Assembly (NCBI RefSeq): GCF_028274965.1
Contig: NZ_JAQCNO010000048.1
Span: forward strand, 62,001-126,000
Direction: 5' to 3'
Origin: Natronomonas sp.
GTDB taxonomy: Archaea > Halobacteriota > Halobacteria > Halobacteriales > Haloarculaceae
DNA length: 64,000 bases
In this document: piece after piece, positions 1 to 64,000 of the stretch
How positions within the stretch are numbered: the first letter of the stretch is position 1
How the letters are laid out: every line of letters begins with the position of its first letter
Notes under the pieces: generated by a model
The model's input: the letters and a program-made list of their open reading frames with translations, nothing else
What the model was told of the DNA's origin: nothing
Database searches by the model: none
Made by a program: the position numbers and the translations under genes

Positions 1-2096
1 ACGCCGGGACGTTCGTCAAGGACGCCGACGAGGAGATCATCAACGACCTCGACGCGAAGGGACTGCTTCTCGCCTCGGAGACCCACCACCACGACTACGG
101 CCACTGTTGGCGCTGCGACACCGGCATCGTCCAGATGGTCACCGACCAGTGGTTCATCACCGTCACGGACATCAAAGAGCAGCTGCTCGAGAACATGGAG
201 GACAGCGAGTGGTACCCCCGGGAGGCCCGGGACAACCGCTTCCGCGATTTCATCGAGGACTCCCCGGACTGGAACGTCTCCAGGCAGCGCTACTGGGGGA
301 TCCCGATCCCGATCTGGGTCCCCGAGGGCTGGGCGGGCGACGTCGAGAACGCGATCGTCGTCGGGACCCGGGAGGAACTCGCCGAGCGGGTCGACCAGTC
401 GATCGACCCCGAGACGGTCGACCTCCACAAGGACACGGTCGACGAGCTGACCATCACCGAGGACGGGGTCACGCACACGCGTGTCCCGGACGTCTTCGAC
501 GTCTGGCTCGACTCCTCGGTCGCCTCGTGGGGGACGATCGGCTACCCGGGCGACGAGGAGTCCTTCGAGGAGCTGTGGCCCGCCGACCTGATCATGGAGG
601 CCCACGACCAGACCCGCGGGTGGTTCTGGTCCCAACTCGGGATGGGCAGCGCCGCCCTCGACGAGGTGCCCTACGAGAACGTCCTCATGCACGGGTGGGC
701 GCTCGCGGAGGACGGCCGGAAGATGTCGAAGTCGATCGGCAACATCGTCGCGCCGCAGGAGGCGATCGAGCGCCACGGGGCGGACCCGATGCGGCTGTTC
801 CTGTTGAACCAGAACCCCCAGGGCGACGACATGCGCTTTTCGTGGGACGAGATGCAGAACCGCCAGCGGGACCTGAACATCCTCTGGAACGTGTTCCGGT
901 TCCCGCTGCCGTACATGCGGATGGACGGGTTCGACCCCGGCGCCGTGTCGGTGGCGACGGCGGAGTTAGAGACCGTCGACGGGTGGCTGCTCTCGCGGCT
1001 CCAGTCGGTGACCGCCGAGATGACAGACCAGTGGGAGGCCTACAGACAGGACAAGGCCCTCGACGCGCTGCTCGAGTTCGTCGTCGAGGACGTCTCGCGG
1101 TTCTACGTGCAGGTCGTCCGCGAGCGGATGTGGGCCGAACGCGAGTCGGCGAGCAAGACGGCCGCCTACGCGACGCTGTATCACGTCCTCTCCGAGACGA
1201 CGAAGCTGCTGGCGCCCTTCGCCCCGTTCGTCGCCGAGGAGATCTACGGCACGCTGAGTGGCGACGACGGCCACCCGACGGTCCACATGTGCGAGTGGCC
1301 CGCCGTCGACGAGCGGTTCCACGACCCCGAACTGGAGACCGACATCGGCGTGATCGAGGCGGTCGAGGAGGCCGGATCGAACGCCCGACAGCAGGCCGAA
1401 CGGAAGCTCCGGTGGCCCGTCACGCGGGTCGTCGTCGCGGCCGACGACGAGCGGGCCGCCGAGGCGGTCGACAGACACAGGGGGCTGCTCAGAGACCGGC
1501 TCAACGCCCGCGAGATCGAACTCGTCGGCCCGGACGCCGAGTGGAGCGAACTCTCCTACGCCGCCCGCGCGGACATGTCGGTGCTCGGCCCCGAGTTCGG
1601 CGGGGCGGCCGGCGAGATCATGGACGCGATCAACGCGGTCTCGATCGATGAGCCGGACCTCGGGGCGCTCGTCGAGGCCGTCGGCGAGGAGTTGGGCCGC
1701 GACGTGGCGTTGACCGAGGAGATGGTGTCGTTCAACGCGGAGACGCCGGCGGGCGTCGAGGGGACCGCCTTCGGCGTCGACGGCGAGGACCGAGGGGTCG
1801 TCTACGTCGACACGGCGCTGACCGAGGACATCGAAAGCGAGGGCTACGCCCGCGAGGTCATCCGCCGGATACAGGAGATGCGGAAGGAACTCGACCTCGA
1901 CATCGAGCGGGAGATCCGCGTCGATCTGGACGTCCGCGACGAGCGGGTCGCCGGGCTCGTCGATCGGCACCGCGATCTCGTCGCCGGCGAGGTCCGGGCG
2001 GCGGAGTTCGGGGCCGTCGAGGGCGGCCACGAGCGGGTGTGGGACGTCGAGTCGGTCGACATGCACATATCGATCGAGCCCGTCCCGACGGCGTGA
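1..2096 (+). CDS. ileS: Isoleucyl-tRNA synthetase, C-terminal part (5' end outside window)
   Basis: Charges tRNA-Ile with isoleucine in the cytoplasm. The reading frame is already open at base 3, so the Rossmann HIGH region lies before the window. Visible are a GHCWRCDT segment near bases 97-120, typical of the IleS catalytic half, the KMSKS signature at 720-734 followed by IGNIVAP, and then the anticodon-binding and C-terminal domains. The stop TGA at 2094-2096 overlaps by one base the ATG of the next gene (TGATG), so the secreted-protein gene behind it may be co-transcribed. No frameshift is visible. The family call is secure because of KMSKS and the extended similarity to archaeal/eukaryotic IleS. 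Confidence 0.97.
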   Translation, partial: AGTFVKDADEEIINDLDAKGLLLASETHHHDYGHCWRCDTGIVQMVTDQWFITVTDIKEQLLENMEDSEWYPREARDNRFRDFIEDSPDWNVSRQRYWGIPIPIWVPEGWAGDVENAIVVGTREELAERVDQSIDPETVDLHKDTVDELTITEDGVTHTRVPDVFDVWLDSSVASWGTIGYPGDEESFEELWPADLIMEAHDQTRGWFWSQLGMGSAALDEVPYENVLMHGWALAEDGRKMSKSIGNIVAPQEAIERHGADPMRLFLLNQNPQGDDMRFSWDEMQNRQRDLNILWNVFRFPLPYMRMDGFDPGAVSVATAELETVDGWLLSRLQSVTAEMTDQWEAYRQDKALDALLEFVVEDVSRFYVQVVRERMWAERESASKTAAYATLYHVLSETTKLLAPFAPFVAEEIYGTLSGDDGHPTVHMCEWPAVDERFHDPELETDIGVIEAVEEAGSNARQQAERKLRWPVTRVVVAADDERAAEAVDRHRGLLRDRLNAREIELVGPDAEWSELSYAARADMSVLGPEFGGAAGEIMDAINAVSIDEPDLGALVEAVGEELGRDVALTEEMVSFNAETPAGVEGTAFGVDGEDRGVVYVDTALTEDIESEGYAREVIRRIQEMRKELDLDIEREIRVDLDVRDERVAGLVDRHRDLVAGEVRAAEFGAVEGGHERVWDVESVDMHISIEPVPTA

Positions 2097-4015
2097 TGCG
2101 ACGCTCGGTCCTCGTCCTCGTCGTGGGGTTTTGCTGTCTGTTGGGGGTTGTGGGGGCCGTTTCGACGCCGGTCGCCGGGGCGGCGGGCGACGTCGGGATC
2201 GAAAACGCGCTCTCGGAGTCGGCGAGCGACGACCGGATCGACGTCGAAACGCGGGTGTCGGTTCCCGAGTCGACGACCGAACTCGAGATCACGCTCCCCG
2301 AGGGATCGGACGTCACCGACCTCGATGGGTTCGAACGGGTCGACACGCGGACCTACGAGTGGACGGGGACGACGGCCGAACCGAGCGTCGGATACGAGTA
2401 CGAGGGCACGGTCCGCGGGACCCGCGGCGACCGCGAGGGCGTCCGGTTCGTCGTCGCCGACGGGTGGGCGCTGGTTCGGACGCCGAGCGTCGGCGTCTCC
2501 TGGCGGACGACGGACGAGGACTCCGAGGTCGTCCGGCGGAACACGGTGACGGGCGAGGGGATCGCGAGCACGCACATGGCGTACCTCGGTCCCTACGCCG
2601 AACACACCGGGGCGGCCGCGGGCCAGACGTTCCGTCTCGTCGTGCCGGCGGCCGCCGATCTCCGGGCGGACCCCGAGGACGTGATCGCACGACTAGAGTC
2701 CGCCGCCGAGCGGCTCTCGATCGGCGACCCGACCGAGAGCGTGTTCGTCGTCGCGGCTCCGACGGCCGAGCACACCTGGGTCTCGGCGGGCGTCCAGCGC
2801 GGCGACGGCGGCGACATGTGGGTCCGCGACGCCGAGGCGATCGGGACGAACCGCGACACGTGGGTCCACGAGTACGTCCACACCCGTCAGCGGTACGAGC
2901 CGGCCCCGGAAACGCGCTGGACGATCGAGGGGATGGCCGACTACTACGCCGCGCTGTTGTCCTACGAGGCCGGGGCGATCGGGTACGATGGGTTCGCGGA
3001 CAAACTCGAAGCGGGGGCGGACGCGGAGTACGACGGCGTCCGTCTCGCGGACCCGGGGACGTGGGCGGGGACGGACGCCGATTACGACCGCGGCGCGCTG
3101 GTGTTCGCCCACCTCGACCGCCGGCTCCGGGCGGTCGGGACCACCCTGGATGCGGTCCTCGCGGGGGTGAACGGCCCCGAGGCGGCGTTGACACAGCGGG
3201 CGTTCCTCGGCGAGATCGAGCGGGCCGGCGGCGAGGAGATCCGCGAGGAGGCCGAACGCTACGCGGAGACGACCGAGGCGCCGCCGATCCCGACCCGAAG
3301 CGAACACGTCGCCGCCTTCGGCGGGCCGGACGTCCGGTACTCGATCGAGGGGACGACGGTGTCGGGGCCCTACCGCAACCGCACGGCCGGCGACGCCCCG
3401 CGGCTCGTCGTCGGCGAGACGCTCACGGCGACGCTCGGCGTCGAGAACCTCGGGTCGGACGCGGGGCCGTTCGACGCCGCGTTCCGCGTTGAGGACCGCA
3501 CGGTCGCGAGCGAGTCCGGCCGACTCGCCCCCGGGGAGACGGCCTCGCTGTCGCTCGGGCACGCCTTCGAGACGCCCGGCAGCTTCGACGTTTCGATCGG
3601 CGGCGAGCGGCGTTCGGTGACGGTCGAGCGACCGGCCGGAGTCCGCGTGACCGCGATCGAGGCCGACCCCGAGTCGGCCGCGGTAGGCGAGTCGATCGCG
3701 GTGCGGGCGACCGTCGTATCGACCGCCGACCGCCCGGGGGCCGGCGACGTGGCGTTCGCCGTCGACGGGGAGCCGGTTGCGAACCGGTCGGTCCGGGTCG
3801 GGGAGGAGCCGATAACGGTCGAGACGACCGTCTCCTTCGACGAGCGCGGGCGCTATGCGGTCTCGGCGGGCGATCGATCGACGACGGTCGCGGTCGGGGA
3901 GTCGGCGGAGACGGGCGGGGACGGGTCGGTCGGTATCGAGGACCAACCCGGCGGCGGCGTCGGCGTTGCACTCGCCGCGCTGGCCGCGTTCGCACTGTTA
4001 GCAGCGAGACGCTGA
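2096..4015 (+). CDS. Secreted gluzincin-like (HEYVH) protein with CARDB-like repeats and C-terminal sorting-type anchor
   Basis: A 639-residue exported protein. I chose the ATG at 2096, which overlaps the ileS stop and is followed at once by a signal peptide (MRRSVLVLVVGF, then a hydrophobic run ending at AGA). Around residues 260-290 are HEYVHTRQRY and, later, EGMADYYAA, which fit the HEXXH...E zinc site of gluzincin metallopeptidases. The C-terminal half holds two beta-sandwich stretches resembling CARDB/Ig-like repeats. The end is acidic, then PGGGVG, a hydrophobic segment and AARR, like a PGF-CTERM archaeosortase tail but with PGG in place of PGF. Protease activity is inferred; the substrate is unknown. 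Confidence 0.8.
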   Translation: MRRSVLVLVVGFCCLLGVVGAVSTPVAGAAGDVGIENALSESASDDRIDVETRVSVPESTTELEITLPEGSDVTDLDGFERVDTRTYEWTGTTAEPSVGYEYEGTVRGTRGDREGVRFVVADGWALVRTPSVGVSWRTTDEDSEVVRRNTVTGEGIASTHMAYLGPYAEHTGAAAGQTFRLVVPAAADLRADPEDVIARLESAAERLSIGDPTESVFVVAAPTAEHTWVSAGVQRGDGGDMWVRDAEAIGTNRDTWVHEYVHTRQRYEPAPETRWTIEGMADYYAALLSYEAGAIGYDGFADKLEAGADAEYDGVRLADPGTWAGTDADYDRGALVFAHLDRRLRAVGTTLDAVLAGVNGPEAALTQRAFLGEIERAGGEEIREEAERYAETTEAPPIPTRSEHVAAFGGPDVRYSIEGTTVSGPYRNRTAGDAPRLVVGETLTATLGVENLGSDAGPFDAAFRVEDRTVASESGRLAPGETASLSLGHAFETPGSFDVSIGGERRSVTVERPAGVRVTAIEADPESAAVGESIAVRATVVSTADRPGAGDVAFAVDGEPVANRSVRVGEEPITVETTVSFDERGRYAVSAGDRSTTVAVGESAETGGDGSVGIEDQPGGGVGVALAALAAFALLAARR

Positions 4016-4075
4016 GCCGATAGGTGCGACACCGCTAGACGCCACCGCCACCGACGCCGACCTGGGGAGCGAGAG

Positions 4076-4909
4076 TCACAGCGTCTCGGCGACCGCCGGG
4101 GCGACCGAGACGGCCGAGGCGGCCCGTTCGATCGTGTCCGTCCCGTAGACCGCCTCAACGCCGGCGGTCGCGAGTTTCGTGCGGGCGTTGGCGGCGAGCA
4201 TCGGGTGGACGCAGGTCACGAACACGCGGGTCGGATCCGAGAGCTGTTCGATCGCCGTGCTCATCGTCGATCCGGTCGCGACGATGTCGTCGACCAACAC
4301 CACGTCGCGGCCCGCGGTATCGGCGTCGCTCGGCCGGACGTCGACGTCGGTATCGGAGTGTCTGATCTTCTCGAAGTAGTCTGTCTCGCCGCGGCCGTAG
4401 GCGTCGCGGACCGTCCTCGCGAGTTCGACCGCGCCGGCGTCCGGCGAGAGAAAAAGCGGGTCCGAAAGCGCCGGCAGCGGCTCAGCGAGCCGACCGGCTG
4501 CGTCGACGGCCGCACACGGCACGTCGAAAAAATCACACACGCTTCGCTCGTGGGGGTTGACCGTCAGGACGCGGTCGGCGCCGGTCGAAATCGACCGCGC
4601 CATCGCCCGCGCCGAGACCGGCTGTCCGGGGTCGAACGCCTCGTCCTGTCTGGCGTAGCCCATGTACGGCAGGACGGTCACGACCTCCGAGGCCCGCGAG
4701 GCGGCGGCGTCCTGTAGCTGGAGCAACTCGACGTGTTCGGCGTCCGAGACCGTCGAGGCGACCACGACGGCGCGCTCGGCGCTGTCGGGGACCCGAACGA
4801 GCGTTTCGCCGTCGGCGAACCAGTCGTACTCGACGGCCGCGAGCGGTTCGTCGAGTTCCGCTGCGAGCGCCGCCGCGAGTTCCTGTGAGGCGGATCCCGG
4901 GACGATCAT
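4076..4909 (-). CDS. prs: Ribose-phosphate pyrophosphokinase
   Basis: Makes PRPP from ribose 5-phosphate and ATP for nucleotide, histidine and tryptophan synthesis. The protein has 277 residues, the short archaeal length. The PRPP-binding motif DVVLVDDIVATGST is at residues 202-215, and the ATP-binding region with YARQDEAF is at 85-92. The metal-site histidine is in NPHERS near 120. The ATG at 4909 is preceded on its strand by a TATA-like CGGTTTAGCC near 4932-4942, at leaderless distance. It is transcribed alone, with its 3' end facing the secreted-protein gene and 60 bp between them. Confidence 0.95.
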   Translation of the reverse strand: MIVPGSASQELAAALAAELDEPLAAVEYDWFADGETLVRVPDSAERAVVVASTVSDAEHVELLQLQDAAASRASEVVTVLPYMGYARQDEAFDPGQPVSARAMARSISTGADRVLTVNPHERSVCDFFDVPCAAVDAAGRLAEPLPALSDPLFLSPDAGAVELARTVRDAYGRGETDYFEKIRHSDTDVDVRPSDADTAGRDVVLVDDIVATGSTMSTAIEQLSDPTRVFVTCVHPMLAANARTKLATAGVEAVYGTDTIERAASAVSVAPAVAETL

Positions 4910-5027
4910 GCGCGCAGGTCGGTCCCCCGGGGCTAAACCGGTTTTCGTTCGTCGGCCGGCGGGGACCCGGAACCGGCGGGAATAGAGCAGGAAGATGACG
5001 GGGACGGAGACGCCCGCGCACGCCCCC

Positions 5028-5903
5028 TCAGCGCTCGCGGACGACGACGAACTGCGCGAGGTCCCGGAGGTACTCCGCGGCGGTGCCCTCGCCGACGGCG
5101 GCCCGCGAGAGCGACGCGAGGGCGGCCTCTGACTCCGAGCGCGCCAGTGAGTTCGCCTCCTCGGGGTCCATGCCCGTGATGCGGACGAGGGAGGGCCGGC
5201 CCATCGCCTCGTCGCGCCCCGTCGGTTTGCCGAGCGCGTCCGCGTCGGCCGTCTCGTCGAGGACGTCGTCGCGGATCTGAAAGGCGATGCCGACGCGTTC
5301 GGCGTAGCGCCCGAAGGCCTCGGTCGCGTCGGCGTCGGCGTCGGCCGCGATCGCGCCGAGTTCGGCGGCCGCCCGGAACAGCGCCCCGGTCTTGCGGCGG
5401 GCGAGGTCCATGTACTCCGCCTCGGTCCCCGGCCGCGAAACGAGTTCGGTCGCCTCGCCCTCCCCGAGTTCGACCATCGCCTCGGCGACGGTTTCCATCG
5501 CGCGCTCGTCGGCGCCGAAAAGCGAGAACGCCTCCCCGAGTAAGCCGTCGCTGGTCGCGATGGCGGGGCCGTACCCGAACGCCGCCCACGTGCTCTCGAC
5601 GCCGCGTCTGCGTTCGGACTCGTCGATGATGTCGTCGACGACGAGCGAGGCGTTGTGGACGAGTTCGATCCCGACGGCGAAGTCGATCGCGGCGGCGGAG
5701 GGCGCCGACTCGCGGCCGTCCTCGCCGGCCAACTCGCCGCCGGCGGCCTCGAACGACAGAAGCGTCACCATCGGCCGGACGCGCTTGCCGCCGGACAGCG
5801 AGACGTGCTCCAGACGCTCCGTCATCGCGTCCGGTTCGGTGCCCTCGAGGACGGCCTCCAGCCGCGACTCGATGAGCCCCCGACGGCGCTCGAGGTACTC
5901 CAT
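5028..5903 (-). CDS. idsA: Short-/medium-chain isoprenyl diphosphate synthase (GGPP/FPP synthase type)
   Basis: Condenses isopentenyl diphosphate with allylic diphosphates to supply C20 (or C15/C25) chains for archaeal ether lipids. Of 291 residues; the first aspartate-rich motif DDIID is at 90-94 and the second, DDVLD, near 218-222. SGGKRVRP at 38-45 is the conserved IPP-binding region. The start at 5903 (MEYLERRRGL) was chosen; an in-frame ATG 111 bases upstream would add a Pro/Arg-rich head unlike the family. It lies divergent from the adenylate-forming-like gene with about 110 bp between. The exact product chain length cannot be read from the motif alone. Confidence 0.92.
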   Translation of the reverse strand: MEYLERRRGLIESRLEAVLEGTEPDAMTERLEHVSLSGGKRVRPMVTLLSFEAAGGELAGEDGRESAPSAAAIDFAVGIELVHNASLVVDDIIDESERRRGVESTWAAFGYGPAIATSDGLLGEAFSLFGADERAMETVAEAMVELGEGEATELVSRPGTEAEYMDLARRKTGALFRAAAELGAIAADADADATEAFGRYAERVGIAFQIRDDVLDETADADALGKPTGRDEAMGRPSLVRITGMDPEEANSLARSESEAALASLSRAAVGEGTAAEYLRDLAQFVVVRER

Positions 5904-5982
5904 ACCGAGGGTACGGGAGGTCTCGGGAAGTACGTGACGGATGCGCCAGGGGGTCCGTGGCGGGCGGTTCTCCGAGGGGTGC

Positions 5983-5989
5983 GTATATA
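5983..5989 (+). promoter_or_regulatory. TATA box for the adenylate-forming-enzyme-like gene
   Basis: GTATATA centred 27 bp before the ATG at 6013. This spacing is what a leaderless haloarchaeal transcript would show, and it supports the 6013 start over the in-frame ATG at 5941. Confidence 0.7.
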
Positions 5990-6012
5990 CCGCCGACGGA
6001 CCTACCGCGGGC

Positions 6013-6711
6013 ATGGACGTACTCGGCGACGCGATCGCGCGCGATCGGCGCTCGGACGCGACGGCCCTCGTCGCCCCGGCCTGCGAGCGGCGCTACGACT
6101 ACCGCCGGTTCTGTACGAGCGCCTGGAAGGCGGGGAACTTCTTCAAACTCATCGGCGTCAGGAGCGGGGTCGGCGTCGCCGTCGCCGACGATCCGCTCCC
6201 GGAGCCGGTGGTGACGCTTTACGGCGCGGCGTCGCTGGGCGCCATCGTGGAGTTCGGGCCCGACGACGCGATCGGGGCGGACGTCCGGGCGGTCGTCGTC
6301 CCGGCCGCCGGGGCCGAGGCGTACGCGTTCGGCCCGGAGACGAAACAGGTCGTCTACGGCGACCCGCCGGCCGACCCGTCGGTGTCGTACTTCGAGCGGG
6401 ACGTCTGGAGCGAGAACCCGACGGAGCCCCCGGACCGCGTCGCGCCCGGGGACCCGCTGTTGGAGAGCGGCGGCCGCGTCTACACCCACGAGGAACTGCT
6501 CGGGGCGGCGCGGACGGTCATCGATCGCCACGGGATCGGTCCCGACAGCGCCGTCGCCGTCAGGGGGTCGTTCGACGACCCGACGGTCGTCGCCGCGGGC
6601 CTCGTCGCCCCGATCGTCGCCGGGGCGCGAGTCGTGATCGGGCCGGGCGCAGAGGGCGCGGTGGTCGTCGGCGGGCCCGAGGACGACGTCGGCGCGCTGG
6701 AGATCGGTTAG
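6013..6711 (+). CDS. Short protein resembling part of an acyl-CoA/acetyl-CoA synthetase (adenylate-forming superfamily)
   Basis: A 232-residue soluble protein. The first half (MDVLGDAIARDRR, FKLIGVRSGVGVAV, YGAASLGAIVEF) reads like the N-terminal region of AMP-forming acyl-CoA ligases, where the protein opposes access to the acyl and nucleotide sites. The second half has an HGIGPDSAVAVRG segment that again resembles the start of an adenylation domain. The Gly/Ser/Thr-rich ATP loop and the YxxTE motif that carry the chemistry are absent, and the length is about one third to one half of the family. It could be a regulator, a scaffold or a decayed enzyme conserved in this lineage. A good promoter and intact frame argue against a pseudogene. 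Confidence 0.55.
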   Translation: MDVLGDAIARDRRSDATALVAPACERRYDYRRFCTSAWKAGNFFKLIGVRSGVGVAVADDPLPEPVVTLYGAASLGAIVEFGPDDAIGADVRAVVVPAAGAEAYAFGPETKQVVYGDPPADPSVSYFERDVWSENPTEPPDRVAPGDPLLESGGRVYTHEELLGAARTVIDRHGIGPDSAVAVRGSFDDPTVVAAGLVAPIVAGARVVIGPGAEGAVVVGGPEDDVGALEIG

Positions 6712-6839
6712 CGCGGCCGCCCGACGGCCTCCTGGGCCGCGAGTCGTCGGGACGAGACGCGGACGGTGCGGAGGCGTCGAAAGGACGGCGTCGGGGTGCG
6801 TCCGCAAACGGTTTGTCCGAGCGAGCGCTACCGCTGACG

Positions 6840-7259
6840 ATGGCTTCACGACGCGCGATCGCGCCGGCCGAGGAGGTCCCCGAGGAGACGACGCATCTCG
6901 TTACGCTCCGGGAGGCCGAGTCCGGTGAGGAACGCGAGGCGATCTTGGTCCGGAGCGACGGCGACGTCCACGCGTGGCTGAACTACTGTCAGCACTACAC
7001 GCACATCGCGATCGACAAGGGGTCGGGCGCGGAGATGCGCGGCGGCGAGCTCATCTGTGAGAACCACGGCGCGTACTTCGAGTCCGACAGCGGTCTGTGC
7101 ACGTTCGGGCCCTGCGAGGGGGCGTACCTCAACCGCGTCTCGGTCGCCGTCGAGGACGGAACGGTGTATCTGACCGACGACGACTACGAGTTCCTCCGGG
7201 CGGGGCCGATCGAGACCGACGACGCCGACAGGGGATCGACGTCGAACTACAAGTTCTGA
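6840..7259 (+). CDS. Rieske-type [2Fe-2S] protein
   Basis: A 139-residue soluble ferredoxin-like protein with the Rieske ligand pattern: Cys50-Gln-His52 and Cys73-Glu-Asn-His76, followed by the Pro-loop-like HGAYFESDSGLC. There is no transmembrane helix and no Tat signal, so it is not the cytochrome bc1 subunit; it resembles stand-alone Rieske ferredoxins that feed electrons to oxygenases or reductases. The ATG at 6840 is chosen because the frame before it is low-information shadow coding. An ACGGTTTGTCC element near 6812 could be a weak TATA. The partner oxidoreductase is not in the neighbourhood. Confidence 0.88.
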   Translation: MASRRAIAPAEEVPEETTHLVTLREAESGEEREAILVRSDGDVHAWLNYCQHYTHIAIDKGSGAEMRGGELICENHGAYFESDSGLCTFGPCEGAYLNRVSVAVEDGTVYLTDDDYEFLRAGPIETDDADRGSTSNYKF

Positions 7260-7269
7260 GCCGGTCGTC

Positions 7270-8148
7270 TCAGCCGCCGTAACAGCGCCGCTCGACGAGT
7301 TCGTCGTAGGCCGCCCGGAGCGCTCCGGTGACCGGACCGCCGCCGACCTCGCGCTCGCCGAGGCGGGCGATCGGTCTGATCTCCCAGGTCGTGTTCGTCA
7401 GAAACGCCTCGTCGGCGTCACAGATTCGTTCGACGGCGTAGCGCCCGGTCTCGACCGTGAGGCCGGCCCGCTCGGCGAGTTCGATCGTCGTCTCGCGGGT
7501 GATCCCCGGGAGGACGGAGCCGAGTTCGGGCGTCCGGAGCGCGCCGTCCTCGACGAAAAAGACGTTGCTCGTCGCCCCCTCGGCGGCGCAGCCGTCGGTG
7601 TCGCACATGAGCGCCTCGTCGGCGTCGCGCCCCCGGAGTTCGAGACGGGCCAAGATCCCGTTGAGGTAGTTGTGCGTCTTCGCGCCCGCCGGCAGCGCCG
7701 CGTCGGGAACGCGCCGCGTTCGGACGCGCTCGACCGCCGCCGGGGCGTCCCAGACCGGGTCGCCGGCGGTTCCGCCCCGCTGGAGGCTGTCGACGTAGAC
7801 GACGACCGTCGGGTCCACGCGCTCGTCGGGGGTCAGCTTGCCCGGTTGGACGCCGCGGGTCACCGAGACCCGGAGGTACGCCTCCGAGAGGCCGTTCGCG
7901 GCGAGCGTCTCGTCGATCCGGTCGTCGATGTCCTCCGGCACGGCGTCGGCCATCCCGAGCGCCTCGCAGGTGCGGCGCAGTCGGGAGCGGTGTCGGTCCC
8001 ACAGAAAGACCCGGCCGCCGTAGACCCGACAGGTCTCGAAGGCGCCGTCGCCGTACCGGAACCCCCTGTCGTCGACGCTGACGGTCGCCTCGCCGCGGTC
8101 GATCAACTCGCCGTCGACGTGGTACTGGATCGTCAGGCCGCCTCGCAC
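7270..8148 (-). CDS. pabC: Aminodeoxychorismate lyase / class IV aminotransferase
   Basis: Class IV PLP enzyme of 292 residues. As third gene behind pabB and pabA it is best read as the lyase that turns 4-amino-4-deoxychorismate into p-aminobenzoate and pyruvate; a branched-chain aminotransferase activity is the alternative. Seen are YHVDGELI and RGFRYGDGAFET near the N terminus, the PLP-lysine region AGAKTHNYLNG, and TSNVFF followed later by LPGITR, all class IV hallmarks. The start is uncertain: GTG at 8148 lies in a GGAGGTG Shine-Dalgarno-like sequence, so translation may begin at the in-frame CTG (8136) that overlaps the pabA stop as CTGA. Confidence 0.8.
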   Translation of the reverse strand: MRGGLTIQYHVDGELIDRGEATVSVDDRGFRYGDGAFETCRVYGGRVFLWDRHRSRLRRTCEALGMADAVPEDIDDRIDETLAANGLSEAYLRVSVTRGVQPGKLTPDERVDPTVVVYVDSLQRGGTAGDPVWDAPAAVERVRTRRVPDAALPAGAKTHNYLNGILARLELRGRDADEALMCDTDGCAAEGATSNVFFVEDGALRTPELGSVLPGITRETTIELAERAGLTVETGRYAVERICDADEAFLTNTTWEIRPIARLGEREVGGGPVTGALRAAYDELVERRCYGG

Positions 8149-8723
8149 CTCCGGCAGAACGTTTCGATCATCGCCTCCCCGGCGTCCGTGAGGACGCTCT
8201 CGGGGTGGAACTGGACGCCCGAGTGCGGCTTCTCCTTGTGTCGGACGCCCATGACGACGCCGCCGTCGGCGTCCGTGCGCGCGGTTTCGACGAGTTCCTC
8301 GGGGAGCGTCCCGTCGGCGACGGCCAGGGAGTGATACCGGCCGACCTCGAAGCGCTCGGGGAGGCCCCCGAAGACGCCGGCCCCGTCGTGGGTCACCACG
8401 GAGGGCTTGCCGTGGACGACCGCCGGGGCGCGGCCGACGGCGGCGCCGTTGGCGGCACAGAGCGCCTGGTGGCCGAGACAGACCCCGAGCGTGGGGTACG
8501 ACAGCGACTCGAAGATCGGGACCGACACGCCGGCCTCCGCCGGCGTCCCCGGCCCGGGCGAGACCACGATCCCGTCGGGGTCGAGATCGCGGATCCCGGC
8601 GACGTCGATGGCGTCGTTTCGCCTGACGACGACCTCGGCGTGGACGCCGACGTACTGGACGAGGTTGTACACGAACGAGTCGTAGTTGTCGACGACGAGG
8701 ACGGTGGGTCGCTCTGTGCTCAC
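8133..8723 (-). CDS. pabA: Class I glutamine amidotransferase (aminodeoxychorismate/anthranilate synthase component II)
   Basis: Releases ammonia from glutamine and delivers it to the chorismate-binding partner. The 196 residues are full length for the family. [11 protein letters not shown] is at 13-23, the nucleophile Cys82 is in GVCLGHQ, and His172/Glu174 in QFHPES complete the triad. Its ATG at 8723 overlaps the pabB stop by four bases, so the two subunits are translationally coupled. The neighbours pabB and pabC favour the folate/PABA role over tryptophan synthesis, but a TrpG role cannot be excluded from this protein alone. Confidence 0.9.
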
Positions 8724-10213
8724 GGCTCCGGGGCCTCCGTTTCGGGGCCCGCCAGCGCCGCGTCGACCGCGGCGAGGACGCCTCGGGCCTTGTCGAGCGT
8801 CTCGTCGTACTCGGCGTCGGGGTCGGAGTCGTGGACGATGCCCGCGCCGACCCGGAGGTGATACCGCCTATCGCGCCGGACGAGCGTCCTGATGAGGATG
8901 TTCAGCGTCGCCCGCTCGTCGAAGCCGAACAGCCCGACGCTGCCGGTGTAAGGGCCGCGTCGCGTCCGCTCGACGTCGTCGATGATCGACATGGTCTTCG
9001 GCTTCGGCGCGCCCGTGATCGTCCCGCCGGGGAAGACGGCCCCCACCGCGTCGGCGATCGAGCGGTCCTCGCGGCGCGTGCCCTCGACGCGGCTGACGAG
9101 GTGCATGACCTCGGAGTACCGGTCGACGCGGCGGTACTCGCTGACGTCGACGCTGCCGTACTCGCTTACCTTCCCGAGGTCGTTCCGCTCGAGGTCGACC
9201 ATCATCGCGTGTTCGGCCCGCTCTTTGTCGTCCGATCGGAGCGTCGCCTCGAGTTCCGCGTCCGCCGCGGCCGTCTCGCCGCGGGGGCGCGTCCCGGCGA
9301 TCGGCTCGGTCGTCAGCCGGTCGCCCTCGACGTCGAGCAGCAACTCGGGGCTCGCGCTCACGATATCGACGCCCGGGAACTCGACAAGCGCGGAGTACGG
9401 CGCGGGGTTGACACGCCGGAGGGAGGCGTACGCGTCGACCGGGTGGACGGTCGCCGGGGCCGAGAGCCGCTGGGAGACGTTCGCCTGGAAGGTGTCGCCG
9501 TCCCGGACAGACGACTTCACCGCGCGCACGCGATCCCGGAAGGCGGATCGCCCACAGTCGCTCTCGAAGGCCGCCCGCCCACCGGCGGCCGGGGGGCGGC
9601 CGACGGAGCGATCCCCCGAGACGACCCGGGCGACCAGTTCCCGGGCGCGATCGAGGCCGTACTCGTAGGCGGCGTCGGCCGAGTCGTGCGCCGAGAGCCG
9701 GGGGCAGGCGGTGATCCGGAGGGTCGTTTCGCGTTTCGTCGGCGTTTCCCACGCGGCGACGCGGTCGTACGTCGCCAACTGGAGTCTCGGAAGCCCGCGG
9801 TCGTCGGTCGTTCGGTCGGGGATCGGTTCGATCTCGCGGGCGATGTCGTAGGACAGCCAGCCGAACACGCCGCAGGGGTACGGCACCTCACAGCCGCCGC
9901 GCTCGAGGGACTCCCCGGCGATCGCGGCGTCGATCGCGGCGAGGGAGGGCGATCCGTGCGGCGCGGCGTCCCCGAGCGGAACCGCGTCCGCCGAGACCGT
10001 GATCCGCTCCGTCGGGTCGATCGCGAAGTAGCCCCATCCGCGTCGGCCGCCGCTCGTCTCGACGAGGAGGTCCCCGCCGTCGCCGCGGCGGGCGCGGCGG
10101 TAGGACTCGAAGGGGTCGGCGACGCGGATCCGTATCTCGACCGGAACGCGGGCGTCGTCGGCCGCCGCCGCGGCCGTCTCGACGAAGCGTTGTCGGTCGG
10201 TGAGGACTCGCAT
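8720..10213 (-). CDS. pabB: Chorismate-binding component I (aminodeoxychorismate synthase type)
   Basis: A 497-residue chorismate-utilising enzyme, first gene of the pabB-pabA-pabC operon. The C-terminal domain has the family motifs [24 protein letters not shown], and [14 protein letters not shown] followed by [11 protein letters not shown]. The residue after PI is Ala (PIAGT), as in anthranilate synthase TrpE, rather than the Lys (PIKGT) used as nucleophile by the E. coli PabB. The operon points to PABA, the residue leaves anthranilate possible. The start ATG at 10213 has a TATA-like GGTTATTTTCC at 10233-10243 at leaderless spacing. Confidence 0.85.
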
Positions 10214-10232
10214 ACGGGACCGACGGGACGGC

Positions 10233-10243
10233 GGAAAATAACC
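10233..10243 (-). promoter_or_regulatory. TATA-like element for pabB-pabA-pabC
   Basis: GGTTATTTTCC read on the minus strand, centred 25 bp before the ATG at 10213. It is the only AT-rich stretch in the short gap after the helix-hairpin-helix gene, so the pab operon probably has its own promoter. Confidence 0.6.
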
Positions 10244-10252
10244 GTTTCGCGG

Positions 10253-10984
10253 TCAGTGTTCCGCGGCGGTCTCCTGCCAGCGAGTGATCCGCTTTTCGGA
10301 GATGCCGGTCCGCTCGGCGAGCGCGTCGGCGTCGGCGTCGAGGAGGTCGCCGACCGTCTCGACGTCGGCCGTCGCCAGCCGCTCGGCGTACGCCGAGCCG
10401 ATGCCGCTGATCGCGTCGACCGGGTCCGGATCCGGGTCCGAACCCGAATCCGAGTCCGTGTCTGTGTCCGTGTCCGTGTCCGTGTTGTCCGCCCCCGCTT
10501 CCTCGGAGTCCGACGGCGACCCCTCGTCGATCGAGGTCGGATCCGGGTCGTCGGGGACCGGCCCGGTCGCTTCGGCGGGTTCGGCCGCCGCCGCGTCCGT
10601 GCCGCTGTGCTCGGTCACGCCTGCGCCCGCCTCGGCGGGTTCGGCGGCGGCGTCGGGGTCCCGCGTTGGTTGGGTCATCGAGTCCGTCGAGGCAGTCGCG
10701 TCTGTCCCCGCGGCGGCCGCGTCTGTCCCCGCGGCGGCGGCCGCGTCTGTCCCCGCGGCGGCGGCCTCGCGGTCGGGATCGGAGACCGAGTCGGGGTCGG
10801 GGTCCGGGTCTTGATCGAGACCGGGATCAGAGTCCGAGTCGAGATCGGGACCGGGATCAGGCTCGTGATCGGGATCGGAGTGGGCGGCCGCGTCCCCGGC
10901 GTCGACGTCGGTTCGGTCGGACTCGTCGGCGCGGTTGGACGTGCTGAGCCCGAGCATTGCCCGGATCAGGTCGAAGAAGCTCAT
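10253..10984 (-). CDS. Acidic low-complexity protein with C-terminal helix-hairpin-helix domain
   Basis: A 243-residue protein of three parts. Residues 1-20 are MSFFDLIRAMLGLST, an amphipathic head. Residues 21-180 are low-complexity and strongly acidic, with Asp-Pro and Ser-Asp runs, three GTDAAAA units and a (Asp-Thr)n-(Asp-Ser)n run. The last 55 residues (DAISGIGSAYAERLATADVETVGDLL ... ISEKRITRWQ, here given in pieces) form a helix-hairpin-helix fold like the DNA-binding HhH of RadA/topoisomerase VI-B and of DUF4332-type proteins. A role in DNA binding or damage handling is inferred, not shown. It has a strong TATA box of its own. Confidence 0.7.
   Translation of the reverse strand: MSFFDLIRAMLGLSTSNRADESDRTDVDAGDAAAHSDPDHEPDPGPDLDSDSDPGLDQDPDPDPDSVSDPDREAAAAGTDAAAAAGTDAAAAGTDATASTDSMTQPTRDPDAAAEPAEAGAGVTEHSGTDAAAAEPAEATGPVPDDPDPTSIDEGSPSDSEEAGADNTDTDTDTDTDSDSGSDPDPDPVDAISGIGSAYAERLATADVETVGDLLDADADALAERTGISEKRITRWQETAAEH
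10455..10486 (+). repeat. Hexamer microsatellite inside the helix-hairpin-helix gene
   Basis: Tandem GTGTCC-type hexamers encode the Asp-Thr run on the minus strand. Because each unit is six bases, gain or loss of copies keeps the frame. Confidence 0.8.
10698..10761 (+). repeat. Three copies of a 19-base unit (direct repeat, coding)
   Basis: The unit GCGTCTGTCCCCGCGGCGG occurs at 10698-10716, 10719-10737 and 10743-10761, with spacers of 2 and 5 bases so that period is 21 and 24 and the frame is kept. On the minus strand it encodes the repeated Ala-rich GTDAAAA segment of the helix-hairpin-helix protein. Confidence 0.9.
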
Positions 10985-11000
10985 ACCTATCCTAAGCGGG

Positions 11001-11014
11001 CGGGTATATAAAAA
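11001..11014 (-). promoter_or_regulatory. TATA box for the helix-hairpin-helix gene
   Basis: TTTTATATACCCG on the minus strand, centred 24 bp before the ATG at 10984. It is one of the strongest TATA boxes in the window and implies a leaderless mRNA separate from aroE. Confidence 0.75.
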
Positions 11015-11026
11015 CGGTCGGCGGGC

Positions 11027-11821
11027 TCACAGCGCAGCTTCGAGCGCGTCGCGCATCGCGTCGACCGGTGCGGCGCGGCCCGTCCAGATCTCGAAGGCCT
11101 CGACGCCCTGAAACAGCAGCATCCACACCCCCTCGATGGCCGTCGCGCCGACGGACCGCGCCTCGCGGAGGAGGCGGGTCTCCGGCGGCGTGTACACGGC
11201 GTCGAGGACGGCGAGATCGGGGTGAAGCGCCGCCTTCGGCACCGGCGTTTCGTCGGCGTCCATCCCGACGCTCGTTGCGTTGACGAGCAGGTCCGCGCCG
11301 GCGAGTCGCTCCCCGAGTTCCGGGAGGCCGCCAGCCGTCGCTCCCGGGAGTTCGCCCGCGAGCGATTCGGCCCGCTCGACCGTCCGGTTCGCGACGTGGA
11401 CGGAGACACCCTCCTCGGCGAGTGCGAACGCCGCCGCGCGCCCGGCACCCCCGGCACCGACGACGACCGCCGAACCCGAAAGCGAGACGTCGCGGTGTTC
11501 GAACGCCCGGACGAGCCCCGCCGCGTCGGTGTTGTACCCCGTCGGCTCGCCGTCGAAGTCGATCGTGTTGACGGCCCCGATCCGGTCGGCGAGCGGGTCG
11601 GGGACGACGGCGTTTGCGGCGCGCTCTTTGAACGGGATCGTCACATTGAGCCCGTCGATCCCGAGCGCGTCGGCCCCCTCGATCGCCCGCTCGAGGGCGT
11701 CTTCGGAGGGTTCGAACGTCACGTACCGGGCGTCCACGCCGAGTCGCTCGTAGGCCGCCTCGTGCATCGGCGGCGAGACCGAGTGACCGACGGGGTTGCC
11801 GATCAGACCGAACACGTCCAT
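11027..11821 (-). CDS. aroE: Shikimate dehydrogenase
   Basis: Reduces 3-dehydroshikimate to shikimate with NADPH in aromatic amino acid and chorismate synthesis, which also feeds the nearby pab genes. The 264 residues are standard length. Substrate-binding [17 protein letters not shown] is at 8-24, the catalytic lysine region [10 protein letters not shown] near 60-70, [13 protein letters not shown] near 125-137 is the NADP loop, and [13 protein letters not shown] near 185 follows. The start at 11821 is fixed by the conserved first motif; the longer frame upstream is not conserved-looking. A CGCTTTTGTCC element about 27 bp upstream may be its TATA box. Confidence 0.95.
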
Positions 11822-11933
11822 ACCGGCCGGACCGCTCGGACGGACAAAAGCGTTCCCGAAACCGGGGCCTAAACCGCATGTTGCGATACGAAATCCGAAC
11901 CCGGCCGCTTTCGGACAGGAGCGTTCGGAACAA

Positions 11934-11942
11934 GAGTTAATC
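11934..11942 (+). promoter_or_regulatory. TATA-like element for the MFS transporter gene
   Basis: GAGTTAATC centred about 30 bp before the ATG at 11969, the most AT-rich spot between aroE and the transporter. Confidence 0.5.
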
Positions 11943-11968
11943 GACCGGCGCGCGTTCGTCGCACCCGG

Positions 11969-13147
11969 ATGAGAGAGCGGAACCGCGCGCTCGTCGTCGC
12001 CGCGTTCGCGCTGTTTTGTTCCGTGTTGGTCTGGTTCAACTACTCGGCGGTGCTCCCGTTGGTCGTCGAGGCGTGGGGGCTCTCGGGGACGCAGGCCGGG
12101 ATCGTGTTCGGGGCGTTTCAGGCGGGCTATCTCGCCAGCGTCGTTCCGGCCGGCTGGCTCGCCGACCGGTACTCCCCCCGGTGGGTGATCGCCGTCGGGG
12201 CAACCGGAACCGCGGTCCCGAGTCTCGCGTTCGCCGCGGTCGCCGACGGGGTGCTCGTCGGGTCGGCGCTGCGGTTCCTGTCGGGGCTGTTCGTCGCCGG
12301 GGTGTACGTGCCCGGGATGCGGTTCGTCAGCGACTGGTTCCCGGAGGACGTCCGGGGACGGGCGCTGGGGGCGTACATCGGCGTGTACGAGGTCGGGAGC
12401 GGGCTTTCGTTCGTCTTCGCGACCGTCGCCGCCGAGGCGGTCGATTGGCGGCTCGCGGTCGGGGCGACGAGCGTCGGCGCGCTGTTCGTCGCCCCGGTGG
12501 TCCTCGGGCTGACGCGCGATAGCCCCGAGCGGACGGCGTCGCCCGATGGGGGGTTCGACCCGTCTATCCTCCGGAACGGCGAGTTCCTCTCGGCGGTCAG
12601 CGTGTACTCGTGGCACAACTGGGAGCTGTTCGGGGTCCGAAACTGGCTGTTGGCGTTTCTCGTTGCGACCCCGGCGATCGGTGCTCTCGACTCCGCGGTG
12701 CTCCCGGGGCTGCTCGTCGGGGGCATGATCGTCGCAAGCGGGGCGGGAAACGCCGGCGGCGGGTGGTTGAGCGACCGCCTCGGCCGCCCGCGGACCGTCG
12801 CGCTCGGGTTGGGCGCGAGCGCGCTTTTGAGTTCGGTGTTCGGGCTGCTCGGCCGGCTGCCGCTGGCCGCACTGGTCGCCGTCACGCTCGTGTACGGGTT
12901 CGTGTTGGCCGTGGACAGCGCCCCCACCTCGACGCTCGTGACCGAGGTCGTCCCCGATGAACGCGTCGGGGCCGCGCTCTCCGTACAGTCGCTTGTCGGC
13001 TTTTCGACGACGGTCGTCTCGCCGATCGTCTTCGGAGCCGCGTTGGACCGAAGCGGCTACCCGGTCGCGTTCCTGACGCTCGCCGGCGGCGCGGTGCTCG
13101 GGCTCCTGTCGGTCGGCGTGCTCCTCGGAGTCCGGCGGAGGCGCTGA
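11969..13147 (+). CDS. Major facilitator superfamily transporter
   Basis: A 392-residue integral membrane carrier with about 12 hydrophobic segments. The MFS signature between helices 2 and 3 is [11 protein letters not shown] near residues 66-76, and its weaker echo [15 protein letters not shown] appears between helices 8 and 9. Helix 1 starts directly after MRERNRALV. The substrate cannot be told; the sequence resembles the broad group of anion/nitrate or cyanate-type and sugar-phosphate-type MFS proteins. It stands alone, divergent from aroE, with no linked catabolic gene. Confidence 0.88.
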
Positions 13148-13175
13148 GCGCGTCGACGGCGGGACGACACCGTGC

Positions 13176-13185
13176 GGTATATCTC
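13176..13185 (+). promoter_or_regulatory. TATA box for dtdA
   Basis: GGTATATCTC centred about 27 bp upstream of the ATG at 13207; supports a leaderless transcript starting at that codon. Confidence 0.7.
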
Positions 13186-13206
13186 CGCCGCGCGCCGAGG
13201 GCGGCC

Positions 13207-14532
13207 ATGCTCGCAGTCGTCGTCTCGCGCGCGGACGAAGCGTCCGAACGGATCGGAGAGCAGTTGCTCGCGGCCGCCGAGTGGGACGAACGCGAAGACG
13301 AGCGCCGCGCCGAAGAAAACGGCGGCGGGACGTACTACCGCGGCGAGGGCGTCGAACTCCGGACGTTCGATCGGTTACACGTCCGTCTCGACGGCGCAGC
13401 GGCGGCCTTCGACGATCCGGACCTCCTCGCGTTCGCCTCCAGACACGACGGGGAGACGGGACCGCTGCTCACGGCGCACGCGACGGGGAACTTCGGGCCG
13501 GCGGCGTACGGCGGCGGAGAGGGCTCTCTCGCCCGCGCCGCGCCGAACGCGCTGTCGGTCCTCAGGGGCGCACTCGAGTCCCACGCCCCGTCGGGGTACG
13601 ACGTCGGGATCGAGTGTACGCACCACGGGCCCTCGACGGTCGGCTGTCCGTCGCTTTTCGTGGAGGTGGGCAGCGACGAACCGCAGTGGCGCGACGACGA
13701 CGGCGCCGAGGCCGTTGCGCGTGCGATCCTCGAACTCCGGGGCGTCGACGCCCACAGGGAGCGGGCGGTCGTCGGGTTCGGGGGCGGCCACTACGCCCCG
13801 CGGTTCGATCGGGTCCTGACGGGGACCGACTGGGGGGTCGGTCACGTCGCCGCCGACTGGGGGCTCGAGGAGATGGGCGATCCACGCGAATCGGTCGCCG
13901 TCGTCGCGAAGGCGTTTCGCGCAAGCGGGACCGAGTTCGCGCTCCTCGATGGGTCCCGGCCCGAGCTGGCGGCGGTGATCGAGGACCTCGGGTTCGAAAC
14001 CGTCACCGAGACGTTTCTCAACGAGACGACCGGCGTTCCGCTCGGGACCGTCGGTCGCGTCGAGCGGGCGCTCGGGGCGGTTGAGGAGGGGCTCCGGTTC
14101 GGCGCCGAGGCGGCCGGGCACGACGGGGAGTTCGTCACCGAGACGCTGCCGTCGGAGCTCCTTGAGGCGGCAAACGGCGTCGACCGGGAGGCGGTCGTCG
14201 CAGCCGTGTCGGGGGAGGCGCTCGCCTACGAGACGACCGAGGGGGGAACGCTCGTCGCAGGGCGGGTCGCACTCGCCGATCCCGCCGGCTACCGGGCGAT
14301 CGTCGAGCGGCTCGCGTCGGTCCTCGAGGCGAAATACGAGTCCGTCGAAACGACCGACGGCGAGGTGATCGCGGAGCGTGAGGCGTTCGATCCGGCCCTC
14401 GCCGAGCGGGCGGGCATCGAGGAGGGGCCGGAGTTCGGTCGGCTCGCGGGCGGAGAGGCGGTCGAGGTCGACGGAGAGCGCGTCGAGCCGGCGGACGTCC
14501 GGCGCGCGCGAACCGAGCGGTTCCCGTTTTGA
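13207..14532 (+). CDS. dtdA: D-aminoacyl-tRNA deacylase, archaeal/plant GEK1 type
   Basis: Removes D-amino acids mistakenly attached to tRNA. The N-terminal 270 residues carry the family motifs: [34 protein letters not shown], and [15 protein letters not shown], rich in the His residues thought to bind zinc. The C-terminal 170 residues are the extra domain seen in haloarchaeal members, making this 441-residue protein longer than the roughly 270-residue forms of other archaea. It precedes ftsZ by 124 bp and likely has an independent promoter. Confidence 0.92.
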
Positions 14533-14622
14533 GCCGGTTTGATATCGTTATATCCGGTTTATTCCGCTGTTCGGGGGCGAGCCCCACGCCGCGCGTCGGA
14601 CGCGCGTCAGACATTTGGGAAA

Positions 14623-14632
14623 GGTATTTTAC
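14623..14632 (+). promoter_or_regulatory. TATA box for ftsZ
   Basis: GGTATTTTAC centred 29 bp before the ATG at 14657. A second AT-rich stretch (CGTTATATCC) lies near 14545-14555 and could be an additional upstream promoter. Confidence 0.65.
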
Positions 14633-14656
14633 GAGCGTACCCAAGAACGACGATTA

Positions 14657-15832
14657 ATGGATTCGATCATCGAGGACGCCATCGACGAGGCCGAGGGAGA
14701 CGGGGAGACGCCCTCCGAGGGGTCGGCGCCGACGGCGGGCGCGAACGCGGGGGCCGACGCCTCCGAGGCCGACGTCAAGGGCTCCGGGACGATGACCGAC
14801 GAGGAGTTGGCGAGCGTCGTCAAGGACCTCGAGACGAAGATCACGGTCGTCGGCTGCGGCGGCGCCGGCGGCAACACCGTCACCCGGATGGCCGAGGCGG
14901 GCATCCACGGCGCGAAACTCGTCGCGGCGAACACCGACGCACAGCACCTCGCGACGGAGGTGGACGCGGACGAGAAGATCCTCATCGGGCGACAGCGGAC
15001 CGGCGGGCGCGGGGCGGGTTCCGTGCCAAAGATCGGCGAGGAGGCCGCCCAAGAGAACATCGAGGACATCAACAACACCATCGACGGGTCGGACATGGTG
15101 TTTATCACCGCGGGGCTCGGGGGCGGGACCGGAACCGGCTCCGCGCCGGTCGTCGCACAGGCGGCCCAGGATCAAGGCGCGTTGACAATCGCCATCGTGA
15201 CGGTCCCCTTTACCGCCGAGGGCGAGCGCCGCCGGGCGAACGCGGACGCCGGGTTGGAGCGGCTCAGAGCCGTCGCCGACACGGTCATCGTGATCCCGAA
15301 CGACCGGCTCTTGGATTACGCGCCCAACATGCCGCTCCAGGACGCCTTCAAGATCTGTGATCGGGTGCTCATGCGTTCGGTCAAGGGGATGACCGAACTC
15401 ATCACGAAGCCCGGCCTGGTCAACGTCGATTTCGCCGACGTGAAGACCATCATGGAGAACGGCGGCGTCGCTATGATCGGGTTGGGCGAGTCCGACTCGG
15501 AGAACAAGGCGCAGGACTCGATCCGGTCGGCGCTCCGCTCGCCGCTTTTGGACGTCGAGTTCGACGGCGCACAGAGCGCGCTCGTCAACGTCGTCGGCGG
15601 CCCCGACATGTCCATCGAGGAGGCCGAGGGCGTCGTCGAGGAGATCTACGACCGGATCGACCCCGACGCCCGCATCATCTGGGGCGCGTCGGTCGACCCC
15701 GAGTTCGACGGCAAGATGGAGACGATGATCGTCGTCACCGGCGTCGACAGCCCGCAGATATACGGCAAAAGCGAGGCCGAGCGCGAGCAGGCCGTCGCGG
15801 GCGATGGGGACGACATCGACTACGTGGAGTGA
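14657..15832 (+). CDS. ftsZ1: Cell division GTPase FtsZ (FtsZ1-like)
   Basis: Tubulin-like GTPase that polymerises at the division site. Of 391 residues: an acidic, poorly conserved head (1-55), the GTP-binding [10 protein letters not shown] near 58-70, the tubulin signature [10 protein letters not shown] near 155-164, and NVDFADV in the T7 loop. The C-terminal tail ends in DDIDYVE. Placement immediately before secE and spt5 is the haloarchaeal FtsZ1 context, so I assign FtsZ1 rather than FtsZ2; that part is from context, not from a diagnostic residue. ATG 14657 is preferred over 14615 because of the TATA spacing. Confidence 0.93.
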
Positions 15833-15870
15833 CCGCGCCGCCGCTCGGACGCTGAGCGGGCGGATCAACA

Positions 15871-15880
15871 GGTAAAAAAC
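15871..15880 (+). promoter_or_regulatory. TATA-like element before secE
   Basis: GGTAAAAAAC centred 27 bp before the secE ATG, so secE-spt5 may be transcribed independently of ftsZ. Confidence 0.55.
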
Positions 15881-15902
15881 CCCCGAGACGGAACGGTAGC
15901 GT

Positions 15903-16076
15903 ATGAACACGCCCACCGACCTCACGTCGTACGTGCGGGTGTTGAAGCTCGCGAGCACGCCGACGTGGGACGAGTTCTCGAAAGTCTCGGCGATCGCGGG
16001 GCTGGGTATCCTGCTCGTCGGTCTCATCGGGTTCGTCATCTTCTCGATCATGACGTTCGTTCCGGGAGGCCCCTGA
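15903..16076 (+). CDS. secE: Protein translocase subunit SecE (Sec61 gamma)
   Basis: A 57-residue single-span membrane protein that clamps the SecY channel. The sequence has an amphipathic head (MNTPTDLTSYVRVLKLASTP), the conserved TWDEFSKVS hinge at 21-28, and one transmembrane helix at about 33-53. It starts at ATG 15903 and its TGA overlaps the spt5 ATG by one base (TGATG at 16074-16078), which is the classical archaeal secE-spt5 coupling. It is easily missed because of its size. Confidence 0.93.
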   Translation: MNTPTDLTSYVRVLKLASTPTWDEFSKVSAIAGLGILLVGLIGFVIFSIMTFVPGGP

Positions 16077-16516
16077 TGGCGATCTACGCGGTCAAGACGA
16101 CGGCGAGCCAAGAGCGGACCGTCGCCGACATGCTCATCACCCGCGAGGAGGCCGAGATCCACGCGGCGCTCGCGCCGGACGCGCTCACGAGCTACGTGAT
16201 GGTCGAGGCCGACGGGACGAGCGCGATCAGCCGGGCCCTCGAGGACATCCCCCACGCGCGGAGTCTGGTGTCCGAACAGCCCTCGCCGTTCAGCGAGGTC
16301 GAACACTTTCTCAGCCCGAAGCCGGACGTCGAGGGCATCGCGGAGAGCGACATCGTTGAGCTCATCGCGGGGCCGTTCAAAGGCGAGAAGGCCCAGGTAC
16401 AGCGGATCGACGAGGGCAAAGACCAGGTCACAGTCGAGTTGTACGAGGCGACGGTGCCGATCCCGGTGACCGTTCGCGGCGACCAGATACGGGTCCTCGA
16501 CTCCGAGGAACGCTGA
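16076..16516 (+). CDS. spt5: Transcription elongation factor Spt5 (NusG family)
   Basis: Binds RNA polymerase and increases processivity, together with Spt4. The 146 residues contain an N-terminal NGN domain (MAIYAVKTTASQERTVADML; YVMVEADG) and a C-terminal KOW domain at about 85-146 (GIAESDIVELIAGPFKGEKA, VRGDQIRV). The start ATG overlaps the secE stop by one base. The frame extends upstream of 16076 but that stretch is secE read out of frame. Confidence 0.95.
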   Translation: MAIYAVKTTASQERTVADMLITREEAEIHAALAPDALTSYVMVEADGTSAISRALEDIPHARSLVSEQPSPFSEVEHFLSPKPDVEGIAESDIVELIAGPFKGEKAQVQRIDEGKDQVTVELYEATVPIPVTVRGDQIRVLDSEER

Positions 16517-16615
16517 TCCGAAAGAAGGGGAAGGGAAGGGGTAGGGGGTTCGCGTCGGGCGGCGTTCGGAACGGGTAGCTAACCAAGGGGACGAAAGGGG
16601 GCCGCGCCGCGGGCC

Positions 16616-16927
16616 TCAGGCTTCCGTCGTCGCCTCGCGGCTGTCGTCGCTGAGACGCCGGACGACCCCGTCGATGTCGGCCGCGGACTCCAACTCAGTG
16701 ATGACCGCCTCTCTGAGCCTGATGTCGTCGGTGTCGGCCTCGTAGCTGCGGAGGTACTCCGCCCGCGTGTGCTCCGAGAATGCGTGTTTGATCGCGAAGT
16801 ACCCGTCGGGGACGGTCGTTCCGCAGACGGCACAGCGGTGTCGCTCGTGCGTGCTCACCTGATGGACGAGCAGTTCCTCGGCGTCGTCGGTGGTGTACTC
16901 ACAGCCGTCGATCGCGCACTCCCACAT
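16616..16927 (-). CDS. Small zinc-finger protein, haloarchaeal
   Basis: A 103-residue cytosolic protein with two zinc-binding units. The first is C2H2-like: Cys4 and Cys9 in MWECAIDGCEY, then two His in LLVHQVSTHERH. The second begins CAVCGTTVPDG and is completed by His in AIKHAFSEH. The tail (about 60-103) is acidic and helical. A nucleic-acid or protein-binding role is likely, but no function is known to me. The start at 16927 rather than 16948 is fixed by a TATA box about 24 bp upstream. Confidence 0.75.
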   Translation of the reverse strand: MWECAIDGCEYTTDDAEELLVHQVSTHERHRCAVCGTTVPDGYFAIKHAFSEHTRAEYLRSYEADTDDIRLREAVITELESAADIDGVVRRLSDDSREATTEA

Positions 16928-16944
16928 ACACGCCCGATCATGCC

Positions 16945-16957
16945 CCATATATAAAAC
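16945..16957 (-). promoter_or_regulatory. TATA box for the zinc-finger gene
   Basis: TTTTATATATGGG on the minus strand, centred 24 bp before the ATG at 16927. The opposite gene seems to use its own weaker element, CGGATAACGC, at about 16977-16986. Confidence 0.75.
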
Positions 16958-17008
16958 CCTTCGTGCCGGATCGGAACGGATAACGCCATGGGGGGCGGCG
17001 GTTCGGGC

Positions 17009-17764
17009 ATGAGTCGGTTCCGTCTCGACGCACACCTCAAGGTGCTCGACGAACGAACGGTCGAGCGGGCGAAGTCGCGGGGGCTCGACGCCGTGGTCTA
17101 CGCGCCACACTTCCTGCGGCTCCCGGAGATCCGCGCGCGCGCCAAGCGGTTCAGCGACCCGGAGCTGCTCGTCGTGCCCGGCCGGGAGGTGTTCACCGGC
17201 GACTGGCGGAACCGAAAGCACGTCCTCGCCGTGGGGCTCTCCGAGCCGGTGCCGGATTTCATTACGCTCGAGGGCGCGCTGGCGGAGTTCGAGCGGCAGG
17301 GCGCCGCCGTGCTCGCCCCCCACCCGGAGTTCGCGACGGTCAGCCTCGAGGCCCACGACCTCCGGGCGCACCGCGATCGGATCCACGGGATCGACGCGTA
17401 CAACCCGAAGTACCTGAACCAACACGGGGCCCGCGCCCGGGAGCTGGCCGCGGAGTTCGATCTGCCGCCGTTCGGCTCCTCGTACGCGCACCTCCCGGGG
17501 ACGGTCGGGGAGGTCTGGACGGAGTTCGAGGACCGTCTCGGGACCGAAACGGCGGTCGTCGAGGCCCTCCGGACGGGGACGCCGCGGCGGGTCTATCACC
17601 GCAGCGGGGCCGGACACCGCCTGCGCTGTGCCGCGGAGTTCGGGCACCTCTTTTATGAGAACAGCTGGGGGAAGATCGATCGGCTGTTCCTCTCGGGGAC
17701 GGAGCCGACCCACCCGGACCACATCGCCTACGACGGCCGCTTCGACGGCGTCAGCGTGTACTAA
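17009..17764 (+). CDS. PHP-domain metal-dependent phosphoesterase-like protein
   Basis: A 251-residue protein of the PHP superfamily. It shows RLDAHLKV near the N terminus, where the canonical motif is DxHxH (here only one His remains), then VPGREVFTG, LAPHPEF, and IDAYNPKYLN, which match PHP motifs 2-4. The C-terminal 100 residues (FGSSYAHLPGTVGEVWTEF) carry the last metal-site motif in altered form. A phosphoesterase acting on a nucleotide or sugar phosphate is possible. ATG 17009 is preferred to 16988 because the longer head is only Gly. Its stop overlaps the convergent gene by four bases. Confidence 0.72.
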   Translation: MSRFRLDAHLKVLDERTVERAKSRGLDAVVYAPHFLRLPEIRARAKRFSDPELLVVPGREVFTGDWRNRKHVLAVGLSEPVPDFITLEGALAEFERQGAAVLAPHPEFATVSLEAHDLRAHRDRIHGIDAYNPKYLNQHGARARELAAEFDLPPFGSSYAHLPGTVGEVWTEFEDRLGTETAVVEALRTGTPRRVYHRSGAGHRLRCAAEFGHLFYENSWGKIDRLFLSGTEPTHPDHIAYDGRFDGVSVY

Positions 17765-18246
17765 ACCGGTAACGATCCGAGCGCACCGGGGTCGACGTAC
17801 CGGGGGAGCACGTGGACGATGGCGGCGGCGACGGCGAGTTCGACGGCGGTCACGACGACGGTGACGACGTTTGCGAACCGACTGGAGGTGGTCACGCCGG
17901 AGGGAAAGCCGTACTCGCTGCTCGAAAGCGGGTAAAACAGCGCGATGCCCCGGCGGCTCCCGAGGTAATCGAGGACGTAGTGGGTGAACACGCCGATCCA
18001 GACGTACCCGAGGTTGCCGAAGACGAACGGGAAGGCGGCGAAGACCGCGAGCACCGGGAGGTTGTGCAGCGTCTTTCGGTGCTTGCCGAAGGCGGTGTCG
18101 ACGTCGGGAAACAGCGCGCCGAGCGTGACAGGGATCGTCACGGCGACGACCACCCGGAGCGTGTCGACGGTTCCGGAGGGTTCGATCACGAATCCGAGCC
18201 CGATGCCCAACAGCGCGGCGTTGAGAACGTGGCCTTCCTTGTTCAT
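17761..18246 (-). CDS. Membrane-bound metal-dependent hydrolase, YdjM/LexA-binding-like (DUF457 type)
   Basis: A 161-residue polytopic protein with four or five hydrophobic segments. It begins MNKEGHVLNAALLG and holds GALFPDVDTAFGKHRKTLHN, then FTHYVLDYLGSR, the His/Asp pattern of the YdjM-type family, whose members are predicted membrane metal-dependent hydrolases of unknown substrate. It converges on the PHP gene, with the two stop codons overlapping over four bases (17761-17764). Start ATG 18246 fits the conserved N terminus. Confidence 0.82.
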   Translation of the reverse strand: MNKEGHVLNAALLGIGLGFVIEPSGTVDTLRVVVAVTIPVTLGALFPDVDTAFGKHRKTLHNLPVLAVFAAFPFVFGNLGYVWIGVFTHYVLDYLGSRRGIALFYPLSSSEYGFPSGVTTSSRFANVVTVVVTAVELAVAAAIVHVLPRYVDPGALGSLPV

Positions 18247-18289
18247 GCGACGGCCGACGCGCGCCCCATTAAAATGGTGTTCGTTCGCC

Positions 18290-18784
18290 TCACGCCGACG
18301 CGACCGCGTCGGCGAGGTCCTCAAGCGCCCGCTCGGCGATCCGGCGTTTGATCTCGCGGCGGGAGCCCTCGAAGACGTACCGCTCTGTGCGACACCACGA
18401 GTCGCCGGTGCCCCACTCGGCGGCGCGTGCGACGGCGACGTGTACCGTTCCGACCGGCTTCGCCTCGGTCCCGCCGCCCGGTCCAGCGATACCGGTCGTT
18501 GCGACGCTCCAGGCGGCCCCGGCCCCGTCGCGGACGCCCTGCGCCATCCGTCTGGCGACCGGTTCACTGACCGCGCCGGCCGAATCGAGCAGTTCCCGGG
18601 GGACGCCGAGAAGCTCCATCTTCGCGTCGTAGCTGTACGTGACGACCGAGCGATCGAAGTACTCGCTCGATCCGGGAACGTCGGTCAGAAGCGAGCCGAT
18701 CAGGCCGCCGGTGCAGGACTCCGCGACGGCGACGCGCTCGTTTCGCTCCGCGAGGGCGTCGCCGAGCGTTTCCTCGATGGCCAT
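18290..18784 (-). CDS. pncC: CinA C-terminal domain protein (nicotinamide-nucleotide amidohydrolase)
   Basis: Deamidates NMN to nicotinate mononucleotide in pyridine nucleotide recycling. The 164 residues match the stand-alone PncC form: VAVAESCTGGLIGSLLTDVPGSS near 18-40, SYDAKMELLGV, ATTGIAGPGGGTEAKPVGTV near 95-115. There is no N-terminal molybdopterin-binding-like domain of full CinA. The ATG at 18784 gives a family-length N terminus. Neighbours are unrelated. Confidence 0.93.
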   Translation of the reverse strand: MAIEETLGDALAERNERVAVAESCTGGLIGSLLTDVPGSSEYFDRSVVTYSYDAKMELLGVPRELLDSAGAVSEPVARRMAQGVRDGAGAAWSVATTGIAGPGGGTEAKPVGTVHVAVARAAEWGTGDSWCRTERYVFEGSRREIKRRIAERALEDLADAVASA

Positions 18785-18878
18785 GCCCCGAGCAGGGGCG
18801 CCGACGGTTTGAACCCGGGGGTTCGGTTCGATCCGGTCCGATCCGACCCCGGGCGTCGGGGCGGGCGCAGGGGCGGGC

Positions 18879-20680
18879 TCAGAGGAACAGAACGACGAGC
18901 ACGACCGCGAGCGAGAGGACGACGAGAAAGACGCCGGTGCCGATCGAACTCCGGAGGTCGATCTCGCCGACGCCGCCGTCGGTCGGCGCGGCGACCGCGA
19001 ACCCGGGGAGCCGCCGCGCGCCCTCGAAGGCGTAGCGCCGCGGGTCGGCGCCGACGGCGGTCGCTCCCGACGCGACGGCGACGACAGCCCGGTCGACGGC
19101 GGCCCACGACTCGGTGACGGCCCGGACGAGCGCCCGTCCGCCGAAGAAGACGGCGGGGTTGAGAACCCGATCGACGTCCGGGATCCACGTCGCCCGCGAG
19201 AGCGGGCCCTTCAGCGCGAAGAAGCCGGCGAAGCCGGCGACGCCCAACGCGACGCTCTCGACGACGTGGGGCACGGTGTAGGTGGTGTAGCCCTCCGCGA
19301 TCGCCGCGGTGTTCGGCAGCACCTCGAAGAGCACGCCGTCGAAGAGGCCGAGCGCGAGACAGAGCGCGCCGACGGACAGCATCGGCGCGGCCTGGCCGGG
19401 CTTTGCGTCCTCGGGGTCGACGCTCGCCGGCCCGTGGAAGAAGACGTAGTAGCCGAGTTTGATAAAGGACATGAACGTGCCGACGCCGCCGACGATGAGC
19501 AACCACCACAGCAGGTCCTCGCCGCCGAGCGGGACGGAGGAGGGGCCGATGACGACGTTTGCGACGCTTTTGTGCGCCTCGGCGATGATGATGCCCTTGC
19601 TGACGAAGCCGTTGAACCCCGGCACGCCGGAGATGGCCGCGGCGCCGAAGAGGTAGGCGGCGAACGTCACGGGCATGACCCGCCAGAGCCCGCCGAGTTC
19701 GGTGATGTCCTCGATCCCGGTCCGGTAGATGACGACGCCGACCGACATGAAAAGCAGGGCCTTGTAGAGGATGTGATTGAAGATGTGGCCGAAGGCCCCG
19801 GCGGTCGCGAGCGTCGTCCCGATCCCGACGCCGGCGATCATGTAGCCGACCTGCGAGATGATGTGATACGAGAGGAGCCGCCGCATGTCCTCCTGCAGCA
19901 GGGCCATCGACGCGCCGAAGACCGCCATCGCCCCGCCCATGTACGCGATCCAGAGGTGGCCCTCGGGGAACGCCCGAAACATCGCGTAGACGCCGGTTTT
20001 GGTGGTGTACACGCAGAGAAAGACGCTCGCGGCGATGTGGGGGCTCGGGTAGGTGTCGGGCAGCCAGGTGTGGAGGCCGATAAAGCCGACGTTGACGCCG
20101 ACGCCGATCGCCATCAGCGCGGGGGCGATCGGCCCGACGACGCCCGGGGCCGCCCCGAAGAGGAACGATCCGGCCGCCGCGTACTGCCAGACGACCGCCG
20201 CGAGGACGAGGCTACCGCCGATCCCGTGTGCGACGGCGTACCGGAACCCCGCCCGGACCGCCCGTCCGCCGTGGTGCCAGACGAGCAGCGTGCTGGTGAC
20301 GGCCATCAGCTCCCAGAAGAACACGAGCGTCAGCCAGTCGCCGGCGAAGACGGCGCCGAGGCTGGTCCCGACGTAGCCCAACGCGGCGGCCGTCTGGGTG
20401 CCCTCGGCCCCGCTCGAGTACGCGTACACCACCGCCGCCGCGCCGATGAGCCCGAAGATGATCCCCATCGTCCGCGAGAAGCCGTCGACCTGGTACAGGA
20501 CCGTACCGAAGCCGAACAGCCGCGGCGTGAGATACGTCCCGGCCGGGACGAGAAGCGACCCGACCGCGACCGCGGCCGTCGAGAGAAAACCGAGTCCGTG
20601 GCCGATCTTCCGGGGGGCGACGGCGGCGACGAGCGCGGCGAGCAGGACGGGGACGAACGGTGGGATCGACCCGGCGAGCA

Positions 20681-20681
<1 letters not shown>
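18879..20681 (-). CDS. mrpD3: Mrp-type antiporter large subunit (NuoL/M/N family), third copy
   Basis: A 600-residue polytopic protein (about 14-16 helices) of the proton-pumping NuoL/M/N family, the last of three such subunits in the Mrp operon. Visible family marks are the conserved AVTSTLLVWHHGG region, a helix with YSPHIAASVF-like sequence corresponding to the lysine helix, and a RRLLSYHIISQVGYMIAG segment typical of NuoM/MrpD helix 8. It extends about 100 residues beyond the antiporter core. Its ATG overlaps the stop of the preceding subunit by one base. Which cation moves (Na+ or K+) is not visible. Confidence 0.85.
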
Positions 20682-22584
<1,903 letters not shown>

Positions 22585-22588
<4 letters not shown>

Positions 22589-24180
22589 GGGAGGGCACCT
22601 CCGAGGAAGGGATCGAGAAGCGTCTCGAACCCGGCGTTTGCGAAGCCGAGCGCGACGACGGCGACCGCGGCGAGGACCGTCAACAGGACCATGCCGGTCG
22701 AGACGCCCCGGACCGTCCGCGTGTCGCCCTCGTCGGGCGCGGTGTCATCCGCCGCGTCGGGGTCCGAAGGCGGCGAGGGCGAAGGAGCAGGGGCGGAGGT
22801 GGGGCCGGAGGTGGGGGTCGCGGCGCCGCCGTCGGCGAGGGCCCCGGAGGCGCGGTCCGGCGCCGCGTTCGGGCTGGCGAAGTAGAGCCGTTCGAGCAGC
22901 CGCGCGACGTACGCGAGCGTCAGGAGCGTGCTGAAAAAGACGACGGCGGCGAGGGGCCACGCGCCCGCCCGGACCGCCCCGACGGCGATGTAGTACTTGC
23001 CGAGAAAGCCGATCGACGGCGGGACGCCGACAAGCGCGATGCCGAGGACGGCGACGACGCCGGCGACCACGGGCGATCGGTACCCGAGTCGGGCGTAGTC
23101 GTCGACGGTCCGGGCGCCGTGTGTCGCCGCGAGGATCGCCGCCGCCGCGAAGAGCCCGCCTTTCATCAGGCCGTGGCCGACGAGGTGGACGACGCCGCCG
23201 AGGACCGAATCCGGCGTCGCGAGCGCGAACGCCGCGACCACGAGGCCGAACTGCGAGACCGACGAGTACGCGAACATCCGCTTGACGTCGGTCTGGACGA
23301 CCGCGAGTGCGCCCCCGGCGAGGACGCTCACCGACGCGAAGCCCACCACCGCGGTCCGGGCCAGCGGCACCGCCGCGAGAAACGACGTCGTAAACACCGT
23401 GAGGATGACCCGTCCGATGGCGTAGGCGGCGACCGTCGAGACGAGCGCCGAGACGAACGTCGTCACCGTGTCGGAGGCGTACGTGTAGGCGTCGGGCTGC
23501 CAGGTGTGAAGCGGGAATATCGCCGCCTTCAGCCCGAGGCCGACGAGGACGAACCCGAACGCCGCGAGCACGGGGCGGGTCGCATACGAGCCCGCGAGCC
23601 GCTCGGAGAGATCGATCATGTTGAGCGTTCCGGTGGTGATGAACACGTACCCGACGCCGATGATGAAAAACGACGCGCCCATCGTCCCCAACAGGAGGTA
23701 CTTCAGCGCGGCGACCGCGGACCGCCCGGAGCGGTCGGCGGCGACGAGCGCGTAGGTCGCGAGGCCGGTGATCTCGAGGAAGACGAACATGTTGAACAGG
23801 TCGCCGGTCACGGAGACCCCCATCAGGCCGCCGACCAACAGCAGGTACGCGCTGTAGAAGCTGTTGCGCCGCGGGCCGCCGGTGTAGGCGAACCCGACGA
23901 CGCCGAGCGAGACGACGGCGATCAGCGCGACGATCGGGGCCGAGAGGCCGTCCCCGACGAGTTCGATGCCGTAGGGGGCGGGGTAGCCGCCGACCGCGTG
24001 GACGAGTCGGTCCCCGCCGTAGACCGACGAGAGGACGACCGCGGCCAGTCCGGCCTCGATGGCGGTCGTGACGGCGGCGACGTACCAGCCCGTCTCCGAG
24101 GACAGGAGGCTCAGACACAGCGGCGCGACGGCCGCGAGGACCGGGACCGCAACGAGAAGCGGGAGGACGACGTCACTCAT
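22585..24180 (-). CDS. mrpD1: Mrp-type antiporter large subunit (MrpD/NuoN-like), first copy
   Basis: A 531-residue integral membrane protein located directly after mrpC, the canonical MrpD position. It shows FVFLEITGLATYALVAADR near 170-190 (Glu of the proton path), FPLHTWQPDAYTYASDTVT in the lysine/His helix, and KRMFAYSSVSQFG. A hydrophilic tail of about 60 residues with Pro/Ser repeats precedes the final helix. I start at ATG 24180, which overlaps the mrpC end by eight bases; the frame before it is a shadow of mrpC. Confidence 0.87.
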
Positions 24181-24535
24181 CGGTGACCTCCCGGAGCACG
24201 GACTCATCGAGCGTCCCGTACTCGCGGTGGATCCGGACGATGAGCGCGAGCGCGACGGCGGTAAGGCTGACCCCGACAACGATGGCCGTCAGCACGATCA
24301 CGTGCGGGAGCGGGCTGACGTAGGGGCCGCCGCCGCCCTCCGAGGGGACGATCGCCGGCGAGCCGCCGGCGACGTACGCCGAGGCGACGAAGAACAGAAA
24401 GACGGCGCTCTGAAACAGGTTCAGCCCGATGACCTTCTTGACGAGGTTCGGGCTGCCGATCATCACGTAGAGCCCCGTCGCCATGACAAAGACGAAGACG
24501 GCGTACGCCCACCGGGTGGCGAGGAGTTCGATCAC
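24173..24535 (-). CDS. mrpC: Mrp antiporter subunit C (NuoK-like)
   Basis: A 120-residue three-helix membrane protein related to NuoK. It shows GLYVMIGSPNLVKKVIGLNLFQ, which carries the loop and conserved residues of the NuoK/MrpC family, and ends with a cytoplasmic IVRIHREYGTLDE. The start is a GTG at 24535 that overlaps the mrpB stop as GTGA, consistent with coupled translation; the upstream frame is mrpB read out of frame. Confidence 0.9.
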   Translation of the reverse strand: MIELLATRWAYAVFVFVMATGLYVMIGSPNLVKKVIGLNLFQSAVFLFFVASAYVAGGSPAIVPSEGGGGPYVSPLPHVIVLTAIVVGVSLTAVALALIVRIHREYGTLDESVLREVTDE

Positions 24536-24996
24536 GGCTCCGCCTCCTGTGGGCCGGCCGCGGTGAGAAAGAACAGCCCGACGATGACGCCCGCGACGAT
24601 GAGGGCGATCCCACCGATCTCGACGGCCTCGATGCCGAGTTTGGTCGGGGTCTCGAGCGGGTAGCGGACGTACTCGAGGAAGCCGCCGCCCAGGGCGACG
24701 CTCCCGAAGCCGATGGCGGCGAAGACGGCGACGCCGAGGGCGGCGACGGCGGTGACGACCCAGGAGCCGAGCCACTGGCGGGTCGGGTCGATGCCGAACG
24801 CGAACGCGAGCATCAACACGACCACGCCGATGAGCGCGCCGCCCTGGAAGCCGCCGCCCGGCGAGTCGGCGCCGTGGAACGTGACGAACAGCCCGAAGGT
24901 GAGGACGAACGGCGCGACGACCCGGACCGCGCTCATGATGACCTCGCTTTCGATGTACGTCCGGGGATCCTCTGCGGCGGGCCGGCGGTCGCTCAC
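24532..24996 (-). CDS. mrpB: Mrp antiporter subunit B
   Basis: A 154-residue, four-helix MnhB-type protein. The FHGADSPGGGFQGGALIGVV segment near 41-60 is the MrpB/MbhF signature. The ATG at 24996 overlaps the end of the previous gene by four bases (ATGA), and its own TGA overlaps the mrpC GTG. Together these place it in the middle of a translationally coupled chain. Confidence 0.92.
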   Translation of the reverse strand: MSDRRPAAEDPRTYIESEVIMSAVRVVAPFVLTFGLFVTFHGADSPGGGFQGGALIGVVVLMLAFAFGIDPTRQWLGSWVVTAVAALGVAVFAAIGFGSVALGGGFLEYVRYPLETPTKLGIEAVEIGGIALIVAGVIVGLFFLTAAGPQEAEP

Positions 24997-25532
24997 GTCA
25001 GCACCTCCCGCCGGAGGACGACGAGCGTCGCCACGCCGGCACCGAAGACGACGGTCGCCTCGCCGAAGGTGTCGAAGCCGCGGTAGGCGGCGAGAACGGC
25101 CGTGACGGTGTTCTCGACGCCGGTGTCGGCGTAGGAGTTGCTCAGGTAGTAGCCGGTGACGGCCTCGTAGGAGACGATCGGGGCGTTCGGATCGCCGACG
25201 GCCGGCAGCCCGGGCAGCGTGAGCCCGAACACGACGGCGAGCGCGCCGCAGGCGAAAAGCGCACGGGGATCGACCCGCTCGGCGGTGCGGTCGCCGGAGG
25301 GCCGGACGGTTCGGGCGATCGTCAGGAGCAAAAGCAGCGTCGTCACGCCGGCGCCGATGACGGCCTCCGTGAGCCCGACGTCCGGTGCGAGCAACAGGGT
25401 GTAGAGCAGCGCCATCCCGAGGCTGTACGCGCCGAAAAGAACGATCGCCGCGAGGACGTCCCGGAGGAGCGCGGTCGCGACCGCTGTCAGAACGACGAAC
25501 ACAGCGAGCGCGTACGCGACGTACTCGATCAT
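24993..25532 (-). CDS. MbhD/MbhE-like subunit (C-terminal part of MrpA as a separate protein)
   Basis: A 179-residue membrane protein equal to the C-terminal end of bacterial MrpA, or to the MbhD and MbhE subunits of the membrane-bound hydrogenases joined together. The first 80 residues (LRDVLAAIVLFGAYSLGMALLY, LLAPDVGLTEAVIGAG) match MbhD (DUF4040); the last 90 (a helix, then TGVENTVTAVLAAYRGFDTFGEATVV) match MbhE. In this antiporter the piece is uncoupled from the large subunit. A 24-bp gap separates it from mrpG, the only break in the operon. Confidence 0.85.
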   Translation of the reverse strand: MIEYVAYALAVFVVLTAVATALLRDVLAAIVLFGAYSLGMALLYTLLLAPDVGLTEAVIGAGVTTLLLLLTIARTVRPSGDRTAERVDPRALFACGALAVVFGLTLPGLPAVGDPNAPIVSYEAVTGYYLSNSYADTGVENTVTAVLAAYRGFDTFGEATVVFGAGVATLVVLRREVLT

Positions 25533-25556
25533 GCGGACGACCCCCGTGTCTCGGAA

Positions 25557-25862
25557 TCAGTCATCGGTCTCCTCCCAGGGTTCGATACCCTCCTCGTAGG
25601 CGGCGCGGGCGATGGCGTGGGCCGCGGTGGGATTGGTAATGAAGATGAAGATCAGCAGTAAGAAGGTTTTGATAGTCGTCGTCTCGAGGCCCAAGGCGAG
25701 CGCGACGGCGACGAGGGTCAGCCCGGCGCCGAGCGTGTCCGTCTGGCTTGCGGTGTGGGCGCGGGTGTAGACGTCCGGCAGGCGGAGGACGCCGACGGCC
25801 GACACGAACGTAAAGAACACGCCGCCGGCGAGAAAGACGACGATCGCGACCGAGACGAGCAC
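25557..25862 (-). CDS. mrpG: Mrp antiporter subunit G
   Basis: A 101-residue MnhG-type protein with three helices and the family motif GVLRLPDVYTRAHTASQTDTLG near residues 26-47. The start codon is GTG at 25862, directly after the TAG of mrpF (TAGGTG). It ends with an acidic cytoplasmic tail (EEGIEPWEETDD). Confidence 0.92.
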   Translation of the reverse strand: MLVSVAIVVFLAGGVFFTFVSAVGVLRLPDVYTRAHTASQTDTLGAGLTLVAVALALGLETTTIKTFLLLIFIFITNPTAAHAIARAAYEEGIEPWEETDD

Positions 25863-26138
25863 CTACATCACCCCCCCGCGGTCGACGGTGAACTTCGATA
25901 TCGCGACCGCGACGAGGAAGTTCAACAGGGCGTACACGAGCGCGATGTCCAGAAACGACGGGACGTCGAGGGCGGCCGCCAACAGCGCCAGGATGACGAC
26001 GGTGTTCGTCCCGAGGACATTGATCGCGAGGACGCGGTCCTGGGTCGTCGGGCCCCGGACGGCCCGATAGAGGACGGCGATAGCGAGGACGACAAAGACC
26101 GCCGCCGCCCCCAACAGCAGGCCGGTCGTCGGGATCAT
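25863..26138 (-). CDS. mrpF: Mrp antiporter subunit F
   Basis: A 91-residue three-helix protein with the MrpF hallmark RAVRGPTTQDRVLAINVLG near 26-44 and the final helix NFLVAVAISKF. Its ATG overlaps the end of mrpE by four bases. It is short but the motif is unmistakable. Confidence 0.92.
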   Translation of the reverse strand: MIPTTGLLLGAAAVFVVLAIAVLYRAVRGPTTQDRVLAINVLGTNTVVILALLAAALDVPSFLDIALVYALLNFLVAVAISKFTVDRGGVM

Positions 26139-27232
26139 TCGGTCTCGTCCTCCTCGCCGAGGATCCGACAGTCGCCGCGCTCTCTGGGCGTCGCGATGCC
26201 CGCCGCGGCCCGACCGTAGAAGACGAACCGGACGGCGCGTTCCAGGGAGCCGTCGAACAACCCCTCGCGGGCGGTCGGGACGAGCGTGTGTACGGTGAAG
26301 ATGCGCCCGTCGACGAGCACCGAGAGGGTGCCGGGCGTGAGCGTGATGCTGTTTGCGAGCGTCGTGATCGGCATCGACCCCCAGACGGCGGTCCGGACCT
26401 CCGTCATCCGGGGCTCGATCGGCAGTTTCGGGTGGAGGATGGCGTACGAGACGAGCAGGTTCGAGACGATGATCTCATAGAGGAGGTAGGGGACGAACAG
26501 CACGAGGCGGGCGCTGCGGCGGGCGAGGGCAGCCACCCGCAGCCGGTCGCCGAGCGAGACGCGGTACAGCATCGCCGAGACGATGACCGCGCTCGCCGCC
26601 CCGGTGAGCAGATCGAACCGCGTCATGGCGAAGCCGCCGAGCAGCTGATAGAACAGAAAGGAGACGCCGAAAAGCGTCAGGAACTGCGCGCGGCCGCCGC
26701 GCTGGAGAAAGCGCCCGCGCCTGACGCGCCGGGCGAAGGGGGCCTCCTCGACGGCGAAGCCGAGGCTGGCGAGTTCGGCCTCCATCGACTGGATGATCGA
26801 CGCGTTCCCTCTGGGGTTGTACTCCGGGTCGATCACGAGGCGATCGATGCCGTGTTCGTCGGCGTAGGCCGCGAGCACGGCGGCGTAGTCGTCGGGCCCG
26901 AACAGGTACTCGTCGGCGCCGATGATGGCCGTTTCGACGGTGAGAGCGCCCTCGGGGTCGTCCTCGGCGGCCCACGCCTCGACCCGTTCTAAGAGCTCTT
27001 GGGTCGCCTCCCGCACCGAGGGGTCGACGTCGTCGATGTCGTGCAACGGGACGGGGGCCACGAAGTGCACGCCGCCGCGGTCGCCGTCGGACGCGACGTC
27101 GATCGCGTGGGCGACCGTGGTCCGCAGCGACACCGACTCGCCGACGGGCACGAGTATCGGACCGTCGCTGTCGGCGTCGGCGTCGGCGTCGGCATCGGCG
27201 TCACCGACGGGGGCGGACTCGTGGTCAGCCAC
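26135..27232 (-). CDS. mrpE: UspA-like domain fused to Mrp antiporter subunit E
   Basis: A 365-residue chain of two parts. Residues 20-165 form a universal-stress-protein-like domain (ILVPVGESVSLRTTVAHAID, IDRLVIDPEYNP), without the full GxxGS ATP loop of active UspA. Residues 185-350 form the MnhE domain with membrane helices, IIVSNLLVSYAILHPKL and TPGTLSVLVDGRIFTVHTL. This is the first gene of the operon. The start is GTG at 27232. A (Asp-Ala)n run near residues 11-21 comes from a GTCGGC repeat. The UspA part may sense nucleotide or stress state; that is inference. Confidence 0.88.
   Translation of the reverse strand: MADHESAPVGDADADADADADSDGPILVPVGESVSLRTTVAHAIDVASDGDRGGVHFVAPVPLHDIDDVDPSVREATQELLERVEAWAAEDDPEGALTVETAIIGADEYLFGPDDYAAVLAAYADEHGIDRLVIDPEYNPRGNASIIQSMEAELASLGFAVEEAPFARRVRRGRFLQRGGRAQFLTLFGVSFLFYQLLGGFAMTRFDLLTGAASAVIVSAMLYRVSLGDRLRVAALARRSARLVLFVPYLLYEIIVSNLLVSYAILHPKLPIEPRMTEVRTAVWGSMPITTLANSITLTPGTLSVLVDGRIFTVHTLVPTAREGLFDGSLERAVRFVFYGRAAAGIATPRERGDCRILGEEDETE
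27170..27202 (+). repeat. GTCGGC hexamer repeat at the N terminus of mrpE
   Basis: About five tandem GTCGGC-type units, with one GCATCG variant. They encode the Asp-Ala run of MrpE. The in-frame period makes copy-number change tolerable. Confidence 0.8.
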
Positions 27233-27316
27233 GGGGGGTCACTACGTACCGTTTCTCCGCCGGCGTCAAAACGGTTTACCTTTCGGCCGCCCCGTCGCCG
27301 GTCGGCCGGTAGCCAC

Positions 27317-27325
27317 GCTTAAACC
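27317..27325 (+). promoter_or_regulatory. TATA box for pantoate kinase gene
   Basis: GCTTAAACC centred 27 bp before the ATG at 27348, in the divergent gap with mrpE. Confidence 0.65.
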
Positions 27326-27347
27326 GCTCGCCGTCCCATCGGTTCGC

Positions 27348-28169
27348 ATGTCACAGTCGCCGACGGCGTTCGTCCCGGGGCACGTGACCGGGTTCTTCAG
27401 CGCCCATCCGGACGAGGACCCGACGAAGGCCGGGTCTCGGGGGGCCGGCGTCGCCCTCGCGGACGGCGTCGAGGTGCGTCTGGAGGCCGGCGACGGCGTC
27501 GAGCTCAACGGGAACCCGACGGGGATCGAAGCGGTCGAGCGCGTCCTCGACGCCCTGCGCGTGACGGCCCGCGTCGTCGTCGAGACGGACCTCCCGGTCG
27601 GGGCCGGCTTCGGCGTTTCGGGGGCGGCCGCGCTCGGCGCCGCGCTCGCCACGAACGCCGTCTTCGATCGCGGGCTCTCGGAGAACGAACTCGTGACGAT
27701 CGCACACGGCGCGGAGGTCCAGGCCGGGACCGGCCTCGGCGACGTCGTCGCGGGGGCGCGCGGCGGCGTCCCGGTCCGCCTCGAACCCGGCGCGCCGGCC
27801 CACGGCGCGATGGACGGGATCCCGGCGCGGGGGACAGTCGAGTACGTCAGCTTCGGCGAGCTCCGGACGGAGGAGATCATCACGGGCGAGACGGCCGAGC
27901 TGACGGCGGCCGGCCGGGGGGCGCTCGCCGCGCTCGTCGAGGAGCCGACGACCGGGACGCTCATGGAGGCCTCCAGGCGCTTCGCCCGCGAGGCGGAGCT
28001 GTTGACGCCGCGGGTCAAAGAGGCGATCGAGGACGTCTCGGCGGCCGGCGGGGAGGCGGCGATGGCGATGCTCGGCGAAACGGTGTTCGCGCTCGGAACC
28101 GGGCTCTCGGACGCCGGGTACGACGCCGAGCGGTGTGGGATCTGCCGGGCGGGCGCACACCTCCGGTGA
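27348..28169 (+). CDS. Pantoate kinase (GHMP family)
   Basis: Phosphorylates pantoate in the archaeal route to coenzyme A. The 273 residues have the GHMP motif DLPVGAGFGVSGAAALG near 84-100, an N-terminal AFVPGHVTGFFSAH and the C-terminal RCGICRAGAHLR. The next gene is the phosphopantothenate synthetase, and these two enzymes together replace the bacterial PanC/PanK order in archaea. The ATG at 27348 follows a TATA box at leaderless distance; upstream residues in the frame are not conserved. Confidence 0.93.
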   Translation: MSQSPTAFVPGHVTGFFSAHPDEDPTKAGSRGAGVALADGVEVRLEAGDGVELNGNPTGIEAVERVLDALRVTARVVVETDLPVGAGFGVSGAAALGAALATNAVFDRGLSENELVTIAHGAEVQAGTGLGDVVAGARGGVPVRLEPGAPAHGAMDGIPARGTVEYVSFGELRTEEIITGETAELTAAGRGALAALVEEPTTGTLMEASRRFAREAELLTPRVKEAIEDVSAAGGEAAMAMLGETVFALGTGLSDAGYDAERCGICRAGAHLR

Positions 28170-28282
28170 GGCCGGCGCCCGAGGCATGAAGCGTCGTCCG
28201 TCCTCGCGGCTCGAAACGGCGCGTGAAACCGGTCGGCGGCCGGAACGGGACGCTTTTGGTACCCGGTGCCCGAGCGGTCCGT

Positions 28283-29047
28283 ATGACCGGTCCGGAGATC
28301 CCGGAGTCACACCCCCGCTACGAGTCGCTTCTGACGCGACACCGCATCGAGGAGGGCGTCGATCTCGGCATCACGTCGAAACAGGGGTTGATCGCGCAGG
28401 GCCGCGGCGAGGCGTTCGATTACCTCCTCGGCGAGGAGACGATCCCGAGCGCCGACGCCGCCGAGCGGGTCGCGGCCGCACACCTGCTCGCGGCCGAGCG
28501 TCCGGTGATCTCCGTCAACGGGAACGTCGCCGCGCTCGCCCCCGGCGAGACCGTCGCGTTGGCCGCGGCGACCGGCGCGGACATCGAGATCAACCTGTTC
28601 AACCGGACCGACGAGCGGATGGAGCGGATCGCCGAGCACCTCCGCGAGCACGGCGCCGAGCGGATCAAGGGCCTCGCCGCCGACGGCCGGATCCCGGGGC
28701 TGGATCACGAGCGCGCGAAGGTCGACGCCGACGGGATCGGCTCGGCCGACGTTGTCCTCGTGCCGCTCGAGGACGGCGACAGGGCGGCCGCGATCGCCGA
28801 GACGGGGACGACCGAACTCGTCGTCGATCTCAACCCGCTCTCGCGGTCGGCGAAGGCGGCGACGGTACCGATCGTCGACAACGTGCTCCGTGCGGTGCCG
28901 AACGTGACCGCACACGCCGAGGACCTCGCCGGCGCCGACGAGGCCGCCCTCGCGGAGCTCATCGGGTCGTTCGACGCCGAGGCGACGCTCGACGCCGCCG
29001 AGGAGCGGATCCGGAGCGGGGGGCCGTCTTGCGACCGTCTGACGTAG
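28283..29047 (+). CDS. 4-phosphopantoate-beta-alanine ligase (phosphopantothenate synthetase)
   Basis: Joins 4-phosphopantoate to beta-alanine, the step after pantoate kinase in archaeal CoA biosynthesis. It has 254 residues of the DUF137-type family: PESHPRYESLLTRHRIEEGV at the N terminus, ITSKQGLIAQGRGEAFDYLLG, VNGNVAALAPGE, NLFNRTDERMERI, and DLNPLSRSAKAATVPIVDNV. Start ATG 28283 gives MTGPEIPESHPRY, the family's usual head. A GCTTTTGGTA element near 28250-28260 may act as TATA. Confidence 0.94.
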   Translation: MTGPEIPESHPRYESLLTRHRIEEGVDLGITSKQGLIAQGRGEAFDYLLGEETIPSADAAERVAAAHLLAAERPVISVNGNVAALAPGETVALAAATGADIEINLFNRTDERMERIAEHLREHGAERIKGLAADGRIPGLDHERAKVDADGIGSADVVLVPLEDGDRAAAIAETGTTELVVDLNPLSRSAKAATVPIVDNVLRAVPNVTAHAEDLAGADEAALAELIGSFDAEATLDAAEERIRSGGPSCDRLT

Positions 29048-29078
29048 TGTTTTGTGTATCGGGACAGTAGAACTCCGT

Positions 29079-30041
29079 ATGGCTAGCCTCACGGAGGTCT
29101 ACGAGGGAGGCGGCGGGGCCGGCCTCCGGCGGCTGTACGCCGGTGTCGCGATGTTCGGGATCGGGGCTGTCCTCGTCACGGCCGGACTCGTCGTCGCCTC
29201 GACCGGGATCGGATCCCGTTTCGGTCTCGGGCTGTATCGCTCGCGGGAACTCGCCGGGGCGCTCGGCGGCGTCGGGTTCCCGGCGGTCCTTCTCGGCACC
29301 GTGGTCGCCCTGCCGAGGGCGGCCCGCAGGCTCCGCGCCGCCGCCGCCGTCGGCGGGGCGGTCTGTCTGTTCGGCGTCTGGATGTTCGTGCGGTGGTACC
29401 CGGTCGATTGGGTCGGCGGCTCCGGGAACACGACGATGACAGCCGTCGTCGCGGCGACGTACTTCGCCGGAGCCATCCTCACGAGCTGGTCGCTTTTCAC
29501 CGCCGTTGCGAACTTCAAGGCGCGGAACGACCCCGGCGGGACCATCTCTCTGGAGATCACGAAGGGCGGCGAGACGCGCGTCGTCGAGGTCTCGAACGAC
29601 GAACTCCACGGGACGCTCGGCGGGATCGGGGTCCTCGGGGCGACGCCGGACGGCGAGGCCGAGACCCAGACGAACCACGCCGACGGCGCGGGCGGCGTCG
29701 ACGCCGCCCCCGCGACCGAGCCCTCGGGGTCCCGGGGCCGCGGGTCGACTCGGAGCCGAACCGGCGGGCGACCCGACCCGGCGGGCGCGACGGACGGCGG
29801 CGCGAGCGGCGCCGGATCGATCGAGGAGCCGAGCGGCACGGGCGACGACGCCGAGTTCCTCGAGAGCGCGCCGACGCCGCCGTCGAACGACCGGTACTGC
29901 GGGAACTGCTCGCAGTTCCGGTACGCCCGGACGGACGAGGGGCTGGTGCCCTATTGCGGGCTGCACGGCGAGGCCATGAGCGACATGGACGCCTGCGAGG
30001 AGTGGACCTCGAACACGACGGGGGACCGTCGGACGCGGTGA
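29079..30041 (+). CDS. Haloarchaeal membrane protein with Cys-rich C-terminal zinc-binding tail
   Basis: A 320-residue protein with four hydrophobic helices in the first 160 residues, a Gly/Ser/Thr-rich linker, and a C-terminal Cys module: CGNC, then Cys about 16 residues later (YCGLHGEAM) and another Cys (DACEEW). The spacing fits a zinc ribbon. Its role is unknown to me. ATG 29079 is supported by a TATA-like TTTGTGTAT at 29051-29059. No operon partner is seen. Confidence 0.7.
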   Translation: MASLTEVYEGGGGAGLRRLYAGVAMFGIGAVLVTAGLVVASTGIGSRFGLGLYRSRELAGALGGVGFPAVLLGTVVALPRAARRLRAAAAVGGAVCLFGVWMFVRWYPVDWVGGSGNTTMTAVVAATYFAGAILTSWSLFTAVANFKARNDPGGTISLEITKGGETRVVEVSNDELHGTLGGIGVLGATPDGEAETQTNHADGAGGVDAAPATEPSGSRGRGSTRSRTGGRPDPAGATDGGASGAGSIEEPSGTGDDAEFLESAPTPPSNDRYCGNCSQFRYARTDEGLVPYCGLHGEAMSDMDACEEWTSNTTGDRRTR

Positions 30042-30074
30042 CGCGGGCGCGATCGAGTTAGCCCACGAACGCCG

Positions 30075-30884
30075 TCAGGTCGTCTCGGGCGGTTCGATCG
30101 GCTCGGCGATAGAGCCGTAGACGCCGAAGATGTCCTCGTAGCCGTGTTCGCTCGCCAGCACCGGAACGACGCCCTCGCGGTCGACCCGGTGGGTCCGCGT
30201 GTCGTCGCGGGCGAACACCTCCCCCTTCGGGATCTCCTGGAAGTTGGAGTAGTACACGTGCGGTTCACCGGTACCCTTCGGGACCTCCTCGTGGCCGGCG
30301 ATAACCGCCGTCTCGGTGAACACCGGGTCCTCGTCGGTCAACGCGCCGTGGGCCCGCAGGAACGCGATCGCCGCCTCGTAGCCCTCCGAAACGGCCGTTT
30401 CGCTTCCCTGCCGGCCCGCCTCGAGCGAGACGGTGTGCGGCAGCGTCGAGTCCAGCGTCGTCGATCGGAGGTCGCTCGAATCGACCGCGTGCTCAACCGG
30501 GAGGCCCGTGACCGTCCGGCGGACCGACTCGGTGAGGTCGCTGAAGATGGCGAACGCCGGCGGGGCGCTCTGTGAGGTGTGGAGCGCGAGGATCGCGTCC
30601 GCGCCGGTCAAGACGGCCTCGAGTCGGGCCGCGAGGGCGGTCTCGTAGTCGTCGCTCGCCTCGTCGCCGGGGAACGTCCGGTTCAGGTCCGTGTCGGTGT
30701 ACCGCTCGCCGCGTTCGAGCGCCGGTTCGTTCGCGACGATCAACTGGACCGTCCCCGAGAGCGACTCGTCGCGGAGCGTGTCGGCGAGGCGCTCGACGAT
30801 CCGCACGCCGGCGGGCTCGTCGCCGTGGATCCCGCCCACGACCGCGAGGCGGGGGCTCCCGGAGCCGCGCTCGATGAGTTTCAT
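30075..30884 (-). CDS. Succinylglutamate desuccinylase/aspartoacylase-family amidohydrolase
   Basis: A zinc carboxypeptidase-like hydrolase of 269 residues. VVGGIHGDEPAG near 16-27 gives the zinc ligands His and Glu, ERYTDTDLNRTFPGD near 59-73 the substrate-binding Arg, and ALHTSQSAPP near 100 the third zinc ligand. The family removes acyl groups from N-acyl amino acids; the true substrate is unknown. A TATA-like CTTTTATTTC is 27 bp before the ATG at 30884. Confidence 0.9.
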   Translation of the reverse strand: MKLIERGSGSPRLAVVGGIHGDEPAGVRIVERLADTLRDESLSGTVQLIVANEPALERGERYTDTDLNRTFPGDEASDDYETALAARLEAVLTGADAILALHTSQSAPPAFAIFSDLTESVRRTVTGLPVEHAVDSSDLRSTTLDSTLPHTVSLEAGRQGSETAVSEGYEAAIAFLRAHGALTDEDPVFTETAVIAGHEEVPKGTGEPHVYYSNFQEIPKGEVFARDDTRTHRVDREGVVPVLASEHGYEDIFGVYGSIAEPIEPPETT

Positions 30885-30968
30885 ACCGACTGTACGGGGG
30901 CTGTGAAATAAAAGCGGCCCGCACGCGGAGGGCGGCGCGGGGCGGTCGGCCCTCGGCGCCCCTCCACC

Positions 30969-32714
30969 TCACCGTTCGAGGAAGGCCCGCAGTCCCTCGG
31001 CGTCCCGACAGTTGAGCACGTCGGCCGGTTCGGCCCAGCCCCGGCGGGCGGTGTGAACGCCGAAGCGGACGTGGTCGTAGGCGCTCGCGGCGTGGGCGTC
31101 GGTGTTGATGACGACGGTCGCCCCGGCCTCGATCGCGGCCGCGACGTGGCTCGATCGCAGGTCGAGACGCCGCGGGTCGGCGTTGATCTCGAGGGCCGTG
31201 TCGTGTTCGGCCGCGGCGTCGGCGACGCGTTCGATGTCGATGTCGTGGCCGGGGCGGCGGTTCAGCAGGCGGCCGGTGGGGTGGCCGAGGACGTCGACCT
31301 CGGGGTGTTCGATCGCGGCGACGAGCCGGTCGGTGCCGTCGCCGTCGAGGCCGCTGTGCGGCGAGGCAACGACGACGTCGAGGTCGGCCAACACCGCCTC
31401 ACCGACGCTTATCTCGCCGTCGGCCCCGATGTTCGCCTCGACCCCGGCCAGGACCTCGATCGGCGCCTCGGCCGCGAGCTCCCGGATCGCGTCGAGTTGG
31501 GCCGCGAGCTCCGCGTCGTCGAGGCCGACGCCGCCGACCATCCCGGGGCCGGTCGCGTGATCGGCGATGGAGACGTACTCGTGGCCGTAGGCCGCGGCGG
31601 CCTCGATCATCTCCCGGAGCGTCCCGTCGCCGTCGGAGTAGTCGGTGTGGACGTGGAGGTCGCCGTTGAGGTCGGTGGCGGTGAGGAGTTCGGGGAGGTC
31701 GCCGTCGGCCGCCCGCTCGATCTCCCCGCGATTTTCCCTGAGCTCCGGCGGGATCCAGTCCATCCCCAAGGCGTCGTAGACGCCGCGTTCGGTCCCGCCG
31801 GCGACGCGTTCGCCGACCCGCTGGCCCGCGTCGGGATCGTCGATCCCCGAGACGTCGAAGACGCCGTACTCGTTGAGCTTCAGCCCCATCGCGATCGCCC
31901 GGTTTCGGAGCGCGACGTTGTGGTCCTTGCTGCCGGTGAAGTACTGCAGGGCGGCCCCGAACTCCTCGGGGGCGACGACCCGGAGGTCGATCCGGAACCC
32001 CTCGGAGCGGACTGACGCCTTGCTCGTTCCCGCCTCGATGACCGACCCGACGCCGTCCCACGACTCGAAGGCGTCGACGACCGCCTCGGCGTCGTCGCTC
32101 CCGACGAGGACGTCGACGTCCCCGATCGTCGGCCGCCACCGGCGCAGCGATCCGGCCGTCTCGACGGACGCGACCGCCTCGTGGTCTTCGAAGCGCGCGA
32201 TCAGCCGGCCGGCGAGCGGCCGCGCCTCCCCGAGCAGGCTCCGGCGTTGGGCCTCGCGCGCGAACGCGACGTTCTCGAGGATGTTCGCCTCGGTCTTCTC
32301 GCCGAAGCCGCTCACCTCGCGGATCTCGCCGGCCGCGGCCGCCGCCTCAAGATCGTCGAGCGTCTCGACGCCGAGCGCGTCGTACAGCGACCGGACCGTC
32401 TTCGGGCCGACGCCCTCGACCGCGGTCAACGCCTCGATCTCGACGGGGAACTCCTCGCGGAGCGCCGCGAGTTCGCCGATGGTGCCCGTCTCGAGGAACT
32501 CGGCGGCCTTGGCGGCGATCGCCTCGCCGACGTCGTCGATCTCGGCGATCGCGTCCTCGCCGCCCTCCTCGTAGAGCCGTTCGATCGCGACGGTGTGGGC
32601 CCGGACGCTGTCGGCCGCGCGGCGGTAGGCGTTCGGTTTGTACTGGACGCCCTCGGCTTCGAGGCGGTCGGCCATCTCCTCTAAGCGGGCCGCGATCGCG
32701 TCGTTGTCGCTCAT
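30969..32714 (-). CDS. polX: DNA polymerase X with PHP exonuclease domain
   Basis: Gap-filling repair polymerase fused to a 3'-5' exonuclease/phosphatase domain. The 581 residues hold an N-terminal 8-kDa lyase/HhH region (EGVGPKTVRSLYDALG, VSGFGEKTEANIL), the polymerase palm with Asp pair in TIGDVDVLVG and the third Asp in FRIDLRVV, and a PHP domain from about 340 with DLHVHTDYSDGDGT, VEANIGADGE, GHPTGRLL and NTDAHA. All metal-site residues appear present. It lies 13 bp behind the coiled-coil protein gene, with which it likely forms an operon. Confidence 0.93.
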   Translation of the reverse strand: MSDNDAIAARLEEMADRLEAEGVQYKPNAYRRAADSVRAHTVAIERLYEEGGEDAIAEIDDVGEAIAAKAAEFLETGTIGELAALREEFPVEIEALTAVEGVGPKTVRSLYDALGVETLDDLEAAAAAGEIREVSGFGEKTEANILENVAFAREAQRRSLLGEARPLAGRLIARFEDHEAVASVETAGSLRRWRPTIGDVDVLVGSDDAEAVVDAFESWDGVGSVIEAGTSKASVRSEGFRIDLRVVAPEEFGAALQYFTGSKDHNVALRNRAIAMGLKLNEYGVFDVSGIDDPDAGQRVGERVAGGTERGVYDALGMDWIPPELRENRGEIERAADGDLPELLTATDLNGDLHVHTDYSDGDGTLREMIEAAAAYGHEYVSIADHATGPGMVGGVGLDDAELAAQLDAIRELAAEAPIEVLAGVEANIGADGEISVGEAVLADLDVVVASPHSGLDGDGTDRLVAAIEHPEVDVLGHPTGRLLNRRPGHDIDIERVADAAAEHDTALEINADPRRLDLRSSHVAAAIEAGATVVINTDAHAASAYDHVRFGVHTARRGWAEPADVLNCRDAEGLRAFLER

Positions 32715-32727
32715 CCCCGTCGCACCC

Positions 32728-33174
32728 CTACGGCCCTCTCCCTCTCACCGGCGGCCCGTCGTCGTCGTGCCCGAGGGCCTTCTTCAGGAAGTCCATCCAC
32801 CGCTTCGTGTCGGCCGCCCGCTGGCGTTCGGCCTCGTCGGCGACGCTCTCGCTTCCGAGGCTGTCGAGGGCCTCCAGCGCGCGGTCGATCCCGATGATCG
32901 CCTCGGCGAGTCGCTCGCCGGTCTCGAAGGGCATCTCGCCGTCCTCGATCCGCTCTTTTCGCTCCAAGCGCTCGCGCCGGAGGTTGCGCTTGGCCCGCTC
33001 GACGCGGTCGCGTTCGCCCGCCGGGACCGTCTCGCGGCGCTTGATCTCGAAGACGAACTCCCGGAGCTGTACCTCCTCGCCCTGGATTTCGATGCGCTCG
33101 GGGATCTCGACGCCGAGCGTCGAGCTCTCGCGGTCGATCCGCTCGAGGAGCTGTTTGCGTTCGTACTCCTGCAC
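32728..33174 (-). CDS. Coiled-coil haloarchaeal protein of unknown function (DUF5788-like)
   Basis: A 148-residue charged, mostly helical protein. VQLREFVFEIKRRETVPAGE at about 40-60 is followed by a dense Arg/Glu coiled coil (RDRVERAKRNLRRERLERKE) and then GERLAEAIIGIDRALEAL. It resembles a conserved haloarchaeal family I know as DUF5788, not certain. The start is GTG at 33174: a TATA-like GGTTGTTATT at 33201-33210 lies 31 bp upstream, which rules against the longer TTG start at 33201. It precedes polX by 13 bp, so a link to DNA repair is possible but unproven. Confidence 0.7.
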   Translation of the reverse strand: MQEYERKQLLERIDRESSTLGVEIPERIEIQGEEVQLREFVFEIKRRETVPAGERDRVERAKRNLRRERLERKERIEDGEMPFETGERLAEAIIGIDRALEALDSLGSESVADEAERQRAADTKRWMDFLKKALGHDDDGPPVRGRGP

Positions 33175-33200
33175 GCCTCGTAGTGGGCGACGCAGGGACA

Positions 33201-33210
33201 AATAACAACC
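33201..33210 (-). promoter_or_regulatory. TATA-like element deciding the start of the coiled-coil gene
   Basis: GGTTGTTATT on the minus strand, about 31 bp before the GTG at 33174. Confidence 0.55.
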
Positions 33211-33252
33211 GACGCAGAGCGCCGCCTCGGACGGCGGGGGGCCGGGCGGGGC

Positions 33253-33966
33253 TCAGACGGCCCGCTCGGAGCGTCTGATCGCGCCCGTGACGAGATAGAC
33301 GAACGGCGTGTCGACGAGCGCGATGAGCAGTTTCAGCGCGTACTGCCCGACCATGAGCGCGACGACCTCGCTGTTGGGGGGTTGGGGGCCGATCCCGAGG
33401 GTCTGGGGGACGAGCCAGAAGGCGATCCCGACGAAGATGACCGTGTCGACGAGTTGACTCGTCGCCGTGGAGCCGACGTTCCGGAGCCACAGCCGCTCGC
33501 CGTCGGTCGCCTTCCCGATGGCCTCGAAGACGAGCACGTCGAGGTTCTGGCTGACGAGGTACGCGAGGAGGCTCCCGGCGACGATGTTCGTCGAGGCGCC
33601 GAGGACCAGTTCGAACGCCGCCGGATCGACGCTCGAGGCGTGGGCGGGCGCGAGGATCGTGCTCCAGACCAACGCGAGGACGAGAAAGTTCATCGCGAAC
33701 GCGACGTTGACGAGCACCTGCGCGGCCCGGCGGCCGTACAGTTCGGCGTAGCAGTCCGAGGCGAAAAACGTGAACGCGTAGGCGAGCGCCGCCCCGGGGA
33801 GCGCCAACTCCGCGCCGGCCAGCGGCAGCGACACGGGGAGTTCGAACGACAGTATCTTGGCCGCCGTCAGTTGGGCGGTCGCGAGCGCGGCGACGAACAC
33901 GGCGGCGAGGGCGACCGAACCGGCCGGCGGTGTCGGGGCCGAACGCCGGGCGGTCGCCTCAGCCAT
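33253..33966 (-). CDS. Queuosine precursor transporter (QPTR/VUT, YhhQ family)
   Basis: A 237-residue six-helix membrane protein with the family core ATAQLTAAKILSFE, a helix with FFASDCYAELYGRRAAQVLVN, and ASTNIVAGSLLAYLVSQNLDV near 130-150. In bacteria YhhQ imports preQ0/preQ1; haloarchaea use preQ0 for archaeosine in tRNA, so import of preQ0 or a related 7-deazaguanine is the best guess. It begins inside the end of the ribbon-helix-helix gene (ATG 33966, eight-base overlap), suggesting co-expression. Confidence 0.87.
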   Translation of the reverse strand: MAEATARRSAPTPPAGSVALAAVFVAALATAQLTAAKILSFELPVSLPLAGAELALPGAALAYAFTFFASDCYAELYGRRAAQVLVNVAFAMNFLVLALVWSTILAPAHASSVDPAAFELVLGASTNIVAGSLLAYLVSQNLDVLVFEAIGKATDGERLWLRNVGSTATSQLVDTVIFVGIAFWLVPQTLGIGPQPPNSEVVALMVGQYALKLLIALVDTPFVYLVTGAIRRSERAV

Positions 33967-34138
33967 CGTCCTCCTCGAGTCGGCCGTGGCGGGCGTCGAT
34001 CTCGTCGAGGCGATCGAGCGTCTTCCGGACCGACGCCCTGATCGCGTCGCTCCGGTTGACGAACTTCCCGTCGTCGCCGACGTGTTCGTCGAGGTCCGCA
34101 AGCAGTTCCGCCGGGACCTCGACGCTTATCTTGGGCAT
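33959..34138 (-). CDS. Ribbon-helix-helix (CopG-family) DNA-binding protein
   Basis: A 59-residue protein: MPKISVEVPAELL forms the beta-ribbon, ADLDEHVGDD helix 1, and NRSDAIRASVRKTLDRLDE helix 2 with the usual NRSDAIR turn. It is too short to be picked up by a length filter. A TATA-like CTTAATGAGT at 34161-34170 sits 28 bp upstream. Overlap with the YhhQ-type gene by eight bases suggests one mRNA; it may autoregulate this operon or act elsewhere as the antitoxin-type family sometimes does. Confidence 0.85.
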   Translation of the reverse strand: MPKISVEVPAELLADLDEHVGDDGKFVNRSDAIRASVRKTLDRLDEIDARHGRLEEDDG

Positions 34139-34160
34139 ACCAGAGTATTATCGAGGGAGC

Positions 34161-34170
34161 ACTCATTAAG
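34161..34170 (-). promoter_or_regulatory. TATA-like element for the ribbon-helix-helix/YhhQ operon
   Basis: CTTAATGAGT on the minus strand, centred 28 bp before the ATG at 34138. Confidence 0.6.
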
Positions 34171-34205
34171 ACAGCGATCCGGGCGACGGGGACGAACCCG
34201 GGGTA

Positions 34206-36413
34206 TCAGTCGGCCGGTTCGGCGCGCTCGGCGCCGCGGCGGCCGCCGAAGGTGTAGAGCCAAAGCAGCGCGATCCCGGCGCCGTAGGCGGCGATCACCG
34301 GCAGCCCGAGGAGGAACATCGTGAACACGCCACGGGGCGAAAAGAAGGCCCCGAGCGCGAGCACGGCGATGGCGAACTCCCGCCAGCGGGCGCGCATCCG
34401 GCCGTACGGGACGATCCCGCCGCGGTGAAACAGCAGCATCGAGACGGGGACCATCACCAACAGCCCGATGCCGACGGTGAAAAAGAAGACCATCCAGCCG
34501 TAGTTGCTGATCCGGTATGCGATGACCATCTCGGCGCGCAACACGTCGGCGGCGAGCCACGAGATCGCGGCCGGGGCGACGTACAAAAAGCCGAGGAGGC
34601 TCCCGAGCGTCATCGACGTGAGGAGGCTACCGCCCCACACGAGGAGCACGCGGCGATCGCCGCGGGCGACACCGCGGTCCTTCAGCGAGGGCCACGCGTA
34701 GTACAACAACAGCGGCACCACGGCGGCGACCCCGAAGATCACGGAGACCTTGAGCATGAAGATGAGCGCCTCGACGGGGTGAAGCGTGACGATCGAGACC
34801 TGCTCGGCGGCGAAGGCGTCGGGCATCCCCCTGACGAACTGCTGGTGCAGTCGGCCGATCCCGCCCTGGTACAGCACGAAGAACGTCCCGGCCATGACGG
34901 CGGCGAACAGCCCGACGAGCCGGAACGACTTCGACGTGATGCTCTCGAGGACGAACCGGATGTCGTAGGCGTAGCCGCCGATGTCGTCCTCGTCGATGTC
35001 GTCCTCGCTGAACGCGTCGAGGACGCCGGCCCCCCGCGTCGCGAGGATCCGCCCGTCGTCGACCGCGGCCTCCGCGTTCGCGTTCGCGTTCGGGGCCGCC
35101 GCCGACGCGGAGGTCCCGCCCTCGCTGACGTTGGCGTTGGCGTCGCCCTCGTCGTCCTCGTCGGCCGCCGCGGCCTCGTCGAACCGATCGAGGATCGCCT
35201 GTGCGCGGTCGGGGTCGTCGTCGTCCATCGCGCCGCCGGCGAGCGCCAGCGCCTCCTCTTCGTCCATCTCCGCGAAGGCGGCCCCGGGTGCCGAGCGAAC
35301 CCCCTCGAGGTCGAGGTCGGCGACGTCGATCGCCGCCGGGTCGCGCTCAAGTGGATCCTCGGGGGCCTCGAGGCTATCGTAGACGTAGTACGCGAGGCCC
35401 ACGGCGGCGAAGACGACCCCATAGAGCGACCCGACGACGGCGAAATAGAGCGGTTCGCCGACGCCGTAGCCGACGCCGGCGTCGATGAAGCGGTACCGCG
35501 ATCCGAGGGCGGCGAGGGCGTCGTTGACCGCGGCGGCGCCGCCGTAGGTGTAGAAGGCGTACACGAGCCCGAGGCCGAGTAGGTACAGCCCGAGGAGGAC
35601 GTTCCAGCGATCGCGGGCGGTCCCGGCGGGGTCGATCGATCCGCGGGAGCGTCTGGTCGTCACGACGATCTTCGCGAGGTACAGAGACACCCCATACAGC
35701 GTGACCAGCGGGACGGCCCACATGATCTGCGTGAAGGGGTCCGGCGGCGAGAACAGCGCGCCGAGGACGAAGATGCCGAGGACGGCGTACTTCCATCTGT
35801 CCCGGAAGGTCTCGTAGGGGACGATCTCGGTGTACGAGAGCGTGCTCATCAACAGCGGCAGTTGCGCCGCGAGCCCGAACGACAGCGAGAGGATGAACAC
35901 GAACTGGGCCCACATCGAGATCGAGTACGTCGGCTGAAAGCCCGCTCCGACCGCGTTGTCGGCCAGGAAGGCGAACATGATCGGAAAGAAGAGGTGATAC
36001 GCGTAGGCGACGCCCCCGACGAACAGCCCGGCGCTGAGGAGGGCGAACGCCGCCCCCTTCCAGCGCGGGAGCGAGTCGGGCCAGCGGCCGCGGTTTTTCA
36101 GCGAGTCCCGGCCGAAGTACGCGAGCGCCGGAAGCATGACGATGATCCCCGCGACGAGCCCGATCTTCGCCTGAAGCAAGATCACCTCGAAGGGCGTGAT
36201 CGCGACGACGACGATGTCGGGGTGGGCGTTCAGATCCCGCTTGAGGATGTCCCACACGTAGAGCCGGAGGACGGTGAAGATCCCGAGAAACCCGATCAGA
36301 AAGACGATGAAGACCTTCTGGAGGTGCTTCTGTGCGACCCGAAGCAGCGAGCCGAGTTGGGCGCGGCCCTCCGAAACCGTCCGGGCGACATCGTCGTCTA
36401 CAGCGCTAGACAC
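34206..36413 (-). CDS. tatC2: Twin-arginine translocase TatC, tandem fused form (TatCt)
   Basis: A 735-residue receptor of the Tat pathway made of two TatC domains in one chain, as known in haloarchaea (TatCt). The first domain runs about 20-380 (helices, then YAYHLFFPIMFAFLADNA, VLGALFSPPDPFTQIMWAVPL), the second about 490-735 (VVPLLLYYAWPSLKDRG, ALGAFFSPRGVFTMFLLGLPV). Between them is an acidic, Asp/Ala/Asn-rich stretch of about 110 residues. I choose the GTG at 36413 rather than ATG 36443, since GGTTGATAACC is 27 bp upstream. It is divergent from tatC1. Confidence 0.92.
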   Translation of the reverse strand: MSSAVDDDVARTVSEGRAQLGSLLRVAQKHLQKVFIVFLIGFLGIFTVLRLYVWDILKRDLNAHPDIVVVAITPFEVILLQAKIGLVAGIIVMLPALAYFGRDSLKNRGRWPDSLPRWKGAAFALLSAGLFVGGVAYAYHLFFPIMFAFLADNAVGAGFQPTYSISMWAQFVFILSLSFGLAAQLPLLMSTLSYTEIVPYETFRDRWKYAVLGIFVLGALFSPPDPFTQIMWAVPLVTLYGVSLYLAKIVVTTRRSRGSIDPAGTARDRWNVLLGLYLLGLGLVYAFYTYGGAAAVNDALAALGSRYRFIDAGVGYGVGEPLYFAVVGSLYGVVFAAVGLAYYVYDSLEAPEDPLERDPAAIDVADLDLEGVRSAPGAAFAEMDEEEALALAGGAMDDDDPDRAQAILDRFDEAAAADEDDEGDANANVSEGGTSASAAAPNANANAEAAVDDGRILATRGAGVLDAFSEDDIDEDDIGGYAYDIRFVLESITSKSFRLVGLFAAVMAGTFFVLYQGGIGRLHQQFVRGMPDAFAAEQVSIVTLHPVEALIFMLKVSVIFGVAAVVPLLLYYAWPSLKDRGVARGDRRVLLVWGGSLLTSMTLGSLLGFLYVAPAAISWLAADVLRAEMVIAYRISNYGWMVFFFTVGIGLLVMVPVSMLLFHRGGIVPYGRMRARWREFAIAVLALGAFFSPRGVFTMFLLGLPVIAAYGAGIALLWLYTFGGRRGAERAEPAD

Positions 36414-36434
36414 GAGAGGACGTATTCCGTTCGC

Positions 36435-36445
36435 GGTTATCAACC
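36435..36445 (-). promoter_or_regulatory. TATA-like element for tatC2
   Basis: GGTTGATAACC on the minus strand, centred 27 bp before the GTG at 36413. It lies partly inside the reading frame of the alternative start, which argues against that start. Confidence 0.6.
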
Positions 36446-36473
36446 TTTTCCGTTCGGTCCTCCGAGAGAGAAG

Positions 36474-36483
36474 GCTTACAACC
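36474..36483 (+). promoter_or_regulatory. TATA-like element for tatC1
   Basis: GCTTACAACC, centred 27 bp before the ATG at 36505. About 38 bp separate it from the divergent tatC2 element. Confidence 0.55.
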
Positions 36484-36504
36484 GACGAGAACGGATCGCG
36501 GGTG

Positions 36505-37278
36505 ATGGCAGAGACCGCCGACGGGAGCTACGACGCCGAGGAGGGGATCGTCGGCGAGGGCCCCGAAAGCGACGAGGAGATGCCGCTTGCGGACCACATC
36601 GAGGAGATGGTGTACCGCCTCGGGATCGTCCTCGTCGTCGTCGCGATCGTCTCAGGGATCGTCTTCCCGTTCGGCGAGCGGATAATCAACTTCCTGTGGT
36701 ACTCGGTGCTTCCGGGCGGGGACATCGCCCGCCCGCGGGTGTACCACCCGCTCGGGCTCATCCTCGCCCGGCTGAAGGTCGCCACGCTGGCCGGGTTCGT
36801 CATCGGACTGCCGGTGTTCGTCTACCAGACGTACCTGTTCATGCGCCCAGGGCTCTACCCGAACGAGCGTCGGTACTACCTCGCGTCGGTGCCGACGAGT
36901 CTCGTGTTGGGCGTCGTCGGCGTGCTCTTCGCGTACTTCCTGATCCTGCCGGCGATCTTCACGTACTTTCTGACGTACTCGCAGGACGCCGCCGTCATCG
37001 CCTTCGGGCTCGGCGACACGTTCGGTCTCATCGTGCTGATGATGGGGCTGTTCGCCGCCGTCTTCCAGATCCCGCTTTTCGTCATGCTCGCGATCATGAT
37101 GGGCCTGACGACGCGGCGGTGGCTGGCCGCAAAGCGGCTGTACTTCTGGGGGGCGTTCCTGGGGATCGCCTTCCTGTTCAGCCCGGACCCGACCGGGATG
37201 GCCCCGATCCTCGTCGCGGCGACGATGATCGGGCTGTTCGAGGCGACGCTTCTGGTGTTGCGCTGGGTCGGGCGCTGA
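36505..37278 (+). CDS. tatC1: Twin-arginine translocase TatC, single form (TatCo)
   Basis: A 257-residue, six-helix TatC. After an acidic head, MPLADHIEEMVYRLGIVLVVV carries the conserved Glu-bearing first cytoplasmic segment for signal-peptide binding, followed by FVYQTYLFMRPGLYPNERRYY near 110-130 and FLFSPDPTGMAPILVAATMIG near the end. Haloarchaea send most secretory proteins through Tat, so the pair tatC1/tatC2 is likely essential. Converges on the methyltransferase gene with a 12-bp gap. Confidence 0.94.
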   Translation: MAETADGSYDAEEGIVGEGPESDEEMPLADHIEEMVYRLGIVLVVVAIVSGIVFPFGERIINFLWYSVLPGGDIARPRVYHPLGLILARLKVATLAGFVIGLPVFVYQTYLFMRPGLYPNERRYYLASVPTSLVLGVVGVLFAYFLILPAIFTYFLTYSQDAAVIAFGLGDTFGLIVLMMGLFAAVFQIPLFVMLAIMMGLTTRRWLAAKRLYFWGAFLGIAFLFSPDPTGMAPILVAATMIGLFEATLLVLRWVGR

Positions 37279-37290
37279 ACGGAGGGCGTT

Positions 37291-38250
37291 TCACCCCTCG
37301 CGTCCGCCGGCGGCCGGGCGCTCGACGCGTCCGAGGAGATCCAGTTGGTGCGTGAGATACAGGAGTTCGCCGGCGGCGAGGCGCTCGCGGCGGTCGGCGA
37401 GCCACCCCTCGAGCGCCGCGGCGTCGGCGTCCTCGGCGTCCTCGGCGTCCTCGGCGGCCGCGAGCACCTCGCCGACGGCGCTCTCGACGGTGTCGAGGAC
37501 GTGCCGGAGGAAGTAGGCCTCGTCGGCGGGGTACTCGCCCTCTACCGGACGGACGACCCAATCGGACCCGCCGACGCTCGATACCGCGACGCCCGGCGTC
37601 GCCCGGAGGTGATCGAGGACGTCCCCGCCGGCGCGGCTGCTCCCGCCCGGTTTGGCGTCCATGTGGGCGTGGTACCGCTCCTCGACGACGCCGTCGGCCG
37701 GGTGGGAGGGCCGGAACCGCGTCGCGCCGTCGAACGTGATTGGAAAGTAGTACAGACCGCCCGCCGCGAGCGCCCCAAGCAGCGCGTCGACGGCGTCGAG
37801 ATCGAGGAGATCCAGCAGCGCGGACCCGACGAGGACATCGTACTCGCCGGGGTGGGCGGCGGCGTGGGCGGCGGCGTCGGCGGCGACCGCCTCGAGTTCG
37901 ATCGTCCCGTCCGGTCGCCGGAGTTCGATCCGCTCTTCGGGGGTCGCGGCGATCGAAACCGCCCGGTCGGCCGCCCACTCGCGGAGGTACGGCTCGACGC
38001 CGGCGAGCGTCTCGGCGTCGACGTCGACGGCGGTGTACCGGATCTCGCCCGCCGGCAGCGCGTCCCACTCTACGAGCCGCGCGATCATCGTTCCGATGCC
38101 CGCACCGACCTCCAAGACCGAGAGCGGGCCGTCGGCGGCCGCCGCGCGGTCGGCTGTCGCCTCGCGGAACGCCCGGAACGTCCGGCGATCGAGCGCGCGG
38201 TCGTCGACGGTCCGTTTGGCCCGGAGGTACCGCCGGAAGCCGTCGGTCAC
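37291..38250 (-). CDS. SAM-dependent methyltransferase, class I
   Basis: A 319-residue soluble methyltransferase, last gene of the dehydrogenase-PTPS-glycosyltransferase operon. The SAM-binding motif VLEVGAGIGTMIARLVEW is near 45-62, the acidic motif TAVDVDAETLAG near 73-84, and DVLVGSALLDLLDLDAV near 140. An Asp/Glu/Ala run (EDAEDAEDADAA) follows near 275. Its ATG overlaps the glycosyltransferase stop by four bases, so it is translated together with it. The acceptor is unknown; the operon suggests a small molecule. Confidence 0.85.
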   Translation of the reverse strand: MTDGFRRYLRAKRTVDDRALDRRTFRAFREATADRAAAADGPLSVLEVGAGIGTMIARLVEWDALPAGEIRYTAVDVDAETLAGVEPYLREWAADRAVSIAATPEERIELRRPDGTIELEAVAADAAAHAAAHPGEYDVLVGSALLDLLDLDAVDALLGALAAGGLYYFPITFDGATRFRPSHPADGVVEERYHAHMDAKPGGSSRAGGDVLDHLRATPGVAVSSVGGSDWVVRPVEGEYPADEAYFLRHVLDTVESAVGEVLAAAEDAEDAEDADAAALEGWLADRRERLAAGELLYLTHQLDLLGRVERPAAGGREG

Positions 38251-39305
38251 GCCGCCACCCCCGCGGTGTCGGCGAGGAGGCGGCGGACCCGGGCCGTCGT
38301 CTCCGGCCAGCCGGGGTGTCGCTCGTAGCGCCGCCTCGCGGCCGTTCCCATCGCGGCGAGCAGGTCGGGGTCGTCCGCGAAGCGCTCGATCGCGCGGGCG
38401 ACGGCCGCCGGGTCCCCGGGGTCGACGAGGACGCCGGTCTCGCCGTCGGTGACCGTCTCCTCGGCGCCGCCGGCCCGGGAGGCGATGGCGGGCAGCCCGA
38501 AGCTCATCCCCTCGAGGTAGACGATGCCGAACCCCTCGTACCGCGAGGGGACCGCGAGGACGTGGCCCGCCGCCAGCGTGCTCGACAGCGCCTCATCGGA
38601 GAGTTCGCCGGCCATCCGGACGCGATCTGCGAGGCCGTTCCGTCGGACGTCCCGCCGGGCGTCGGCGGCGTAGTCCTCGTCGAGGTGGCGTCCGACGACG
38701 GTCAACTCGGCGTCGGCGTCGGCGTCGGCGAGCCCCGCGATGAGCGTTCGGAGCCCCTTCCGCGGCGTGACGTTCCCAACGAAGACGACCCGCAGGGGGC
38801 GCTCGCGCGCGCGGTGCTCGATCGTCTCCTCGTCGATCGTGGGGTCGAACCGGTCGCCCGCCGGCGGCGCGACCGCGGTCCGGTCGGCGTCGACGCCGAG
38901 GCGAGTGACGACGTCGCGGGTAGGACGGCTGTTGCACACCACGCCGTCGACGGTCCCGAGGTACCGCCGCTCGACGGCGCGGTACAGCGGCGTCAGCCGC
39001 CGGGGTTCGCTCGAGCGCAGGTGGTGTACGACGCTGACGATCGGGTACGGCAGCGTCCGGTTGAGGCCGACGAGCGACGGGTGGGCAAGTTCGTCCTGCA
39101 GCATGACGTCGACGTCGACCCGGAGGCGGCTGCGGAGCCGGGGCGAGGCGTTGTCGAGAAGCCCCCGGGGGTAGCTCCGCCAGGGGAGCTCAACGACGTC
39201 GACGGTGTCGCCGGCCCGCCGGAGCCCCTCGACGAGCTTCCGGTCGTACCGGAACCCCCCGGAGCGTCCCCCGAGGCTGCCGTACAGCGTCAGTCCGACC
39301 CTCAT
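38247..39305 (-). CDS. Glycosyltransferase, GT4 family (GT-B fold)
   Basis: A 352-residue glycosyltransferase. The N-terminal half starts MRVGLTLYGSLGGRSGGFRY; the C-terminal half has FVGNVTPRKGLRTLI near 180, PSRYEGFGIVYLEGMSFGLP near 260-280 with the EGF-type nucleotide-sugar motif of GT4, and SRAGGAEETV. The ATG at 39305 overlaps the PTPS-like gene stop by four bases. Its donor and acceptor are unknown. Position in one operon with a pterin-type enzyme opens the option of pterin glycosylation. Confidence 0.88.
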   Translation of the reverse strand: MRVGLTLYGSLGGRSGGFRYDRKLVEGLRRAGDTVDVVELPWRSYPRGLLDNASPRLRSRLRVDVDVMLQDELAHPSLVGLNRTLPYPIVSVVHHLRSSEPRRLTPLYRAVERRYLGTVDGVVCNSRPTRDVVTRLGVDADRTAVAPPAGDRFDPTIDEETIEHRARERPLRVVFVGNVTPRKGLRTLIAGLADADADAELTVVGRHLDEDYAADARRDVRRNGLADRVRMAGELSDEALSSTLAAGHVLAVPSRYEGFGIVYLEGMSFGLPAIASRAGGAEETVTDGETGVLVDPGDPAAVARAIERFADDPDLLAAMGTAARRRYERHPGWPETTARVRRLLADTAGVAA

Positions 39306-39679
39306 GTGGCGCCGGTGTAGCTCGCGGCCGCGGCGTCGTTCTCCCAGACCGTCACGGTCAGCTCCTCGATCGTGTCGGCGGTCACGTCGTCGGTGACGCG
39401 CTCGAAGACGACGCGGGCGAAGCGCTCGACGCTGGGGTTGTAGCCGTCGAACTCCGGGAGGTCGTTGAGCAGTTCGTCGCGGTAGCGGTCGGCGAGCCCC
39501 TTGAGGGCCGCCTCGACGTCGTCGATGTCGATGAGGTACTCGTGTTCGTTCAGTTCGGGACCGCGGAAGGTCAGTTCCACCTCGAAGTGATGGGAGTGCG
39601 GGACCCCTTCGGGCCCCGGGTTCGGAACGGTGAGGTAGTGCTGTGCCACGAAGTCTGTCAGCACCGTTGTCGAGTACAC
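39302..39679 (-). CDS. 6-pyruvoyltetrahydropterin synthase/QueD-fold protein without the catalytic Cys
   Basis: A 125-residue protein of the PTPS/QueD tunnelling fold. The zinc triad is His14 (VAQHYL), His28 and His30 (PEGVPHSHHFEVEL). In QueD and PTPS a catalytic Cys sits four residues before the second His, but here Glu24 stands there and the protein has no Cys at all. Glu substitution is a known mark of PTPS-III enzymes, which make 6-hydroxymethyl-dihydropterin for folate. NPSVERFA is the pterin-anchoring Glu region. It overlaps the glycosyltransferase gene; the name QueD should not be applied by default. Confidence 0.82.
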   Translation of the reverse strand: MYSTTVLTDFVAQHYLTVPNPGPEGVPHSHHFEVELTFRGPELNEHEYLIDIDDVEAALKGLADRYRDELLNDLPEFDGYNPSVERFARVVFERVTDDVTADTIEELTVTVWENDAAAASYTGAT

Positions 39680-39742
39680 GGTGGGTGCTACGGGCGGCAG
39701 CCACCTAAATCCGGAGGGCGAACCTGGGGCGGGGTCGACGGC

Positions 39743-40732
39743 TCACTCGTAGCGAAAGGCGACCTGGACGGCCTCGTCGGGCCGCTCGTCGAGGAGTCGG
39801 TAGGCCTCGTCGGCGCGTCCGACGTCGAACTCGTGGGTGAAAAGCGCCGAGAGGTCCGTCTCTCGGAGCCACGAGCGGACGACGTCGAGGCGCCGCTGTT
39901 TGTCCCACCGATCGGCGTGATCGGGGTCGATCCGGCTCACCTGGCTGCTCCGGATCCGAATGTGGCTGCGGTGGTAGGCCCTGCCGAGATCGAGCGGGAC
40001 GCGTTTGGTCCCGTACCACGAGCCGACGATCACCCGCCCGGCGTAGCCGGTGACCGAGATCGCGTCGTCGAGCGCCTCGGGGTTGCCGGAGAGTTCGAAC
40101 GTCACGTCGGTGTCGTCCTCGAGTGCGCCCTCGAGGGCCTCCGGGGCGACGGCGCGGTCGGCGCCGAGGGACTCCGAGAGCGCCCGGCGCGTCCCGTGGC
40201 GATCGACCGCGAGGAGGTCGGCGAGCGGGAACGAGGCGAGCAGCGCGGTCGTCAACAGCCCGACCGGACCCTGCCCGAGGACGGCGGCGCGGGCGCCGAT
40301 CCGCGGGCGGGCGTCCATGACGAAGTTGACCGCCGCCTCGGCGTTCGGGATCAACAGCGCGCGCTCGGGCGAGAGCGTGGTCGGAACGAGCGTCTCGGGC
40401 TCCGCGAGGAAGTGGCTCTCGTGGGGGTTAAACGCGAACACGCGGCGATCGAGCCACGCGTCGTCGACCGCGCTTCCGAGCGCCGTCACGCGGCCGACGG
40501 TCGCGTAGCCGTACCGCAGCGGGTACGAGAAGGTGCCGTCGAGGGCGTCGATCGTCTCGTCGGTCTCGAACTCGTCCGGCACCTCGTCGCGGTACACGAG
40601 CATCTCCGTCCCCGGACTGATCGCCGATCGCTCCGTCCGGACCCGCACCTCCCCGGGGCCCGGGTCCGGGATCTGTTTCGATCGGACCTCGACCGATCGC
40701 GGGCCGGTGAAATACAGCGCCTGACCGGTCAT
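39743..40732 (-). CDS. MDR-family dehydrogenase, BchC-like (no zinc-ligand Cys)
   Basis: A 329-residue medium-chain dehydrogenase-type oxidoreductase. The N-terminal SAISPGTEMLVYRDEVP resembles BchC and other sugar-linked MDR proteins, and AAVLGQGPVGLLTTAL near 150-165 is the NAD(P) Rossmann loop. There are no clustered Cys ligands, so no structural zinc. I start at ATG 40732; an upstream extension in frame contains the tandem repeat at 40791-40823 and is not conserved-looking. It is the first gene of the operon with PTPS-like, glycosyltransferase and methyltransferase genes (63 bp before the second). Confidence 0.8.
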   Translation of the reverse strand: MTGQALYFTGPRSVEVRSKQIPDPGPGEVRVRTERSAISPGTEMLVYRDEVPDEFETDETIDALDGTFSYPLRYGYATVGRVTALGSAVDDAWLDRRVFAFNPHESHFLAEPETLVPTTLSPERALLIPNAEAAVNFVMDARPRIGARAAVLGQGPVGLLTTALLASFPLADLLAVDRHGTRRALSESLGADRAVAPEALEGALEDDTDVTFELSGNPEALDDAISVTGYAGRVIVGSWYGTKRVPLDLGRAYHRSHIRIRSSQVSRIDPDHADRWDKQRRLDVVRSWLRETDLSALFTHEFDVGRADEAYRLLDERPDEAVQVAFRYE

Positions 40733-40790
40733 CGTCGGGTCCACCGGCCCGGCGGGGTCGGCGAGCGTTCGGTTCCGGCGACGAAACGAC

Positions 40791-40823
40791 GCGGTCGCGG
40801 GCGGCGATGCGGTCGCGGGCGGC
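40791..40823 (+). repeat. 18-base direct repeat (1.8 copies) in the leader of the MDR gene
   Basis: GCGGTCGCGGGCGGC occurs at 40791-40805 and again at 40809-40823, with GAT between. It lies upstream of the operon, between a TATA-like stretch (GAATTAAATCC near 40864-40874) and the chosen ATG. Confidence 0.85.
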
Positions 40824-40886
40824 ACGGCCTCTGGTCCTGCACACACCAAAGAGGGGGTTTCGGGGAATTAAATCCACGCGTTCGGA

Positions 40887-41756
40887 TCACAGATAGCCGA
40901 GCGCCGCGAGGCGCTCGCGATCGGTTTCGGCCCCGTAGACGCGCTCGACGGGGAGCGGTTCCGGCGGCGAGCGCGTCGGCGCGAGCGTCCCGCGGTCGGT
41001 GCCCGTCGTCTCGGCCCACGGAACCGAAAGAAGCGCCGGGACCGGCGTGTGCATCGGGTGGCCGTACAGCCCCCACTCCCCGAGGAGGTTGCCGTGGTCG
41101 GCGGTGATCGCGATCCGGCCGTCGACGTTGCGCCGCAGCGTCGCAACCGACTCGAGGACGTACCGGAGGTTCGCCTCGGCGGCCGCCCGGACCCGGTCGA
41201 CGGCGACCTCACCGCGGCGGAGCAACACCCACGGGTTCGAGGCGCTGCTTTCGGCTCCGGTGCGGGCCATCCCGTCGTCGCCCTCGATCGGGTCCGGGAC
41301 GAAGGGGTGATGCGGCTGCATGTAGTGGACGACGAGTCGGGCCGGATCGCGCTTGCGGGCCGCCGCGACCGCCCGGTCGGTGATCGCCGGGGCCGGGACG
41401 GTCCCCACCTCCTCGTCCCAGGCGTACTTCCAGACCTCGTCGAGGGCGGCGAAGGCGTCGGCCTCGAGGTACCGATCGCTCCAGGTGTTGCCGGTGACCA
41501 TGACCGTTCGGGCGGTCTCGGGGCGGTCCTCGAAGGTGCCCTCGAGCCACTCCGAGGAGGAACTGCCGACCGATCGGACGCGGTCGACGCCGGACAGAAA
41601 GCCGAACTCGGGCGCGACCGACCGGAGCAGGTCGACCCGACAGGCGTCGAGGACGACGAGGACGTCCCACGGCCGGTCGTAGACGTTCGTCCCGTAATCG
41701 AGCCGCCGGCCGATCGCCTGTAGGCCGCGCAGGTAGGCGGTTCCGAGGCGGCTCAT
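40887..41756 (-). CDS. Sulfatase/alkaline phosphatase-superfamily hydrolase
   Basis: A 289-residue soluble member of the alkaline phosphatase fold, common in haloarchaeal glycan clusters. Seen are WDVLVVLDACRVDLLR near 33-48 (metal-binding Asp, and a Cys-x-Arg resembling but not equal to CxPxR of sulfatases), VHYMQPHHPFVPD near 143-155, and ITADHGNLLGEWGLYGHP near 222-238 for the second metal site. Its Cys is unlikely to become formylglycine. It probably removes or transfers a phosphate or sulfate group. Upstream of it the divergent fusion gene starts. Confidence 0.8.
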   Translation of the reverse strand: MSRLGTAYLRGLQAIGRRLDYGTNVYDRPWDVLVVLDACRVDLLRSVAPEFGFLSGVDRVRSVGSSSSEWLEGTFEDRPETARTVMVTGNTWSDRYLEADAFAALDEVWKYAWDEEVGTVPAPAITDRAVAAARKRDPARLVVHYMQPHHPFVPDPIEGDDGMARTGAESSASNPWVLLRRGEVAVDRVRAAAEANLRYVLESVATLRRNVDGRIAITADHGNLLGEWGLYGHPMHTPVPALLSVPWAETTGTDRGTLAPTRSPPEPLPVERVYGAETDRERLAALGYL

Positions 41757-41815
41757 GCCCGGTTCTGTCACACGCCCGGTTCGCCCCGGGGCGACTAAAC
41801 GACACCGCCGGGAGG

Positions 41816-41824
41816 AATATATAG
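41816..41824 (+). promoter_or_regulatory. TATA box deciding the GTG start of the Gfo/Idh-AKR fusion
   Basis: AATATATAG centred 26 bp before the GTG at 41845. With leaderless spacing it makes the GTG start the best choice; the ATG at 41755 would lie 60 bases upstream of the TATA box. Confidence 0.75.
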
Positions 41825-41844
41825 CTCCCGCCCCGGGTAGGGGT

Positions 41845-43815
41845 GTGAACTGCCTGCTTGTCGGGGCCGGCGCGATCGCGCCCGCGTACGCGGCCGGCCT
41901 CGAAGCGGACGGGAGCGCGCTGTCGCTGGCCGGCGTCTGTGATCTCGACGGGGCGCGGGCAGCGGCGCTGGCCGACGAGTACGGCTGCCCGTCGTTCGAG
42001 GAACTGGAGGCGGCCCTCGAGGCGGTCGAGGCGCCGCTGGTCGTCAACCTGACGAGTCACGCGGCCCACGCGGCGGTGACGCGGGCGGCGCTGTCGGCCG
42101 ATCGCCACGTCTACTCGCAGAAGCCGCTGGCGCTCGAGGAGGGGACGGCCGAGGACCTGCTCGCGCTGGCGCGGCGCCGGGGGCTCGCGCTCGGGTGTGC
42201 GCCCGGGACGCCGCGGGCGCCCGCACAGCGGCGGGCGGGGCGGCTCGTGGCCGACGGCCGGCTCGGCCGCGTCGGGTTGGGGTATGCCCACGCGCACGTC
42301 GGGCGGGTGACCGACTGGCACGACGACCCGCGGTCGTTTCTCGACATCGGTCCGCTGTACGACGGCGGCGTGTACCCGCTCGCGCTTTTGATCTCGTGGT
42401 TCGGGCCAATCGAGCGCGTCCGCGTCGCCGACGCGTTAGACGTCTGGCCGGATCGGGAGACAGAGCGGCCGAGCGCGCCGAGTCACGTCGAGGCGACGCT
42501 CGCGTTCGCCTCGGGGCCGATCGTCCGGCTGACGGCGAGTCTGTACGCCCCCCACCGGAGCCGGGAGTTCTATGGCCTGGAGCTACACGGCGACGACGGC
42601 TCGGTGTACCTGGCGGGGACCGGCGCGATGGGGACGACGCCCGGGGACGTCCGGTTCGGTCGCCTCGGCAGGGGGTACACCGACGTCCCACAGCAGTGGC
42701 CGACGCGGGAGTACCGCTACGTCGACCCGATTGAGGACCTCGCGGCCGGCGTCGCCGAGGGAACCCCCTCGCGTGCCGGCGGGCGTCGGGGGGCTCACGT
42801 CGTCGCCGTCTGCAACGCGATCGAGCGGGCGGCGGCCGAGGGCGGCCCACTCGGGGTGTCGGCGGTCGGCGTCGAGGCGGACCCGGTCCCCGCGCCGATC
42901 GCCTCGGTCGAACGGACGGGAAGCCGCGGGAGCGCGATCCGGCTTCCGCCGATCGGGTTCGGCTGTTCGCGCTACCGGGACGGTGAGTACGTCGATCGGG
43001 TCGACTCGATCGAGACCGCGCTGGACGCCGGGTACCGCCTGTTCGACAGCGCGGAGCTGTACGGCAACGAACACCGGATCGGCGAACTGCTCGCCGCGCC
43101 GGGCGCGCCCGACCGCGAGTGCGTCTTCGTGCTCGGGAAGGTCTGGCGGACGAACCACCGCCGGGAGCACCTCCTCGAGGCGTGTGCGGGCAGCCGCGAG
43201 GAGCTCGGCATCGACGCTTTCGAGTGCTACGCGCTGCATTGGCCCGGGGCCCTATCGCACCGCGGCGAGCTCCGGCGGCTGGCCGAAAAGCCCCCGGACG
43301 AACAGGAGCGGCTGACGTTTCCGGAGGACGGCGAGGGGACCCTCGAACGGGCGGACGTGTCGCTGTCGAGGGCGTGGGAGAACCTGGAGGCGGTGTACGA
43401 GCGCGGCTGGGCCGACAGCCTTGGCGTCTGTAACGTCTCGCGGGCGCAACTGGAGACCGTCCTCGAGACGGGGCGGGTCCGGCCGGCGCTCGTCCAGATC
43501 GAGCGCCACCCCTACCGGCCGCGATCAGAGCTCGTCTCGCTGTGTCACGACCGGGGGATCCGGGTGGTCGCGCACTCGCCGCTGTCGGCCCCCGGGCTGT
43601 TGGACGAGGCGGTGTTGGCCGAGATCGGCGCGGACCGGGGGCTCTCGCCGGCCGGCGTCGTCCTCGCGTGGAACGTCTCCCGCGGCGTCGTGCCGATCCC
43701 CTCCAGTACGACCCGCGAGCACGTCGTTTCGAACCTCGCGGCGGCGGCCGAGCGCCTGACCCCCGCCGAGCGCCGGCGGATCGGATCACTCCGGGATCCG
43801 GCATTCGAGCGGTAG
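41845..43815 (+). CDS. Gfo/Idh/MocA oxidoreductase fused to an aldo-keto reductase
   Basis: A 656-residue chain of two complete oxidoreductases. Residues 1-345 are a Gfo/Idh/MocA enzyme: LLVGAGAIAPAYAAGL as Rossmann loop, HVYSQKPLALEEG with the EKP-like motif reading QKP, and FLDIGPLYDGGVYPLAL in the substrate domain. Residues 355-656 are an aldo-keto reductase: PPIGFGCSRYRDGE, FDSAELYGNE (Asp and Tyr of the tetrad), GKVWRTN (Lys), and YALHWPGAL (His). Both tetrads look complete apart from the Gfo Lys-Pro motif. The start is GTG at 41845. Two sequential redox steps on one sugar-like substrate are plausible. Confidence 0.88.
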   Translation: MNCLLVGAGAIAPAYAAGLEADGSALSLAGVCDLDGARAAALADEYGCPSFEELEAALEAVEAPLVVNLTSHAAHAAVTRAALSADRHVYSQKPLALEEGTAEDLLALARRRGLALGCAPGTPRAPAQRRAGRLVADGRLGRVGLGYAHAHVGRVTDWHDDPRSFLDIGPLYDGGVYPLALLISWFGPIERVRVADALDVWPDRETERPSAPSHVEATLAFASGPIVRLTASLYAPHRSREFYGLELHGDDGSVYLAGTGAMGTTPGDVRFGRLGRGYTDVPQQWPTREYRYVDPIEDLAAGVAEGTPSRAGGRRGAHVVAVCNAIERAAAEGGPLGVSAVGVEADPVPAPIASVERTGSRGSAIRLPPIGFGCSRYRDGEYVDRVDSIETALDAGYRLFDSAELYGNEHRIGELLAAPGAPDRECVFVLGKVWRTNHRREHLLEACAGSREELGIDAFECYALHWPGALSHRGELRRLAEKPPDEQERLTFPEDGEGTLERADVSLSRAWENLEAVYERGWADSLGVCNVSRAQLETVLETGRVRPALVQIERHPYRPRSELVSLCHDRGIRVVAHSPLSAPGLLDEAVLAEIGADRGLSPAGVVLAWNVSRGVVPIPSSTTREHVVSNLAAAAERLTPAERRRIGSLRDPAFER

Positions 43816-43822
43816 CCTGCAG

Positions 43823-43832
43823 TACACATATG
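43823..43832 (+). promoter_or_regulatory. TATA-like element for the small membrane protein gene
   Basis: TACACATATG, centred 28 bp before the ATG at 43856. Confidence 0.6.
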
Positions 43833-43855
43833 TCGGAGAAGGCCGTACGTCGGGT

Positions 43856-44239
43856 ATGGCAACGGCCGACGCGCAGCGATCGACCCTTCGAACGGACACG
43901 CTGAACGGTCTCCACTGGCTCGGCATCGCCGCGGCGCTCGTCACCGCCGCCATCCATCTCCTCTTGGGCGTGCGGCTGTTCCCGAGCGGGCTCGGGATCA
44001 GTTTCGTCCTCGCCGGGGGCGGCTTTGTCGGGGCCGTCGTGCTCGTGTTGATCGACTACCGCCGCCGCGCGGTCTACGCCGCCGGGATCCCGTTCACGCT
44101 CGTCCAACTCGTCGCGTGGTACGTCCTGAACTTCGCGGGCGGGGGCCGGTCGTTCCCGGGCGAGGTGGGGACCTTCGGGGCGATCGACAAGGTTGCACAG
44201 GTCGTGCTCATCGCCGTGCTCGTCGCGCTGCTCCGGTAG
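43856..44239 (+). CDS. Small four-helix membrane protein, function unknown
   Basis: A 127-residue haloarchaeal protein with four hydrophobic helices (about 20-37, 44-66, 72-94, 107-126), short loops, and no charged active-site pattern I recognise. The start at 43856 is supported by a TATA box at leaderless spacing. It lies between the fusion gene and the CDP-alcohol phosphatidyltransferase gene, so it may belong to lipid or glycan metabolism, but that is position only. Confidence 0.7.
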   Translation: MATADAQRSTLRTDTLNGLHWLGIAAALVTAAIHLLLGVRLFPSGLGISFVLAGGGFVGAVVLVLIDYRRRAVYAAGIPFTLVQLVAWYVLNFAGGGRSFPGEVGTFGAIDKVAQVVLIAVLVALLR

Positions 44240-44411
44240 CGCGGCCGAATGTTGCCGCCTCGCTCGCGTTTTAACCCTCGGGGCGCGTCTCTCCTGTAGA
44301 GCCGCAGTAATGATCGAACCGCACCCCCGAGAGGACGCCGCGGGCGGCGTCGTCCGCCCGCCCGAAGCGGCGCATCGGGGGACGCGGCGCGGATCGGGCG
44401 AGGAGTGACCC

Positions 44412-45176
44412 ATGGCCGGCCGACAGCCGCACCCGTCCGTCCGTCGTGGGGTCGGGGTCGCGGGACCGCTCGTCGCCGCGCTCGGGCTGACCGCCGTCCT
44501 GTGGGGGCTTCTCCCCGTCGGTCGGATCGGCCACTGGGCGGTCCACCCGGCGACGGTGGCGGGGTGCTGTTGGGCGGGACAGCTCTGGTACGTGAGCCAC
44601 AGCGTCGGTCGGGGCGCCGGCGACGCCGCGCTCGGGCTCGCAAACGCGCTGACGCTCGCTCGGGGCGGGCTGTACGCGGTCGTGGCCGGGTTCGTGATCG
44701 TGCCGGCCGGCACCGACCTCGCCTGGGTGCCGGCGCTGTGTTACGGCCTCGGCGTCGCGCTCGACAAACTCGACGGGGCCGTTGCCCGAATCGTCGGCGA
44801 GCCGACCGCCCTCGGCGCACGATTGGACACCGCCTTCGACACGTTCGGGTTCGTCGCCGCGCCGCTTTTGGCCGTCGCGTGGGGGCAACTCCCCGTCTGG
44901 TACCTCTCGATTTCGGCCGCGCGGCACGTGTTTCTCGGCGGCGTGCGCTGGCGGCGGCTCCGCGGGCGAGAGGTGTTCGATCGGCCCGACAGCGACCTCG
45001 GGCGGTACCTCGCGGGGCTCCAGATGGTGTTCATCACGGCCGCGCTCGCCCCGGTCGTCCCGACCGAACTCGTTCGGACCGCCGCGCCCGTCGTCCTCGC
45101 GCCGTCGCTTCTGGTGTTCTGTCGGGACTACCTCGCCGTCAGCGGCCGGCTGCCCGGAGCCGACCCGGGCGCCTGA
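44412..45176 (+). CDS. CDP-alcohol phosphatidyltransferase
   Basis: A 254-residue membrane enzyme that joins a CDP-activated lipid or alcohol with an alcohol acceptor. The complete CDP-OH motif is visible near residues 118-147: DKLDGAVARIV, then after a spacer GARLDTAFD, giving the four Asp of DxxDGxxAR...GxxxDxxxD. It has six or more helices and a hydrophilic tail. It could make an archaeal phospholipid headgroup such as a phosphoglycerol, phosphoserine or phosphoinositol form. The gene before it ends 170 bp upstream, with a weak small ORF between. Confidence 0.88.
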   Translation: MAGRQPHPSVRRGVGVAGPLVAALGLTAVLWGLLPVGRIGHWAVHPATVAGCCWAGQLWYVSHSVGRGAGDAALGLANALTLARGGLYAVVAGFVIVPAGTDLAWVPALCYGLGVALDKLDGAVARIVGEPTALGARLDTAFDTFGFVAAPLLAVAWGQLPVWYLSISAARHVFLGGVRWRRLRGREVFDRPDSDLGRYLAGLQMVFITAALAPVVPTELVRTAAPVVLAPSLLVFCRDYLAVSGRLPGADPGA

Positions 45177-45273
45177 CGGCGGCGTGTCGGGACGGACGGC
45201 CCGAGGCGACCACGGAGCGGGCCGGGCGACCCGTGGACGGTCTCGGGCGGTGGGTCGGCCCCGGGACAGGAGC

Positions 45274-45282
45274 CTCTATACC
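45274..45282 (+). promoter_or_regulatory. TATA-like element for the PAP2 gene
   Basis: CTCTATACC centred about 30 bp before the ATG at 45309. Confidence 0.55.
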
Positions 45283-45308
45283 GCTGGGGCCGGTAGCGCC
45301 GTCGAACC

Positions 45309-45884
45309 ATGGCCACGGCCCCGATCAGCGAGTTCCTGCAGTACGTCCGGTGGATGGATGCCCGCGCCGTCGAGTTCGTCGTCGGGGTGCGGAGCCCGCA
45401 GTTGACGGAGGTGATGAACTCGGTCACCGGGCTGGGGTCGGTGACGGCCGGACTCGTGTTCGTCGGGCTGTTCTACCTGGCCGGGTGGCGCGAGGAGTTC
45501 CTCGTGACGATCGTGTCGCTGTCGGTGCTCGGGGTCGTCGTCGGGGCGTTGATGTCGCTCGTTCAGCGGCCGTTCCCGCCCCAGCCGATCTGTATGACCG
45601 GCGACGACGCGGCGGTCACCAGTTCCTTTCCCTCCGGGCACGCGGCCGCGGTCACGGTGTACGCGACGGTCGCGCGGTCCTCGGAGCGCCTGCCGTTTGC
45701 GGTCGTGAGCGTCCTCGCGGCGGCGATCGCCTTCTCGCGGGTCTATCTCGGGACGCACTACCTCTCCGACACCGTTTTCGGAATCGGGATCGGGATCGCC
45801 GCGGCGCTTTTCGCCGAGTGGGCGGTGGGCCGGACCGACGTCGACGCGCTCCTCGCACGAGTGCCGTTCGAGGTGGACCTCTGA
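45309..45884 (+). CDS. PAP2-type lipid phosphatase
   Basis: A 191-residue PAP2/acid phosphatase-fold membrane protein. Motif 2 reads SSFPSGHAAA near 107-116 and motif 3 SRVYLGTHYLSD near 138-149. Motif 1 appears as VQRPFPP: the Arg-Pro is there but the Lys six residues earlier is not seen, so the usual KxxxxxxRP is weakened. It presumably hydrolyses an isoprenyl or phospholipid phosphate. It sits six bases from the end of the methyltransferase gene on the other strand. Confidence 0.85.
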   Translation: MATAPISEFLQYVRWMDARAVEFVVGVRSPQLTEVMNSVTGLGSVTAGLVFVGLFYLAGWREEFLVTIVSLSVLGVVVGALMSLVQRPFPPQPICMTGDDAAVTSSFPSGHAAAVTVYATVARSSERLPFAVVSVLAAAIAFSRVYLGTHYLSDTVFGIGIGIAAALFAEWAVGRTDVDALLARVPFEVDL

Positions 45885-45890
45885 GCCGGC

Positions 45891-46685
45891 TCAGGCCCGG
45901 CCGCTCTTGTACACCAGCCCACTGGCGCTCGGCCCGTAGCGGTCCTCGGCGGCGAACGTCCGGCACTCGCGGGTCTCGGTCAGTTCGTCCCAGAGCCGCG
46001 GCACCCCCGTCCCGCCGGTCTCGACGTCGTGGAGGCCGATGAGACCGTCGTCGGCGACGAGCGGTTCGTACGCCTCGAAGTCGGCCCGAACGCCCTCGTA
46101 GGAGTGGTCGCCGTCGATGTAGAGGAAGTCGATCGCGTCCCCGGAGAGCGCCTCCCGGACCGCTCGTCGGGTCGTTTCGCTCTGGGAGTCGCCCTCGATG
46201 CAGCGCAGCGACACGCCCGATCGGCCGGCGACGTACTCCAGGAAGTCCCGCCGCCCCCGGTAGTCGAGGTCGGTGCTGAGCATCGTCCGCACGCCGTCGA
46301 GGGCGCGCGCCCAGACGTACAGCGTGCCGCCGTTGGCGCTGCCGATCTCCACGACCGTCTCGGGGTCGTGCCGCCGGACCGCGCGCGCCAGGTCGGTTAT
46401 CTCGCCGCGGTGCTGGAGCGCCCGAAGCGACCGGTAGGGGCCGTACCCCCGGTAGGCCCCGCGGGGTTCGTAGTACGTGCCGGTCGTATCGAGGACGTCC
46501 TCGAGGGTCCGCTCGGAGGCCATCCGGGCGTCTATCTCCCGCTTTGAGTAGACGAAGGCGAGATCGCGGGCGAGCGGGGCCGAGAGAGCGGCGCGTTCGA
46601 CGTCCCGCGAGACGCTGCTCACCGCCCGTTCGAGGAGGTTCGTGTAGTCCCGGTCCTTCCTGATCCGTCTCGCCCGTTCGAGCAT
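45891..46685 (-). CDS. CmcI/TylF-like methyltransferase-fold protein
   Basis: A 264-residue Rossmann-fold enzyme of the macrocin-O-methyltransferase/cephalosporin hydroxylase-like group. VVEIGSANGGTLYVWARAL near 111-129 is the SAM-binding loop, and DAIDFLYIDGDHSYEGVRADFEAY near 178-201 (split here) gives the metal-binding Asp/His pattern. GLIGLHDVETGGTGVPRLWDEL follows. Methylation of a sugar hydroxyl is the likely reaction. I start at ATG 46685; a GTG 24 bases upstream is possible. It converges on the PAP2 gene. Confidence 0.82.
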   Translation of the reverse strand: MLERARRIRKDRDYTNLLERAVSSVSRDVERAALSAPLARDLAFVYSKREIDARMASERTLEDVLDTTGTYYEPRGAYRGYGPYRSLRALQHRGEITDLARAVRRHDPETVVEIGSANGGTLYVWARALDGVRTMLSTDLDYRGRRDFLEYVAGRSGVSLRCIEGDSQSETTRRAVREALSGDAIDFLYIDGDHSYEGVRADFEAYEPLVADDGLIGLHDVETGGTGVPRLWDELTETRECRTFAAEDRYGPSASGLVYKSGRA

Positions 46686-46729
46686 GCCGGGGGTTCGACC
46701 CGCGGTCACAAAGCCGTTTTCGAGGGGAG

Positions 46730-47647
46730 TTAGCGGTAGTGCGAGCAGACCCGCTCGATGCCCTCGGAGAACTCGACCGCGGGCGTCCAGCCGGTCGCCT
46801 CGCGCAGCTTCGAGGGGTCCGCGCAGGTGTCGTGGACGTAGACCGCCTCGGGGATCGGGTTCTCAACGTACTCGGGGTCGACGCGCGTGCCCAACTCCTC
46901 GTTGATCGCCGCGACGACGGCGTTGAACGAGCGCCGTTCGCCGGTTCCGACGTTGTAGATCCCGTGGAGGCCGGCGTCGGCCGCGAGGACGCTCGCCCGG
47001 GCGGCGTCCGAGACGTGCGTGAAGTCCCGCGTCTGTGTCCCGTCGCCGTACAGCACCGGCGACTCGCCGGCGGCGACGGCGTCGGCGAACTGCGCGATCA
47101 CGTTCGCGTACGCTTCTTTGTGTCGCTCCGCCCCGCCGTAGCCCTGATAGACCGAAAAGAACCGCAGTCCGGCCAGCGAGACGTCGTGGTGGGATCGGAA
47201 GTACTCCGCGTACCGCTCGCGGGCCAGTTTCGACGCCTCGTACCCGGTGTGTGCCGTTACCGGCGTCCCCTCCGGGGTGGGCTCCGTCCGGTCGCCGTAG
47301 ACGGAGGACGTCGAGGCGTAGACGACGGTGTCGCAGCCGTCGGCGCGCGCCTGCTCGACGACGTTGACGAACCCCTCGACGTTGACGCGAGCCCCAGACT
47401 GTGGGTCCTCTTCGTGCATCGCGTACGACGAGCGCGCGGCGAAGTGAAACACCGCGTCCACGTCGGTCGGGAGGTCCTCCTCGAGGACGCTCCGCTCGCG
47501 GAAGTCGACGGCCTCCTCGAGGTGCGCCGGCGTGCCGAGCGAGCGGTCGTCGAGTGCGATCACGTCGTTTTCGGCGGCGAGGCGGTTGGCGACGTTCGAG
47601 CCGATAAACCCCGCGCCGCCGGTGACGAGCACGCGCTCGTTGTCCAT
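46730..47647 (-). CDS. NAD-dependent epimerase/dehydratase (UDP-sugar 4-epimerase type)
   Basis: A 305-residue extended SDR enzyme. VTGGAGFIGSNVANRLAAE near 8-26 is the NAD loop, and the catalytic Ser-Tyr-Lys is at SSVYGD and YEASK near 140-150. RHKEAYANVI and YGDGTQTRDFTHVSDAA near 195-215 are the substrate-binding parts typical of UDP-glucose 4-epimerases and UDP-glucuronate decarboxylases. It supplies nucleotide sugars, probably for the glycosyltransferase of this region. The ATG at 47647 starts with the beta-strand before the GGAGFIG loop, as expected. Confidence 0.9.
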   Translation of the reverse strand: MDNERVLVTGGAGFIGSNVANRLAAENDVIALDDRSLGTPAHLEEAVDFRERSVLEEDLPTDVDAVFHFAARSSYAMHEEDPQSGARVNVEGFVNVVEQARADGCDTVVYASTSSVYGDRTEPTPEGTPVTAHTGYEASKLARERYAEYFRSHHDVSLAGLRFFSVYQGYGGAERHKEAYANVIAQFADAVAAGESPVLYGDGTQTRDFTHVSDAARASVLAADAGLHGIYNVGTGERRSFNAVVAAINEELGTRVDPEYVENPIPEAVYVHDTCADPSKLREATGWTPAVEFSEGIERVCSHYR

Positions 47648-47710
47648 ACCGGCTTTTGACGCTCGTCCGGGTTGAAAACGTCGATCGCGGACGGATCCGG
47701 ACCGGGGGCG

Positions 47711-47723
47711 AACACTGATACCG
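47711..47723 (+). promoter_or_regulatory. TATA-like element for the histidine phosphatase gene
   Basis: AACACTGATACCG; the CTGATACCG core is centred 26 bp before the ATG at 47745. Confidence 0.5.
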
Positions 47724-47744
47724 ACCGCCGGCGTAGCGACGCGC

Positions 47745-48356
47745 ATGACGCGTGTCGTCGCCGTCAGGCACGGCGAGACGGACTGGAACCGGAACGGGCG
47801 GATGCAGGGGTGGGCGCCCGTTCCCCTGAACGGGACCGGCCGCGAGCAGGCGACCGCCCTCGGCGAGTCGCTGGCCGAGGAGTACGCCTTCGATCGGGTC
47901 GTCTCCTCTGACCTGTTGCGGGCCGAGGAGACGACAGAACGGGTGCTCGAGTCGGTCGGTTCGGTCCCCGTCTCCGCCGAGGCCGCCTGGCGCGAGCGGG
48001 ACCTCGGCGTGTACCAGGGGCTGACCCGCGAGGACGTCGAGGCCCGGTTCCCCGCGTTCGGGCTGGGCGAGACGGCCTACGAGGCGACCGAGGCCGTCCC
48101 CGAGGGCGGCGAGTCCTTCCGGGACGTCGAGCGCCGCGTCGTCGGTCGCTTCGAGGAACTCGCGGCGGCGACGGGGACCGTGCTGCTCGTCACGCACGGC
48201 GGGCCGCTGTGCATCCTCGCGGGCCACGCGAAGGGACAGGGGCTGACCGACGCGCTGTCGACGCATCACTTCGGGAACTGCTCGGTGACGGAGTTCGACG
48301 TCGGCGGCGCCCCCCGCGTCCTCAGGGAGGACGCCTCGGCGTGGCGCGAAACGTAG
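47745..48356 (+). CDS. Histidine phosphatase (phosphoglycerate mutase-like)
   Basis: A 203-residue enzyme of the branch-1 histidine phosphatase superfamily. RHGETDWNRNGRMQGW near 8-23 carries the phospho-accepting His, SSDLLRAEETTERV near 53-66 the second Arg, and VTHGGPLCIL near 148-157 the second His. The reaction may be sugar-phosphate or alpha-ribazole-phosphate hydrolysis; the family cannot be narrowed from sequence. It is the first gene after the glycan region, on the plus strand. Confidence 0.9.
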   Translation: MTRVVAVRHGETDWNRNGRMQGWAPVPLNGTGREQATALGESLAEEYAFDRVVSSDLLRAEETTERVLESVGSVPVSAEAAWRERDLGVYQGLTREDVEARFPAFGLGETAYEATEAVPEGGESFRDVERRVVGRFEELAAATGTVLLVTHGGPLCILAGHAKGQGLTDALSTHHFGNCSVTEFDVGGAPRVLREDASAWRET

Positions 48357-48434
48357 CCGGCGGCGAGGACGAACGCGAAAAGACGGTTCCGTCGAGCTGC
48401 TGAGTACAGAGGGCGTGCGCAGCACGGGCGCGGC

Positions 48435-48454
48435 GTTCACAGAGAACCGTGAAC
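48435..48454. repeat. Short inverted repeat upstream of the toxin-antitoxin genes
   Basis: GTTCAC and GTGAAC, six bases each, separated by eight bases (48435-48440 and 48449-48454). It lies about 20 bp upstream of the AT-rich promoter and could be an operator half-site pair. Six-base arms can occur by chance. Confidence 0.4.
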
Positions 48455-48474
48455 ACCCTGATGTTGTCCCCAAC

Positions 48475-48502
48475 CGTTATTACATTCTATTACATTCTAT
48501 TA
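48475..48502 (+). promoter_or_regulatory. AT-rich promoter with tandem 10-base repeat (toxin-antitoxin)
   Basis: GTTATTAC at 48475-48482 acts as a TATA box 27 bp before the GTG at 48506. Over it lies a tandem repeat, unit ATTACATTCT, at 48479-48488 and 48489-48498, continued by ATTA. It is the most AT-rich block of the whole window and suits a binding site for the wHTH protein encoded downstream. Confidence 0.6.
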
Positions 48503-48505
48503 GAC

Positions 48506-48823
48506 GTGCCAATCAGCATCGATCGGTTCGAAGACGGCCCGGACGACGCCCTCGATATACAGGAGGGGACACAGCCTCACCGCATCCTTCGGTTCCTCGC
48601 AGAGCACAGCGATGAGGCCTTCACGCAGACGGAACTCCACGAGGCGACCGGGATCAAGCGGGGGAGTGTCGGCGCCGTCCTCTCGCGACTCGAACAGCGA
48701 CACCTCGTGCGTCATCGTGGACGGTACTGGGCCATCGCGGAGGACGATCGCCTCGCCTCCTACGCCGCGCAGTACGCGGCGAGTTCCGCCTCGACGACGG
48801 ACGATTACTACGGCGAGGAATGA
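48506..48823 (+). CDS. Winged-helix (MarR-like) antitoxin-type regulator
   Basis: A 105-residue DNA-binding protein. After a variable head, HRILRFLAEHSDEAFTQTELHEATGI gives helices 1-2 and KRGSVGAVLSRLEQRHLVRHRGRYW the recognition helix and wing, a MarR/PadR-type winged helix. The tail is Ala/Ser-rich and acidic, suited to wrapping the toxin. Start is GTG at 48506, as the repeat-bearing promoter is at leaderless distance. The stop overlaps the PemK-like gene by four bases (ATGA), and this gene order, antitoxin first, fits a type II toxin-antitoxin pair. Confidence 0.83.
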   Translation: MPISIDRFEDGPDDALDIQEGTQPHRILRFLAEHSDEAFTQTELHEATGIKRGSVGAVLSRLEQRHLVRHRGRYWAIAEDDRLASYAAQYAASSASTTDDYYGEE

Positions 48824-49155
48824 GTGTCGTCTACACCCGCGGGACGGTGGTGAAGGGACCTGATCTACTCGCCGAGCACAGCCACCGTCCGTACGTGTGT
48901 CTGAGCGACGATTCGCACCCGTTTTCCGAAGAGGAAGCGCTGTACGCAGCGGTCACGACGACGCGGAGAGCCGTCGCGATCCTGCTCGGGGACGACGATT
49001 TCGTTTCTGGTGGACTCCCGCGTGAAAGCTACGTAAACCCGTGGACGGTCGTGTCGATCCGTCACAGCGACATTCAACGGGAGGAAGGCCGGCTTGACGA
49101 GGAAACGGTCAGCAACATCGCAGAGGACGCTGCTGGGTATCTCGGTGTCGAGTAA
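48820..49155 (+). CDS. PemK/MazF-like toxin
   Basis: A 111-residue protein with the PemK-like layout: VVYTRGTVVKGPDLLA at the N terminus, SHRPYVCLSDDSHPFSEEEA near 21-40, AAVTTTRRAVAILLG, and ESYVNPWTVVSIRHSDI near 72-88 with an Arg/His in the sites used by MazF-like endoribonucleases. It resembles the haloarchaeal PemK-like proteins. The four-base overlap with the preceding regulator gives translational coupling. Base composition is less GC-rich than its neighbours, which points to horizontal transfer. Nuclease activity is inferred. Confidence 0.8.
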   Translation: MSVVYTRGTVVKGPDLLAEHSHRPYVCLSDDSHPFSEEEALYAAVTTTRRAVAILLGDDDFVSGGLPRESYVNPWTVVSIRHSDIQREEGRLDEETVSNIAEDAAGYLGVE

Positions 49156-49302
49156 TGGACCCGGGTCGTTAGACATCCGGGGCTGGCAGGGTTCCGAGGG
49201 TGACCGATTCGTGCCCTCCATTCAGCATGGCTCCAAACACAGACCATCGATTGAGGATCTCAACAGAGTCAAAAAACGGAAACCAGGTCGCCGACGGGAG
49301 GA

Positions 49303-49310
49303 GATTTACT
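49303..49310 (+). promoter_or_regulatory. TATA box for the histidine kinase gene
   Basis: GATTTACT, centred 26 bp before the ATG at 49332; supports the short protein over the in-frame upstream extension from 49200. Confidence 0.65.
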
Positions 49311-49331
49311 CCTCGCCCACGCAGGTGGGGT

Positions 49332-50075
49332 ATGCCCGACGAGTCGCCAGACACGCGTCGCCTGGAGGAACAGCGCGACGACGTCCGCCTGCTCAATCAG
49401 GTCATGCGACACGACATCCGGAACGACCTCCAGTTGATCGGCGCGTACGCGGAACTCCTCGAGGACCACGTCGACGAGGAGGGCCAAGAGTATCTCGACG
49501 TCATCAAAGAGAGCACCGAGAGCGCGGTCGGGTTGACGACGACCGTCCGCGACCTCGCAGAGGTCATGCTCAACGACGGGGGCGAAACCGGGTCGGTCCC
49601 GCTGGCGGGGGCGCTCAACCGGCGGATCGAGGAGACCCGAAGCGGGTATCCGCGGGCCGTCGTCGCCGTCGAGGGGACGATCCCGGAGGTCGACGTCGTC
49701 GCGAACGACATGCTCGGGTCGGTGTTCCGGAACCTCCTGCAGAACGCGATCCAGCACAACGACAAGACGCCGGCGGAGGTCACCGTGTGGGCCGCCGAGA
49801 CCGACGCCGGCGTCGAGGTGTACGTCGCCGACAACGGCCCGGGGATCCCGGACGCGCGCAAAGAGGAGATATTCGGCAAGGCCGAGAAGGGCCTCGAGAG
49901 CCCCGGGGCCGGCGTCGGGCTGTATCTGGTGCGGTCGCTCGTCGAGAGCTACGGCGGCGCGGTGTGGGTCGAAGACAGAGCCGACCGGACCGTCCCCGGC
50001 GCGTCGCAGGGCGACGACGGGGACGACGGGGCGGAGGGGTCCGTGTTCGTCGTTCGGTTGCCGCCGGCCGAGTGA
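49332..50075 (+). CDS. Sensor-less histidine kinase (HisKA-HATPase core)
   Basis: A 247-residue kinase that starts almost directly at the phosphorylation helix. The His is in MRHDIRNDLQLIGAYAELL near 22-40; the N box NLLQNAIQHN is near 138, G1 VADNGPGIPDARKEEIF near 163, and G2 SPGAGVGLYLVRSLVESYGG near 186. No PAS, GAF or membrane segment precedes it, so it either takes signals through a partner or is a truncated kinase. The TATA box shows the short form is its own gene. The cognate regulator is not in the window. Confidence 0.85.
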   Translation: MPDESPDTRRLEEQRDDVRLLNQVMRHDIRNDLQLIGAYAELLEDHVDEEGQEYLDVIKESTESAVGLTTTVRDLAEVMLNDGGETGSVPLAGALNRRIEETRSGYPRAVVAVEGTIPEVDVVANDMLGSVFRNLLQNAIQHNDKTPAEVTVWAAETDAGVEVYVADNGPGIPDARKEEIFGKAEKGLESPGAGVGLYLVRSLVESYGGAVWVEDRADRTVPGASQGDDGDDGAEGSVFVVRLPPAE

Positions 50076-50096
50076 GCGGGCGGCGGCGGGGCCGTG

Positions 50097-50969
50097 TCAG
50101 TCCTCCGTGGTCGGGTACTCCGTCGCGAACACGTCCGCGTCGGTGTCGGCGCCGGCGTCGGCGTCGTCCGGCGAGACGCTCCCCGTCCGGTACCCCGCCA
50201 GATCCAGCGTCACGTGGTCGAAGCCGACGTCGCTCAGGCGCGTTCGGGCCGCCTCGGCGAAGGCCGGATCGAGCGCGCGTTCGAGCTCCTCGGCGCCGAC
50301 CTCGATCCGCGCGAGGCCGTCGTGGTCCCGGACGCGGAACTGGTCGAACCCCCACGTGCGGAGCAGCGCCTCGGCGCGTTCGATCCGCGTCAGCCGGTCC
50401 TCGGTGACCTCGAGGCCGGTCGGGATGCGCGAGGAGAGACACGCCATCGAGGGCTTTTCGGCCACCGAGAGGTCGTACTCCCGGGCGAGTTCGCGGACGC
50501 CGGACTTGTCGATCCCGTGTTCGAGAAGCGGCGAGTAGGCGTTCAGTTCCTCGACCGCCCGGAGTCCGGGGCGGTGGTCGGCCCCGGCGTCCGAGGCGTT
50601 GGTGCCGTCACAGACCGTGTCGATGCCGAGTTCGCGGGCCGTCTCGAACATCTTCCCGAGCCGCATCGACCGGCAGTGATAACAGCGGTCGTCGTCGTTC
50701 TCGGCGAAGGCCTCGCTGTCCAGTTCCGAAAACGAGACCGTCTCGTGGCGGATGCCGATCTCGTCTGCGACCCGCGTCGCGTCGCGCAACTCGGCGGCGG
50801 GCAGCGTCTCGCTTTTGGCGGTGCAGGCGACGGCGTCCTCGCCGAGGGCCTCGGCCGCGAGCGCGGCGACGACAGAGGAGTCGACGCCGCCCGAAAAGGC
50901 GACGAGAGCGCCGTCGAGGTCCGCGAGGTCCTCGAGGGCCGCGTCGCGTTTCGACGTGAGCGTATCCAT
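50097..50969 (-). CDS. larE: ATP-dependent sacrificial sulfur transferase LarE
   Basis: Transfers sulfur to the pyridinium carboxylate precursor of the nickel-pincer nucleotide cofactor, known from lactate racemase. The 290 residues contain the PP-loop motif SGGVDSSV near 26-33 and the ACLSSRIPTG segment with the sacrificial Cys near 178. CYHCR near 106 adds two Cys, which some LarE proteins use instead to bind an Fe-S cluster. No larA, larB or larC is in the window. A later acidic tail of Asp repeats is unusual. Confidence 0.87.
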   Translation of the reverse strand: MDTLTSKRDAALEDLADLDGALVAFSGGVDSSVVAALAAEALGEDAVACTAKSETLPAAELRDATRVADEIGIRHETVSFSELDSEAFAENDDDRCYHCRSMRLGKMFETARELGIDTVCDGTNASDAGADHRPGLRAVEELNAYSPLLEHGIDKSGVRELAREYDLSVAEKPSMACLSSRIPTGLEVTEDRLTRIERAEALLRTWGFDQFRVRDHDGLARIEVGAEELERALDPAFAEAARTRLSDVGFDHVTLDLAGYRTGSVSPDDADAGADTDADVFATEYPTTED

Positions 50970-51021
50970 ACCCGCCCGTCGGTCCCGAGGCTCAAAAGAC
51001 CGGCGGGCGACCGCGGCGGCC

Positions 51022-52527
51022 TCAGCGATCGAGGTCGTAGAGTTCGCCGAACTTCTCGTCGGCGTACGCGAGGAAGGGGTCGGCGCTGAGGGGGGACCCC
51101 GTCGCGCGCTCGATCAGTTCGTCCGTCGGGTACCGACACCCGTGTCGGTGGATCGAGTCGGCGAGGAACGTCCGGAGCGGCTCGAACTCCCCGGAGCGCA
51201 CCGCCGCCTCGAGGCCGTCTATCTCCTCGTCGGCGGCGGCGTACACCTGCGCCGCGAGCGCGCTGCCGAGCGAGTACGTCGGGAAGTACCCGAAGGCGCC
51301 GTGGCTCCAGTGGATGTCCTGCAGGCAGCCCTCGCTGTCCGTGTCGGGGCGGACCCCGAGATACGACTCCATGCGGTCGTTCCAGACGGCCGGGACCTCC
51401 GGGACGTCGAGGTCACCGGCCAGCAGGTCCCGCTCGATCTCGAATCTGAGGACGATGTGGAGGTGGTAGGTGAGTTCGTCCGCGTCGACGCGGATCGGGT
51501 TGTCCGGGGCGACCCGGTTTGCGGCCTCGTACGCCGCACGCGGGGTGAGGTCGGTGCCGTGCCGGTCGTTGAACGCCGGGGTGAAACCCTCCCAGAAGGC
51601 CCGCGAGCGGCCGACGTGGTTCTCGAAGAGCCGCGATTGTGACTCGTGGACCGTCAGGCCGCGGTGCTCGCCGAGCGGCGAGCCGTACGCCTCCCGGGAG
51701 AGCCCCTGGGTGTACGTCGCGTGGCCGAACTCGTGGATCGTCGAGCCGAGCGAGTCGAGCGGCGCCGAGGGCTCGAAGCGCGTCGTCACCCGGGCGTCGA
51801 ACTGCGTTCCCGACGAGAAGGGGTGCGGCGCGGTGTCGAGCCGCCCGCGATCGAAGTCGTACCCGAGCGTCTCGAGGGCCGTCCGGGCGAGCGCCGCTTG
51901 GTCCGCCTCGGGGAAGGTCCCCTCGACGTCGTGGAGGTCGACCCCGGAGTCGCGGATCGCGTCGATGAGCGGGACGAGCCCCTCGCGGAGGCGTTCGAGG
52001 ACCCGTTCGGCGGTCTCGAGGTCGATGTACGGCTCGTAGTCCGCAAAGAGCACGGCGTAGGGGTCGGCGTCGGGGTCGATGTGGGCCGCGTACTCGCGTT
52101 TGAGATCGAGGAGTCGCTCGAGCGTCGGCGCGAAGGTCCCGAAGTCGTCGTCCGCCTTGGCCTCCCGCCAGACGGGGTGGGCGTCGGCGGTCGCCTCGCT
52201 GATCTCCTCGACGAGGTCCGTCGGGACGTTCGCTTTCCGCTCGTGTTGGCGGCGGATCTCGCGGACGACGGCCGAGCGATCGGCCGACAGCGACCGGTCC
52301 TCGAGCGTCGAGAGCCATTCGCCGACGTCGTCCTCGACGAGCAACTCGTGGGCGACCGCGGAGACGGCCCCGCGCTGCTTGGAGCGCGCCGGCGTGCCGC
52401 CCTCCGGCATCATCACCTCCTGATCCCAGTTCAACACCCCGTTCGCGTCCGCGAGATACGTCGCTCGCTCGTACTGCGATAGCAACTCGTCGTACGCCGC
52501 CGGGGCGGCCTCGCGTTCGCTCGCCAT
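51022..52527 (-). CDS. M32 family carboxypeptidase (Taq type)
   Basis: Cleaves C-terminal amino acids from peptides. The 501 residues are family length, with the zinc site STIHEFGHATYTQGL near 262-276 and the distal Glu in VHESQSRLFENHVGRS near 290-305. DIHWSHGAFGYFPTYSLGSALA near 409-430 is the conserved C-terminal block. The ATG at 52527 starts MASEREAAPAAYDEL. It is probably cytoplasmic, because no signal peptide is present. The gene is alone on this strand, with a 52-bp gap after larE. Confidence 0.93.
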   Translation of the reverse strand: MASEREAAPAAYDELLSQYERATYLADANGVLNWDQEVMMPEGGTPARSKQRGAVSAVAHELLVEDDVGEWLSTLEDRSLSADRSAVVREIRRQHERKANVPTDLVEEISEATADAHPVWREAKADDDFGTFAPTLERLLDLKREYAAHIDPDADPYAVLFADYEPYIDLETAERVLERLREGLVPLIDAIRDSGVDLHDVEGTFPEADQAALARTALETLGYDFDRGRLDTAPHPFSSGTQFDARVTTRFEPSAPLDSLGSTIHEFGHATYTQGLSREAYGSPLGEHRGLTVHESQSRLFENHVGRSRAFWEGFTPAFNDRHGTDLTPRAAYEAANRVAPDNPIRVDADELTYHLHIVLRFEIERDLLAGDLDVPEVPAVWNDRMESYLGVRPDTDSEGCLQDIHWSHGAFGYFPTYSLGSALAAQVYAAADEEIDGLEAAVRSGEFEPLRTFLADSIHRHGCRYPTDELIERATGSPLSADPFLAYADEKFGELYDLDR

Positions 52528-52656
52528 ACCCCCCGTCGGCGTTGGCGGAACAAGAACCCTCTGACGGTCGCGGGGGCGAGAGCGAGACCCCCGAAACCGG
52601 GGGCACAGAGTGAGCGCGCCGCGGCGTGCGAGCGCCGCGGACCGGGGCTATCACCG

Positions 52657-52666
52657 TATTTATACC
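52657..52666 (+). promoter_or_regulatory. TATA box for the PINc-PilT gene
   Basis: TATTTATACC, centred 27 bp before the ATG at 52688. It settles the start against the in-frame codon at 52610. Confidence 0.75.
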
Positions 52667-52687
52667 GTTTCGGACCCGACGCTCCGT

Positions 52688-54547
52688 ATGGATGTTCTGC
52701 CGGACACGAGCGCGGTCATCGACGGCCGCGTGTCGGAGCGCGTCGACGCCGGCGGCGTGGACGTGGTGTACGTCCCGGAGGCGGTCGTCGGCGAGTTGGA
52801 GGCCCAGGCCAACGACGGCCGCGACAGCGGCTGGGACGGGCTGGCCGAGCTACAGCGGCTCGCCGGACTCGCCGACGAGGGCGGGATCGACGTGGAGTAC
52901 GTCGGCCGCCGTCCGGACGCGATCGAGAAGCGCGACGCCGGCGAGGGCGAGATCGACGCGCTGATCCGGGAGCTCGCGGACGGACACGACGCGACGCTTC
53001 TGACGAGCGACGTCGTCCAAAGCGAGGTCGCGAAGGCAAAGGGGATCGCGGTCGAGTACGTCGAGCCGAAGACCGACGACGCGAGCGAGCTCACCCTCGA
53101 GCGGTACCTCGACGAGGAGACGATGTCGGTACACCTCAAGACCGGGGTCGAGCCGATGGCCAAACGCGGGACGATCGGCGAGATGCGCTACGAGCGCGTC
53201 GGGGACGACCCCCTCTCGGAGGCGGAGATGCGCTCGGTGGCCGACAACGTGCTCAACGTCGCCCGGGCGGCCAGCGACGGGTTCGTCGAGCTCTCGCACC
53301 CGGGCATGACGATCGTCCAGATCCGGGACATGCGGATCGCCGTCGCGGAGCCGCCCTTCGCCGACGGGATCGAGGTCACGGCCGTCCGCCCGATCGTCAA
53401 GACGGACCTCGACGACTACGAGAAGGCCGACGCGCTCCGGGGTCGCTTCACCGAGCGACAGCGCGGCGTGCTCATCTCCGGCGCGCCGGGGGCCGGGAAG
53501 TCGACGTTCGCACAGGCCGTCGCGGAGTTCCTCGACGGGGAGGGGTACGCGGTCAAGACGATGGAAAAGCCCCGGGACCTCCAGGTCGGCCCCGAGATCA
53601 CGCAGTACACCGAACTCGGCGGCTCGATGGAAAACACCGCCGACTCGCTTCTGATGGTCCGGCCGGACTACACGATCTACGACGAGGTCCGCAAGACGTC
53701 AGACTTCGAGACGTTCGCGGACATGCGGCTCGCCGGGGTCGGGATGATCGGCGTCGTCCACGCGACGCGGGCCATCGACGCCCTCCAGCGGCTCGTCGGC
53801 CGCGTCGAGTTGGGCATGATCCCCCAGGTCGTCGACACCGTCGTCTACATCGAGGCCGGCGAGGTCCACACCGTCTACGACGTGACGACGGAGGTGAAGG
53901 TGCCCCACGGTCTCGTCGAGGAGGACTTGGCGCGGCCTGTCATCGTCATCGAGGACTTCGAGACCGGCGAAGCGGCCTACGAGATATACACGTTCAACCG
54001 CCAGGTCGTCACCGTCCCGCTCGAGGGGGCCGCCGACGGGAGCGCCGAGACGGGCGTCGAACGCGTCGCCAAACAGGAGATCGAACGGGAGATCCGCTCG
54101 GTCGCCCACGGCCACGTCGACGTCGAGCTCCAGGGCGCGAACACGGCCGTCGTCTGGGTCGACGACGACGACATCTCCTACGTGATCGGCAAGGGCGGCG
54201 GCCGGATCAGCGAGATCGAAAACCGCCTCGGGATCGACATCGACGTCCGCTCGCTCTCGGATCGACCCGACGGCGCGGGCGGGGGCGCCGGTGCCGGCGC
54301 TGGTGGCGGCACCGACGCCGCGGCGGCCGGCGAGCGGGTCACGCCGGAGGTGACGAACCGCCACGTCGTCATCCCGGTCGGCGCACACGGCGGCGAGACC
54401 GTCGAGATCAGGGCCGACGGGGAGTACCTCTTCACAGCGACCGTCTCGCGCGGCGGCGAGATCCAGGTCTCGCGGGGGTCGGCGATCGCGGAGGAACTCG
54501 AGGGCGCGATCGACAGAGGGCGGTCGATCACCGTCGTGCCGCAGTAG
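52688..54547 (+). CDS. PINc-PilT ATPase with KH domain
   Basis: A 619-residue multidomain protein typical of archaea. Residues 1-130 are a PIN domain (LPDTSAVIDGR, TLLTSDVVQSEVAK); 250-450 are a PilT/VirB11-like ATPase with Walker A SGAPGAGKST near 263 and DEVRKTSDFETFADMRLAG; 490-530 hold a KH segment SYVIGKGGGRISEIE. The last 60 residues are a beta domain (VTNRHVVIPVGAHGGETVEI). The combination of nuclease fold, ring ATPase and RNA-binding motif suggests RNA metabolism rather than pilus function. Confidence 0.92.
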   Translation: MDVLPDTSAVIDGRVSERVDAGGVDVVYVPEAVVGELEAQANDGRDSGWDGLAELQRLAGLADEGGIDVEYVGRRPDAIEKRDAGEGEIDALIRELADGHDATLLTSDVVQSEVAKAKGIAVEYVEPKTDDASELTLERYLDEETMSVHLKTGVEPMAKRGTIGEMRYERVGDDPLSEAEMRSVADNVLNVARAASDGFVELSHPGMTIVQIRDMRIAVAEPPFADGIEVTAVRPIVKTDLDDYEKADALRGRFTERQRGVLISGAPGAGKSTFAQAVAEFLDGEGYAVKTMEKPRDLQVGPEITQYTELGGSMENTADSLLMVRPDYTIYDEVRKTSDFETFADMRLAGVGMIGVVHATRAIDALQRLVGRVELGMIPQVVDTVVYIEAGEVHTVYDVTTEVKVPHGLVEEDLARPVIVIEDFETGEAAYEIYTFNRQVVTVPLEGAADGSAETGVERVAKQEIEREIRSVAHGHVDVELQGANTAVVWVDDDDISYVIGKGGGRISEIENRLGIDIDVRSLSDRPDGAGGGAGAGAGGGTDAAAAGERVTPEVTNRHVVIPVGAHGGETVEIRADGEYLFTATVSRGGEIQVSRGSAIAEELEGAIDRGRSITVVPQ

Positions 54548-54580
54548 CGTTCCTCGATCCGTCGCGGCCCGGGCGGGCGA

Positions 54581-54614
54581 TCGGCAACACTATTAATCAT
54601 GATAGTGTTGCCGA
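54581..54614. repeat. Perfect 13-bp inverted repeat (operator candidate) over the promoter of the AdkA-like operon
   Basis: TCGGCAACACTAT at 54581-54593 and ATAGTGTTGCCGA at 54602-54614 are exact reverse complements, with an eight-base AT-rich centre, TAATCATG, where the TATA box would lie. The arrangement fits a dimeric regulator covering the core promoter. It ends 19 bases before the ATG at 54633. Confidence 0.8.
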
Positions 54615-54632
54615 CACGTAAGGACACAGATC

Positions 54633-54917
54633 ATGAGACTATCGAACGCCAGAGACCGCTTCGTCGGCGAGTTCACGTTTCCGGTCGAGTGCGAGCGCGT
54701 CGTCGACACGCTCGGAGACGTCGAGATAGAGGGCCTGACGAACGACCCCGAAACGGTCGGCGACGTATTGGATCGGACGGACGCCGAGGCGTTTCACTCC
54801 GCCGACGACCTCTACGATACGATCATCGGATCGATAAGCAGCGAGTACGTCGGCCGCCGGTTCTACGACGACCGGGGCTCGAACGCCGGGATGGACATCG
54901 ACGAGGTGTCGTTCTGA
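54633..54917 (+). CDS. Small haloarchaeal protein (DUF5789-like)
   Basis: A 94-residue acidic protein: MRLSNARDRFVGEFTFPVECERV, then ETVGDVLDRTDAEAFHSADDLYDTIIGSISSEYVGRRFYDDRG (read in pieces). It resembles a conserved haloarchaeal family of helical proteins that I believe is called DUF5789; no function is known to me. It is preceded by the 13-bp palindrome, and its stop overlaps the AdkA-like ATG by one base (TGATG at 54915-54919), so the two proteins are co-translated. Confidence 0.72.
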   Translation: MRLSNARDRFVGEFTFPVECERVVDTLGDVEIEGLTNDPETVGDVLDRTDAEAFHSADDLYDTIIGSISSEYVGRRFYDDRGSNAGMDIDEVSF

Positions 54918-55495
54918 TGGCGCGAAACGTCGTCGTGAGCGGCGTCCCGGGCGTTGGGGCCTCGGAGGTCTGCGAGGGCGCCCGGCGCGAGCTCGGCGAC
55001 GAGTACACGCTCGTCAACGTCGGGGACGTCATGCTCCAGGAGGCGCTCGAACACGGCCTCGCCGACGGGCGCGAGGAGCTCGCACAGCTTCGGTTCCGCG
55101 ACCAGCGGGCGCTCCAGCGGCGCGCGAGCGAGCACATCGCCCGCGAGTCCGATTCAGGGCCGCTGTTGATCAACACCCACCTCGTCGTCGAGACGCCGCT
55201 CGGGTACGTCCCCGGGCTGAGCGAGGCGATGCTCGCCGATATCGACCCCGCGGCGCTCGTCGTCGTCGATGCGGACACCGAGACCGTCCGGGAGCGCCGC
55301 GAGACGAGCGAGCGGTCCTACGAGCAGTTCAGCCGGTCGGTCGCGTTCCACAGACAGCTACAGAGCTCGGCCGCCTTCGCGTACTCGCTACAGAGCAACG
55401 CGTCGGTGTATCACCTCCGCAACGACGACGACGTCGAGGCGGCCGTCGGGCGACTCGCCGCCATCGCCGAGACGTTCTCCGAGCTCTCGGGATAA
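54917..55495 (+). CDS. AdkA-like adenylate kinase with altered P-loop
   Basis: A 192-residue protein that matches archaeal AdkA in length and layout. The P-loop reads GVPGVGASEV (residues 9-18), where AdkA has GVPGVGKT: the lysine that binds the beta/gamma phosphates is Ala15 here. LVNVGDVMLQEALEHG, LINTHLVVETPLGYVPGL (near 85-102) and DADTETVRERR are AdkA-like. Without the Lys, ordinary phosphoryl transfer should be weak, so this may be a sensor or a different nucleotide-binding protein. It follows the small acidic protein by overlap. Confidence 0.75.
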   Translation: MARNVVVSGVPGVGASEVCEGARRELGDEYTLVNVGDVMLQEALEHGLADGREELAQLRFRDQRALQRRASEHIARESDSGPLLINTHLVVETPLGYVPGLSEAMLADIDPAALVVVDADTETVRERRETSERSYEQFSRSVAFHRQLQSSAAFAYSLQSNASVYHLRNDDDVEAAVGRLAAIAETFSELSG

Positions 55496-55522
55496 CGGGC
55501 CGGTCGGACCGGGGGCGCGGGG

Positions 55523-58500
55523 CTACCGCAGCGCCGCGTGGAGCTTCTCGATCGGGTGCGGCGGTTTGCCCTCCGTCCGGTCGGTGTCGGCCAGCTGTGA
55601 CCGACAGGAGGTGCCGGGCGCGGTGACCTCCTCGGCGGGCGAGTCCTCGACGGCGTCGAACAGCATCCGACCGATCGCCTGGCTCATCGAGTAGTGTTCG
55701 GCCTCGTAGCCGAACGACCCCGCCATCCCACAGCAGGTCGTATCGAGCACGTCGACGTCGTAGCCCGCCCGCCGGAGCACGCCGACGGCGTGGTGATCCC
55801 GGCTCGCCGCGGTCTGGTGGCAGTGGCCGTGGTACGAGACCGTCCCGTCGGCGTCGGTCGGGAGCCGCTCGTCGAGCCGGAAGGTGTCGATGTACTCCAT
55901 CACGCTGTAGGTGTTCGCCGCGACGCGCTCGACGTCGTCGCCCGCGAGCAGGTCCAGGTAGTCCTCCTGATACATCACCGAGTCGGAGGGCTCGACGCTG
56001 ACGACGTCCCAGCCCGCCTCGATCCGGGGGGCCAGGGCGTCGACGTTCTCGCGGGCGGTCGCCCGGGAGTGATCGAGGAGGCTCTTCGAGTGCGCCGGTC
56101 GGCCGCTGTCGGTCACGTCGTCGGGGACCTCGACGTGAACGCCGGCGGCCTCGAGCGTCCGGACGGCGGCCTTACCGACCTCGGGTTGGGTGTAGTCCGT
56201 GTAGGGATCCGCGAGGACGAGCGCCTTGCGGTCGGCGTCGCGTTCGGCGACGGCCGGCGTCCGCGAGGCGGCCCACTCACGGAAGGTGTGTCGCTCGAAC
56301 GTCGGCAACTCCCGTTCGCGGGCGATCCCGAGGGCCTTCTCCATGAAAAGCCCCGTCCCGGGCAGTTTCATCGCCGCGTTCGACAGCGGCGCAAAGGTGC
56401 TGCCGAGGCGGTAGAGCGTCTCGACGTTCGCAAACAGCCGGTCGCGGAGCGGGATCCCCTCGCGCTCGTGGTGTTCGTGTTTGAGTTCGGTCTTGAGCTT
56501 CGCCATGTCGACGCCGCTCGGGCAGTCGCGCTTGCAGCCCTTACAGCCGACACAGAGATCCATCACCTCCCCGAGGAACTCCTCGGAGAGGGCGTCCTCG
56601 GAGAGTTCGCCGCTCATCGCTTGCCGCAGCATGTTCGCCCGGCCCCGCGTCGAGGTGATCTCCTCGTTTTGGGTCGCCCGGTACGTCGGACACATCACCG
56701 ACCCGGTCGTGTCCTGGTGGCCGGTACAGCCCGCACAGCCGTGACAGAGCTCGGTCATGCCCTGGAAGCCGTTCTCGTTGTCCCAGTTCAGTTCGGGCTC
56801 GAAGCCGGCGTCGAACTCGTATTCGGCGTCGTACCGGAGGTTCTCCGTCGGGTCGAAGTCGCCGCTGACGTTGCCGGGGTTCAACAGCCCCTGGGGGTCG
56901 AAGGCGGCCTTCAGCCGCTCGAAGGACGCCCAGATCTCGTCGCCGTAGAGCTTCCGGTTCCAGGTCGTCCGCGCCCGCCCGTCGCCGTGTTCGCCAGAGA
57001 CCGAGCCGCCGTACTCGATGACCAGGTCCGTGATCGCGTCGGAGATCTCGAACATCCGCTCGACGCCGTCGTCGTCCTTGAGGTTCAACAGCGGGCGGAT
57101 GTGCAACACCCCGGGACCGGCGTGGGCGTAGTAGGAGGCGAACGTGTCGTACTCGTCGAAAAGCGCCTGGATGTCGGCGACGTACTCCGGGAGGTTCTCG
57201 GCGGGGACGGCGGTGTCCTCGACGAACGGCCAGTGCTTCTCGTCGCTGGTCCGCGACAGGAGGATCGGGAGCCCCGCCTTCCGCATCTTCCAGAACTTCG
57301 CCTGTCGGTCGTCGTCGTAGGCTTCGAGGGCGTCTGTCGCCTGGATCGCGTCGTCGGTTCGGACCCGGTCCTCGGAGGGGTCGACCGCGGCCTCGTGGTC
57401 GGGGAGCCGATCGGCCAGCAGGTCGGCGGCCTTCCGTTTGCCCTCCGCGGTCGAGTCGGCGTAGAACTCGACGAGAAGCGTCGAATCGGTCCCCTCGGGA
57501 AGCGTCCCGACCAGCTCCGAGAACTCGGCCGTCTCGCGGGCGAGATCGAGGAACACGTCGTCCATCGCCTCGACGGCCGCGGGGTCGTGTTCGAGGATCG
57601 GGGCCACGTCCCGCATCGCCGCGATGACGTCGTCGTACGTGAGCAGGACGACGGACGTCTCCGCCGGGACCGGTTCGAGCGATACCGTCGCCTCGGTGAC
57701 GATGCCGAGGGTGCCCTCGCTGCCGGCCATCAGCCGCCCGACGTTGACCGCGCCGCGGGCCTCGACGTCCTGTACCAGCCGATCGAGGTTGTACCCCGAG
57801 ACGTTGCGGGTCAGGTCCGGGTACCGCTCTTTGATCCGCTCGGTGTCGTGTTCGAGGATGTCGGAGACGACGGCGTAGACGCGCTCCTCGATGTCCGCGT
57901 CCGCCCCGGCCGCCTCGGCCGCCGCGGCGCGTTCGTGGAGCTCCTCGACGTCCATCCAGCCGAACCGCGTGACGGTCCCGTCGGCGAGGACGACCTCGAC
58001 CTCCTCGAGGTAGCCGTCGGCCTTCTCGTATTTCAGCGAGTGCGCGCCGGTCGAGTTGTTGCCGATACAGCCGCCGAGAACGCTCTTGTCGCCCCACGCC
58101 GGGTCGGGGGCGTACTTGAGGCCGTGCTCCTCGAGGCGGTCGTTCAGCCGCGCCAGGGTGATCCCCGGCTCGGCGGTGACCGTCTCGGCGTCGGGGTCGA
58201 CGTCCACGACGCCGTCGAGTTCCTTTTTGAAATCGAGGACGACTGCCTCGTTGACCGTCTGGCCCGCAAGCGAGGTGCCGCCGCCGCGGGGGAGCACCGG
58301 GATCGAGCGCTCGGCGCAGTACTCCATCACCGCTTGGACGTCGGCCGTCGACGTCGGGACGACGACGCCGATCGGCAGTTGGTGGTACGCGCTCGCGTCC
58401 GTCGCATAGAGGCTCCGGCTGTAGCTGTCGAAGCGGACCTCGCCGTCGACGATCGCCTCGAGATCGTCGACCAGCTCCGGTTCGGCGACCTCGGAACTCC

Positions 58501-58576
58501 GGTAGTCGTAGTCGCTCCGCGGATCCGTGGCCGGGTCGACCGGCGGTTCCGGGCCCGATCGCGTGGTCTTGCTCAT
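55523..58576 (-). CDS. FAD-linked oxidase with Fe-S and CCG domains (GlcD/GlpC-type fusion)
   Basis: A 1017-residue fusion. Residues 40-460 form a GlcD-type FAD oxidase (PRGGGTSLAGQTVNEAVVLD, IGNNSTGAHSLKYEKADG, GSEGTLGIVTEATVSLE); 590-700 hold two 4Fe-4S motifs, CHGCAGCTGH...CPT and CVGCKGCKRDCP; and the C-terminal part has a GHCHQT and a single CCGMAGSFGYE of the CCG family. This is the architecture of D-lactate and other 2-hydroxy acid dehydrogenases that pass electrons to quinone. Start ATG 58576 leads into MSKTTRSGPEP. Substrate is not certain. Confidence 0.9.
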   Translation of the reverse strand: MSKTTRSGPEPPVDPATDPRSDYDYRSSEVAEPELVDDLEAIVDGEVRFDSYSRSLYATDASAYHQLPIGVVVPTSTADVQAVMEYCAERSIPVLPRGGGTSLAGQTVNEAVVLDFKKELDGVVDVDPDAETVTAEPGITLARLNDRLEEHGLKYAPDPAWGDKSVLGGCIGNNSTGAHSLKYEKADGYLEEVEVVLADGTVTRFGWMDVEELHERAAAAEAAGADADIEERVYAVVSDILEHDTERIKERYPDLTRNVSGYNLDRLVQDVEARGAVNVGRLMAGSEGTLGIVTEATVSLEPVPAETSVVLLTYDDVIAAMRDVAPILEHDPAAVEAMDDVFLDLARETAEFSELVGTLPEGTDSTLLVEFYADSTAEGKRKAADLLADRLPDHEAAVDPSEDRVRTDDAIQATDALEAYDDDRQAKFWKMRKAGLPILLSRTSDEKHWPFVEDTAVPAENLPEYVADIQALFDEYDTFASYYAHAGPGVLHIRPLLNLKDDDGVERMFEISDAITDLVIEYGGSVSGEHGDGRARTTWNRKLYGDEIWASFERLKAAFDPQGLLNPGNVSGDFDPTENLRYDAEYEFDAGFEPELNWDNENGFQGMTELCHGCAGCTGHQDTTGSVMCPTYRATQNEEITSTRGRANMLRQAMSGELSEDALSEEFLGEVMDLCVGCKGCKRDCPSGVDMAKLKTELKHEHHEREGIPLRDRLFANVETLYRLGSTFAPLSNAAMKLPGTGLFMEKALGIARERELPTFERHTFREWAASRTPAVAERDADRKALVLADPYTDYTQPEVGKAAVRTLEAAGVHVEVPDDVTDSGRPAHSKSLLDHSRATARENVDALAPRIEAGWDVVSVEPSDSVMYQEDYLDLLAGDDVERVAANTYSVMEYIDTFRLDERLPTDADGTVSYHGHCHQTAASRDHHAVGVLRRAGYDVDVLDTTCCGMAGSFGYEAEHYSMSQAIGRMLFDAVEDSPAEEVTAPGTSCRSQLADTDRTEGKPPHPIEKLHAALR

Positions 58577-58661
58577 GTGTTCGAGGTAAAGGTCGTACGC
58601 ACCCGACCCAATTAACGCTGCTGGCGCGCCGGCGTCGGCCGCGGCCGGCCGGATCGCCCGC

Positions 58662-59006
58662 TCACAGGAACTCCCGGACCTCGGAGTACCACATGTCGTG
58701 GTGATCGACCGCGTCGATCCGGCGGGCGATCTTCGTCGCGATGACGTGCCAACAGAGCTGCGTCGGGTCCGACGGATCGAGGTTGTACCGGCTGTCCTCA
58801 CAGTCGCAGCCGCCCTCGATGACGTACTCCTCGGAGTGGCCGACGACGACGGTGAAATCGCGGTACTGCTTGACGCGCTTCTCGCCGACGGCCTCGATCG
58901 CGTCGGCCCCGCGGTCGCCGTGGGTGGCGATGACGCTGTCGACGGCCTCGCTCGTGAGTTCGCCGGAGGCCTCGAGCAGCCGTTCCCACTCCTCGACCGG
59001 GGTCAC
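58662..59006 (-). CDS. SWIM zinc-finger protein
   Basis: A 114-residue protein with one SWIM motif, CDC...CWH: CDCEDSRYNLDPSDPTQLCWH near 78-98, fits CxCx(n)CxH and should hold one zinc. The front half is helical (EEWERLLEASGELTSEAV). Start is GTG at 59006, because a CTGTTTTGCC element about 28 bp upstream gives leaderless spacing; the ORF continues nine codons further to a TTG at 59033. SWIM domains bind DNA or proteins, and in archaea some act with recombination proteins. Its partner is unknown. Confidence 0.8.
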   Translation of the reverse strand: MTPVEEWERLLEASGELTSEAVDSVIATHGDRGADAIEAVGEKRVKQYRDFTVVVGHSEEYVIEGGCDCEDSRYNLDPSDPTQLCWHVIATKIARRIDAVDHHDMWYSEVREFL

Positions 59007-59102
59007 AGCACGGTGTTTCGGAGCCGTCGGCAAAACAGGTTCGGTCGGATCGGCCGCCGCGGCGGTGCGGCGGGGGGTCCGGTCGCCGCCCGAACGCGCC
59101 GC

Positions 59103-60164
59103 TCAGTCCTCCTCGCGGAGCAGTCGGGAGACGATCTCGTCGGGGTCGAACCGGACGAGGTCGTCGTAGCCCTGCCCGGTCCCGAGAAACAGGATCGGCT
59201 TGCCGGTCACGTGGGCGATCGAGATCGCCGCCCCGCCCTGGGAGTCGGCGTCGGCTTTCGTCAGCACCGCGCCGTCGATCTCGGCGGCGTCGTTGAACTC
59301 CACGGCGCGGTTCGTCGCGTCCTGTCCGGCGACGGCCTCGTCGACGAAAAGCGTCATGTCGGGGTCGACGACGCGGTCGATCTTTTCGAGTTGCGCCATC
59401 AGGTCGTTCGAGGTGTGCAGCCGACCGGCCGTATCGCCCAAGACGACGTCGACGCCGTTGGCGTCGGCGTACTCGACGGCGTCGTAGATGACCGCCGCGG
59501 GGTCGCCGCCCTGTTCGTGGGTGATGATCTTCCGGTCGAGCGTGTCGGCGTGCTCCTCGATCTGCTCGTTCGCGCCGGCGCGGTACGTGTCGCCGTTCGC
59601 CAGCACCGAGGAGTAGCCGCGGTCGGCGAGCCACCGCGAGAGCTTGGCGATCGAGGTCGTCTTCCCGACGCCGTTGACGCCGGTGAACACGAGGACGACC
59701 GGCTTGTCGGCCTCGGCGATCCGGGCCTCGAAGTCGAACTGGCCGACGCTTATGACGTCTCGGAGCGCGTCGCCGATGGCGCGCTCGACGACCTGCTCGC
59801 CGGACTCGACCTGCTTTCGCGTGTCGCCGACGAGCCGCTCGCGGATGCGGTCGGTGATCTCGCGTGCGACCCCCATCTCGACGTCGCCGCCGAGGAGTTC
59901 GAGCTCGAGCTGTTCGAGCGGTTCCTCGAGTTCCTCCTCGGTGATGACGGTCCGGCCGGTCGCCGCGAGGGCGGCCTTCTTCGCCAAGCCGGGGCCGTCG
60001 TCGTCCCCGTCTCCGCCTTCGTCCCCCGCTGTCGTCTCGGGAGCGGGATCTGGATCAGCCTCGGGGTCGGCGTCAGCCTCGGGGTCAGGGTCGGCGTTCG
60101 GGTCCTGTTCCGACTCGACGTCGTCCTTGAACCGGCCGAGTTTGTCCTTCAGTCCGTCGAACAT
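59103..60164 (-). CDS. ftsY: Signal recognition particle receptor FtsY
   Basis: Receptor GTPase that delivers SRP-ribosome complexes to the Sec channel. The 353 residues have a 60-residue acidic Asp/Glu/Pro-rich head, then NG domain. The P-loop is FTGVNGVGKTTSIAKL near 160-175, followed by ANGDTYRAGANEQIEEHAD, DTAGRLHTSNDLM, and TKADADSQGGAAISI. The order L18Ae, prefoldin alpha, FtsY is a conserved archaeal arrangement. Four bases separate it from the prefoldin gene. Confidence 0.95.
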   Translation of the reverse strand: MFDGLKDKLGRFKDDVESEQDPNADPDPEADADPEADPDPAPETTAGDEGGDGDDDGPGLAKKAALAATGRTVITEEELEEPLEQLELELLGGDVEMGVAREITDRIRERLVGDTRKQVESGEQVVERAIGDALRDVISVGQFDFEARIAEADKPVVLVFTGVNGVGKTTSIAKLSRWLADRGYSSVLANGDTYRAGANEQIEEHADTLDRKIITHEQGGDPAAVIYDAVEYADANGVDVVLGDTAGRLHTSNDLMAQLEKIDRVVDPDMTLFVDEAVAGQDATNRAVEFNDAAEIDGAVLTKADADSQGGAAISIAHVTGKPILFLGTGQGYDDLVRFDPDEIVSRLLREED

Positions 60165-60167
60165 CCC

Positions 60168-60626
60168 CTACTCGTCGTCCTGCTGTTGCATCTGCTGCAT
60201 CTGCTGCATCTGCTGTTGTTGTGCCTGCTTGGCCTTGGCCTCAAGATCCTCGGTCTGTTCCTCGACGGTCTCGATCTCGGCTTCGAGCTCCTCGATCCGG
60301 TCGTCGAGGGTGTCCTTTTTGTGCTTGAGCGAGTCGATCGCCCCGTCGCTGTCGCGTTCGGCCGCGTAGCCGCCGCCGAGCGTGACGACGACCTCGTCGA
60401 TGTCCTGGATCTCAGCGCGGACGTAGGCGTCCCCGCCGAGGGGGACCTGCACCGTCGACCCGGTTTCGAGCGTCTCGATGGCCTCGATGGCCTCGTCGAT
60501 CTCGCTCTGTTCGGTGCGGAGCTCCTGGATCTCGTTTTGGATGGCCTGTTTCTCCTGTTCTAAGGCCTGCATCTGTTCTTGGATCTGCTGCATCGCGCCG
60601 CCGCCACCGCCGCCGCCGAGGCTCAT
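60168..60626 (-). CDS. pfdA: Prefoldin alpha subunit
   Basis: Chaperone subunit of 152 residues that captures unfolded chains for the thermosome. It is a coiled coil (MQQIQEQMQALEQEKQAIQN ... ) around a beta-hairpin with VQVPLGGDAYVRAEI and VVTLGGGYAAERD, then the second coil. It starts with MSLGGGGGGGA and ends in a Gln/Met run (QMQQMQQMQQQ). It overlaps the ribosomal L18Ae gene by four bases. Confidence 0.94.
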   Translation of the reverse strand: MSLGGGGGGGAMQQIQEQMQALEQEKQAIQNEIQELRTEQSEIDEAIEAIETLETGSTVQVPLGGDAYVRAEIQDIDEVVVTLGGGYAAERDSDGAIDSLKHKKDTLDDRIEELEAEIETVEEQTEDLEAKAKQAQQQQMQQMQQMQQQDDE

Positions 60627-60796
60627 GCGTCCACCCCGTCGATGTCGATCTGGGTGCGTTTCAGCCCGTGTTGGGAGCCGAAGTTCGCGTACACGTGTTC
60701 GACGGCCACGTCCGCGTTGGGGGCCTCGATCGACTTCTCGAACGCCTGCTCGCCGTAGCGAGCGGGGAAACGACCCCGGACCGTAAACTCACTCAT
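60623..60796 (-). CDS. rpl18a: Ribosomal protein L18Ae/LX
   Basis: A 57-residue ribosomal protein of the large subunit. SEFTVRGRFPARYGEQAFEKSIEAP and VAVEHVYANFGSQHGLKRTQI (in pieces) match archaeal L18Ae (also called LX, L20e). Start ATG 60796 is preceded by a TATA-like AAGATACTTC at 60821-60830. The four-base overlap with prefoldin alpha and the following ftsY make one operon, well known in archaea. Confidence 0.94.
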   Translation of the reverse strand: MSEFTVRGRFPARYGEQAFEKSIEAPNADVAVEHVYANFGSQHGLKRTQIDIDGVDA

Positions 60797-60820
60797 GGGC
60801 GAAATACGTCGCGCGAGCGG

Positions 60821-60830
60821 GAAGTATCTT
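60821..60830 (-). promoter_or_regulatory. TATA-like element for the rpl18a-pfdA-ftsY operon
   Basis: AAGATACTTC on the minus strand, centred 30 bp before the ATG at 60796. Confidence 0.6.
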
Positions 60831-60870
60831 CCCTTCCGGTGGGAGGCGGCGCGGCGACGCGACGTCCCGC

Positions 60871-61761
60871 TCAGAGCCGCCGCGCGACCGCCTCGCCGGC
60901 GAGGGGGGCCGAGACGACGCCGCAGAGGACGACGAACGCGCCGATAAAGGAGACGTAAGGGGCCACCTCGAGGGCGTAGACGCCGACGAACAGCGCGCCG
61001 AAGGCCGCGCCGACGACGGTCGAAACGCCGCCGCCGATCCGGGTCGTCGCCTCGTGGACCACCGCCTCGCCGGCGATGCCCCACGCCATCCGGCCGCCGA
61101 GCGCGCCGCCGAGCGCGAACATGGTGTCGGGGCTGTACTCGATCGCCGCCCCGATCAGGGCGGCAAGGAGGGCGAAAAACAGGACCCGACCGGGGTTCGA
61201 CCCGCGGCCGCAGAGCCGGTAGGAGGCGGCGAGAAACGCCGCGCCGACGGCCGCGCCGGCAGCGATGTCGACGAGGTAGTGCACGCCGAGGACGATCCGG
61301 GACAGCGGGATCGACACGCAGAGCGCGGCGGCCGCGTAGTAGCTCCGTCTGGTCCCGATCGAGAGCCCGAGGCCGCCGTAGACGACGAGGGCGGCGATGG
61401 CGTGTCCGCTGGGGAAGCCGAACCCGTCGGAGGCGCCGATTTCGGCGTACAGCGGCACGAGCGTCTCGGGGACGAACCCGACCCCGACCGGGACCGACGC
61501 GCCGGGGGGCCGCGGCAGCCGGAACAGCTCCTTGAGCGCCGTCGTGATCCCGAACCCGCCGAGCGCGAGCCCGATCACGAAGACCGCCCGCCGTCGGGGA
61601 AGCGAGACGGGGCCGGGGAGCGTCGGGCCGAACCAATAGAGGAGACCGAGCAGAAAAAAAATGAACCAGATGTCGCCGACGGCGGTCACAAGCGCGGCGA
61701 GAAACGCGACCGACTCGGGGAGACCGGCGACGAACTCGATCTCGCCGATCCCGCGGCTCAT
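60871..61761 (-). CDS. PAP2-type phosphatase with extra C-terminal helices
   Basis: A 296-residue membrane protein with all three PAP2 motifs: KELFRLPRPPG near 82-92 (Lys-x6-Arg-Pro), FGFPSGHAIAAL near 120-131, and SRIVLGVHYLVDIAAG near 160-175. The remaining 120 residues contribute about four more helices. Unlike the PAP2 protein at 45309 the first motif is intact. Isoprenyl diphosphate or phospholipid phosphatase activity is expected. The ATG at 61761 overlaps the YihY-family stop by four bases. Confidence 0.9.
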   Translation of the reverse strand: MSRGIGEIEFVAGLPESVAFLAALVTAVGDIWFIFFLLGLLYWFGPTLPGPVSLPRRRAVFVIGLALGGFGITTALKELFRLPRPPGASVPVGVGFVPETLVPLYAEIGASDGFGFPSGHAIAALVVYGGLGLSIGTRRSYYAAAALCVSIPLSRIVLGVHYLVDIAAGAAVGAAFLAASYRLCGRGSNPGRVLFFALLAALIGAAIEYSPDTMFALGGALGGRMAWGIAGEAVVHEATTRIGGGVSTVVGAAFGALFVGVYALEVAPYVSFIGAFVVLCGVVSAPLAGEAVARRL

Positions 61762-63017
61762 CGGCTCTCGAAGCGGTCTCTGAGCCGACCGGGCAGTGTC
61801 GCGGCGGTGACCGTCGTCCCGACGACGAGCATCAGCGCGTACAGCCCGAGCGTCGAGAGCCAGACGACGATCATCGCCACCACCGCCCACCCGCCGGGCA
61901 GGAGGTAGAACGCGCCGAGCGTCATCGCGGTGCCGTACAGCAAGACGAGATACGGGCCCCAGCCGCGTGCCTTCCCGCGGCGGAGCCGCGCCCGGACGTA
62001 CCGCTTGAGGTCGTCCTCGATCTCCTCGCGGTGGACCGTCCGCTCGTCGATGCGGTCCTCGAAGCGGTCGAGTTCGTCGTAGAGCTGTTCGATCTCCTCG
62101 CGGAGCTCCTCGGCCGATGCATCGTCGTCTGGTCGGTCATGTGTCATGGTTCGTTCGGGTACAGCGGTCGGTTCGGATGTCGGTTCGTCCGGTCGGGTGG
62201 GGCCGGCCCCGGACTCGGGGCGGCCGGCGAGGACGGCGTTGAAGACGGCCCCCAAGAGCAACACGAGTCCCCCGAAGTACAGGAAGGTCACGAGGAGCAA
62301 CAGGCCGCCGAGGACGCCGTATGCCTCGTAGCTGCCGGCGATCGAGGCGTACACGCGAAACCCGGTCTGAAGCGCCGTCCACCCGGCGGCCGCGAGGACC
62401 GCCCCGGGCACCGCCTTGCGGACCGACATGTCTGTCCCCGGCAGCACGTAGTACAGGGGCAGAAAGGCGACGGTGAGCGTACAGACGAGCGCGGCGGTCC
62501 CGACGAGACCGGCCGCGTCCCGCCCGGCGATCGTCGTGGCGACGCCGAGGCCGGCGATGGCGGCGCCCGCGGCGACGGTCGTGGCGACGCCGATCGCGAC
62601 GGCCCCGAGCGTGACGGTCGCGTTCCTGAGTTGCGCGAGGACCGAGGCCGGTCCCGGGGTCCCGTAGACGTCGGAGAAGGCGATGTCGAGCCCGCGGAAC
62701 AGTTTCAGCCCGGACCAAAGCAGGACGCCGAGGCCGAACGCCGTCGCGCCGCCGCGGCCCGCGGCCCCGGTGAGCGCGTCGGCGAGGAGGCCCCCGATGT
62801 CCGGGCCGAGCGTGTCGGAGGCCTCGGCGACGATGGTCTCGACGAGCGCGGTGTCGCCGACGACAGACGTCACGGCGAGCGTGAGCAAGAGCAAGGGAAC
62901 GAGCGAGATGAGCGCGTAGTACGCCAACCCGGCGGCGATAAAGGTGATGCGGTCGGACTGCGCGCCGGCGGCGACGCCGCGGGCCACCGTCACGGTCCGG
63001 TCGACGTACCCCTTCAC
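61758..63017 (-). CDS. YihY/BrkB-family membrane protein with C-terminal coiled coil
   Basis: A 419-residue membrane protein. The first 270 residues with six or more helices show the YihY/BrkB hallmark SDRITFIAAGLAYYALISLVPL near 20-41 and VLLWSGLKLFRGLDIAF. Residues 285-345 are hydrophilic and acidic, then a coiled coil (AEELREEIEQLYDELDRFED) and two more helices. I choose GTG at 63017 since the TATA box at 63041-63052 fits it; an ATG at 63044 lies on that TATA box. The C-terminal part may be a haloarchaeal addition. Overlap with the PAP2 gene suggests joint expression. Confidence 0.84.
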   Translation of the reverse strand: MKGYVDRTVTVARGVAAGAQSDRITFIAAGLAYYALISLVPLLLLTLAVTSVVGDTALVETIVAEASDTLGPDIGGLLADALTGAAGRGGATAFGLGVLLWSGLKLFRGLDIAFSDVYGTPGPASVLAQLRNATVTLGAVAIGVATTVAAGAAIAGLGVATTIAGRDAAGLVGTAALVCTLTVAFLPLYYVLPGTDMSVRKAVPGAVLAAAGWTALQTGFRVYASIAGSYEAYGVLGGLLLLVTFLYFGGLVLLLGAVFNAVLAGRPESGAGPTRPDEPTSEPTAVPERTMTHDRPDDDASAEELREEIEQLYDELDRFEDRIDERTVHREEIEDDLKRYVRARLRRGKARGWGPYLVLLYGTAMTLGAFYLLPGGWAVVAMIVVWLSTLGLYALMLVVGTTVTAATLPGRLRDRFESR

Positions 63018-63040
63018 GCCCCGGCATATGAGTGACCGGT

Positions 63041-63052
63041 ACATATAATCGG
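63041..63052 (-). promoter_or_regulatory. TATA box deciding the GTG start of the YihY-family gene
   Basis: CCGATTATATGT on the minus strand, centred 29 bp before the GTG at 63017. The ATG at 63044 is inside this element, so it cannot be the start of a leaderless mRNA. Confidence 0.7.
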
Positions 63053-63134
63053 TGGACCGAAGCGCCCGAACCGTCGGGGGCGCTCCGGGCGTCCGGAGCG
63101 TCTCGCCGCCGTCTCGGGCGTCGAACGCTGGCGG

Positions 63135-64000
63135 TCAGTGGACGGCCGCGTGGATCTCGGCGACGGTCGCGTCGGTTTTGAACGTCGTGCCGCCGTAGTG
63201 GGTGCGGGAGGCGTCGTGGCCGGCCGCCCGCAGCGATCCGAGAAACTCGTCCATCGCGGCGTTCGGTTCGCCCCACCGCTTGTACAGGCGGTGTTGGTCG
63301 TAGTGCGTCGGCCGGTGGAGTTCACCGGCGATCCGTTCGAGCAGATCCCGGGCGCGCCCGACGGTCCCGGCGTCGTCGGGGATCGAGTCCGCCACCTCGG
63401 TGACGAACGCCGCATCGTGGGCGGGGCCGAGCCACAGCGGCCCGGCGGTCCACGTCGATTGGCCGCACTCCGGGCACGTCGCGGTCGGGTCGGCGACGAG
63501 CGTCCGCTCGTGGTCGCGCCACAGACACCGCTGGCAGTGATCGACGTACCCCAGCTCCTCGAGGCGGCGGTCGGCGGCGCGCGCGCCGCCCTCAACGCGG
63601 AGGTACGTCCGGACGTAGTGGCTCGAAACGTGGCTCAACACGGGCGTCGCGGCGACGTCGTAGCGCGCGGCCGTCCGGACGAGCGCCGAGAGCAACACCC
63701 GGAGGCCCATCTCGGGGTGGAACTCGGTGTTGCGCGGGACGGCGCCGTAGCTCCGGACGCCGCTCTCGAAGTGCGCGCCACAGAGCGGCGCGGTGTCGGT
63801 CGCCGTCACGCAGACGTACCGCCGCGCGCTCCGGAACGCCGCGTCGGCGAAGGGGATCGGGGTGCCGAAGGGGTCGAGATCGACCACGTCGTGGCGGTGT
63901 TCGTGCATGTGCGCGTTTGCGTCGCGGCGGTGGATCTCGCCGTCGAGGCCGTTCTTGTCGAGGTTCCGACGCGCGAGGTCGACGGCGTCGGGGTCGAGGT
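63135..64000 (-). CDS. trm1: tRNA (guanine26-N2)-dimethyltransferase Trm1, C-terminal part (5' end outside window)
   Basis: Methylates G26 of tRNA with SAM. The frame stays open to base 64000, where it reads [20 protein letters not shown], so the N terminus is beyond the window; the ATG at 63908 is internal. The catalytic motif [13 protein letters not shown], then [14 protein letters not shown], is followed by a zinc module [14 protein letters not shown]...CPECG and [14 protein letters not shown]. The C terminus ends in [13 protein letters not shown]. The family call is secure. Confidence 0.96.

Follow-up and report, generated by a model that had tools for sequence, protein, structure and literature searches.

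QueD, the PTPS-I enzyme, holds an Asp–His pair with a catalytic role, and the pteridine glycosyltransferase systems of cyanobacteria and Chlorobium start from GTP cyclohydrolase (GCH) I. A further type, PTPS-IV, is represented by SCO6650 of Streptomyces, and Spoonamore has reportedly worked on SCO6655. The signature of PTPS-I/QueD is CxxxHGH, according to PMC5041015. The window (the whole 64-kb stretch of DNA analysed) encodes a PTPS-fold protein that departs from QueD in its active site and in its partners.

The four-gene core and its neighbours

The operon occupies positions 37291..40732 of the minus strand in the order DH–PTPS–GT4–MT, and an ORF check found all four frames (4/4). The sequence-only reading had proposed a coupled four-gene operon. 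This is borne out for genes 2 to 4 by 4-base overlaps at two junctions (PTPS/GT4 and GT4/MT), whereas DH is separated from PTPS by 63 bases, a gap that makes an mRNA shared by DH and the other three genes likely. The features are as follows.

37291..38250, minus strand: MT, class I SAM methyltransferase, 319 aa, GTG start (AF2 fold)
38247..39305, minus strand: GT4 glycosyltransferase (GT), 352 aa (Glycos_transf_1 120.6 bits, Glyco_transf_4 44.7 bits)
39302..39679, minus strand: PTPS-fold enzyme, 125 aa, GTG start (PF01242; Glu24 at the QueD-cysteine position)
39743..40732, minus strand: DH, BchC-like medium-chain dehydrogenase lacking zinc ligands, 329 aa (ADH_zinc_N 41 bits)
40887..41771, minus strand: sulfatase/phosphatase-like protein, its gene being the next one ahead of DH in the same orientation (motifs and start by eye)
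41755..43815, plus strand: fused Gfo/Idh/MocA oxidoreductase and aldo-keto reductase, Gfo-AKR (Pfam; no farther than 8.5 kb from PTPS at 21 of 72 loci)
43856..44239, plus strand: DUF7475 small membrane protein (PF24287 57 bits; 44 of 72 loci have it at most 8.5 kb from PTPS)
44412..45176, plus strand: CDP-alcohol phosphatidyltransferase, CDP-AP (PF01066 57.4 bits against 22)
45309..45884, plus strand: PAP2 phosphatase adjoining CDP-AP (PF01569 55 bits; 6 loci in ORF clustering)

The PTPS matches PF01242 at 92.6 bits (gathering score 22.4) and, as read earlier, its translation contains no cysteine at all. At the position of the QueD cysteine, 151 of 152 cassette PTPS have Glu and one has Asp, although these proteins are not independent because the haloarchaeal loci overlap in species (e.g. 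L143 and L038). The resulting motif, ExxxHSH, is not the CxxxHGH of PTPS-I, and the signatures of the other types are likewise lacking: that of PTPS-II (CxxxxxHGH) requires a cysteine, that of PTPS-III (ExxHGH) places Glu three rather than four residues before the first His and has HGH rather than HSH, and in place of the FGPAQ of PTPS-IV the window has PGPEG (FGPA in actinobacterial relatives). Nine of the 152 proteins carry a substituted zinc ligand, with Asn for the first His of HSH in six and Arg for the second in three, and the pterin-edge Glu113 is invariant in the 30 of 30 aligned. The AF2 model (pLDDT 94.7) has SCO6650 as its best structural match (TM 0.89, 28% identity). In a tree of 84 rows (28 haloarchaeal, 39/39 bacterial, 11/11 actinobacterial, and the 6 QueD with a profile match from 10 QueD loci tried; L053, with a broken PTPS, excluded), the cassette PTPS form a clade separate from haloarchaeal QueD with support of 100/99.

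The BchC profile TIGR01202 is the best NCBIfam match of DH, at 64.2 bits under a cut-off of 291.25; the earlier label 'BchC-like' thus stands for a distant kinship and fails as membership. Ser38, Gly40, Glu42 and Gly74-Tyr75, at positions that we take to be the Cys and His-Glu ligands of zinc MDRs, are found in 132 of 134 DH homologues from the fetched loci, the other two being gapped there. The glycosyltransferase belongs to the GT4 class, with Glycos_transf_1 and an N-terminal Glyco_transf_4 both above their cut-offs, and its closest solved sequences are Tll1590, D-inositol 3-phosphate glycosyltransferase and phosphatidylinositol mannosyltransferases. The window MT has no match of its own in a Pfam search; a bacterial homologue matches Methyltransf_23 and Methyltransf_12. 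The AF2 model of the window MT (pLDDT 95.4) shows the class I fold, its structural matches reaching E 1.2e-12 at best with TM-scores of about 0.5, and the fold search returned generic class I methyltransferases only, with no pointer to the acceptor.

Beyond the four genes named earlier, CDP-AP and DUF7475 on the facing strand are further likely members, as perhaps are Gfo-AKR and PAP2, and the set also occurs in bacteria. The best NCBIfam match of CDP-AP, archaetidylinositol-phosphate synthase, scores 30.1 bits, below the cut-off of 180; its closest families, at this sub-threshold level, are synthases using inositol-phosphate. Gfo-AKR would be an accessory, and we are less sure that it belongs to the pathway. 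Membership is uncertain for PAP2 and for the sulfatase/phosphatase-like protein, which gave no match in Pfam and NCBIfam searches and, at 18 of 72 loci, has PTPS no more than 8.5 kb away. A queuosine precursor transporter gene is present elsewhere in the 64-kb window.

Conservation in haloarchaea and bacteria

The PTPS is present in 71 of 116 haloarchaeal genomes. These 71 include 70 with MT, 69 with DH, 57 with GT and 61 with CDP-AP, against 0, 0, 0 and 1, respectively, among the 45 genomes without PTPS; the E-value limits were chosen after the profile scores were known, and the first look for MT and GT scored at most the best 20 and the best 17 candidates per genome. At these thresholds GT is absent from 14 and CDP-AP from 10 of the 71 genomes; a profile census recovers GT in two of the 14 and CDP-AP in five of the 10. 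Since 12 and 5 absences remain, neither may be needed everywhere.

In the profile census, a distance of 8.5 kb from PTPS takes in DH, GT and MT at 65, 52 and 52 of 72 haloarchaeal loci, respectively (short loci L001–L030, of which L001 lies within the window, were replaced by the longer fetches L053 and L074–L101; L102–L106 were unused). None of 20 control loci around the QueD paralogue, from 20 of the same genomes, has any cassette family at the thresholds used. The four families thus keep together across haloarchaea, a strongly positive outcome for the gene-order comparison proposed earlier. A chance neighbourhood was also considered and is ruled out by this conservation. Haloarcula pelagica carries Gfo, CDP-AP, GTP cyclohydrolase IIa, DH, PTPS and MT as a co-directional run. 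Scattered parts were tabulated for the 19 genomes in which MT is unlinked to PTPS: GCH III–GT pairs occur in 4, MT–CDP-AP in 11, GT–CDP-AP in 2, MT–DH–CDP-AP in 1 and GT–CDP-AP–DH–GCH III in 1.

These data bear on two alternative roles. Were the PTPS a QueD, making CPH4 for preQ0/archaeosine, its PF01242 membership and the 6-carboxytetrahydropterin synthase name and GO term of three plasmid records would be explained. However, the QueD cysteine is replaced, the clade is separate, the cassette partners are missing at the 20 QueD loci, and QueC is absent from 23 of the 71 cassette genomes, with no association (Fisher p 0.54); in the window genome (assembly 94% complete) QueC matches are weak and partial, and the window holds a queuosine precursor transporter. 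We give this role almost no weight, in line with the earlier pathway idea, which a protein making only the preQ0 precursor would have refuted, and the public annotation of the cassette PTPS as a queuosine enzyme becomes very unlikely. Haloarchaea are expected to need folate, and the absence of the PTPS from 45 of 116 genomes argues against a folate enzyme standing in for dihydroneopterin aldolase (PTPS-III/VI type), as do the motif ExxxHSH instead of ExxHGH and recurrent neighbours without a folate gene. Even with the active-site carboxylate and the validation of PTPS-VI in folate synthesis (PMC5041015) in its favour, this role is highly improbable.

GCH III lies inside the cassette in 28 of the 72 haloarchaeal loci and is missing from 44. 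In 11 of these 28 genomes a second copy is found elsewhere; in the other 17 the search found the cassette copy alone, which must supply riboflavin as well, so that linkage by itself is no proof of use. The window genome has two GCH III copies, neither adjoining the cassette nor flanked by other cassette genes; a RibD_C-like gene lies ~3.6 kb from one, and the other is cut by the contig end. Haloarchaeal cassettes have no dedicated RibD_C.

Relatives of the cassette are found in Chloroflexota, Bacteroidota, Pseudomonadota and Thermodesulfobacteriota and, more distantly, in Actinomycetota, with GCH II and RibD_C that are often fused; the search for PTPS relatives covered the best 80 of 223. The 39 bacterial loci include DH in 28, GT in 31, MT in 19, GCH II in 22, RibD_C in 25, LPG_synthase_TM in 13 and CDP-AP in 12. 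PF00925 and PF01872, the neighbour families of PTPS-IV, are hence present in bacterial cassettes (GCH II 22/39, RibD_C 25/39) and not at the window or other haloarchaeal loci. The curated NCBIfam cut-offs are exceeded by GCH II at L117 and L146 and by RibD_C at L117. At 11 loci a single open frame spans GCH II and RibD_C, and at one locus LPG_synthase_TM is joined to GCH II in this way (Pfam check at L172 and L136 only). The Streptomyces-type locus L199 encodes GCH II, creatininase, LPG_synthase_TM, MT, GT, PTPS, DH and CDP-AP, and a creatininase family gene is found at both L199 and L210. Actinobacterial loci were fetched from 11 of 36 genomes with matches; because their PTPS falls below the census score cut-off, none of the 11 is counted in the profile census.

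A proposed branch of riboflavin/deazaflavin synthesis

Gene content, co-occurrence, linkage, fusions and active-site changes are genomic observations. On this comparative sequence evidence, we consider it reasonably probable that the four enzyme genes form the core of a conserved, widely shared and previously undescribed pathway, and that this pathway branches off riboflavin/deazaflavin synthesis to give a glycosylated, methylated and possibly lipid-anchored compound. The reading of the operon as a small-molecule pathway is thereby supported. The open literature searched yielded no description of the cassette pathway, in haloarchaea or otherwise, nor of its product, and no paper naming at least five of the six cassette gene families together.

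The linkage to GCH II and III makes a riboflavin-type aminopyrimidine, rather than dihydroneopterin triphosphate, the likely substrate. A glycosylated, methylated pterin of dihydroneopterin triphosphate origin is not supported as proposed, the conserved partners being GCH III (archaea) or GCH II with RibD_C (bacteria) and not cyclohydrolase I; a pterin ring in the product is possible. An origin from dihydroneopterin (tri- or cyclic) phosphate, with the folate-type cyclohydrolase MptA/FolE as the source, would suit the PTPS fold and zinc site, the company of GT and MT in one operon, and an active-site carboxylate like that of PTPS-III (PMC5041015). The PTPS-III Glu is, however, one residue closer to HGH than the cassette Glu, the cyclohydrolases found in linkage are of types III and II, accompanied by RibD_C, and cyclohydrolase I was, as an incidental observation, not among the families named at a few loci. 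We regard this origin as unlikely.

It could also be that the loci encode a surface glycolipid pathway, with the PTPS fold recruited to an unrelated sugar substrate and the GCH II/III linkage reflecting shared regulation only. GT, Gfo-AKR, CDP-AP, LPG_synthase_TM and PAP2, all found in the loci, are typical of glycoconjugate pathways. But the GCH II–RibD_C and LPG_synthase_TM–GCH II fusions tie in nucleotide chemistry and the pterin-edge Glu113 is invariant, making this distinctly unlikely. Another proposal is that PTPS and its neighbours serve coenzyme F420 synthesis, with which a ribityl-pyrimidine precursor would be shared. Haloarchaea generally make F420, yet 45 of 116 lack the cassette PTPS. 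Among the 24 cassette-bearing bacterial genomes covered (from 24 of 39 loci), CofH is above the cut-off in 2, near it in 4 (332–335 bits, cut-off 374), weak and partial in 3 and absent from 15; MAG incompleteness may account for some absences, hardly for most. An F420 role of PTPS-IV is stated from unpublished work in PMC5041015, and RibD_C and GCH II adjoin PTPS-IV according to PMC5445326; we nevertheless find an F420 function improbable.

For the riboflavin/deazaflavin branch, we infer every reaction, the reaction order, the lipid anchor and the ring. GCH III (haloarchaea) or GCH II (bacteria) would open GTP to a 2-amino-4-oxo-pyrimidine ribosyl phosphate, which a RibD_C-type reductase, dedicated in bacteria and presumably the housekeeping ArfC in haloarchaea, would convert to the ribityl form. 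The zinc-less DH may then oxidise a side-chain hydroxyl, and the PTPS-fold enzyme, with Glu24 for the QueD cysteine, would hold the 2-amino-4-oxo edge and place the side chain on zinc for a rearrangement or closure. Glycosylation by GT4 and methylation by MT would follow, and CDP-AP would probably attach the product to a lipid. In one concrete version, RibD_C reduction and then DH oxidation at C2' would amount to an Amadori rearrangement; ring closure by the 5-amino group would next give a dihydroneopterin-type monophosphate, a pterin route without GTP cyclohydrolase I.

More tentatively, and with the odds against it, the cassette may make a membrane lipid class common to archaea and bacteria, whose GTP-made head group (a ribityl-aminopyrimidine or pteridine) would be oxidised and rearranged by DH and the Cys-less PTPS, would then receive a sugar and a methyl group, and would be joined via its phosphate-bearing side chain to CDP-archaeol or CDP-diacylglycerol, as in phosphatidylinositol-phosphate synthesis. 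If true, such a pathway would include a pterin route independent of cyclohydrolase I. The titles and abstract openings of the pterin-lipid literature searched mention no such lipids. In any case, the gene set is kept in two domains of life (71 of 116 sampled haloarchaeal genomes and several bacterial phyla), offers a common testable pathway for orphan PTPS-IV-type proteins and odd second GTP cyclohydrolases, and predicts a GTP-derived metabolite possibly missed in ordinary lipid or flavin work-ups.

Comparison with known systems

SCO6650 is the closest solved fold to the window PTPS, and its 95%-identical relative at L199 is partnered by DH, GT, MT, CDP-AP, LPG_synthase_TM and GCH II. It differs in its FGPAQ signature and in Ala where QueD has its cysteine (11 of 11 actinobacterial rows) versus Glu in the cassette PTPS, and its type of GCH II neighbour has Met in RAMALQ (2 loci) versus Tyr in 21 other bacterial loci. 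With QueD the cassette PTPS shares the tunnel-fold monomer, zinc histidines and pterin-edge Glu; unlike QueD, it lacks the cysteine and, by eye, the Asp–His pair at the aligned places, and has other genome partners. BchC is the closest profile for DH and has a zinc-less motif that we presume to be similar, but the score falls far short of the cut-off and the recurrent neighbours include no chlorophyll gene. The cyanobacterial and Chlorobium systems differ in having tetrahydrobiopterin as starting point; likened by description, they too place a glycosyltransferase on a pteridine (PMC5683033). The upper riboflavin/deazaflavin pathway (GCH II/III, ArfB, ArfC/RibD_C) shares the first enzymes, the single GCH II–RibD_C frame and the creatininase family gene, whereas the cassette, with no lumazine or FO synthesis genes among its recurrent neighbours, adds DH, PTPS, GT, MT and CDP-AP.

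Gene content and conservation in haloarchaea

The sequence-only reading described an operon of four enzymes, and it was right: reading frames, order and 4-base overlaps are confirmed, the first junction being a 63-base gap and the last two 4-base overlaps.

Genes of the window operon
40732-39743, minus strand: DH, medium-chain dehydrogenase (ADH_zinc_N; best NCBIfam match TIGR01202, bchC, far below cut-off)
39679-39302, minus strand: PTPS, pterin-fold enzyme (Pfam PTPS)
39305-38247, minus strand: GT4, glycosyltransferase (Pfam Glycos_transf_1)
38250-37291, minus strand: MT, class I SAM methyltransferase (no Pfam or NCBIfam match)

Upstream, on the opposite strand, lie a fusion of an oxidoreductase and an aldo-keto reductase (Gfo-AKR), DUF7475, a CDP-alcohol phosphatidyltransferase (CDP-AP) and a PAP2 phosphatase (Pfam assignments). 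Of the loci that bear a species name, that of Natronomonas aquatica (L166) matches the window in gene order, with identities to the window's proteins of 81% for PTPS, 80% for the sulfatase-like protein and 74% for Gfo-AKR, which makes a Natronomonas host probable. Two divergent TatC genes, 34206-36443 (-) and 36274-37278 (+), adjoin MT, and one of the two proteins is a double TatC of 745 aa.

Of the 116 genomes sampled from the haloarchaeal class, 71 carry cassette PTPS. Our profile census covered 8.5 kb around PTPS at 72 loci from these genomes, two of them from genome G038. The expectation that the four families keep together in haloarchaea was borne out, with DH at 65, GT at 52 and MT at 52 of the 72 loci, together with DUF7475 (44), CDP-AP (43), GTP cyclohydrolase III (GCH III; 28), Gfo-AKR (21), sulfatase-like (18) and creatininase (2) genes; only 2 loci had none of DH, GT and MT. 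DH lies immediately upstream of PTPS on the same strand in 56/72 loci and GT immediately downstream in 51/72; the PTPS-GT-MT run is uninterrupted in 36, and MT directly follows PTPS in 12. At the thresholds used, none of the loci of QueD paralogues from 20 of the same genomes carried cassette families (best DH-profile score 25.5 bits). In G038 one PTPS gene is split into two overlapping pieces (L053, 7643-8007), and an unbroken second copy lies with GCH III, DH and MT (L052). Cassette PTPS is also plasmid-borne in Haloarcula, Haladaptatus, Halobellus, Halomicrococcus and Natronorubrum (10 records of large plasmids, including L210, L211 and L212); eight records label it 6-carboxytetrahydropterin synthase, a name that is probably wrong, and two list no feature there.

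The association extends beyond physical linkage. Among the 116 genomes, the 71 with PTPS carry MT in 70, DH in 69, GT in 57 and CDP-AP in 61 cases, and the 45 without PTPS carry none of MT, DH or GT and CDP-AP once; Fisher statistics for this co-occurrence ignore kinship. According to the census, the limits set for GT and CDP-AP miss some members: GT was recovered in 2 of 14 uncounted genomes (G082, G088) and CDP-AP in 5 of 10 (G006, G008, G009, G015, G064), leaving 12 and 5 without. MT is apart from PTPS at 20 loci, and 19 of those 20 genomes carry it elsewhere. In these 19 genomes we found the pairings MT-CDP-AP (11), GCH III-GT (4), GT-CDP-AP (2), MT-DH-CDP-AP (1) and GT-CDP-AP-DH-GCH III (1), and no other observation argues as strongly for placing GCH III and CDP-AP in one pathway with the four core genes. 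The window's own genome has two GCH III copies (G000:C16:27743-28465 and G000:C24:3547-4128), one cut by a contig end, and no cassette genes were found beside either within the stretches read. In G110, which lacks PTPS, a partial GCH III adjoins a cassette-type CDP-AP (G110:C1:1631061-1633279), possibly a remnant of a lost cassette.

Bacterial relatives and GTP cyclohydrolase partners

In a scan of the genome collection, 39 of the best 80 of 223 relatives were bacterial, from Chloroflexota, Bacteroidota, Pseudomonadota, Thermodesulfobacteriota, Myxococcota and one Actinomycetota. Their 39 loci, many on short contigs, hold GT (31), DH (28), the riboflavin-type reductase domain RibD_C (25), GTP cyclohydrolase II (GCH II; 22), MT (19), LPG_synthase_TM (13) and CDP-AP (12), and 4 have none of DH, GT and MT. 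The order CDP-AP, LPG_synthase_TM, GCH II, RibD_C, DH, PTPS, GT recurs in L110, L117, L136, L144 and L160, with MT following GT in L110, L117 and L144. GCH II and RibD_C share a single open frame at 11 loci, four from near relatives (Caldilineaceae), as do LPG_synthase_TM and GCH II in L136; Pfam checks covered the fused frames of L172 and L136, and the domain limits in L129 are unclear. An extra CMAS/Methyltransf_25-type methyltransferase lies between DH and PTPS in an Anaerolineales cassette (L117:9132-9995).

Relatives of SCO6650, a Streptomyces PTPS-IV protein, occur in 36 of 149 Actinomycetota genomes at E 1e-3, many of them weak. RibD_C-DH-PTPS-GT is present in 8 of the 11 actinobacterial loci analysed, and one shows DH, PTPS and GT. 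The other two, Streptomyces-type, combine DH, PTPS, GT, GCH II and CDP-AP; L199 additionally holds MT, LPG_synthase_TM and creatininase (Pfam). At the GCH II motif position (n=24), Met is found in 2 proteins (Streptomyces-type) and Tyr in 21, with no motif match in 1. SCO6655, which has this Met, reportedly halts at the formyl intermediate, the GCH III product.

The proposal of a small-molecule pathway holds, and extends beyond the original four genes to GCH II/III and CDP-AP partners and to bacteria. The four genes almost certainly belong to one pathway, which is probably fed by GCH II/III chemistry. PF00925 (named FolE2 there) and RibD_C are mentioned as neighbours of PTPS-IV in PMC5445326, and PMC8305020 gives riboflavin auxotrophy for an HVO_1284 (arfA) deletion, citing a COG0720 paper as source. 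Neither a cassette with GT, MT, DH and CDP-AP nor a product is described in the relevant passages of PMC5041015, PMC8305020, PMC5445326 and PMC13259868, and no printed description of the cassette was found in open papers.

PTPS and its relation to queuosine and F420

Among 30 aligned PTPS sequences His14, Glu24, His30 and Glu113 are invariant and His28 nearly so. Glu24 stands at the QueD-cysteine position, which is occupied by Glu in 151 of 152 cassette proteins (including three without a regular HSH, read by eye) and by Asp in one. The loss of a zinc ligand in 9 of the 152 speaks against a plain zinc enzyme: 6 have Asn at the first HSH histidine and 3 have Arg at the second. The Asp-His pair, catalytic in QueD, is absent from the cassette alignment as judged by eye. 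The PTPS model (pLDDT 94.7) has SCO6650 as its best fold match, followed by QueD. In a tree limited by few columns and long branches, haloarchaeal and bacterial cassette PTPS form one clade (100/95) separate from QueD (100/99), and the 28 haloarchaeal rows group together (93/95), next to two rows from Bacteroidota (95/91). The gene has likely passed between haloarchaea and bacteria, in one direction or the other.

A queuosine/preQ0 role was rejected: with QueC scored as a match below E 1e-30, cassette PTPS is independent of it (both 48, PTPS only 23, QueC only 33, neither 12; p 0.54). In the window's genome, which is 94% complete, PF01242 is represented by one protein, as it is in each of the four other genomes of the genus, and no true QueC was found. 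A queuosine precursor transporter is encoded in the window at 33253-34101 (-) (TIGR00697, 143 bits, cut-off 51), and its presence in a genome without true QueC or QueD-type PTPS suggests preQ0 salvage. Participation of PTPS-IV in F420 is mentioned, from unpublished work, in PMC5041015. That role looks unlikely for the cassette: of 24 bacterial genomes with a cassette, 2 have the F420 marker CofH above cut-off and 4 have it close to the cut-off, 3 give weak partial matches and 15 give none.

Proposed chemistry

Every reaction of the pathway proposed here is one that we infer. Judging by the conserved partners, the pathway probably starts from a 2-amino-4-oxo-pyrimidine that carries a ribosyl or ribityl phosphate. 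The PTPS fold would grip the 2-amino-4-oxo edge via the conserved Glu113, which we take to be the Glu that holds this edge in PTPS structures. Zinc ligands at the positions known from other MDRs are absent across the DH family (132/134, the other 2 gapped), as they presumably are in BchC. A reductase, followed by DH oxidising C2', would give an Amadori ketone and then a dihydropterin; should DH act elsewhere, the ring may remain open or be N-ribityl. A pterin ring in the product is somewhat less likely than not. GT4 and MT would decorate the product after the DH and PTPS steps.

LPG_synthase_TM and PAP2 suggest a membrane step, and the product may be lipid-anchored, with odds a little below even. 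CDP-AP is nearest to archaetidylinositol- and phosphatidylinositol-phosphate synthases, far below cut-off (NCBIfam). Such inositol-phosphate synthases take a polyol phosphate, and the ribityl phosphate of the proposed pathway would be a polyol phosphate too.
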